NCBI GenBank assembly: GCA_022841525.1 | Contig: JALHRI010000014.1 | Span: 1 to 40,538 of the forward strand | Direction: 5' to 3' | DNA: 40,538 nt | From: Alphaproteobacteria bacterium | GTDB lineage: Bacteria > Pseudomonadota > Alphaproteobacteria > Rickettsiales > UBA3002 | In this document: in pieces, positions 1-40,538 of the stretch | How positions within the stretch are numbered: the stretch's first letter is position 1 | How the letters are laid out: each line of letters opens with the position of its first letter | Made by a program: the position numbers and the translations under genes | Notes under the pieces: model-generated | Seen by the model: only the letters and a program-made list of their open reading frames with translations | Databases searched by the model: none | What the model was told of the DNA's origin: nothing

Positions 1-2
1 TA

Positions 3-974
3 TCTGTTGAGAATCAAGAGTATTTCAAGGCTTATCTGGCGACTCTTGCGGAAAGAATGCACGGGAGCGGTGTTTTGGCTAGTTTAGAAGATAAAGCCTA
101 TCCAGGCCATGTTCAAGTGTTGATGACGATTGAGGATGCTTTCCGCAAGGGTGAATTACCCAATGTAAAGAATTTATACGCTGCTTTTGCTGTGGGGATT
201 GCGGCATACGCAAAACCAGAAACGTTGCCACCGCCAGAAACCATTCTAAAGCCTGCCACCATAGAATTTAAACCGCTGCCAGCATTGCTGAAAGAAATTA
301 ATATATCTGCGCTAGCGGTTAGTTCAGATAATTATGCGGCAGCGAGTTCTAGGGCAAAGCTGGAATCAATAGCTGGGCGCCTGTCCGCACTTTCACAAGC
401 AGATGCAGTTAGCCTAAAAGTAGAAGCATTGAAAGCAGGCTTGTCTGACTTTCTTAAGAATCCAGTAAGGAAGGTAAGGATTATACAAGGCCTCTGCGAC
501 AATAGCGAAAAAGCTTACAATGCTGCGTTGGTGAAAAGCGAAAGAGCCTTAAAGTTGTCTATGGTCGCGGCGTTCGCAAATAACACGTTGCCTCAATTTT
601 TAAATGCGCAGTGCAATGCAATGACAACGGATCCTTTGCACGGCGCATTTAAAGCATCGGGTATCTTGCTCCCACAGCATGAAGCGCTGAAGCAGTGTAT
701 TGATTCAGAAGAGTTTCATGCGCATTTAAGGCAGTTGTTACAACGAAATGATCCTCAGGTTGCTTCGCTGAGTACTATAGCGGGCAAGCTGGCTGATTAT
801 TTGGTTTACGGTGATATGGGTGTTTCAGAAAAAAAAGCCGCTAAGCCTGCCCCTGCTACTGTTGCTGATGGTCGCGCGTTAGCGGGCGCGCCTGAGAAAC
901 TTCCGCCCGCCAGCCGACGTTCTTGGTTTGAAGGATTAGAGTCTGGTGCGAGCGGTGGCACTTCCCTCGCCTAA
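3..974 (+). CDS. hypothetical protein, 5' truncated by window edge; low-complexity Ala/Pro-rich C-terminus
   Basis: Frame stays open upstream of the listed M at 57 (SVENQEYFKAYLATLAERMHG...), so the gene probably starts before the window. No family recognised. Confidence 0.6.
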   Translation, partial: SVENQEYFKAYLATLAERMHGSGVLASLEDKAYPGHVQVLMTIEDAFRKGELPNVKNLYAAFAVGIAAYAKPETLPPPETILKPATIEFKPLPALLKEINISALAVSSDNYAAASSRAKLESIAGRLSALSQADAVSLKVEALKAGLSDFLKNPVRKVRIIQGLCDNSEKAYNAALVKSERALKLSMVAAFANNTLPQFLNAQCNAMTTDPLHGAFKASGILLPQHEALKQCIDSEEFHAHLRQLLQRNDPQVASLSTIAGKLADYLVYGDMGVSEKKAAKPAPATVADGRALAGAPEKLPPASRRSWFEGLESGASGGTSLA

Positions 975-2197
975 ACCCGCTTCACCTTCTCACCCTTTTT
1001 CCGCTCGGATGCGGATTTGAGCTGGCCGCAGGCAGCCATAATATCTTGCCCGCGCGTTTTGCGAATCGGGCTTGCGATACCAGCGGCAATCAGCTCGCGG
1101 CCAAAGGCGTGGATGCGGTTATTGCTCGAGCATGTGTACGGTGACCCCGGCCAGGGATTAAACGGAATCAGGTTCACCTTGGAGGGAATGCCCTTCAGCA
1201 ACTTCACCAGCGCGCGCGCATCTTCCACCGAATCGTTGACGCCGTCTAACATCACATACTCAAACATGATCCGGCGCGAGGGCACAATCTTCACATAATC
1301 GCGGCAGGCATCCAGCAGCTCGGCGATCGGATATTTGCGGTTGATGGGTACGATTTCATTGCGCAGGTCATCGCGCACCGCGTGCAGCGACACCGCCAGA
1401 TTCACCCCCGTGCGCTCACCCAGTTCGCGGATTTTAGGCACCACGCCGGAAGTAGACACCGTGACTTTACGTTTGGAAAATGCCAGCCCATCCGGATCGG
1501 TGAGAAGGTTACAGGCACGCACGACATGCTCGAAATTAAACAACGGCTCGCCCATGCCCATAAAGACGATATTGGTGAGTTTTTTTGTAGCTTCGGCCGA
1601 GGACATCCTGTCCTGGCCTGCGCGGCGCTCAGGGCTGGCGCGGTCTGCTGACCGCGTTTTGGTAGCTTCGGCCGAGGAGGTGCTTCCCCAATCGTGCAAA
1701 TCATCCTTCGCCATCAGCACCTGGGTGATGATTTCCGATGCCGTTAAATTACGCACCAGATTCTGCGTGCCGGTATGACAAAACGTGCAGGCCAGCGTGC
1801 AGCCCACCTGCGAAGATATGCACAGCGTACCGCGCGGCGCATCGGGGATGTAGACGGTTTCCACCTCGCGGCCATCGGCAAATTTCACCAGCCATTTGCG
1901 CGTATTATCAAACGAGACCGCGTTTTTGCTCACGCCTGCGCGGGCGATGGAGACGTGCTGCGCCAGTAGCTGTTGTGTGGGTTTGTTGATGGTATGCATC
2001 GCGGAAAAATCAGTGACGCCTTTGTTGTAAAGCCAGCCCCAGAGCTGCTTGGCGCGAAAGCGCTCCAGCCCCATGGTGGCCATCAGGTCGGTAAGTTCGG
2101 GCAGGCTGGCGCCGATTAAGCTGGGCTTTTCGGCCATCAGCTCGGCGGTGTTATCGGCCTGTTCGGCGGTTTTGGTGATGATGGCAGCGGTGTTCAT
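971..2197 (-). CDS. rlmN: 23S rRNA (adenine2503-C2)/tRNA methyltransferase RlmN, with in-frame insertion
   Basis: Radical SAM motif GCTLACTFCHTGTQNLVRNLTASEI and MGMGEPLFNFEHV; C-terminal VNLIPFNPWPGSPY and RKTRGQDIMAACGQL typical of RlmN. Confidence 0.95.
   Translation of the reverse strand: MNTAAIITKTAEQADNTAELMAEKPSLIGASLPELTDLMATMGLERFRAKQLWGWLYNKGVTDFSAMHTINKPTQQLLAQHVSIARAGVSKNAVSFDNTRKWLVKFADGREVETVYIPDAPRGTLCISSQVGCTLACTFCHTGTQNLVRNLTASEIITQVLMAKDDLHDWGSTSSAEATKTRSADRASPERRAGQDRMSSAEATKKLTNIVFMGMGEPLFNFEHVVRACNLLTDPDGLAFSKRKVTVSTSGVVPKIRELGERTGVNLAVSLHAVRDDLRNEIVPINRKYPIAELLDACRDYVKIVPSRRIMFEYVMLDGVNDSVEDARALVKLLKGIPSKVNLIPFNPWPGSPYTCSSNNRIHAFGRELIAAGIASPIRKTRGQDIMAACGQLKSASERKKGEKVKRV
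1582..1678. repeat. in-frame palindromic insertion in rlmN flanked by direct repeats tttt(t/g)gtagcttcggccgagga
   Basis: Direct repeat copies at 1582-1603 and 1657-1678, 75 bp apart (25 codons). Between them are hairpins AGGACA-tcc-TGTCCT (about 1600-1614) and CGCGGTC-tgct-GACCGCG (1639-1656). Confidence 0.85.
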
Positions 2198-2227
2198 GCG
2201 CCGCTGTGTGGCAGAAATCAGCGCGTT

Positions 2228-2797
2228 TTACAAGATCGAAAGCCGGTAGCCCTGATCGGTCGTGACAATGGTGCAGGGCGCTGGGTTTAAGTCTTCAAGC
2301 TTTTGCCGCAGCCGGTAGAGATGGGTTTCTACCGTATGGCTCTCGGCGCCGCGGTCATAGTGAAACACGTGGGCGAGCATATCCTCGCGCGTGACAACGC
2401 TGCCGATATGCTGGTGCAAAAACGCCAGTAACTCGCACTCCATCTCCGTCAGCCGTAGCGGCGCGTGCTGCGGGTGCATCAGGGTACGGGCGTGAATACG
2501 AAACTCCCAGCCAGAGGCAAGCGGCGTATTGCCGGCAGGCTGCGTCATCAGCTGGGTGATGCGCGCCCTCCAGGCGTTAAGCCGCAGCGGGGCAGCGATG
2601 GGGTAGATGCGTCCATCTTCCGCCACATGCGGATCGCCGCCGAGCAACAGATAACGGCAATCCTCTTCCAGCGCTTCAGGCAAGTGACAGCAGAGCACCC
2701 AGCGCTGCCCATGGGCGGATTCAGGCAGTGCATCCGCTATGAGCGAGAGTAGTAAGGACAGATGCGCCGGTGTATGTGCGGCGACTTCAGGGCGCAT
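2228..2797 (-). CDS. OmpR/PhoB-type winged-helix DNA-binding protein with non-canonical N-terminus
   Basis: C-terminal LTEMECELLAFLHQHIGSVVTREDMLAHVFHYDRGAESHTVETHLYRLRQKLE...IVTTDQGYRL matches the Trans_reg_C pattern; N-terminus lacks a receiver pattern. Confidence 0.75.
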   Translation of the reverse strand: MRPEVAAHTPAHLSLLLSLIADALPESAHGQRWVLCCHLPEALEEDCRYLLLGGDPHVAEDGRIYPIAAPLRLNAWRARITQLMTQPAGNTPLASGWEFRIHARTLMHPQHAPLRLTEMECELLAFLHQHIGSVVTREDMLAHVFHYDRGAESHTVETHLYRLRQKLEDLNPAPCTIVTTDQGYRLSIL

Positions 2798-2800
2798 GGC

Positions 2801-3139
2801 TTAAGGCCTCAACCAGCTGGGGGATAGTAGACCCGTGGTCGAGATCGTCTCTGAAGCGCTGGTTTTGGGAAGTGGCAGCACACGAAGGAACGCAGCGTTA
2901 AGCACGAGCACAAGCAGCACACAGAGCATCATGAAGGTGCTGCGCTGCATCGGGGTGCGCACGGGCTCATCTACCAAAGGCTGGACAATGATTTCGGTGT
3001 GGCTGATGATCTGTGGTGCGGGTACACTGCGCCAATGCGGCGGCGGCGCCGTGCGTTTCGGGCGAGCACTCGGCGCAGCGTTTAGAGTACCAGCGGCGAT
3101 GTTCGCATCCGCATGTTGGGTAGATAGTGCAACAACCAT
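2801..3139 (-). CDS. small hypothetical protein with one predicted TM segment
   Basis: 112 aa ORF with hydrophobic stretch MMLCVLLVLVLNAAFLRVLPL; same strand and directly upstream of 2228-2797. Confidence 0.45.
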   Translation of the reverse strand: MVVALSTQHADANIAAGTLNAAPSARPKRTAPPPHWRSVPAPQIISHTEIIVQPLVDEPVRTPMQRSTFMMLCVLLVLVLNAAFLRVLPLPKTSASETISTTGLLSPSWLRP

Positions 3140-3228
3140 AGCGGCATCTTAATGCGCGCGAACCTGTCTTAGAAGCATAATCTTTGAATTTCTTGACGCA
3201 TGGCCGCAAGCAGGTCAGCTTCAGTGGC

Positions 3229-4287
3229 ATGAGTACGCCAATCTCTCCCCACCTGACCCGTAGCCGCGTGGTGCAGGCCAGCGAACAAGCCATTCGCACG
3301 ATTGCCACGCGCGGTTTTAGCCTCACGCCACCGCTGTACACGGTGTTTTTTGCCTATGCGATGGGAAGCCCGCCTGAGATCAGGCAAGCGATTGATGCGG
3401 CAGATCTGATGGGAGAGGCGCTCGAGGAAGAAGCGCTGCTGGTGCTTTATCAGCAATATTTAAGCGAGCCTGCACAGCAAAGTGAGATTGTCGGTTATTC
3501 CGCACCGATTGTCGAAAATGTGGTCGATCATCTTTTTGGTACGCTGGAGAAATTGCGCGAGGAAAATACGCGCCATGTCAGCGATCTGATTGGACATATT
3601 CAGCGCCTTGATCATACCCCGCTGAGCGAAGTCGAGCTGCGCAGCTTCGCGGAATCCGCCGTGGAAACCGCCATGATGTTGCAGGCCGATAGCGACGCGC
3701 TCGCCGAGGCGCTGAGCGCTTCACGTAGCGAAATCGATGAGCTGCGTCGCGATTTGGCGCTGCGCACGCAGGAATCGCAGCGCGATTTTTTAACCGGTGC
3801 CTATAACCGCAAAGCGTGGGATGAGCGTTTGGCAAGCGAACTTGCAAAGCCCGTGCGGTTCGCCCCACTCAGCGTTGCGCTGATCGATATTGATCATTTC
3901 AAACGTATCAATGATCAGTTCGGTCACGCTGCCGGCGATGAAGTGATTCGCCGCGTCGCGCGCACCATTTTGGATAGCATTAAGGGGAAAGATATGCTGG
4001 CGCGTTACGGCGGCGAGGAGTTCGCGCTGCTCCTTCCGGATACCCCGAAGGAAGGCGCGCTTGCCGTCAGCGAAGCCATTCGCCGCCAGATCGCGGCCAT
4101 CTGGCGCGAGGCAGAAGCAGGCGGACTGGTGTGCGGCGAAGTGACCGTATCGATCGGTGTGACCTGCTTGCCTGCCCAGCAACCGTCTGAGGCGGCCGCA
4201 CTGGTTGCGATTGCTGATAGCGCGCTCTATCAGGCCAAGCACGAAGGGCGTAACCGTGTGGTGTGGCGCGACGTGCCCAACCTATAA
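3229..4287 (+). CDS. GGDEF-domain diguanylate cyclase
   Basis: DFLTGAYNRKAWDERL...ARYGGEEFALLLPDT...VTVSIGVTCL...ADSALYQAKHEGRNRVV. Start chosen at ATG 3229; ORF open from 3184 via an alternative start. Confidence 0.9.
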   Translation: MSTPISPHLTRSRVVQASEQAIRTIATRGFSLTPPLYTVFFAYAMGSPPEIRQAIDAADLMGEALEEEALLVLYQQYLSEPAQQSEIVGYSAPIVENVVDHLFGTLEKLREENTRHVSDLIGHIQRLDHTPLSEVELRSFAESAVETAMMLQADSDALAEALSASRSEIDELRRDLALRTQESQRDFLTGAYNRKAWDERLASELAKPVRFAPLSVALIDIDHFKRINDQFGHAAGDEVIRRVARTILDSIKGKDMLARYGGEEFALLLPDTPKEGALAVSEAIRRQIAAIWREAEAGGLVCGEVTVSIGVTCLPAQQPSEAAALVAIADSALYQAKHEGRNRVVWRDVPNL

Positions 4288-4379
4288 CGAATACGCCCCA
4301 GCCTATACCCTAGTAAAATACTAAGGCTTGTGAGTCGCTTAGCGCTCCTTGGTTGTATTTTTACCCGGTGCCCTAAGTA

Positions 4380-4394
4380 TTAACATCTGCTTAA
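4380..4394. promoter_or_regulatory. possible CtrA-type box TTAA-N7-TTAA
   Basis: TTAACATCTGCTTAAG, about 95 bp upstream of the response regulator start at 4489; matches the alphaproteobacterial CtrA core TTAA-N7-TTAA. Confidence 0.35.
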
Positions 4395-4425
4395 GAACCG
4401 ATAAACATTTATTAAAGCAATGAAT

Positions 4426-4431
4426 TATAAT
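4426..4431 (+). promoter_or_regulatory. possible -10 element TATAAT upstream of response regulator
   Basis: AT-rich attTATAATaattaac about 58 bp before the ATG at 4489, which is preceded by an SD-like taggag. Confidence 0.35.
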
Positions 4432-4488
4432 AATTAACTTGGCTGACGCCTTCAAATTTGTTATACAACCTCAGGTAGGAGATTTTGT

Positions 4489-5556
4489 ATGGCACATGTC
4501 TTACTTGTAGAAGATGAAGCACCGTTTCGCGAAGATATTGCCCATTATCTGCGCCTTAAATCGTACGATGTCACCGAAGCAGCGGGCGGTGAAGAAGCCA
4601 TTAACCGCCTGCAGCACGAACATTTCGATGTGGTGCTGTGCGACATCATGATGCCGGGGACGGATGGCTACCATGTGCTCAAATATCAGCGAGCCTTTGA
4701 AGGGGTGAATCGGGCGGCGGCTGCCACGCCGTTTATTTTCTTAACGGCACTGGCCGATACCGGCGATCAGATTTTAGGCCGCGAACTTGGCTGCGATGAT
4801 TTTTTAAGTAAGCCCGTTGATTTTGATTTGCTCAGTACCACGCTGAGCACCAGGCTCGCTGCCCAGCGTGAACGCCTGAGGGCACATGAATACCAGCAGC
4901 GCACGCTGTGCAGCGCCGTGCAAGCCGTCTACGGCGAGGAGCTACTAATTCCCGCCCAGCACATGATGCAGCTGGTGAGCTATCTTGAGCATATCAGCGA
5001 AGAAGATTCCGCTGCGGCGCTACAAAAACTTTTGCCGCATGTGAAAGAGATTGCGGGTAAGCAACTGCACACCACCCATCTGCTCAAAGATGCTGAGCAT
5101 TTGGCGCATCACTTAAGCGTCCACGCCAGACCCCTAATACTAGGTGAGGAATTCAAGCGCAGCGCCGAACTGACGCTTAACCGAAATGACATGGGCTCCA
5201 AGCTGCAGATTAAACTAAGCCATACCGTCACCATCAGTAGCGACGATGCACTGATCACCCGGCTGATGCATGTGCTCGTGACCCATTGGCCGCAAGATAG
5301 CCTCACGCTTACGATCAACAGGCAAGGCACAGATGCGGCGCTGATTTTTTCAACGAATGATCCATCCGCCTGCACCTTAGGCCACAGCCTGACGCAGTTG
5401 CTCACCATGAAAGAATGCCAGCCGCTAGAGATGCTCAGCGCACTGTATTACGCCGATCAGTTCGCCCGCGCGCATCACGGGCAGGCGCTGATCACGCTGA
5501 GTGGGCGCACGCCGCAACAGGTGAGCTTGCTCTTGCCAACGGCAGTGCTGCAGTAG
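4489..5556 (+). CDS. response regulator receiver protein with C-terminal degenerate histidine-kinase-like region
   Basis: Receiver: VLLVEDEAPFREDIAHYL...VVLCDIMMPGTDGY...IFLTAL...GCDDFLSKPVD. C-terminus ALITRLMHVLVTHW...SALYYADQFARAHHGQALITLSG...VSLLLPT resembles an HATPase_c tail. Confidence 0.8.
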   Translation: MAHVLLVEDEAPFREDIAHYLRLKSYDVTEAAGGEEAINRLQHEHFDVVLCDIMMPGTDGYHVLKYQRAFEGVNRAAAATPFIFLTALADTGDQILGRELGCDDFLSKPVDFDLLSTTLSTRLAAQRERLRAHEYQQRTLCSAVQAVYGEELLIPAQHMMQLVSYLEHISEEDSAAALQKLLPHVKEIAGKQLHTTHLLKDAEHLAHHLSVHARPLILGEEFKRSAELTLNRNDMGSKLQIKLSHTVTISSDDALITRLMHVLVTHWPQDSLTLTINRQGTDAALIFSTNDPSACTLGHSLTQLLTMKECQPLEMLSALYYADQFARAHHGQALITLSGRTPQQVSLLLPTAVLQ

Positions 5557-5571
5557 CATGAGAAGGTACTG

Positions 5572-5817
5572 TTAGTGACGCTGAGTAAGCGTGCGCACTA
5601 AGCCGTAGGCCGCCACGGCGGACCAGGCACATTCCATCACAAACACCGGCAAATTCCACTGCGCGATCAGCGAGATCATCACCAGCAGCGCGCCGCTTAA
5701 ATTACTGGCGTGAAACCGCACGCTTTCAGCCTGCCATTTGCCTAGCTGCATCATCACATACGCGCCCACAATCAACCAGACGCCGACGAAGCCTGCGATG
5801 GTAAACACGGTATTCAT
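5572..5817 (-). CDS. small multi-TM protein (CBU_0592-like)
   Basis: 81 aa hydrophobic protein GFVGVWLIVGAYVMMQLGKW...; homologous in style to its neighbour. Confidence 0.6.
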   Translation of the reverse strand: MNTVFTIAGFVGVWLIVGAYVMMQLGKWQAESVRFHASNLSGALLVMISLIAQWNLPVFVMECAWSAVAAYGLVRTLTQRH

Positions 5818-6056
5818 GCGCGCGTCTTACGCTGCAGGATTAAACTGCGCAGGCTGATAGCAATCCAGACCAGTTGTGCGGCAATGCCCGGCCAGTTGAC
5901 ATCAATCAGCAGCGAAAAAAGAATCAGCAGCGTGCCCACGATATTCGCTATCAGATAAGGAGGGCTGGCGCTTGCCCAACGTTTCGAGGCCAGCATGAAA
6001 TACGCAATCAGCACAATCAGCACGCCTACCAGCCCGACCACTTCGTGCAGTGTCAT
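5814..6056 (-). CDS. small multi-TM protein, paralogous to 5572-5817
   Basis: MTLHEVVGLVGVLIVLIAYFMLASKRWASASPPYLIANIVGTLLILFSLL...; 4-bp overlap with next gene. The longer track ORF to 6272 would overlap rnd. Confidence 0.65.
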   Translation of the reverse strand: MTLHEVVGLVGVLIVLIAYFMLASKRWASASPPYLIANIVGTLLILFSLLIDVNWPGIAAQLVWIAISLRSLILQRKTRA

Positions 6057-6057
6057 G

Positions 6058-7236
6058 TTACGCGCTTTCCTTCCAGCTGACGCTGTAATACTTGCCCTTA
6101 AATCCCGCGCTGACCGAGAGTTTGCCGGTGAGGAATTTTTCTGCGTCGCGGCCAAATACCTCGTAGCGCCAGCCATGCATAAAATGGGCATCCGCCAGCG
6201 CAATATCTCCGCGGATGACTTCTTCGAGTTCATCACGGCTGGCGAGCAAACGCGGGACAATATGCGCCTCATCGCAGCGCTGCTTCAGCAGCATGCGCAG
6301 CAGTTCGCAGCAGCTTTCCTGCGCCGGATTTAAGCCTTGCGGTCTGGGATCGGCCTTCGGCCATTCTTCCTTGGGCGCAAGACGCGCATGCATCAGCACC
6401 TCCACCAGTTCGCGCATATTATCGCGCGAGACCTGATGGTGAATGCCGCGCACCTCGCGCAGATCATCTTCCGTTTCGGGCTTCATCGCAGCGACTTGTA
6501 GCACCAGCTCGTCGCGCATGATGCGCTGGACGGGGACGTTTTTCTCCACCGCCAGTCCTTCACGCCAGGCGGCCACTGCGCGTAAATGCTGCAGATATTC
6601 CGGCGCGCGACTTTTCACCCTCAGGCGCTTATACGCCAGTAGCGGATCGCTGCGGTAGCGGCGCTCTTCTATCAGCTCGGCCATGTCTTCTTCAATCCAC
6701 GCCGTGCGCCCTTCTTTAGCGATGCGCTCGCGCAGTTTCGCATAAATGACCCGCAGGTGAATCACATCATCCAGCGCGTAATGTAGCTGACGATCACTCA
6801 GCGGGCGGCGCGCCCAATCGGTAAAGCGCGAGGCTTTATCGAGCGTGGCGCCTACCAGCGCGCCCACCAGTTTTTCGTAACCCACTGATTCCCCGTAACC
6901 GCAGACCATAGCGGCGATTTGTGTGTCGTAGACATTCTTAGGCATCTCGCCCATGGCGTGATAGAAAATCTCCAGATCCTGGCGGCAGGCATGAAACACT
7001 TTCACCACGTTTTCATCGCGCAGCACCTCGTATAGCGGCGCCAGATCCATGCCCTCTGCCAGCGGATCAATGGCGACGGCTTCCTCAGAAGTGGCAACCT
7101 GTATTAAGCAAAGCTGCGAAAAATAGGTGCGTTCGCGGATAAATTCGGTGTCGATCGTGATAAATGGCTCAGCCTTTGCCTTGGCCATCAGCGCGGCGAG
7201 ATGTTCGGTGGTGGTGATAATGGTAGGAATTTGCAT
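6058..7236 (-). CDS. rnd: ribonuclease D
   Basis: ITIDTEFIRERTYFSQLCLIQVA...VFHACRQDLEIFY...DTQIAAMVCGYGESVGYEKLV...SDRQLHYALDDVIHL; HRDC region follows. Confidence 0.95.
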   Translation of the reverse strand: MQIPTIITTTEHLAALMAKAKAEPFITIDTEFIRERTYFSQLCLIQVATSEEAVAIDPLAEGMDLAPLYEVLRDENVVKVFHACRQDLEIFYHAMGEMPKNVYDTQIAAMVCGYGESVGYEKLVGALVGATLDKASRFTDWARRPLSDRQLHYALDDVIHLRVIYAKLRERIAKEGRTAWIEEDMAELIEERRYRSDPLLAYKRLRVKSRAPEYLQHLRAVAAWREGLAVEKNVPVQRIMRDELVLQVAAMKPETEDDLREVRGIHHQVSRDNMRELVEVLMHARLAPKEEWPKADPRPQGLNPAQESCCELLRMLLKQRCDEAHIVPRLLASRDELEEVIRGDIALADAHFMHGWRYEVFGRDAEKFLTGKLSVSAGFKGKYYSVSWKESA

Positions 7237-7301
7237 ATTGCGCAGCCATAGCGGTGCGGCTATAGCGAGTGCAAGTGAAATTGTGAATCTTTGAGACTCG
7301 T

Positions 7302-7381
7302 TGTCATCCCGGCTTTATGCCGGGATCCCCGTGATGTTATGCACTATCGCACGGAGATCCCGGGACAAGCCCGGGATGACA
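7302..7381. repeat. compound inverted repeat in the rnd-aspS intergenic region
   Basis: tgtcatCCCGGCtttatGCCGGGatc ... gatCCCGGGacaagCCCGGGatgaca: two inner hairpins plus outer arms GTCATCCCGG/CCGGGATGAC. Confidence 0.9.
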
Positions 7382-7397
7382 GCAAGTTTTAAGAAGA

Positions 7398-9242
7398 ATG
7401 AATGAGGTTTCTATGCATCCCTACCGTACCCATACCTGTAACGCCTTGCGCCGTGAGCATGTCGGCCAAACGGTTCGACTATCGGGCTTTGTCCACCGCA
7501 CGCGCGATCACGGCCAGCTGATGTTTGTGGATCTGCGCGATCATTACGGCATCACCCAGTGCGTGGTACAGCATGGGCAGGAAGCGTTTGAGGTGATTTC
7601 AGCGGCGCGCAGTGAATCGGTGGTGACGATTACGGGCAGTGTCGTAGCGCGCAGCGCAGAGACCATTAACCCTGAGCTTTTAACGGGCGACATTGAAGTT
7701 GTGATGACGCACGCGCACATCGAATCGCTCGCCGAGCCGCTACCCATGCCGGTAAGCACCGATGCGGATTATCCCGAGGCCACGCGCCTGACCTACCGCT
7801 TCCTTGATCTGCGCCGCGAGAAATTGCACCGTAATATTGTACTGCGATCCAGTGTGATCGCCAGCTTACGCCGCCGGATGATTGAATCGGGCTTTCAGGA
7901 ATTTCAAACCCCGATTTTAACCGCGTCCTCTCCTGAGGGCGCGCGAGATTATCTGGTGCCCAGCCGCGTGCATCCGGGGCAGTTCTACGCGCTGCCGCAA
8001 GCGCCGCAAATGTTCAAGCAGCTGCTGATGGTATCCGGCTTTGACCGCTATTTCCAAATCGCTCCGTGCTTCCGCGATGAAGACGCGCGCGCGGATCGTT
8101 CTCCTGGCGAGTTTTACCAGCTCGATATTGAAATGAGCTTCGTAACGCAGGAAGATGTTTTCGCCGCCATTGAGCCGGTGCTGCATGGCGTGTTCAAAGA
8201 ATTTTCTAACTGGAGTGTCACCGACTATCCATTCCCGCGCATCACCTACGACGATGCGATGTTGAAGTACGGCAGCGATAAACCGGATCTTCGTAATCCG
8301 CTCGTGATTGCCGATGTATCCGACGTTTGGGAAGGTTCGGAGTTTTCGATTTTCAACGCCGTGCTTAGCGGTGGCGGCGTGATCCGCGCGATTCCCGCGC
8401 CAGGCTGCGCCGAAAAACCGCGCAGCTTTTTTGATAATATGATCGAACTTGCCAAAGAGCACGGCGCGAAGGGTCTTGCGTACATTGGCTTTGGCGCCGA
8501 TGGTGCAGGCAAGGGACCCATCGCCAAGTTTTTATCGCCGGAAAAAACGGCTGCGCTGCAGGCGCGCCTTGGCATCGGCAACGGCGATGCGGTGTTTTTT
8601 GCCTCCGGCGAGGCGCTGCACGCGGCAGGTGTCGCGGGCAAAGTGCGCACCAACATTGCAGAGCAATTAGGGCTGATCGCACAGGGCATTTACAAATTCT
8701 GCTGGGTGGTGGATTTCCCCTATTTCGAATGGAACGAAGACGAGAAGAAAATCGATTTCTCGCACAATCCGTTTTCCATGCCGCAAGGGGGCATGGCGGC
8801 GCTTGAAGGCGCGAAAACCAAGGAAGACCTGCTGGCTATTAAAGCCTTCCAGTACGACATTGTCTGTAACGGTGTCGAACTTTCCTCGGGCGCGATTCGT
8901 AATCACAAACCCGATGTGATGGTCAAAGCCTTCGAGATTGCAGGCTACAGCCGCGAGGTCGTGGAAAATAAATTCGGCGCGCTGTTTAAGGCATTCCATT
9001 ACGGCGCCCCGCCGCATGGTGGCCTAGCACCCGGTGTTGACCGTATGGTGATGTTGCTTGCCAACGAGCCGAACATTCGCGAAGTGATTTGTTTCCCGAT
9101 GAATCAGCAAGCGCAGGATTTGCTGATGCATGCCCCCAATACCGTGGAAGAAAAACAGCTGCGCGAGCTTCATATTCAGCTTTCCCCCAAAGCCAAGCAG
9201 GCGGTGGAAGAGCTGAAAGCCAAAACCGCGAACGCCGCGTAG
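7398..9242 (+). CDS. aspS: aspartyl-tRNA synthetase
   Basis: [13 protein letters not shown]...[26 protein letters not shown]...[25 protein letters not shown]...[13 protein letters not shown]. Start may be the ATG at about 7413. Confidence 0.97.
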
Positions 9243-9261
9243 CGTAAAGTGTGACTGAAGC

Positions 9262-9987
9262 ATGACTGCGAGCAAACCAATTTTTACGCAACTACCCGAA
9301 ACCATGGAAGTGGGCGATGTTGGCCCCTATCTACGTAGTCTGCGCGAGCATTATAAGCTAAACATCAACGACGTGGCACACCGTTTGCACATTCGTCCGA
9401 AATATATCGAAGCAATGGAAGCCGGCCAGTTTGATGTGATGCCTACCAAGGTGTATGCGCGCGGCTACATCGCCAGCTATGCGGAGTTTCTGGGGGTCAA
9501 TCCGGCTCAGGCGGTGGAGCTGTGTTTAGGCACGGCACCAGAGAAAAAAGATGAATTTTTTATGCCGCAACGTGAGTTGAAAACCCAGCGCGGCGCGCCC
9601 AATCCGCGAGTGATGATCGCCGCACTCGCCTTGTGCATGAGCGCGGCGGCAGCGTACTTCTTTTTATTCGCGGATACTGGTACTGCGCCGGATGAGCAGG
9701 CCGAATATCAGCAGATGTCCGAGCCTGCTGCTGAACCGGTTGCCGAAGAGGTGACTACCGAGGAAACGCGGGAGATGGATCTGGTTGAAAATGAAGAAAG
9801 CGTCAGCGCGGTGCCGGAAGATCTGCTGGTACATACGCGGCAATTACTGATGCCCACCGGATCGTTGAAGCGCTGCCTTGTCCGCGGGCAGGCGCTTGCC
9901 TGCGTGCTGTACGATGAAATGACGCCGCAGCGCCGCAGTCTGGTCGATGCGCAGTTTTTATCGGCACCGGGGACACCCACTCCATGA
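9262..9987 (+). CDS. RodZ-like helix-turn-helix membrane protein
   Basis: [59 protein letters not shown], then a TM segment [17 protein letters not shown]. Confidence 0.85.
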
Positions 9988-11213
9988 TCGCCGCGCGCCG
10001 CATCTCGCTGGCTACGCGCATTGGCCATGTTGCCATTGGTGGCGGCGCACCCGTCGTCGTGCAGTCCATGACAAATACCGATACGGCCGATATTGCAGCC
10101 ACCGTCGCACAGGTAAAATTGCTGAGTGACGCCGGATCGGAAATCGTTCGCATCACGGTGAATAATGATGACGCGGCAAAAGCCGTGCCGTATATTCGTG
10201 AGCAGCTGGGCGCGCTGAACATCCCCACGCCGCTGGTCGGCGATTTTCATTATAACGGTCACCGCTTGCTCACCACCTATCCGGCCATGGCGGATGCGCT
10301 GTGTAAATACCGCATCAATCCCGGAAATGTCGGTGTCGGCGAAAAGCACGACAAGCATTTTGCGCAAATGGTGGAAGTGGCGATAGCGCAAAAAAAACCG
10401 GTGCGCATTGGTGCGAATTTCGGCTCGCTCGATCAGGCCTTGCTCGCCAAAATGATGGATGAAAACGCAAAGCTTCCATCGCCCAAAGAGGCAAACGACG
10501 TCGCGGTGGATGCGCTCGTCGCCTCCGCGCTTAGCAGCGCCGCGCACGCAGAATCGCTGGGGTTACCGGCGCACGACATTATCATTTCATGTAAAGTATC
10601 GTCGGTGCGCGAAGTGGTGAAAGCCTACCGTATGATCGCGGCGCAAAGTGCTTACGCGCTGCATGTGGGCCTTACCGAGGCGGGCATGGGATCCAAAGGC
10701 ATTGTCGCATCCACCGCAGCGCTCAGCGCGTTATTATCCGAAGGCATTGGCGACACGATTCGCGTCTCGCTGACCCCTGAGCCAAACGGTGATCGCACTC
10801 AGGAAGTGCGCGTCGCGCAGGAAATTTTGCAGGTGCTCGGCCTGCGTCATTTCGCGCCGATGGTCACGGCCTGCCCGGGTTGTGGCCGCACCACCAGCAC
10901 CTATTTTCAAGAGCTCGCCGGTGATATTCAAGATTATCTGCGCGCGCGCATGCCGCAGTGGAAGCGCGAGTTTGACGGTGCTGAAGCAATGAACGTGGCG
11001 GTGATGGGCTGCATTGTCAACGGCCCCGGCGAGAGCAAACACGCCAATATCGGCATCTCGCTGCCAGGCACGGGGGAATCACCGATTGCGCCGGTATTCG
11101 AAGACGGCAAGCGCACCGCCATCTTGCGCGGCGAGACGATTGCCGAGGAGTTCAAAGCCATGCTTGAGGCCTACGTCGCGCGTACCTATGCTAAGCGAAA
11201 GGAATGCGCATGA
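9984..11213 (+). CDS. ispG: 4-hydroxy-3-methylbut-2-enyl diphosphate synthase
   Basis: [21 protein letters not shown]...GDFHYNGH...CPGCGRTT...[28 protein letters not shown] overlap with the upstream gene. Confidence 0.97.
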
Positions 11214-12472
11214 GCAAAGCCCTACAGCCCGTGCGGGGAACGCATGATTTACTTCCTGCAGAATATGCCAAACACGCGCAAGTACGCTCGCGTGTTGAAA
11301 CCATCGCGCAGCGCTACGGTTACGCGCAGATGGATACGCCCATCTTCGAATTCTCTGACGTCTTTCACCGCACGCTGGGCGATACCTCAGATGTGGTCAG
11401 CAAAGAAACCTATAATTTTAATGATCGTGGCGGCGAATCGCTGACGCTCAGACCCGAATTTACCGCCGGTATTGTACGTAGTTTTATTTCCGAAGGCCTG
11501 CAGCAATATACGCCGCTGCGTGTGCTCTATCACGGGCCAGCCTTTCGTTATGAGCGGCCGCAAAAAGGCCGTCAGCGTCAGTTTCATCAGATTGGCTGCG
11601 AGCTTTTAGGCATCGCGAGCTGGCACGCAGATGTGGAAATGATTGCCCTGGCGCACGACGCGCTGGGCGCGCTTGGTTTAGGCGCGCATGTCACGCTGGA
11701 GATCAACACCCTTGGTGATAGCGACAGCCGCGCCGCCTACCGCGAGGTGCTGGTCGATTATCTGCGCGCCCATGCGCATCAACTCTCCGAGGATTCCACG
11801 CGGCGGCTGGAAAAAAATCCGCTGCGCGTGCTCGATTCCAAAGCGGAAGAAGATCGTGAGATCGTGAAAAATGCGCCGCGCCTAAGTGAACATTTGAATG
11901 CCCCGTCGCGTGATTTTTTCGCGCGCGTGAGCGATGGGTTGTCCGCACTTGGGATTGCGTGTGCGCGCAATGAATCGCTGGTGCGCGGCCTTGATTATTA
12001 CAATCACACCGTGTTCGAATTCACGACCCAGATGCTCGGTGCGCAGGGCACGGTACTTGCCGGTGGTCGCTACGATGCGCTGGTGAAAACCATGGGCGGC
12101 CCCGATACTCCGGGCATTGGGTTTGCCGCCGGTATGGAGCGTTTGGTGGGTCTGCGCGATGCGCTTGGCACGCAGGCGCCCGAACCGGTCACGCTCGATG
12201 TGGCCGTGATCGCGATGAGTGAAGCGCTGGAAAACGATGCACTGAAGCTTGCCCATGAATTGCGCGCGGCAGACTTTCGCGTGGAGATGGCCTATAGCGG
12301 CAATGTCGGCAAACGCCTCAAACGCGCAGATAAACTAGGTGTTCGCGTGGCCATTGTCCTTGGCGAAGAGGAAGCCACGCGCGGTGAAGTGGTGGTGAAA
12401 CATTTGGCGGATGGTACGCAGCAAACGATCAGCAAAGCTGCGCTGTTGACAGAGCTTGGCAAGCTGGTTTAA
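11210..12472 (+). CDS. hisS: histidyl-tRNA synthetase
   Basis: [12 protein letters not shown]...[14 protein letters not shown]...[25 protein letters not shown]...[15 protein letters not shown]...[14 protein letters not shown] overlap with ispG. Confidence 0.97.
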
Positions 12473-12480
12473 GGGCACGT

Positions 12481-12516
12481 GTCATCCCGCGCGCGTCGCG
12501 AGGTCACCGTGATGAC
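12481..12516. repeat. short imperfect inverted repeat, possibly a decayed relative of the 7302 element
   Basis: GTCATCccgcgcgcgtcgcgaggtcaccgtGATGAC in the hisS-prfA gap. Confidence 0.4.
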
Positions 12517-12537
12517 GAGCAAGATAGGATAAGGCAC

Positions 12538-13605
12538 ATGAGCTTAGGAAAAAAACTCGAAGGATTGATTGCGCGGCACGACGAACTGCGTGAGGCGATT
12601 TCTTCGCCCGATAAGCTAAAAGGCGGCGAGTTTGCCAAATTATCGAAAGAATATTCTGATCTAACGCCGATTGTGGAAACCGTACTGGCGCTCAAAACCG
12701 CCGAGGAAGAACGCGCACAAGCGCTCGAGCTGCTGAAAGATCCGGAAATGAAAGCGATGGCGGAAGAAGAAATCGCCGCGCTCGATAAGCTGATCCCCAA
12801 GCTCACCAGCGATTTGCAAATTTCGCTGTTGCCCAAAGACGAGGCGGATGCCAAAAACGCGATTATCGAAGTGCGCGCGGGCACTGGCGGCGATGAAGCC
12901 GCGCTCTTTGCGGCCGATTTATTCCGCATGTATCAGCGCTTTTCTGAGCTTCAGGGTTGGAAGTTTGAAGTGCTGGAAATTGCCGATACCGGCCTGGGGG
13001 GCTACCGCGAAGCATCGGCCAGCATTTCAGGTAAAAACGTGTTTGAGAAACTGAAATTTGAATCCGGCGTGCACCGCGTACAGCGTGTGCCCACTACCGA
13101 AACGCAAGGGCGTATTCATACTTCAGCAGCAACCGTTGCCGTGCTTCCTGAAGCCGAAGAAGTCGATATTCAAATCAACGAAAACGATTTGCGCATTGAC
13201 GTGTTTCGCTCAAGCGGCCCGGGCGGTCAGTCGGTCAACACCACCGATTCGGCGGTACGCATCGTGCATATTCCCACCGGTATTACCGTGCAGCAGCAGG
13301 ACGAAAAATCGCAGCATAAAAATAAAGCCAAGGCGCTGAAAGTGCTGCGCGCGCGGCTGTACGATATGGAATATCAAAAACGCGAGGCAGAGCGCTCGGC
13401 GTCGCGCAAAGGGCAGGTGGGCTCGGGCGACCGCTCCGAGCGCATTCGTACCTATAATTTTCCGCAAGGCCGCGTCACCGATCACCGTATCAACTTAACG
13501 CAGTATAATTTGGACGAAGTGATGAGTGGCGGCGGCCTGAAAGATTTCTGCGACGCGCTTATCGCCGAAGACCAGGCCGAGAAACTCGCGAGCTTGAAGG
13601 AATAA
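12538..13605 (+). CDS. prfA: peptide chain release factor 1
   Basis: [23 protein letters not shown]...[29 protein letters not shown]...[26 protein letters not shown]. Confidence 0.98.
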
Positions 13606-13609
13606 TTCG

Positions 13610-14506
13610 ATGATCCGATCATCTGATGATCTGATGATCCGTGAATCGGTGATGCACTTCCTCAACACCGCCACCACTACCCTGACGCAAGCGGGCATTG
13701 ACACCGCTGCACTGGATGCGCGGGTGCTGCTTCAGCATGTGCTTGATGTATCGCCTGAGTGGCTGGTGGCGCATGCGCACGCGCCGCTGAGCGAAGAGGC
13801 GCAGGCGCGCTTTAGCGCCGCCATTTCCCGCCGCGCGCGTCATGAGCCGGTGGCCTACATCACCGGCTATCAGGATTTTTGGAAAGACCGTTTTGCCGTA
13901 TCTCCCGCGACGCTGATTCCAAGGCCGGATAGTGAAACCCTGATCGAGGCAGCACTCACACTCTACGCGCATCAGCCTCCTGCAACGCTACTGGATTTGG
14001 GCACCGGCACGGGCTGCCTTGCCCTTTCGCTGCTGCGCGAATTTCCATCTGCGCACGCGCTGGGCGTTGATCTTCGCGAAGACGCGCTGGCTGTGGCTTT
14101 GCGCAATGCACAAGCCTTAGGGCTTGATCAGCGCATCACCTTTGCGTGCGGCGATATGGCCGATGAAGCCAGCCTGCCTGCACTTCCTGAAACATTTGAT
14201 CTTATCATCAGTAACCCGCCTTATATTCCAACCACCCAGATGCATACGCTGCCTGCAAGCGTTGGGGGGTTCGAACCGCCAAGCGCACTTGACGGCGGAA
14301 CGCAAGGATTAAATTATTACGCCGCGTGTTTTAAGTGGTTGCCAAAACGTATGCATGACTCTAGTGTTTGCTTGTTTGAAGTTGGTTACGATCAGGCAGA
14401 AGATGTTGCGCTGCTGGCGAAACATCACATGACGTGCACCACACAAACCTATAACGATCTGGCGGGACATGCACGCGTGGTAAGCATCACTCGGCAAGCC
14501 AGATAA
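13610..14506 (+). CDS. prmC: release factor glutamine methyltransferase
   Basis: LIPRPDSETLIEAAL...LLDLGTGTGCLALSLL...DLIISNPPYIP. True start uncertain (13610, 13634 or 13652) because of GATGATC repeats. Confidence 0.95.
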   Translation: MIRSSDDLMIRESVMHFLNTATTTLTQAGIDTAALDARVLLQHVLDVSPEWLVAHAHAPLSEEAQARFSAAISRRARHEPVAYITGYQDFWKDRFAVSPATLIPRPDSETLIEAALTLYAHQPPATLLDLGTGTGCLALSLLREFPSAHALGVDLREDALAVALRNAQALGLDQRITFACGDMADEASLPALPETFDLIISNPPYIPTTQMHTLPASVGGFEPPSALDGGTQGLNYYAACFKWLPKRMHDSSVCLFEVGYDQAEDVALLAKHHMTCTTQTYNDLAGHARVVSITRQAR

Positions 14507-14522
14507 AAACAACGAGGCAAGT

Positions 14523-15056
14523 ATGCGAAATAACAATCCGAACCGCAAAAGCGGCATGAAACATCGTCATAATAATGGCGGGCGTCGTTATAATAACGGC
14601 GGTGGATCAGGCGGTCGCTCGCAGTCGGATCATCAGAATCTCTCGCGTCAGAAACATCACGCCAGCCAGATGCGCGATAAGTTTCAGGCCCTCGCGCAGG
14701 ATGCACAGCGCAGCGGCGAGCGGGTGGATGCCGAATATTATCTCCAGCATGTCGATCATTATATGCGCGTACTGGCGGACATTGCTCTCATCGAAGCGGA
14801 GCGTTACGCCCATCTGCGCGAGCAGCAGGCAAGCGCTACCGATGCTGAGGGAGCCGATGCACCCGCAGAGATGGGCGCGGAAGAAGGCGCTCCTGATGCG
14901 GAGCAAAACCAGCGCCGCCGCATGCATGCACGCCCAGCGCGCCACTATAGCGGCGAAGGTGCTGATGCTGCCGCGCCTGCTGAAATCCTCCCCCACACCC
15001 CGCGCGAAATCCCGCTTCCTGCATCGATTATTCCGGAAATTTCAGCCGGACAATAA
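14523..15056 (+). CDS. DUF4167 domain protein
   Basis: MRNNNPNRKSGMKHRHNNGGRRYNNG...FQALAQDAQRSGERVDAEYYLQHVDHYMRVL, an alphaproteobacterial DUF4167 signature. Confidence 0.9.
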   Translation: MRNNNPNRKSGMKHRHNNGGRRYNNGGGSGGRSQSDHQNLSRQKHHASQMRDKFQALAQDAQRSGERVDAEYYLQHVDHYMRVLADIALIEAERYAHLREQQASATDAEGADAPAEMGAEEGAPDAEQNQRRRMHARPARHYSGEGADAAAPAEILPHTPREIPLPASIIPEISAGQ

Positions 15057-15065
15057 GTCTCGAGG

Positions 15066-16595
15066 CTATTCCTGACGGAAGGCTTTGCCGAATGATTCGC
15101 CGATGGGGCGGAAGAGGTAAGAAAGCATGGTGCGCGAGCCGGTGACGATCAGCGTATCGACCGGCATGCCAGGCGAGAGGGTAATATCTTCCACCTCTAC
15201 CAGTTCGCTTGCTGGCACCTCAATTTTCGCAATGTAAAATGCCTGACCGGTGGCCTGATCATCGAAGCGGTCGGCAGAAACAGTCGTCACCTCGCCTTCC
15301 AGCGTGCGGTATTTGCGCGCCGATAACCCGGTAAAGCGCACCTGGGCTTTCAGTCCCTGATGCACGACTTCAATATCGTAGGGCGATACGCGCGCTTCTA
15401 CGGTGAGCTTATCGCCAGTCGGGATGATGCTCATGATGGTGTCGCCCGGCTTGATGACGCCGCCTTTGGTAAAAATGCGCAAGCCCGTGACCTGACCGGC
15501 AATGGGTGAGGTGATTTCAATACGCTTGGCAATATCGTCGCTGGCGCGCTGTTGTTCTTCCAGCGTGCCAAGCTGCACCTGGGTTTCTTTCAGCTCGGCG
15601 ACGACTTTATTGATGAAATCATTCTGCACGTTGATTTTTTCGATCTTCGCTTCGTTGATGGTTTGCTTGGCGCGCGAAATCATCGCTTGCGCCTGACCGC
15701 GCTCACCAATCATGGCGGCGGCCTGACGCTCGAGCGCAAGCAGGCGCGGGCGTACTGCATTGCCGTTTTGTAGTAGTTGTTGCACGGTGCGGATTTCTTC
15801 GTTGAGCAGCGCAATCTGGCTGGAGGCGGAGGCGATTTGCTGCTGCAGCCCGCCAATTTCTTCCTGACTTTGTGCCATTTTCTGACCCAGCACGCTTAGC
15901 TGACCTTCCACTGCATCGCGGCGCGAGATGAACAAACGCTCCTGCGCATCAATCGCAGCGGCTACTTCGTTATCGGTCGCGGCTTTCTCCAGCAGCACTG
16001 CCGGGAAGGTGACGGCATCGGCGCCGTCACGCTCGGCGATTAAGCGCGCTTCGCTGGCCTTCGCCGCCATCCACTGGCCGTATACCAGATTCTGCCGCGC
16101 CGATGCCGAGGTGGGATCCAGCTGTACCAGCACTTCGCCCTCACGCACGCGGCTGCCTTCTTTCACCAGAATTTCCTTCACGATGCCGCCTTCTAAATGC
16201 TGAATATCTTTGCGGCCTTCATCCACCACTAACTTGCCGGGGGCGACCGCGCCGGTGGCCATCGGCATGATCGCTGCCCATAGCAATATGCCGCCTAAAA
16301 TCACCACGCTTAGCCACATGCCGCGCACCAGCATCGGCCGCGCCATGGATTCAGGCGTCGGCGCGCCTCCAGGCGCTGAGGGCACCAGCCACTGAGAAAT
16401 ACGATCAAGGATCGCTGAGGCATGTTGCAGGCGTTTGACCTGTTCGCGGCGCGGATCGGTGGAGGAAGAACGCGTGTTCGCCGTGCGCGAAAAATCAGCG
16501 CGTGGCATTGGTTTTTTGGCAGGAGAGGCGGCGTGTTTTTTCGCATCCTGCGCCTTGAGATAGCTGCTACGATCAAACGGTGGGGGTGATTGCAT
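15066..16595 (-). CDS. HlyD family type I secretion periplasmic adaptor
   Basis: GGILLWAAIMPMATGAVAPGKLVVDEGRKDIQHLEGGIVKEILVKEGSRVREGEVLVQLD...ITSPIAGQVTGLRIFTKGGVIKPG. Confidence 0.93.
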   Translation of the reverse strand: MQSPPPFDRSSYLKAQDAKKHAASPAKKPMPRADFSRTANTRSSSTDPRREQVKRLQHASAILDRISQWLVPSAPGGAPTPESMARPMLVRGMWLSVVILGGILLWAAIMPMATGAVAPGKLVVDEGRKDIQHLEGGIVKEILVKEGSRVREGEVLVQLDPTSASARQNLVYGQWMAAKASEARLIAERDGADAVTFPAVLLEKAATDNEVAAAIDAQERLFISRRDAVEGQLSVLGQKMAQSQEEIGGLQQQIASASSQIALLNEEIRTVQQLLQNGNAVRPRLLALERQAAAMIGERGQAQAMISRAKQTINEAKIEKINVQNDFINKVVAELKETQVQLGTLEEQQRASDDIAKRIEITSPIAGQVTGLRIFTKGGVIKPGDTIMSIIPTGDKLTVEARVSPYDIEVVHQGLKAQVRFTGLSARKYRTLEGEVTTVSADRFDDQATGQAFYIAKIEVPASELVEVEDITLSPGMPVDTLIVTGSRTMLSYLFRPIGESFGKAFRQE

Positions 16596-18337
16596 TATTC
16601 ACGCTCCTCATCGCTGGCTTTGGGTGCGCGGGCGATTTTTGCCTGCGGTTTTGCTTCCTTCGGGGTATAACGTAGCATGATATTGTGCCGCGTATCATAC
16701 GCTTCGACCATACCTGCGCGCAGTGCCATAATGTTATCGACACTTGCAAGAATCGTCGGCCGGTGCGCGACCACGACGCAGGTGACGGCCTCGGCTTTCA
16801 ACATCGCCAGCACATTCAAAAGCGCGCGTTCGCCGTCGCCGTCGAGGTTGTTATTGGGCTCATCCAGCACCACAAATTTCGGCCTGCCGTAAAGCGCGCG
16901 CGCCAGCCCCACGCGCTGCAGCTGACCGGGCGAGAGCAAGCCGCCGCCAGGCAAATACGGCGTATCGTAGCCTTGAGGAAGTTGCAAAATCAGCTCATGC
17001 ACCTGCGCGCGGGTGGCGGCTTCGATCACGGCGGCATCGTCAATGTTCTCGCGCATGCGTGCGATATTTTGCTTGATGCTGCCGACAAATAATTCCACCT
17101 GCTGCGGAAGGTAGCCGACATATTGACCGAAATCTTCGCGCGCCCACTGATAGACATCTGCACCATCCAGCCGCACGCGACCATGCGAGGGCGGATAAAT
17201 ACCGATCAGACATTTAGCGAGGGTCGATTTTCCAGCGCCGCTGGGGCCAATGATACCGAGCGATTCGCCGGGATTCATTTTGAAACTGATGCCGCGCAAA
17301 ATCGCCGGTTTTCTCGGTGGTGTGTAGACCAGCGTTTCCACCTCCAGCGCACCTTTGGGAGCAGGCAAAATCGTGGTGCCGTGCGCAGGCAGATGATCGC
17401 CCAGCAGGCGGTTGAGGCGCTGGTAGGCATCGCGCGCGAGGCTGTATTGCCGCCACAGGCCAATCAACCCATCAAACGGAGCGACGACCCGCGAAATCAG
17501 AATGCTGGCAGCAATCATCCCACCGCCGGTGAGTTCGTTTTCTAAAACAAGTAGCGCGCCGATACCGGTGATCATAATTTGCAAAATCAGGCGCAGACTA
17601 CGGCTGATGCCTTGCAGCGTGGCGCTGCGTTTTTGCGCTAAATCCTGATCCGCCAGACCCGATTCATAGACTGACTTCCAGCCTTTAAGCACGCTGCTCA
17701 TCATGCCCATGGCCTGAATGGTTTCAGCATTTTGTGAGAGCAAATCCGCCGCGAGCTGGCTTTGTACATTCGCACTGGATGCGCGCATGAGCGGCTTGCG
17801 CGTGGCGTATTCATTCAGCAGCGCCATGCCGACAAATATCACCATGCTGATAAGCGCGATCGTCCCCAAGATCGGGTGGATCAGGTAAATCACGATTACA
17901 AATAAAATCGACCACGGCGCATCGGCAATGGTCGGCGCGCCCGAGGCAATGAAGTTTTTAATCGTCTGAATTTCGCGCAGCTGCTGACCGGCAGTCACAC
18001 CCGGATACATCGAGGCAGCGTGCACCGCACGGGTCAGCACATCAAAACAAATATGCTCCTCCAACCACTCGATGGTTTTGGCAATCACCGCCGAGCGGAC
18101 GCTATAAATCAGGCCGAAAAACGCCATCGCGCCGAGCGTGATGATGGAAAGCCCAATCAGCGTATCGATGCTGCGGGTGGTGAATACGCGGTCAAATACT
18201 TGCAGCGAGTAAATCGGCACCATCAGGCTGAGCAGATTCATCGCCAGCGAAAAACACAGCACATACATTCCCACGCGTTTAAGCGACACGAGGGCCCGGC
18301 TAAGCGAGGTAGCAGCTTCAGGCGAGGAGTGCATCAT
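16595..18337 (-). CDS. type I secretion system permease/ATPase (PrtD/PrsD-like)
   Basis: Walker A IIGPSGAGKSTLAKCLIG, signature LSPGQLQRVGLARALYG, Walker B FVVLDEPNNNLD; N-terminal TM domain. TAATG overlap with the adaptor gene. Confidence 0.93.
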   Translation of the reverse strand: MMHSSPEAATSLSRALVSLKRVGMYVLCFSLAMNLLSLMVPIYSLQVFDRVFTTRSIDTLIGLSIITLGAMAFFGLIYSVRSAVIAKTIEWLEEHICFDVLTRAVHAASMYPGVTAGQQLREIQTIKNFIASGAPTIADAPWSILFVIVIYLIHPILGTIALISMVIFVGMALLNEYATRKPLMRASSANVQSQLAADLLSQNAETIQAMGMMSSVLKGWKSVYESGLADQDLAQKRSATLQGISRSLRLILQIMITGIGALLVLENELTGGGMIAASILISRVVAPFDGLIGLWRQYSLARDAYQRLNRLLGDHLPAHGTTILPAPKGALEVETLVYTPPRKPAILRGISFKMNPGESLGIIGPSGAGKSTLAKCLIGIYPPSHGRVRLDGADVYQWAREDFGQYVGYLPQQVELFVGSIKQNIARMRENIDDAAVIEAATRAQVHELILQLPQGYDTPYLPGGGLLSPGQLQRVGLARALYGRPKFVVLDEPNNNLDGDGERALLNVLAMLKAEAVTCVVVAHRPTILASVDNIMALRAGMVEAYDTRHNIMLRYTPKEAKPQAKIARAPKASDEERE

Positions 18338-18441
18338 GCAGCTAGCTTGATGGGTGCCTGCGCGCTCGTCAAGTATTGCGGCGCAGAGCGTTGCAATCTC
18401 GCATGATTCGCGCCCGCCTGCGGCGCAATTGCCATTGCTGC

Positions 18442-19341
18442 TTAGCCAGTGTGTTTTTGGGTGCGGTGCAAGGCATCGCGGCGGGCAATGATAAACGCGC
18501 TGGCGATAATAATCAGGCTGCCCATCACAGTGGAAGAGCCTAGCGTTTCAGCAAAAAACAGATAGGCAAAGATGCTGGTAAAAATCAGGCGGCTAAAGTC
18601 AAACGGCATGAGGCTGACGATGGAAGTGAGGCTGTACGCCTTCACCATCAGCACATGCGCCACCAGCGAGGTCACGGCCACGCAGAAAATGAGCGCCGCC
18701 TCGTGCAGGGTAAGCAGCCGCCAGACATGGTGGGCAAACGGCAGAGAAAACACGCTCATCAGCACCGTCATTAAAAATACGATGCGCAGCGCGGGTTCCG
18801 TGCGGGTGAGCGATTTGACCACCATGCCCGCCACTGCCCATAGCGAGGTGGTAAACAACACCACAAACCCATGCATGTTGGCTGCAGAAAGATCCGGATT
18901 GAGAATGATCAACGTGCCGCCAAACCCTGCCAGCAAGCACAGCCAGCGCAGGGCGCTGGATTCTTCTTTCAAAAACACAACAGCAAACAGACTGGTAAAT
19001 AACGGCGCGGTGAAACTAAGCGCGGTGGCCACGGTTAAATCCATCGTCACGATGCAGTAGGTCCAAAGCTGCATGCCCAGCATGCCAATCAGCGCCCGCC
19101 AGCCATGGGCGAAGGGTCTATCCGTGCGCATGGTGGCAATGCCTGCGCGCATCACAAACGGCAGCAGCAGCACCAGTGCAAACAGATTGCGCCAGGAAAC
19201 AATCAACGAGCTGTGCATGGTATCTGAGGCCAGGCGCATGAAACTATTCATCAGCGAAAACATCGCAGACGAGCCCACCATGCAGCAGGCCGCGAGCATA
19301 AAGGCGCGGTTGAGAGAAGGCGAACGAAGCATGCTTGGCAT
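18442..19341 (-). CDS. EamA/DMT family transporter
   Basis: Multi-TM; SFTAPLFTSLFAVVFLKEESSALRWLCLLAGFGGTLIILNPD. Start near 19341 or 19332; the longer track ORF overlaps glnD. Confidence 0.88.
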   Translation of the reverse strand: MPSMLRSPSLNRAFMLAACCMVGSSAMFSLMNSFMRLASDTMHSSLIVSWRNLFALVLLLPFVMRAGIATMRTDRPFAHGWRALIGMLGMQLWTYCIVTMDLTVATALSFTAPLFTSLFAVVFLKEESSALRWLCLLAGFGGTLIILNPDLSAANMHGFVVLFTTSLWAVAGMVVKSLTRTEPALRIVFLMTVLMSVFSLPFAHHVWRLLTLHEAALIFCVAVTSLVAHVLMVKAYSLTSIVSLMPFDFSRLIFTSIFAYLFFAETLGSSTVMGSLIIIASAFIIARRDALHRTQKHTG

Positions 19342-19400
19342 AAGGTTCATAAAACGATAAGCTGCGCATAACCGATTGTTGAGGCGCATACTATTAAAAT

Positions 19401-21875
19401 ATGTCCATGGTTTCTGCAGCATCCACTATCCTGGTTTCGGATGTGCCCGCATGGGCGCAGACACTCAGCCGTGCCCAGAAGCTCGCCGCGCGCACCCCAC
19501 CGCATCTGGCGAACGTACCGCGTTATCAATTGCGCTTAAGCCGCATGGCCGATCATGCGCTCAAGGCTGCCTTTAAGCCGCTGCGCCGCGACATCGCGGT
19601 GGTGGCGGTGGGTGGTTATGGGCGTGCATCGCGGTTACTCCATTCGGATATAGATATCGTGCTGCTATCGCACGACGAGCCGCCAGAGGCACTCCGTGCG
19701 ACGCTCAGCGTGCTGTGGGATGCGGGGCTGCGCATTGGTCATAGCGTGCACACGCCTCAAAGTGCCGCGCAGGCGATGCAGGATGACATCAGCATTTTTA
19801 CCAGCCTTCTCTCGGCGCGACTGATTACCGGCAGTCGCAGCCTCATGCGCCGCTTTGTCGCTGCGCGCGCGCAGGTGGTATCGCCGGCTGCCGCCATCCG
19901 CCAGATTGATCGGTTGCTGTTACACCGCGATGCGCGCCACCAGCGCGACGGCGAGATGCGTTTTTTGCTCGAGCCGCATTTGAAAAACAGCAAAGGCGCG
20001 CTGCGCGATATCGACACGCTGCGCTGGATTTTTCAGGTAGGTTTTGGTGAAGATGATCTCACGCGCCCGCACCGGCGCATCGGCTGGAACCAAAGCGCTG
20101 CCGAGCGTTTTAGGGAGGCGGAGCGCTTCATTCAAACCCTGCGCGCCTGTTTGCACTTCTTCTATGGCCGCAGCGAAGAACGGCTGAGTTTTGATGCGCA
20201 GCTACGCGTGGCGAGGCTGATGGGATATACCGGCGCGACCAACGAAGCGTGCGCCCAGCAACTGATGGCGGCGTATTACGCGCATACGCTCAGCATTGCT
20301 GAATGCACCCGCACGCTGTGCACCATGCTCGATGCGCACCATCTGCGCACGCCGCCCTTTAGCTTTGCTGACCCGCCACCGCTTGCTGAAGGATTTGCCT
20401 GGCAGACCGGGCGCATCGCACTGCATAGCAAAAGCCGAACGCCTGCCACTATATTGCCACTCTTTGCCACGGCGTGCCGCTTAAACCGCGATATTCATCC
20501 TGAAACGATGCAGTGGGTACAGCGCAGTGTACGTAAGCTGCGACATTATTTTGCCACCGCGCCTGAGGCGGCGTTTCCGCTACGCGATATCTTGCTTGCA
20601 CCGCAGCCGGAACAGGTGCTGCGCCGCTTGCAGGAGGCCGGTGTGCTGGGCTGCATCATTCCCGAGTTTGATCATGTGCGCGCGCAAATGCAGTATGATG
20701 GCTACCACACCTATACGGTGGATGCGCATATTCTGCTCGTTGTCGCCAATGTGCACGCGCTGGAGCAGGGGGATTTCGCTGCCGATGCGCCCATCACCAC
20801 CCGCGCCGCGCGCGATCTTGTCAATCGCCGCGCGCTGTATGTCGCGGCACTCTGTCATGATTTGGCCAAAGGAACGGGCGGTCATCATCAGGATAAGGGC
20901 GTGACGATTGCCATGCGCGTAGCCTTGCAATTAGGCCTGAGCGATGCGGAGCAAGAGCTTGCCGGATGGCTGGTCAAGCATCATCAACATCTCAGCGACA
21001 CCGCGTTCAAACGCGATCTGGAAGATCCGCGCACGATTGCCTCGCTGCTGGATATTGTGCAGTCGCCCGAGCGTTTGCGATTGCTGCTGGTGCTCACCGT
21101 GGCGGATATGCGCGCTGTGGGGCCTGCCATCTGGAACGGTTGGAAAGCCAGCGTCCTTCGACGCTTGTTTGAAAAAACCATTGCCGCCATGGGCGTCAAA
21201 CCGGTTACGGAAATGCTGCGCGCGACGCCGTTGCCGCAGGCGATGGATGCAGAAGAAATTCGCAACATTATCCATCATGGTGTGCGGGTGCGTTACGCAG
21301 TGAACGACGCGCAGTCGGTCACTGAGCTTGAAGTCATGATGCCCTATGATCGGGGCTTGATGTGCCGCTGCGCCGGACTCATTGCACGGATGGGTGCGAA
21401 TATCGCCTCTGCCCGCTGCGTGATGCTGGATGATCCGTTATGCTGTTTACTCTTCACGCTGCAAAACACGCGCGGTGAAGCGTTTAGCGAAATGGATAGA
21501 CTCGGCACGCTTGAGGCGGCGCTGCAAGATCCACCGCCAGCAGCACTGCTGGCGGAGCAAGTACGCGCACAGCGTTTTTTAGCGCCGCATCTGCCATCGC
21601 CTCCGGTGCCTTCCGCAATTTATGCCGATGCCCATTCCAGTCAGCAGGCCGCGATTATTGAGGTCAACGCTGCGGATCGCCCAGGCCTTCTCTACGATCT
21701 GCTCAGCGTGTTTGAAGCACAGAATCTGCAGGTTAGCGGGGCGTATATCGCCACTTACGGCACGCGGGTGGTAGATGTGTTTTACGTCAAAGACCGTTTC
21801 GGATTTGCGCTGCGTAATACGCAGGCGCTCGATGCACTTCAACAAGCGCTTCGTGCAGCGCTCGGGGAGGGATGA
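19401..21875 (+). CDS. glnD: [protein-PII] uridylyltransferase
   Basis: VAVGGYGRASRLLHSDIDIVLL; HD region HTYTVDAHILLVV...ALCHDLAKGTGGHH; C-terminal ACT-like AIIEVNAADRPGLLYDLLSVFEAQNLQVSGAYIATYGTRVVDVFYV. Confidence 0.93.
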   Translation: MSMVSAASTILVSDVPAWAQTLSRAQKLAARTPPHLANVPRYQLRLSRMADHALKAAFKPLRRDIAVVAVGGYGRASRLLHSDIDIVLLSHDEPPEALRATLSVLWDAGLRIGHSVHTPQSAAQAMQDDISIFTSLLSARLITGSRSLMRRFVAARAQVVSPAAAIRQIDRLLLHRDARHQRDGEMRFLLEPHLKNSKGALRDIDTLRWIFQVGFGEDDLTRPHRRIGWNQSAAERFREAERFIQTLRACLHFFYGRSEERLSFDAQLRVARLMGYTGATNEACAQQLMAAYYAHTLSIAECTRTLCTMLDAHHLRTPPFSFADPPPLAEGFAWQTGRIALHSKSRTPATILPLFATACRLNRDIHPETMQWVQRSVRKLRHYFATAPEAAFPLRDILLAPQPEQVLRRLQEAGVLGCIIPEFDHVRAQMQYDGYHTYTVDAHILLVVANVHALEQGDFAADAPITTRAARDLVNRRALYVAALCHDLAKGTGGHHQDKGVTIAMRVALQLGLSDAEQELAGWLVKHHQHLSDTAFKRDLEDPRTIASLLDIVQSPERLRLLLVLTVADMRAVGPAIWNGWKASVLRRLFEKTIAAMGVKPVTEMLRATPLPQAMDAEEIRNIIHHGVRVRYAVNDAQSVTELEVMMPYDRGLMCRCAGLIARMGANIASARCVMLDDPLCCLLFTLQNTRGEAFSEMDRLGTLEAALQDPPPAALLAEQVRAQRFLAPHLPSPPVPSAIYADAHSSQQAAIIEVNAADRPGLLYDLLSVFEAQNLQVSGAYIATYGTRVVDVFYVKDRFGFALRNTQALDALQQALRAALGEG

Positions 21876-23062
21876 ACATGCGCAGTATCCAGATTACTCC
21901 GCCAGCCTGGCTTAATCATGACGGACTTAAACGCGTGATGAAGACGCTTGAAGCCAGCGGCGCTGAGGTGCGTTTGGTGGGCGGTGTGGTGCGCGATATG
22001 ATCGCTGCAAACGCCAGTGAACCCATGCCTTCAGACATTGATATGGCCTGCAGTGCACTGCCGGAAGTCTCGATGAAACTGCTGACAGATGCGGGCTTTC
22101 ACGTGATTCCCACCGGCATTGATTTTGGAACCATTACGGTGGTGATCAGCGAAGATTTGCGGCTGGAAATCACCACCCTGCGCCGCGATACTTCTTGCGA
22201 TGGCAGGCATGCCCGCGTCGCTTACGGCAGTGATTTTGCTGAGGATGCACAGCGCCGCGATTTTACGATGAACGCATTATATTTGCTTCTGGATGGCACC
22301 ATCGACGACTATGTCGGCGGGTTGGAAGATGCTAGGCATAAGCGCGTGCGTTTTATCGGCGATGCGCATGCACGCATCCAGGAAGATGCTCTGCGCATAC
22401 TGCGTTTTTATCGCTTTCACGCGCAGCTGCAAAGCGCGCAGATCGAAGGTGAAGGCCACGCCGCCTGCCGCGATCATGCCCAGCTGCTGGCGCCTATTTC
22501 CGGCGAACGTATTCAGCAGGAAATGAAAAAACTACTGGCATCCCCCGCGCCGTCACGCGTGCTGATTGCGATGCAACAGGCGGGACTGCTTGCCATGCTG
22601 CAGCTTCGTGACTTGCCTGATATGCGGGATTTCGATGCGCTCTCACGCTGCTGGCGCACGCGCCTGTCGTGCTTGCTTACCGACGCGGCAGATGTGGCAA
22701 GCCTAAGCCAGCGCTGGAAATTAAGCCGCGCAGATAGCAGCTGGCTAACGCAGGTGGTAAGCGCGCCGCTCATCGATGCAGAGGCAGAGGATGCGGCGCA
22801 TGCGCGCCGTGCTTACTGGCTGGGTGATCATTATGTAGCCGTTGCACAGCGCAGCGCGTTTTATCATCACGCAGGCGAGATTACGCAGCGTGCTAATCGG
22901 ATAGCGAAGCGAGCAAGGCCGCAGTTTCCGGTACGCTCTGCGATGCTGCAACAGGTGGGTTATCAGGGAAAAGCCTTAGGCGAAGCGCTAAAAACGCTTG
23001 AGCATGCCTGGGTTGAAAGTGATTTTTCACTGGAGCCAGAGGCGTTAATCCAGAGGTTGTGA
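21872..23062 (+). CDS. CCA tRNA nucleotidyltransferase / poly(A) polymerase family
   Basis: VRLVGGVVRDMI...SDIDMACSALPE...TLRRDTSCDGRHARVAYGSDFAEDAQRRDFTMNALYL...EDALRILRFYRFHAQL. Confidence 0.92.
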   Translation: MNMRSIQITPPAWLNHDGLKRVMKTLEASGAEVRLVGGVVRDMIAANASEPMPSDIDMACSALPEVSMKLLTDAGFHVIPTGIDFGTITVVISEDLRLEITTLRRDTSCDGRHARVAYGSDFAEDAQRRDFTMNALYLLLDGTIDDYVGGLEDARHKRVRFIGDAHARIQEDALRILRFYRFHAQLQSAQIEGEGHAACRDHAQLLAPISGERIQQEMKKLLASPAPSRVLIAMQQAGLLAMLQLRDLPDMRDFDALSRCWRTRLSCLLTDAADVASLSQRWKLSRADSSWLTQVVSAPLIDAEAEDAAHARRAYWLGDHYVAVAQRSAFYHHAGEITQRANRIAKRARPQFPVRSAMLQQVGYQGKALGEALKTLEHAWVESDFSLEPEALIQRL

Positions 23063-23097
23063 TGACCGCGGCAGCAACCGCGGTAGCAACTGAGGGT

Positions 23098-23859
<762 letters not shown>

Positions 23860-23977
23860 AGCAGACTCCTGTTTCGTTCATGATGACGCTTATGACTTGC
23901 GCGTCAACGGCTTTTGCGCCATGAGCATAGTCTTACCGCTAAATTGTTAATCAATGGTGAATTTCTAACCCATTTTT

Positions 23978-24538
23978 ATGGCACTAACCCAAAAAACCGC
24001 TGTGAAACCACCCAAAGGTGCCGGATTGTTAGAAATCATTCCGCTGATAGGGTTTTTTACCGCCTATCAACTGTATGGCCTGATGATCGCCACTGCCGTG
24101 CTGATGGTACTGTCGCTGATCGCGCTGAGCATCGCCTATTTTCGCCTGCGCTATGTGTCGATGCCGCTCATGGTGGGTACCGCGCTGATTGTGGTATTTG
24201 GCGGGCTATCGCTGCTACTTCAGGATGAAACATTCATCAAACTTCGCCCCACACTCGTCAATACGCTACTGGGTAGTACGCTGCTGATTGGTGCCTACCG
24301 CTTCAACCGCGGCCTACTTTCTTCCATGTTCCACATGGCCTTTGAACTAACGCCAAAGCAGTGGCGCACCCTTTCGGTGCATTATGGCTGGTTTTTTTTA
24401 ACGCTGGCGCTGCTTAATGAAATTGTCTGGCGCACGCAGCCGACGGAGCTTTGGGTGAATTACAAAGTATTCGGCGTCATGGCGATCACCTTTGTGTTTA
24501 CCATCAGCCAGGTTTGGAAATTCATGAAGCGTGGGTGA
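23978..24538 (+). CDS. septation protein A / YciB (IspZ) family
   Basis: EIIPLIGFFTAYQLYGLMIATAVLM...LQDETFIKLRPTLVNTLLGSTLLIGAYRFNRGLLSSMF...RTLSVHYGWFFLTLALLNEIVWRTQPTELWVNYKVFG. Confidence 0.93.
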   Translation: MALTQKTAVKPPKGAGLLEIIPLIGFFTAYQLYGLMIATAVLMVLSLIALSIAYFRLRYVSMPLMVGTALIVVFGGLSLLLQDETFIKLRPTLVNTLLGSTLLIGAYRFNRGLLSSMFHMAFELTPKQWRTLSVHYGWFFLTLALLNEIVWRTQPTELWVNYKVFGVMAITFVFTISQVWKFMKRG

Positions 24539-24551
24539 CAAGCGAGAGTCG

Positions 24552-24662
24552 CCGTCACTGCGAGAAGGCAACGCCTTCGAAGCAGTCCACCGACAAAACG
24601 AAAGGTGTGAAGGCGTGGATACCCCACTGGATTGCTTCGACCTAAAGGCCTCGCAATGACGG
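24552..24662. repeat. inverted-repeat element (GTCAyTGCGAG...GAAGCArTCCA arms)
   Basis: Left ccGTCACTGCGAGaaggcaacgccttcGAAGCAGTCCA; right arm reverse complement ccGTCATTGCGAGgcctttaggtcGAAGCAATCCA. Lies between convergent genes. Confidence 0.9.
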
Positions 24663-24676
24663 AGTATTTGATGCCA

Positions 24677-25406
24677 TCATTTCTCAATCCGCGCGCGGAA
24701 GCTGAGGATGCAGGCCTGCGTTTGATTCGTCGCGTTATATCGTGCGGTTGCAGGATCGTTGGAGGTGGTGCACAGCGTGTAGATGCCTGCATTGCCTGGT
24801 GCTCGGATCGCGCCGCTGCCTGGATTGCCGTCATCGAACTTGTTATCAATCTCGAACGCTTCGGCAGGCGTGATGATCGGAACCGCAACGCCAACCGATG
24901 GCACGTTGGCACGAAAGAGAATAATGGCTGGATCTGCAAAGGTGCCTCCGAGTATTTCACTACTTTGCAGGGCGCTAATAATAAACCCGCCATTGGTGAT
25001 GCGTGAAGCAGGCAGATTCACGCCTGCTGTAACGATACCGGCTGTCTGGCCGGTGCCGCTGTAGCTTACATCCACCATATCTGCCAGCGAGAGATGCTGC
25101 CACGCGCGAGAAGGCTCGTCCACGACCGGATCGTTAATCGCGCCATCATCATTGCCATCTTCTGTCACCGCACCCCATTGCGCCACGGCACCAGCAAAAT
25201 CGCCTGGCAGCGCATCAAAGGAGCTGTCGTAAAAGGTCTGCATCGCTTGTTGGTAGGTCTGGAAATCTTTGCCGACAGATTGCAGCTCGGCGCTTTTAAT
25301 CATCGAGCTGCCCACCAATATGCCGCCGGTAATCAGCCCGACAATGACTAAGACAATCGCCAGTTCAACCAGTGAATAACCGCGCGCGCGCTGTCGTGAA
25401 AATAGC
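24677..25406 (-). CDS. type IV pilin-like (prepilin N-terminal motif) protein
   Basis: SRQRARG^YSLVELAIVLVIVGLITGGILVGSSMI with Glu5, then a globular domain. Alternative start at 25429. Confidence 0.85.
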
Positions 25407-25501
25407 ATAAAAAAACTCCATGGTTGCATTCGTTTCTATCAGTTTTATGCGCCCATAGCAATCTGGCTGACAAAACCCGTCGCCGCTGCTAGCACTCGCC
25501 C

Positions 25502-26416
25502 ATGCGTGATGATGGCTTGATCTACGGTCTGGTACCTGCACTGCTTCGTATCGACGTCGCGGGTGCATGTCAGTGCTCGCCTTTATTTCCGGGCGCAGCG
25601 CTGCTGGAAGACATGATGGAAGCAAGCGCTCAGCGCATCCTGATGCATGCGCCTGCGGGCACCGCTGAGCGCCGCTTCGCACTCGCGCACGCGCTGCGCG
25701 TACTCAAGATGGAAGGGACACTCACCGTGTTTGCGCGCGGCGATAAAGGGGGTGGCCGTATCGCCAAAGAACTGCGCAGTTTCCATCTGAACATGCAGGA
25801 AGAAGCCCGCGCCCATCACCGCATCTGCACGGCCACGAAAACTTCGGATACATGTACAGAAGCGCTGGCGCATGCCTTGAAGGAAGGGGCTCTGCAGTGC
25901 AGCTACGCGCACGGACTCTACAGCCAACCGGGCATTTTCAGCTATGACCGCATCGATGCCGGTAGCGCGCTGCTGATCGAACATCTCTCCGCACTGCATG
26001 GCAAGGTGGCGGATCTTGGTTGCGGCTACGGCGTACTGAGCAAGCATCTTTTGCAAAGTAGCATGGTCACCGCGCTGGAGGGTTACGATATCGACGCGCG
26101 CGCGGTGAACGCGTCGCGCATGAATGTGACCGATGATCGCGCGAAGTTTTTCTGGGTCAATTTGCTGACGCTGCAAGCAACGGGAGATTACGATGCGGTG
26201 GTCATGAATCCGCCGTTTCATGATGGTGGCGTGGAAGACAAATCCCTCGGTCAGCGTTTTATTGAGCAGGCATCTGCGATGCTGCGCACAGGCGGCGAGT
26301 GTTGGATGGTCGCCAATACCCACTTGCCCTACGAGGCGGTGCTGAGCCAACATTTTACTCACGCGAGTGTGATGGCACAGGCACACGGATTCAAACTCAT
26401 CAAGGCGGTGAAATGA
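25502..26416 (+). CDS. class I SAM methyltransferase, RsmC/RlmG-like
   Basis: VADLGCGYGVLSKHLL...YDAVVMNPPFHDGGVEDKSLGQRFIEQASAMLRTGGECWMVANTHLPYE. Confidence 0.85.
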   Translation: MRDDGLIYGLVPALLRIDVAGACQCSPLFPGAALLEDMMEASAQRILMHAPAGTAERRFALAHALRVLKMEGTLTVFARGDKGGGRIAKELRSFHLNMQEEARAHHRICTATKTSDTCTEALAHALKEGALQCSYAHGLYSQPGIFSYDRIDAGSALLIEHLSALHGKVADLGCGYGVLSKHLLQSSMVTALEGYDIDARAVNASRMNVTDDRAKFFWVNLLTLQATGDYDAVVMNPPFHDGGVEDKSLGQRFIEQASAMLRTGGECWMVANTHLPYEAVLSQHFTHASVMAQAHGFKLIKAVK

Positions 26417-27147
26417 GCGCTGCTCCTCAGATACGTCTGGATAAACTGCTTAGCAATTTGGGCTATGGTTCGCGGCGCGAGATTGCAATGCTGGCCGCGC
26501 GCGGCGAGATCACGCTGGATGGAAAAGACCTGCGCGATGCATCACAAAAAATCGCACTGACGGAAGATATTCCCTCGCGCCTGTACGTACAGCGTGAAGC
26601 GCTGGATCCGCTGCCGGGGCTCGTGATTATGCTGCACAAACCACTTGGCATGACGTGCTCGCACAAAGAAGCAGGCCCACTGGTGTATGAAGTGCTGCCG
26701 CCGCGTTTTCGCGCCCGCGAACCGCAAATTTCCACCGTTGGCAGACTGGATAAAGACACTAGCGGCCTGCTGCTGATGACCGATGACGGTGCGCTGCTTC
26801 ACCGCATCATCTCGCCCAAACGCCACATCAAAAAGCGCTACGAAGTCACTCTCGCGCGGCCGGTTGATGCTGATGTAGCAGGTCTATTTGCCAGCGGTGA
26901 GCTGATGCTTGAGGGGGAGGATACGCCCTGTCTGCCCGCGCACTTACACATCTATTCTGAAACGCGCGTCGCGCTCACCATCACCGAGGGCAGATACCAT
27001 CAGGTGCGCCGCATGTTTGCCGCTACCGGTAATCATGTCACGGCGCTGCACCGCAGCCAGATTGGCGCGCTCACCTTGCCGGAAACGTTGCCAAGCGGCG
27101 CCTGGCGTATTTTGCAAGCCGATGAAATCAAAAGCATTTTTTTGTAA
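26413..27147 (+). CDS. RsuA/RluB/RluE-family rRNA pseudouridine synthase
   Basis: S4 domain RLDKLLSNLGYGSRREIAMLAARGEITLDG; HKPLGMTCS; VGRLDKDTSGLLLMTDDGALLHRIISPKRHIKKRYEV; EGRYHQVRRMF. ATGA overlap. Confidence 0.93.
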   Translation: MSAAPQIRLDKLLSNLGYGSRREIAMLAARGEITLDGKDLRDASQKIALTEDIPSRLYVQREALDPLPGLVIMLHKPLGMTCSHKEAGPLVYEVLPPRFRAREPQISTVGRLDKDTSGLLLMTDDGALLHRIISPKRHIKKRYEVTLARPVDADVAGLFASGELMLEGEDTPCLPAHLHIYSETRVALTITEGRYHQVRRMFAATGNHVTALHRSQIGALTLPETLPSGAWRILQADEIKSIFL

Positions 27148-27215
27148 GCGCGCGGAAATTGCGTCCGTGCATCTTCATGAAATCGTCATAAAACTGGTGG
27201 TGATCTCTGCCTATA

Positions 27216-28244
27216 ATGGCGAGAATGGAAAAATCTGACCAGTCCGCAAACGCACCGGCGTCCAAACATTTCGTCACCAAAGGTGAGGAGGCGTTTGATA
27301 AGCTGGTGTATGATCACATTGGATACAAGCTCAATGTTGCCTCAAGCATTGGCATGGTCTACGCCGCCGAGCGCACCGGCTGGGGACGAAAAGTACTGCA
27401 GACCTGTGCCGACTGGATCGCAAAGCAGGGCAAGTTCAACGCGAAGTCTGTGCATTATTTTCTGACCAAAACCATGTTCCTCACCGGCGGCTTTCTGGTG
27501 ATGGCACCGATGAAATGGTATGAGGATAAAAAAGCGGAGTGGGTGCACAAAAAGAATCAGGAAATTTATGGCCCAGCAGCAGATGATCCTGAAATAGTAA
27601 CGTCAGAAAAAGAGTTGGCGCACGCCCCCAAGCAAGGCTGGGCGTCGCTCTTTAGTGCACGCGCCATTGCACTGGCAGGATTTTATACGCTGATGGGTAT
27701 TTTCTGGGACAATAAAAGCCGCATTTCGCGCTGGACGAATCAGGCGTTTAAGGGGATGGACAAAAAAGCCCTCGACGGATGGGAAGAAAAAAATCTCAGC
27801 GAATTTGCTAAAACTGCCAGTAAAGGATTCTACATCGACCGCGCAGTCGTCGCTGCGTCGCGCTTTCTGGGCAAAGGCTGGAGCAAGATCACCGGCAATA
27901 CGGCAGCGGTGGCCAAAACCGAGGAGATGATCACCACATTCCCCGGCATGATGAAGCAGGGGGACATTACCAATGCCGCGCGCGATACCACTGCCAGCTC
28001 GCTTGCCTACTACACCATCAGCGAACTGATCACCTCAAAATTCGTCGCCGTGTGGGTGTACATCTTAAGTCGTATTACCGCACCGTTTTTTGATGCAAAG
28101 CCCAAGCCAGATGCGCCCGTCGCAGCGTTTGCGCCGAAGGAGGAGGGTGCCCGTAACGAACATCCGCCCCGCACCCAGACAGTGGTACAGGCGCCGCAGC
28201 ACGAGGGCAAACTGAAAGAGCCTGTGCTACAGCACGCGGTCTAA
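27216..28244 (+). CDS. hypothetical protein with possible membrane segments, no recognised family
   Basis: 342 aa ORF with an upstream gap and no competing ORF; stretches ARAIALAGFYTLMGIFW and KFVAVWVYILSRITAPFF. Confidence 0.7.
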   Translation: MARMEKSDQSANAPASKHFVTKGEEAFDKLVYDHIGYKLNVASSIGMVYAAERTGWGRKVLQTCADWIAKQGKFNAKSVHYFLTKTMFLTGGFLVMAPMKWYEDKKAEWVHKKNQEIYGPAADDPEIVTSEKELAHAPKQGWASLFSARAIALAGFYTLMGIFWDNKSRISRWTNQAFKGMDKKALDGWEEKNLSEFAKTASKGFYIDRAVVAASRFLGKGWSKITGNTAAVAKTEEMITTFPGMMKQGDITNAARDTTASSLAYYTISELITSKFVAVWVYILSRITAPFFDAKPKPDAPVAAFAPKEEGARNEHPPRTQTVVQAPQHEGKLKEPVLQHAV

Positions 28245-28332
28245 TGCAAGCGGTCGCAAACGTCGATGTATGATGTGAGCGCCTGCATAATTGCTTGGCA
28301 TGCGGGCGCAGCATCGGCTACATGCGCACTCT

Positions 28333-30174
28333 ATGAACGCACGCGTGATGATTTCGCTGGAAGAGATGGTCGTGAATTTCGGTGGCAAGCCGTTATTCGA
28401 CGGCCTCACGATGCATATCACGGCGGGCGATAAAATCTGTCTGGTGGGTAAAAACGGCGCGGGGAAAACCACGCTGATGCGGCTGATCACCGGCGAGCTG
28501 GAGGCCGATGGCGGCAAGCGCTTTGCCTTAAACGGCATCACCATTGGCTATCTGGCGCAAAACGTGCCCCATGCGCCAGGCACACGCGTGCATGATTTTG
28601 TGATGTCAGGCCTCGCCAAGGAAAACCAAAGCGAAGACAAACATTACCTCGCCGATCAGGTGATTGTGCCGATGCAGCTTCGTCCGGATGCGAGTATGGA
28701 TACATTATCGGGCGGCCAGCTCCGCCGTGCCGCGCTGGCGCGTGCGCTGGTGGCAGGGCCCGATGTGCTCCTGCTCGATGAGCCGACCAATCATCTGGAT
28801 CTGGCGGCGATTGAATGGCTGGAGCAGTTTTTGGCCAGCTACCGCGGCGCATGTATGGTCATCAGCCATGACCGCACCTTCTTAGCCAATATCTCACGCA
28901 AAGTCTTCTGGCTCGATCAGGGCATGATTCGTGTGTGCCCGACAGGCTATAGCGGCTTTGAAGACTGGGCAGAAATCATCATCGAGCAGGAAGCGCGAAC
29001 GCTGCACAACATGCAAAAAAAACTCGAGCAGGAAGAGGCGTGGACGCAAGGTGGCATCAGCGCGCGGCGCAAACGCAACCAGCGGCGCATGAGTGAACTG
29101 CGCCGTCTGCGTGAACATTTGAAAAGCTCAAAAGCCGCCTACGCCAACCGCCTGAAAGCCGTCGAGGTCGATGCGCTGGCACCGGTACAAGCTTCCAAAA
29201 TCATTGTCGAGTTTAAGGCGGTGAGTAAATCCTTCACCCGAGATGGGCACGCCACGCGCATCCTGAATGATTTTCATCTACGCATGATGCGCGGCGATAA
29301 GCTGGGCATTTTGGGAAAAAACGGCTCCGGTAAATCCACGTTTCTAAAACTGTTAGTCGGCGAGCTGGAGCCCGATAGTGGCTACGTTAAGCGCGGCAAG
29401 TCGATTGATATTGCCTATTTCGATCAGAACCGCTCGCTGCTCAATCCAAAAAAATCGCTGTGGGATACGCTGTGCCCCGAAGGCGGCGACTACGTCTTCA
29501 TCGGCAATGATGAAAACCGTCCGCGCCATGTCTGTGCGTATCTGAAGCAGTTTTTGTTTGATCCGAAAATGGCGCGTGATCTGGTGGGCACCTTATCGGG
29601 CGGTCAGCAAAACCGCCTGATGCTTGCCAAAATTCTGTTGATGCCGTGCAATGTTCTCATCTTGGATGAGCCCACCAACGACCTCGACATGGACACGCTC
29701 GATATGCTCACCGACATGCTGGCCGATTACGAAGGCACGCTGATTGTGGTGAGCCATGACCGCGATTTTCTCGATCGCACCGTGACGGAAGTGATCGCCT
29801 TTGAAGGCGACGGCGTGGTGGAGCATGTGGTGGGCGGTTACAGCGATTACATCGAAAGCAAGCGCCCGCAGAAAGCCCTCAAAGTTCGCGCAGAAAAACC
29901 AGAATCCGCGCCGGTGCCAAAGGTCAAAGCGGTGGTGGCACTTTCCGGCAAAGAACGCCACGAGCTTGAAAAACTCCCCGCTAAAATTAGCGCGCTGGAA
30001 GCAGAAATAGCAGCACTTTCCAGCACGCTGGCCGATACGGCACTGTACACTTCGCAGCCGGAAGTGTTTGACAAAACCTCGCGCCGCTTGGGCAAGGCGT
30101 CGGAAGAACTCAGCGCGGCCGAGCTGCGCTGGCTGGAGTTGGAAGAAAAACGCGAGCGCTTAAGCGCGTCGTAG
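28333..30174 (+). CDS. ABC-F family ATP-binding protein (Uup-like)
   Basis: Two ABC domains: LVGKNGAGKTTLMRL/LSGGQLRRAALARAL/LLLDEPTNHLDL and LGILGKNGSGKSTFLKLL/LSGGQQNRLMLAKILL/LILDEPTNDLDM, with a C-terminal coiled coil. Confidence 0.93.
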   Translation: MNARVMISLEEMVVNFGGKPLFDGLTMHITAGDKICLVGKNGAGKTTLMRLITGELEADGGKRFALNGITIGYLAQNVPHAPGTRVHDFVMSGLAKENQSEDKHYLADQVIVPMQLRPDASMDTLSGGQLRRAALARALVAGPDVLLLDEPTNHLDLAAIEWLEQFLASYRGACMVISHDRTFLANISRKVFWLDQGMIRVCPTGYSGFEDWAEIIIEQEARTLHNMQKKLEQEEAWTQGGISARRKRNQRRMSELRRLREHLKSSKAAYANRLKAVEVDALAPVQASKIIVEFKAVSKSFTRDGHATRILNDFHLRMMRGDKLGILGKNGSGKSTFLKLLVGELEPDSGYVKRGKSIDIAYFDQNRSLLNPKKSLWDTLCPEGGDYVFIGNDENRPRHVCAYLKQFLFDPKMARDLVGTLSGGQQNRLMLAKILLMPCNVLILDEPTNDLDMDTLDMLTDMLADYEGTLIVVSHDRDFLDRTVTEVIAFEGDGVVEHVVGGYSDYIESKRPQKALKVRAEKPESAPVPKVKAVVALSGKERHELEKLPAKISALEAEIAALSSTLADTALYTSQPEVFDKTSRRLGKASEELSAAELRWLELEEKRERLSAS

Positions 30175-31071
30175 CCACTGCGAGAATGCACCGGTCGCCA
30201 GCAGCACGCCGATAGCGGCCAGTGCGATGCCCAGCCATTCCTGCATCATCGGTACTTCGCCAAGTGCCGGGATGGCAAGCAAGGTCGCGATCACCGGAAT
30301 GAGCGGTAAAAACGCGCTGGAGGTGGAAGCGCCCAGCGTGCGCACCGCATGATTATAACAAATCAGCGCGGCAATACTGTTAAGCACGCCCTGATACAGC
30401 GCCTGAAACACCGCTTGTGGCATGGTTGCCATGCTAATTTGCGTCGGCAAGACGAAGACATAAAGCGGCAGCATGACCAGCGCCGACCAGAAGCTGACGC
30501 AGGCAGCTGTATGCAGCGGATCGATGTGCCATTTTTTCGCAAACACTGCGTAGAGCGACCAGGTGATGCCGCCAGCAAACACCAGGCCGTGGCCAAGCAG
30601 CGCGTGTGCGTGCGGCGCATCAGTTTCAGCGAAAAACAACAAGGCGATACCCACAATACTGATGCACACACCGGCAATTTTTGTGCGCGAACTATGCTCA
30701 CCCAGCATCAGCACGCCGATGAGGGTAGTTAAAATCAGCATGGTGGTGTTGATAATGCCCGCCGCGTGCGACGCCGGAATAAACTTCATGCCGTAAATGG
30801 TAAAAATATTATAGGGCGCGCCCATCATCATCGCTAAAAAAAAGCTGCCGGCAATGCCCCACGGGCCAATGCGCAGGCCTTTTTTGATCACAATCGGCAG
30901 TAAGAGCAGTGCGGCAGTACCAAAGCGCAGCATGGTAATGTCGGTGGCGAGTAAATCGCTGCGCACGCTATAGCTGGAAATGACGACCCATAAGCTCCAA
31001 ATACTGATGGAAATCAGCATCATCATCACCGCGCGCTGGCGGGTGAGGTGCGGGGTAAAGGCAGCAGACAT
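30160..31071 (-). CDS. EamA/DMT family transporter
   Basis: Ten-TM-like hydrophobic protein with ASHAAGIINTTMLILTTLIGVLMLGEHSSRTKIAGVCISIVGIALLFF. Converges on ABC-F with a 15-bp coding overlap. Confidence 0.88.
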   Translation of the reverse strand: MSAAFTPHLTRQRAVMMMLISISIWSLWVVISSYSVRSDLLATDITMLRFGTAALLLLPIVIKKGLRIGPWGIAGSFFLAMMMGAPYNIFTIYGMKFIPASHAAGIINTTMLILTTLIGVLMLGEHSSRTKIAGVCISIVGIALLFFAETDAPHAHALLGHGLVFAGGITWSLYAVFAKKWHIDPLHTAACVSFWSALVMLPLYVFVLPTQISMATMPQAVFQALYQGVLNSIAALICYNHAVRTLGASTSSAFLPLIPVIATLLAIPALGEVPMMQEWLGIALAAIGVLLATGAFSQWLRRA

Positions 31072-31155
31072 GCCGCTTGGTAGCGCGCCGTTAGTGTGCG
31101 CGCAAGGGGGTTTTTGATTAGCAGAAATTTAACGCTTTGTTGGTAGGCTGAAGCC

Positions 31156-32247
31156 ATGAGCAATCAACAAAAACCACCGTATCAGTGGATGCAGCGCCAG
31201 GACATGGTCGATGTGGTGAAGGAATATAACCGCATTGCCAGTGACCACACGTGGTATATTCCTGCCAGCCCAGAATTGCTGGAAGCAATCATGTTTGTGG
31301 AAAGTAAGGGCAAGCCGGTGTCGTATGGGGTGCGTCCCGATGGTACGATTTCCGGTGCAATGGGTGTGATGCAAGTAAAGCCCGATTCGTTACCTACACG
31401 TGGTGTGCCCACATTATTGTTTGCACGGCATGATTTTCATGCTGCGTATCAAGAAAACCCCTATGATTCCGCGCTTAATCTCACGGCGGCACTGAGTGTG
31501 TTGATGGAAAAATCCATCACGTTGCAGAACTATGCCGGCAATGGTGGTAAGTTTCCTACCGAGCAGATGGAGGGCAATCTCTATCTACTGCTGCTGGGAT
31601 ATAAAGCCGGAAATGATGGCCTGAAAGGTGATTTTAAGGCACTTGAACCTCGTGAAGAATTGCAGCGCAATAGAGTGTATCCGGCTAAAGTTGCTGCTTA
31701 TGCTAAGTTCATGGCAGGTCAACGGATCGATGCGTCACCTGAAAAAGCGCTGTCCTATCAGGATGTGTACACGCGGATTATCGATGATGTTAGCAGGCTT
31801 GGTGCGAATCCAAAAGAACAGACGGCGCGTATGAAAGCGTTTATAAGGCAAGTGGAACAAGCAGAGCATGACTATCAAGGAAAAGGTGATTTTGCGCTGG
31901 CAATCAGCACGCCTTTTGCAGCGCCAGTGCATATCGTCCCTAACGAGTGTCAGGCACTATTGGCTGCTGTTGGTGAGCATCATAGAGATTACGTAACGCA
32001 GTATCTGAACCCACAAGATATTCATCAATTTTCATTGTCGTGCGCAGTGACTGAAGATAGTAAGGCTATGTTTAATTCTACTAGTATTATTCCGTGCGCC
32101 GATGCAGTAGCGACATTCTGCAGGGAATGGCAGCTTAGGCAGCAGCAGGGATTTGATTGCATGCTCGAGATTCGTGAAGATTCCACCAATCATGGGCTGC
32201 CCAAAAATGCGCCCCTGCTCGCCAATACAGAGGGGCGAGGCAAATAG
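31156..32247 (+). CDS. lytic-transglycosylase (SLT)-like protein without obvious signal peptide
   Basis: PELLEAIMFVESKGKPVSYGVRPDGTISGAMGVMQVKPDSL...NPYDSALNLTAALSVLM...LLLLGYKAG fits the ES...GxMQV SLT pattern; N-terminus MSNQQKPPYQWMQRQDMVDVV is hydrophilic. Confidence 0.65.
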   Translation: MSNQQKPPYQWMQRQDMVDVVKEYNRIASDHTWYIPASPELLEAIMFVESKGKPVSYGVRPDGTISGAMGVMQVKPDSLPTRGVPTLLFARHDFHAAYQENPYDSALNLTAALSVLMEKSITLQNYAGNGGKFPTEQMEGNLYLLLLGYKAGNDGLKGDFKALEPREELQRNRVYPAKVAAYAKFMAGQRIDASPEKALSYQDVYTRIIDDVSRLGANPKEQTARMKAFIRQVEQAEHDYQGKGDFALAISTPFAAPVHIVPNECQALLAAVGEHHRDYVTQYLNPQDIHQFSLSCAVTEDSKAMFNSTSIIPCADAVATFCREWQLRQQQGFDCMLEIREDSTNHGLPKNAPLLANTEGRGK

Positions 32248-32304
32248 TCTGATGTGCGTGAGTTACTTGCACCGCTGCTAAAAATCGGCTAGCACTGTGT
32301 GCCT

Positions 32305-33333
32305 ATGAAAGCACTTGTAAAATCGCATGCCCGCGAAGGCATCTGGCTGACGGATGTTCCTGAACCCACCACCACCAGCAACGATGTGCTGATTCAGGTG
32401 CTGAAAACCGGCATTTGCGGCACCGATATTCACATCTATAACTGGGATGAATGGGCGCAGAAAACCGTGCCGGTGGGCTTAACTGCGGGCCATGAATTTG
32501 TCGGCCGTATCATCGAAATCGGCAGCAATGTGCACAACGCCAAAGTGGGCGATATTGTCTCTGTCGAAGGTCACGTGGTCTGCGGCGTGTGCCGCAACTG
32601 CATGGCAGGGCGCAGGCATTTATGCCCCAACACCAAAGGCATTGGTGTGAACATTAACGGTGCGTTTGCCGAGCGCGTGGCGGTGCCGGCGGCGAATCTG
32701 TGGCATGTCAGCCCCCATGTGCCGCTGGAATATTACGCGATTTTTGATCCGCTGGGTAACGCCGCGCACACCACGCTGGCCTTCGATTTGGTCGGTGAAG
32801 ACGTACTGATCACCGGCGCGGGCCCGATTGGTATTGCCGCCGTGGCGATGGCCAAAAAAGCCGGGGCCCGCCACGTGGTGATTACCGATGTCAACGACTA
32901 CCGCCTTGGCCTGGCACGCACGCTGGGTGCCACGCGCGCGGTGAATGTGGCGAAAGAAAATCTGAATGACGTGATGCGTGAGTTGGGCATGAGCGAGGGC
33001 TTCGATGTAGGCTTGGAAATGTCTGGCAATCCTTCTGCACTGCGCCAGATGCTGGATGCGATGGTACACGGCGGCAAGGTGGCGATGCTGGGCATTCAAC
33101 CCGAAAACACCGGCATTAACTGGGATCATATCGTGTTCAAAGGCTTGCATGTGCAAGGCATTTATGGCCGCCAGATGTTTGAAACCTGGTACAAGCTGCA
33201 ATCGATGATCGAGTCGGGTATGGACATCGCGCCGGTGATTACCCACCGCATGCACTACACTCAGTTCCAAGAAGGCTTCGACCTGATGCGCGCCGGAAAA
33301 TCCGGTAAGGTGATTTTGGATTGGGCGGCGTAA
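32305..33333 (+). CDS. tdh: L-threonine 3-dehydrogenase
   Basis: [33 protein letters not shown]...[21 protein letters not shown]...[11 protein letters not shown]...[19 protein letters not shown]. Confidence 0.96.
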
Positions 33334-33358
33334 GCGCTGCGCGCATTCAGGCATTGAA

Positions 33359-33380
33359 ATTAGCATCATATGATGCTAAT
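33359..33380. promoter_or_regulatory. 22-bp perfect palindrome, probable VapB operator
   Basis: ATTAGCATCATATGATGCTAAT is its own reverse complement; ends 26 bp before the vapB ATG; a further half-site attGATGC follows. Confidence 0.75.
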
Positions 33381-33406
33381 ATTGATGCACTCCGAGGGAA
33401 AGCAAG

Positions 33407-33592
33407 ATGCGCACTACGGTCACACTGGAAGACAATTTACTGAAAAAAGCCCAAGCCTATACAGGCATTGCCGAGAAATCATCGCTGCTGCGCGAAGCGC
33501 TTCAGGCACTCATTGCGCGAGAAAGCGCCAAGCGGCTCATTGCACTTGGGGGCACGGAAAAAAACGCTAAGCTTCCTCGCAGACGTCGCTAA
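33407..33592 (+). CDS. VapB-like antitoxin (ribbon-helix-helix)
   Basis: MRTTVTLEDNLLKKAQAYTGIAEKSSLLREALQALIARESAKRLIALGG, typical VapB, directly before a VapC. Confidence 0.88.
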   Translation: MRTTVTLEDNLLKKAQAYTGIAEKSSLLREALQALIARESAKRLIALGGTEKNAKLPRRRR

Positions 33593-33595
33593 CTC

Positions 33596-33961
33596 ATGGT
33601 GCTGGTTGATAGCTCGGTCTGGATTGATCACTTCCGCCGCAGCAACGTTCATCTGATCGCGCTATTGGAAGATGGCGGTATTCTTACCCATCCATCGATT
33701 CTCGGCGAACTGGCGCTGGGTAATTTCAAACATCGAACACGTATTCTACAGGCTCTGTACGATCTGCCGATCATCACCTGCGCGCAAGATCACGAAGTGC
33801 TACATTTCATCGAAACACAGCAATTATATGGCACAGGCATTGGCTATATTGATGCGCATTTGCTTGCCGCTGCGCGTCTGCATGGCACTACCTTGCTAAC
33901 GCATGACAAAAAGCTACATGCTGCTGCGCTCAAGCTTAACCTTGCCTTTCGCGAGTATTGA
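33596..33961 (+). CDS. VapC-like PIN-domain toxin
   Basis: MVLVDSSVWIDHFR...LTHPSILGELALG...YGTGIGYIDAHLLAAARLHGTTLLTHDKKL. Confidence 0.92.
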   Translation: MVLVDSSVWIDHFRRSNVHLIALLEDGGILTHPSILGELALGNFKHRTRILQALYDLPIITCAQDHEVLHFIETQQLYGTGIGYIDAHLLAAARLHGTTLLTHDKKLHAAALKLNLAFREY

Positions 33962-34009
33962 TGCAGAGATTCTTCGTCTTCGCCGCTGCAATGCCCCAAA
34001 AACGCATTT

Positions 34010-34186
34010 GAACTCTTCTCGTATTCCCGTATTCTCGCACTCTCGAATTCCACTTCCACGGAGCATCCCATGACCGCAGCCCTTGCCACGAAGCCCGCCA
34101 CTTCCCTTGCGGCGCAATTTGAAGCTGAAATTGCGGCGCTGAAACACGCCGGTACCTTCAGAACTAGTCAATACCCACGCTCTTAA
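34010..34186 (+). pseudogene. truncated kbl 5' end, copy 1 (leader plus about 32 codons, then divergent sequence and stop)
   Basis: Leader gaactcttctcgtattcccgtattctcg and ATG at 34070: MTAALATKPATSLAAQFEAEIAALKHAGTFRT-SQYPRS*; 26 of the first 32 residues match intact kbl. Confidence 0.9.
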
Positions 34187-35084
34187 GTGGAGTTATCCTG
34201 CCTTGGTATTCATAATGCTCGCAGCTGGAGGTATGATGTGTGCCAACGATAGCTGCCTTATCTGTGTACCCTTCGGGAACCGGATATCCACCAGCCTTAC
34301 GTGCCGATGCCATATCAGCATACGTATGATCACATGCAGGAAGATGGTGCTCTTGTAGAAACTCGTCTAATCTTTGTCTGGTTTCCAAATCTTCTGGGTG
34401 TTTCGACAGATATTTCTTGGTTTTATCCCGCGCTGCTTTCAGCAATTCATCGGGAGCAATTTTCATGAGTTCAGTCCATACTGATTTATAGAATTGCAGA
34501 TTTCTATCCACCAGCGCTTCAATGATCGCTTTTTTTTGTGCTTTGCTTGCGCCTAAAAAATGCCTGAAAGCAAGTTCAGCATTTGGTTGAGTGATAACGC
34601 CTGATTCATAGAGGTTGTTTCGTAAGCTTAATAAGCGAGCACAAAACGCAACATTTCCATTTTTATCTGGAAGGCTATTAACTTTTATAATATCATCAAT
34701 CAAGTACTTGGGTAAAGAATCAAGATCGTAACAGTCTTGATAAAATATCAGTTTTTCTTTTCTACGGTCGTTCCACCCCGTTAATCCAGGAAAACGGCCT
34801 GTTTCAGAAAAGAGAAACATTTCTACTGGAGATATCAGGTGATCAACGTTGAAAGCAGTTGTTCCATCGCTACTAGTTTCAGGAAAATTGGGTTGAAAGA
34901 AATGAAACTCAAATTTTGATAACCCATCCAGCGATGGGAAAATATCACTATCAGCCATCCAGTCTAAAACCTCTGTAATAGTACTGTGCCTGCCAAATGA
35001 TTCTAGTGCATTTGCCGCGTCTGCTGGTAAAGTGACGGATGCTAAAACACTAGCACCGCTTCTTAAAAAATGTCGTCTTTTCAT
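34164..35084 (-). CDS. orphan protein with twin-arginine-like N-terminus
   Basis: 306 aa; MKRRHFLRSGASVLASVTLPADAANA resembles a Tat or Sec signal. AT-richer than surroundings. No family recognised. Confidence 0.75.
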   Translation of the reverse strand: MKRRHFLRSGASVLASVTLPADAANALESFGRHSTITEVLDWMADSDIFPSLDGLSKFEFHFFQPNFPETSSDGTTAFNVDHLISPVEMFLFSETGRFPGLTGWNDRRKEKLIFYQDCYDLDSLPKYLIDDIIKVNSLPDKNGNVAFCARLLSLRNNLYESGVITQPNAELAFRHFLGASKAQKKAIIEALVDRNLQFYKSVWTELMKIAPDELLKAARDKTKKYLSKHPEDLETRQRLDEFLQEHHLPACDHTYADMASARKAGGYPVPEGYTDKAAIVGTHHTSSCEHYEYQGRITPLKSVGID

Positions 35085-35197
35085 ACTAATGAATATGCAG
35101 GACTTAACCTATTTCTTGTATGAAGATTTGATGACAAAATACCGATTACCGGGTAATCAAATCATCGACAGACCATCGTATTATCCCTATTCTTTCT

Positions 35198-35268
35198 TGT
35201 CATGCCTGCGAAAGCAGGCATCTTATGCATTGAAATTTTAGAGATTCCTGCTTACGCAGGAATGACAA
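35198..35268. repeat. inverted-repeat element (TTGTCATkCCTGCG arms)
   Basis: ttgtcatgcCTGCgaaaGCAGgcat...gattcCTGCttacGCAGgaatgacaa: two hairpins with outer arms complementary. Confidence 0.88.
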
Positions 35269-35306
35269 AAGTAAACGAAATATATGATCCTTTACGGAGT
35301 CCCCCT

Positions 35307-35399
35307 ATGACCGCTGCACTTGCCACCACGCCCTCCACTTCCCTTGCGGCGCAATTTGAAGCTGATGACGGTATGACATCACCATCGCTTTTACATTGA
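35307..35399 (+). pseudogene. truncated kbl 5' end, copy 2 (about 19 codons)
   Basis: MTAALATTPSTSLAAQFEA-DDGMTSPSLLH*; shares the 31-nt string CCACTTCCCTTGCGGCGCAATTTGAAGCTGA with copy 1. Confidence 0.9.
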
Positions 35400-35440
35400 A
35401 CTCTTCTCGTATTCTCGTATTCTACCCTAAGGAGCTCCCC

Positions 35441-36652
35441 ATGACCGCTGCCCTTGCCACCACGCCTGCCACACCATTTGCAGCACAGCTGGAAGCTGAA
35501 ATTGCGGCGCTGAAACAAGCCGGAACCTTCAAAACTCTGCGCTATATTCAAACGCCGATGGACGCCGAAGTGGATATGGAAGGCAGCGGCCACGCGCTGG
35601 TACTATCGGCGAATAATTATCTGGGGCTGGCGAACCATCCGGAGGTGATTGAAGCAGGCCGCGAGGCCTTGACGAAATACGGCGCGGGCACCGCCAGCGT
35701 GCGTTTTATTTGCGGCACCTTCACGCCGCATCGCGCGCTGGAAGAGGCGCTGGCCAAGCTGCATTTCACGCAGAGCGCACTGAGTTACGTCAGCTGCTGG
35801 AGTGCCAATACCGGCCTGATGCCTAGCATTGCAGGTAGCGAAGACGCGCTCATTTCCGATGCGCTCAACCATGCCTCCCTCATCGATGGTTGCCGCATGA
35901 GCAAAGCCAAACGCGCGGTGTATAAGCATGCCGACATGACCGATTTGGAAGCCAAGCTGAAAGAAGCACAGGGCGCGCGCCGCATTTTTATTATCACTGA
36001 CGGCGTGTTTAGTATGGAAGGTTCCATCGCGCCGCTGCCGGATATTATCACGCTCGCCAAAAAATACGGCGCGGCGATTATTATGGATGATTGCCACGGC
36101 GTCGGTGTGTTGGGTAAACACGGCCGCGGTACGGCGGAATATTTCGGCGTGGAAGGGCAGGTCGATATCATCACCGGCACGCTGGGCAAGGCACTCGGCG
36201 GAGCGGCAGGCGGCTATATTGCAGGGCCTAAAGCGCTGATCGATTACCTCAATCAGGTATCGCGGCCGCAGCTATTTTCCAACGCGTTGCCGGCGACGAT
36301 TGCCGCAAGCGCGCTGAAGGCCGTTGAAATCATGAACCGCGAGCCTGAGCGCGTGGCAAGGCTGCATGCAGGTGTGAAGCGCATGCGCGAGGGTCTGAAA
36401 AAGCTGGGCTTCAAGCCGCTGGAGGGCGATAGCGCGATTGTGCCGATTATTGTTGGCGAAACGTCCTTCGCGATTGCGATGAGCAAGGAGCTCCTCAACG
36501 AAGGCGTCTTCATCACCGGTTTTGGCTTCCCCGTAGTGCCCGAAGGCACCGCACGCCTGCGCATTCAAATGAACGCAGCGCTTACCGATGCGCAGATCGA
36601 CCGCGCGCTGGTGGCCTTTGAAAAAGTGGGCAAAAAACTGGGCGTGATTTAG
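35441..36652 (+). CDS. kbl: glycine C-acetyltransferase (2-amino-3-ketobutyrate CoA ligase)
   Basis: MTAALATTPATPFAAQLEAEIAALKQAGTFKTLRYIQTPMDAEVDMEG...LVLSANNYLGLANHPEVI...IIMDDCHGVGVLGKHGRGT...DIITGTLGKALGGAAGGYIAG. Start taken at ATG 35441 with upstream ggag. Confidence 0.96.
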   Translation: MTAALATTPATPFAAQLEAEIAALKQAGTFKTLRYIQTPMDAEVDMEGSGHALVLSANNYLGLANHPEVIEAGREALTKYGAGTASVRFICGTFTPHRALEEALAKLHFTQSALSYVSCWSANTGLMPSIAGSEDALISDALNHASLIDGCRMSKAKRAVYKHADMTDLEAKLKEAQGARRIFIITDGVFSMEGSIAPLPDIITLAKKYGAAIIMDDCHGVGVLGKHGRGTAEYFGVEGQVDIITGTLGKALGGAAGGYIAGPKALIDYLNQVSRPQLFSNALPATIAASALKAVEIMNREPERVARLHAGVKRMREGLKKLGFKPLEGDSAIVPIIVGETSFAIAMSKELLNEGVFITGFGFPVVPEGTARLRIQMNAALTDAQIDRALVAFEKVGKKLGVI

Positions 36653-36667
36653 GACATCGCAACAAAG

Positions 36668-37999
36668 CTAGACGCCGCGCGAGGCTTGTTGCGCCGCGAT
36701 GAAATCTCGCAAGCGGCCAAGATCATGAATCATAGATTCTATGACTGGCAGTGCATGTTCGCCGGGTAATTTCCCCAGTGAAGCCAGCACTGCTTCAAAT
36801 TCATGATCGATATTCATACGCGTTTGTTGCGCGCGGTAGCGCTCGAAATGGCAAAAAACATCCCTAAATGCGGCAGCTTTTTCTTCTGATTGACTGCAAT
36901 TATGAAGAAACTGAACCCAAGGGCCTGATGCCGGGGCGAGTGATTTCGCAGGCGACTGACTCAGCTCATCCCCCAGTGATGATGCGCGTGCATCACGGTA
37001 ACGGTTATAAGCGCGAGGCAAGCCTTTTTCGCCGACTTTTTTCATCAAACTTTTATAGGCCAGGAAGCTGTTGCCTGAAGAATCACATTCTTTTGGTTGA
37101 ACGATAAAGTGGCCATGAGTTTTTGCCATGAGCATTAAGCCATGTAAAAAAGCATAGGTGGTGACAAAATTTACGTTCCCCATACCATCGGACGTACTTG
37201 CTAAAAAATGCTTGCTGTTAGGGTTGAATCTGTCGTCTAGCTCTCCGGCATATTGTGCGTAGTGGGGGTCATGTTGATTGGCAGTGCGATAATGGTGCCG
37301 CTGAATAACGCGTCCGCGCACGTCGCCTCCTTCGTAGAGTACAAAAATGGGCGAAGTGTCTCCTCTGGTGTGTAAGGTATGAATCGCATCGCTCAACGAG
37401 ATCTCACCACGATCTTTGAAGCCGTTTTTTAAGGCGGTAGATTCTATGGAGCCATCGGCATGTAGACTGCTGCTGGCCAGGTTGTGGGCATGAACAGCGC
37501 GCGCAAGTTGCGTATTAGGCTTTAGCAAACTTGCGATTAATTGCCCCTTTGAAGGTGGCCATGTTCCGCGCTCTCTGGATTGCCAGCGTACTGCGATATG
37601 GTCGTTACTTGGATGCTGTAAAATCGTATGGAGTCTATCCAAATACTCCTCACCGCAGCGCGTGGGAATAATCTCGATCAATCCCATTCCAAGTAAATCG
37701 CGCATAAATCCAACACGTTGATCTGCAAAGCGGTAGCCATAACGTATATTTGCGGCGCTCACCCGCGGAGGATCTCCGCAGAGGTCCTCGCGTTGAATCG
37801 GCGTTTGTAATCCAAAAAACTCGCCCAACACCATATCCGTCGTGCTTAATCTGATGACGCCACGTTTGGCCATTCCCATCAGTAACCGCGCGTAGCCATA
37901 ATGCTTCTGATGCTCCTCACCAGCGAGCATCAGCGTCAGCAGGCTAGAGGTATCTAGCACTACCGTAGGGGGGCTGGCGTCTGTCGTCGCACGTTGCAT
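36668..37999 (-). CDS. large orphan protein with PIN-like N-terminal motif
   Basis: 443 aa; N-terminus TVVLDTSSLLTLMLAGEE...IRLSTTDMVLGEFFG resembles PIN acidic motifs; remainder unrecognised. Confidence 0.65.
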   Translation of the reverse strand: MQRATTDASPPTVVLDTSSLLTLMLAGEEHQKHYGYARLLMGMAKRGVIRLSTTDMVLGEFFGLQTPIQREDLCGDPPRVSAANIRYGYRFADQRVGFMRDLLGMGLIEIIPTRCGEEYLDRLHTILQHPSNDHIAVRWQSRERGTWPPSKGQLIASLLKPNTQLARAVHAHNLASSSLHADGSIESTALKNGFKDRGEISLSDAIHTLHTRGDTSPIFVLYEGGDVRGRVIQRHHYRTANQHDPHYAQYAGELDDRFNPNSKHFLASTSDGMGNVNFVTTYAFLHGLMLMAKTHGHFIVQPKECDSSGNSFLAYKSLMKKVGEKGLPRAYNRYRDARASSLGDELSQSPAKSLAPASGPWVQFLHNCSQSEEKAAAFRDVFCHFERYRAQQTRMNIDHEFEAVLASLGKLPGEHALPVIESMIHDLGRLRDFIAAQQASRGV

Positions 38000-38121
38000 C
38001 AGGCACTACTGCGGCAGAACTATGACGATTATATGACGATCTGCCTGCATTTTTTGCATAGCAGCATTGCACCTTTGTACGGCAAGGGCTGAGTGACATC
38101 GTATCAGATTGAAGCAAGCGC

Positions 38122-38150
38122 TTGACAAGCAGGGGGGCGGTTATTAGGAA
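38122..38150 (+). promoter_or_regulatory. probable tRNA promoter (TTGACA -35, TAGGAA-like -10)
   Basis: cTTGACAagcaggggggcggttatTAGGAA with 17-bp spacing, then a GC-rich gcgccc discriminator ahead of the tRNA. Confidence 0.45.
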
Positions 38151-38173
38151 TGCGCCCTCTTTCTAAGTAAAGT

Positions 38174-38250
<77 letters not shown>

Positions 38251-38251
38251 T

Positions 38252-38359
38252 CCTACGCCCTGCGGGCTTCGGGTGGCAGGCCACCCCTTCGTGGCCTGAC
38301 GCACGGCACCGCAACGTGGACGTAGGAGTTTCGCCCGAAGCTCCTACTTGGAGCGTAGG
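38252..38359. repeat. structured palindromic element abutting tRNA-Ile
   Basis: CAGGCCAC-cccttc-GTGGCCTG (38277-38298); GTAGGAGtttcg/cgaagCTCCTAC (38322-38347); outer CCTACGC (38252-38258) / GCGTAGG (38353-38359). Confidence 0.8.
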
Positions 38360-38504
38360 GGGACTGGAGCCAAAGGTTCTGAACCGCTATCCTCAACTCT
38401 GGCTGAGTTCTCAATGTCTCTACCAGCCCCCACACCCTGCGCCTTCGGCTTCGGGCGGGGTGGCGTAGAATGTGGTCTTGATTTCAGCAAAATTAGTGCG
38501 CAAG

Positions 38505-38544
38505 TTCCCAATATGGTAAACAAGGCTTGTTCCCAATATGGGAA
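38505..38544. promoter_or_regulatory. probable HigA operator: two TTCCCAATATGG sites 25 bp apart
   Basis: TTCCCAATATGG at 38505 and TTCCCA-ata-TGGGAA at 38530-38544, followed by tatgcTATAAC and the higB ATG at 38567. Confidence 0.7.
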
Positions 38545-38566
38545 TATGCTATAACGGAGCAAAGGC

Positions 38567-38860
38567 ATGAGAATACTTGCGCTCAAAACGCTGAAAGACT
38601 TTTGGGACGATTATCCCGATAGTACGGAGGCGTTAAAAGCGTGGTATGCCTTAGCGAAGAAGGCGGATTGGAAATCACCTGCGGAAGTAAAAGAAACCTA
38701 TGGCAATGCGAGTGTCTTACAAGAAGGCAGAGTCGTCTTTAATATCGCGGGCAACAAATATCGGCTGATTGTGTGGATCAACTACCCGTACCGCGTGATG
38801 TATGTGCGTTTTGTGGGAACGCATAAGCAGTACGATAAAATCAATGCGCAGGAAATATAG
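38567..38860 (+). CDS. HigB-family toxin (RelE/HigB mRNA interferase type)
   Basis: MRILALKTLKDFWDDYPDSTEALKAWYALAKKADWKSPAEVKETYGNASVL...VVFNIAGNKYRLIVWINYPYRVMYVRFVGTHKQYDKINAQ. Confidence 0.93.
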   Translation: MRILALKTLKDFWDDYPDSTEALKAWYALAKKADWKSPAEVKETYGNASVLQEGRVVFNIAGNKYRLIVWINYPYRVMYVRFVGTHKQYDKINAQEI

Positions 38861-38866
38861 GAGTGA

Positions 38867-39238
38867 GTGATGGATATTAAACCGATCAAAACCAAAAAAG
38901 ACCATGCGCAGACACTAAAGCGTATTGAAGCGCTCATGACCGCCAAGCCCAATACGCCGCAGGGCGACGAGCTGGATATTCTCGTCACGCTGGTGGAGGC
39001 ATATGAAGCGAAGCATTACGCTATCGAGGCGCCGGATCCCATCGTCGCTATTCAGCACCGTATGGAAGCCCTCGGCATGCAGCGCAAAGACCTTGAGCCG
39101 CTCCTCGGCTCCAAAAGCCGCGTATCCGAAATCCTCAATCGTAAACGCAAGCTGACGATGGAAATGGTGCGCAATCTGCACGAGAGCATGCAATTACCCG
39201 CTGAGGCATTGATTCAGGATTATGCGGTGCGGACGTAG
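38867..39238 (+). CDS. HigA-family XRE antitoxin
   Basis: PDPIVAIQHRMEALGMQRKDLEPLLGSKSRVSEILNRKRKLTMEMVRNLHESMQLPAEALI; toxin-first order. Confidence 0.93.
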   Translation: MMDIKPIKTKKDHAQTLKRIEALMTAKPNTPQGDELDILVTLVEAYEAKHYAIEAPDPIVAIQHRMEALGMQRKDLEPLLGSKSRVSEILNRKRKLTMEMVRNLHESMQLPAEALIQDYAVRT

Positions 39239-39465
39239 TTGAAAAATATGAGGGGGCTATTCGCGTTGTTTTTTGGAAGGCCTTGGAGCAATTGCAGAAT
39301 GCTAAGCGCCCCCGCATAGACTCTGCCATTTTGATTTTGGCAGGGTTTCCAAATACAAGTCCGGATTGGTGGTCGGCAGCGGACTAACCTCGAACTCTTT
39401 GAACAGGATTGTAGAGGCTATATGCGACTTGAGTAATGCTTTGAAAGCTGTAGCATAATATCATT

Positions 39466-39972
39466 ATGAAAATTCTGGAATCACAAGATGTAAAGTTAGT
39501 TCCTCTCTCCGCAGAACATGAAGCGGAGTTTGTGAGGCTTGCTAATATTCCAGAAATCAATTGTCGGGTGAATAAGCCGTTGCTTTACACCAACACACAT
39601 TTTGCAGAACAGTTGGAAAAACTGCAAAAGAGCAAATCCAGTTTTGTGTGGATGATTGAACAAAATGCAAAAATTGTTGGTGTAATCAACAATGCTTCTG
39701 GGCGCGATCCAAGAGTTTTTCAAGGCGGATATTGGATTGACCCAGCTTGCTGGGGTAAAGGTGCGGCATCTACTGCACTGGTTCTAGTCAGAGATTTTTT
39801 GTTCAGAGAGTGCGGTGCTGAGCGTGTTCAGGCCGTGGTCGAACCTGATAATCTTACCTCTATTCGCGTTTTAGAAAAATGCGGCTATCAGTGTGAGGGT
39901 TTGCTCAAGAAATTCTATCCATCGGTCAACAGAGGTTTGATTGATGTGATAATGTATGCAGTAGTGAAATAG
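39466..39972 (+). CDS. GNAT N-acetyltransferase (RimJ/RimL-like)
   Basis: VKLVPLSAEHEAEFVRLANI...GYWIDPACWGKGAASTALVLVRDFLFRECGAERVQAVVEPDNLTSIRVLEKCGYQCEGLLKK. Confidence 0.92.
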   Translation: MKILESQDVKLVPLSAEHEAEFVRLANIPEINCRVNKPLLYTNTHFAEQLEKLQKSKSSFVWMIEQNAKIVGVINNASGRDPRVFQGGYWIDPACWGKGAASTALVLVRDFLFRECGAERVQAVVEPDNLTSIRVLEKCGYQCEGLLKKFYPSVNRGLIDVIMYAVVK

Positions 39973-40185
39973 CCAAATTCTTCAGAAAACTAACAACTGG
40001 CATATTTTTTGATTTTCGAGCGTATTGATTCCGAGGAACCGCAGAAAGTCTTATCATTCGCATTTAATTCCCTACTCGGCGTATCAGGGAAATAAAGCGA
40101 CCGAAATTGACAATATCAGGAAATATCTTCTCGACTTTCCCAGTCAAAAGAGCGTTGCTAAACCCTCTAAGATCTGAGGCCGTAC

Positions 40186-40323
40186 GTGTCAAAAAGCAGC
40201 GAAAATCGGGATAAAGTAGGGTTCAAAATACCCCCTAAGCACAGTCAATTCAAGAAAGGCCGTTCCGGCAATCCTCATGGCCGCCCGAAAAATATGATCC
40301 TGCCACTGAGCGAAAACAGCTAA
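40186..40323 (+). pseudogene. DUF5681-like fragment (phage/mobile-element associated), frameshifted or truncated
   Basis: VSKSSENRDKVGFKIPPKHSQFKKGRSGNPHGRPKNMILPLSENS*; the coding signal then continues in another frame (ERKQLKALLGLLATRPN...). Confidence 0.6.
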
Positions 40324-40538
40324 AAGCCCTTTTAGGGTTGCTGGCAACACGACCAAACTACGGCTTCAAGGGTAAAGGGAATCCAAAGTCATTAAACTAT
40401 ATTTTCTAGCTAATTAAGGAGCTGGAAATTCAGATCCGCTTACAGTTCTATGAGAGAGAAGCGGAAGCACGTACCCGAAAGAAAAGATGAATAAAATTGC
40501 GCAGGTGCTATCTGTGCCGTGGGTTGTTTTTCTTGGTA

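Follow-up and report, generated by a model that had tools for sequence, protein, structure and literature searches.

Tycheposons contain a tyrosine recombinase within a tRNA-flanked element. Protein genes are also described as targets: at icd, prophage e14 and phage 21 supply a diverged gene end of 163-165 bp, the old end persisting as a fragment beyond the element, and similar replacement takes place at 5' ends with Rac at ttcA and SpyCI at mutL (PMC6379469, PMC4129442). In homology-facilitated illegitimate recombination, homology joins one side of the incoming DNA and illegitimate joining the other (PMC3240628). This reaction was proposed to build, through sequential displacement, the stacked arrays in the T6SS effector loci of Vibrio cholerae (PMC5361080). 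For Helicobacter pylori, a long direct repeat on both sides of one cargo module is described as a target duplication (Nobusato et al. 2000, in the account given in PMC1643837).

How orphan genes enter bacterial genomes when no mobile element can be identified is still an open question. The genome analysed here is a draft metagenome-assembled genome (MAG) of 2.34 Mb (274 contigs, 5.26% estimated contamination) whose junctions are known from the assembly alone. It retains apparent footprints of at least eight entries of orphan genes or other cargo. The displaced gene ends would record the side, the order and the donor divergence of each entry. Because other genomes can readily be searched for this footprint, the share of orphan and toxin-antitoxin gene gain that proceeds via gene-end replacement can be measured.

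As in homology-facilitated illegitimate recombination and T6SS displacement, one side of the insert here is homologous to the resident locus; the other side may have been joined illegitimately, and an older version would be pushed aside, with successive rounds building arrays. The part pushed aside in the T6SS loci is an immunity gene, whereas here it is the short end of a housekeeping gene, and the cargo comprises unrelated single orphan genes at many loci of one genome. The diverged replacement end and the far-side fragment are shared with the icd elements, and the 5' cases with Rac and SpyCI. However, the elements at icd, ttcA and mutL have their own integrase, many genes and one target each, whereas the islets described here have about one gene, no integrase and at least eight targets. 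The likeness to Helicobacter pylori, as far as it is set out in PMC1643837, lies in one cargo module, often a selfish two-gene system, between long direct repeats; the copies here appear instead to have diverged as functional alleles. Parts of tRNA genes flank the short inserts at tRNA-Pro and tRNA-Met, as in tycheposons and tRNA-targeting islets. Unlike tycheposons, most targets here are protein genes and the islets are without a tyrosine recombinase.

The tdh-kbl locus

The window (the whole stretch of DNA analysed, 40,538 nt) contains tdh (32299..33333, + strand), encoding a zinc-dependent dehydrogenase of the threonine 3-dehydrogenase type (Pfam ADH_zinc_N and ADH_N), and an intact kbl (35441..36652, +), encoding a glycine C-acetyltransferase of 403 aa (NCBIfam NF005394, 1e-153). 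The closest named relative by kbl was a Rickettsiales MAG. A 443-aa protein encoded just 3' of kbl (36668-37999, -) had no Pfam, NCBIfam or PADLOC match. tdh is the usual upstream neighbour of kbl. Where relatives in the order have retained both genes, the gap between them was mostly 0-60 bp, which represents an empty site at long range only.

In the window, tdh is followed by a probable vapB-type antitoxin ORF of 61 aa (33407..33592, +), which had no family match in the profile search and is named by its position ahead of a PIN-domain gene. The latter encodes a vapC-type toxin (33596..33961, +; Pfam PIN, 5e-11). Next comes the 62-nt leader (34008..34069, +) of a displaced kbl 5' end, c1. This leader contains a TTCTCGTA-like octamer repeat in common with the leader of intact kbl, and the octamer-like repeat is present elsewhere in the genome. 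c1 comprises 32 codons (34070..34165, +) and runs into the stop codon of an orphan cargo gene on the opposite strand (34164..35084, -). The product of this gene, P0002 (306 aa), has a Tat-like signal, and its islet has 40% GC relative to 53.8% for the genome. Between P0002 and a second displaced end lies a dispersed palindromic repeat with imperfect terminal inverted repeats (approximately 35197..35270), belonging to a family with more than 10 copies genome-wide. The second displaced end, c2 (35294..35365, +; start at 35307), consists of approximately 12 nt of leader, 19 codons and 2 nt. It is separated from the leader of intact kbl (35396..35440, +) by a 30-nt spacer (35366..35395) in which cargo is absent.

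The preliminary description had placed three kbl starts, two of them truncated, at 34070, 35307 and 35441, with the orphan gene and a repeat element between the first and second. Alignment bore out these positions and this order. c1 was approximately 81% identical to kbl over 134 nt, including the leader from 34008, with indels. Local alignment to the kbl start scored 139 for c1 and 65 for c2; the maximum among the other 368 segments of the window was 28. Differences between c1 and kbl fell at first, second and third codon positions in a ratio of 3:2:11.

A 31-nt string (CCACTTCCCTTGCGGCGCAATTTGAAGCTGA) was indeed common to c1 and c2 and altered in the third copy, as had been reported. The overall likeness of c1 and c2 claimed from it was regional only. 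Over the 57-nt overlap, the last nine variable sites all grouped c1 with c2 but only one of the first six did, and the copy tree is thus a mosaic rather than a plain split of c1 and c2 from kbl. All three copies encode an N-terminal extension (MTAALATxPxT) that the kbl proteins of relatives do not have; any donor must therefore be an unsampled near relative. A tree of c1, c2 and kbl with relatives was uninformative, the kbl starts of the relatives being too diverged and without the extension.

Longer tdh-kbl gaps, holding other sequence or genes, were present in three genomes (G006, G021 and G343). No kbl or tdh remnants were detected in these three gaps. The gap therefore tolerates insertions, and the end-swap footprint was not seen there. 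The inserted gene in the G006 gap (L008) is a different one, with a C-terminus (SIKAAQENEQHLPGGYTLPGN) faintly like the KAGGYPVPxGYT motif of P0002.

Displaced gene ends elsewhere in the genome

Approximately 1.60 Mb of the same 2.34-Mb genome was scanned, in stretches, for local direct repeats touching gene ends. Seven further loci were found (lepA, pccB, the aspartokinase gene, ahcY, typA, tRNA-Pro and tRNA-Met), giving at least eight with kbl. At each of the seven, a short direct-repeat copy of the gene end lay 0.2-2.1 kb distant, and at six the gap was filled by a lone orphan gene, with a vapBC-type pair in addition at pccB.

At lepA, a 461-aa orphan separates the gene from its displaced 5' end, 1.6 kb upstream. 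For pccB (acyl-CoA carboxylase) there are two displaced 3' ends, and the copies are separated first by a 126-aa orphan and then by a PIN/RHH toxin-antitoxin pair. Displaced 3' ends were also found for the aspartokinase gene (90-aa orphan; this case partly overlaps a dispersed intergenic repeat), ahcY (97.5% identity, 240-aa orphan) and typA (672-aa ankyrin/PcfJ-like protein). At tRNA-Pro the 5' 59 nt are repeated identically beyond a 150-aa orphan. At tRNA-Met the 3' 44 nt are displaced across 216 bp in which no gene was called. The tRNA breaks lie in the anticodon and T loops, and these two cases could be ordinary tRNA-targeting remnants. The tRNA-Pro break is in the T loop, so that the displaced part is 5' and not the usual 3' part of the tRNA. 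The displaced tRNA-Pro fragment and a 35% GC islet lie between two intact tRNA-Pro genes (G000 contig C3, L168 3200-4270).

At least two rounds of displacement had been proposed at kbl. Two rounds are likely at pccB as well, where there are two displaced ends with the vapBC-type pair and the orphan stacked. The three copies of the pccB 3' end (G000 contig C16, L187 16163-19156) make this a second locus with two apparent rounds.

All ten displaced ends, counting the two of kbl, were in direct orientation, with 5' ends lying upstream and 3' ends downstream. When the opposite strand of the same ~1.60 Mb was scanned, the sole matches were dispersed repeats and a weak one of 43 nt. Gene-end copies were on the inner side of the cargo at 8/8 loci, one side of the insert being homologous to the resident locus, and the direct repeats flanking the cargo were about 40-158 nt long. 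The eight coding displaced ends all broke less than 100 nt inside the gene. Breakpoints differ between loci, yet all lie at most 100 nt from the gene end. No common crossover core across the breakpoints was visible by eye; with one or two events available per target, each target may still have a core of its own. Islet GC was 35-48% in six of the eight stretches measured (genome, 53.8%).

Control sequence totalled 1.3 Mb and comprised 0.4 Mb of a genome of the same family (G008), 0.4 Mb of a genome of the same order (G029) and 0.53 Mb of kbl surroundings from diverse genomes. These three controls yielded no unique displaced end with the right polarity. At an equal per-base rate, the chance of eight loci against none is approximately 0.008 (0.546 to the eighth power). 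Displaced lepA ends were absent from 7 related genomes and displaced pccB ends from 10, over the flanking sequence that could be inspected (usually 1.4 kb).

The genome being a MAG of 274 contigs with some estimated contamination, mixed strains in the metagenome might be thought to have produced the copies as an assembly artefact. We consider this very improbable. The junctions join unrelated unique sequence and would require spanning reads, the polarity and the synonymous bias described below hold across many loci on different contigs, and two control genomes, which are also multi-contig, were without the pattern.

Divergence of the ends and proposed mode of entry

Codons that differ between displaced and intact ends were classified for six displaced coding ends. 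Changes were synonymous in 26/40 of these codons, relative to 22% expected under decay, and none of 20,000 runs of a decay simulation gave a value as high (P below 5e-5). Taken singly, five loci were at or below about P = 0.01, and ahcY was borderline (0.06). A pooled count by codon position, with 30/51 differences at third positions, was superseded by this stricter simulation. Codon 6 of the displaced lepA end encodes lysine (K6), as in several relatives, and that of the intact gene arginine. The displaced pccB end reads LENPRKKHDNLP, near several relatives, where the intact gene has LKNPKKKHDNLP; it retains E501, which is frequent among relatives and missing from the intact copy. A TAG in the lepA stub indicates some later decay.

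Because the differences are mostly synonymous, the displaced ends look like alleles and not like decayed local copies. Both versions of each end therefore diverged while functional (translated). As read from the sequences, this favours import of a related allele, with either version possibly the foreign one, over local duplication. The earlier suggestion of imported alleles in place of simple local duplication is accordingly supported, by the synonymous bias in changed codons. No donor genome was found.

The same count bears on an insertion with long target duplication, in which the host gene end is doubled as the cargo inserts and the outer copy then decays. The layout would be that of Helicobacter pylori, where such insertion is described for restriction-modification genes and long direct repeats enclose one cargo gene (Nobusato et al. 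2000, in the account of PMC1643837); vapBC pairs, too, are modules of the selfish kind. However, copies that are born identical and then decay should differ mostly by amino-acid changes, contrary to the observed 26/40, and we regard this reading as improbable.

Divergence of the coding type is likewise expected if the displaced ends are what is left of old full-length tandem duplicates, eroded to their last 35-100 nt while orphans were inserted. Against this, each of eight genes must have been worn down to a stub of its terminus, always on the correct side, and no core-gene remnant of intermediate length was seen in the scans. Tandem duplication of core genes such as lepA and ahcY is also rare. 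An origin by such erosion is hence highly unlikely.

The reading that we prefer, with a probability of roughly 55%, is that DNA of a near relative enters beside a housekeeping gene, replaces the end of the gene and strands the old end. Recombination within the last 35-100 nt of the gene would admit the DNA. The incoming piece would combine its own allele of the end of the gene with a short stretch of cargo, either a single orphan gene or a vapBC pair. As the incoming DNA would bring this end with it, the gene would stay functional. The old end, now separated from its gene by the cargo, would subsequently decay. At kbl, at least two events would have taken place on the upstream side. The first would have stranded c1 when the orphan, the repeat element and c2 arrived; a later event would have stranded c2 and introduced the present leader and start. 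What we infer here is which event came first, where the DNA came from and how it was joined.

The reaction was, we think, ordinary short-homology recombination. This could take the form of homology-facilitated illegitimate recombination or of a single crossover; if the latter involved a circle bearing a short arm, the resulting anatomy would be the same. Selection would keep only those events that restore a complete gene; as gene-breaking events would be lost, a bias towards gene ends would result without any targeting. A gene for the competence protein ComEC is present. Some points count against this reading. Junctions placed freely should produce longer remnants as well, unless the cargo is looped back out by long repeats, and a random break would not ensure that cargo genes look complete, as they do. 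Nor did a donor genome emerge, and the assembly is a draft MAG.

The main rival is attachment of the phage type, as at icd. Site-specific, satellite-like cassettes would carry a gene end as their arm, and a recombinase, lost or acting in trans, would insert them such that the arm replaces the resident end. This would account for the uniformly short arms (about 40-160 nt), the preserved gene function, the polarity and the occurrence of two tRNA genes among the targets, broken in the anticodon and T loops. The anatomy at icd, with its 163-165 bp arm, is the same (PMC6379469, PMC4129442). The genome also encodes four tyrosine recombinases. All four lie outside the islets, however, and no integrase was found inside any islet, each holding one orphan or a vapBC-type pair. 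No common core was visible by eye and no common cargo family was found, the cargo amounted to a single gene, and many specificities would be required to serve eight or more different targets. The cargo was without a confident phage family match, and the proteins tested had no viral, phage-record or plasmid relative. On this balance, site-specific cassettes are possible but doubtful.

The preliminary description had proposed a cassette that enters at the kbl start and carries a replacement 5' end. In outline this model stands, the same architecture being present at the seven other loci. A dedicated cassette or recombinase, though possible, is unsupported, since the breakpoints are without a visible motif, the cargo genes are unrelated and the islets are without an integrase. 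A more speculative and less probable reading is that minimal mobile islets, each an orphan or toxin-antitoxin pair with a diverged gene-end arm, circulate in this uncultured lineage and stack repeatedly at the ends of housekeeping genes without an integrase of their own.

Cargo genes and dispersed repeats

P0002 has a C-terminal motif (YADMAAARKAGGYPVPxGYT) in common with one paralog in the same genome and one protein in a genome of the same family. A search of 344 genomes of the order added only a single weak match, again within the family. Members of the P0002 family are located at 34164-35084 of the window, L038 1486-2403 and L037 874-1749. In these Tat-signal proteins the C-terminal motif is nearly invariant and the middle variable.

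A viral or plasmid origin of P0002 was considered and rejected, as no relative was present in viral contigs or plasmids. Similarly, viral contigs yielded no relative of the lepA orphan, and neither viral contigs nor phage records contained one of the ahcY orphan. The orphans gave no confident match to PHROGs; weak matches only, to unnamed families, came from the pccB PIN toxin (best 1e-6). A PADLOC search of the cargo returned no match. A common cargo family was also rejected: the lepA orphan was without a relative in the family, and family searches linked no cargo genes together.

Several families of dispersed palindromic intergenic repeats of approximately 75-115 bp, with 10-40 copies each, were observed in the genome (L131 10800-19900, L178, L179 and others). 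Inside four islets, palindromic repeats adjoin the gene-end copy, perhaps more often than expected by intergenic chance.
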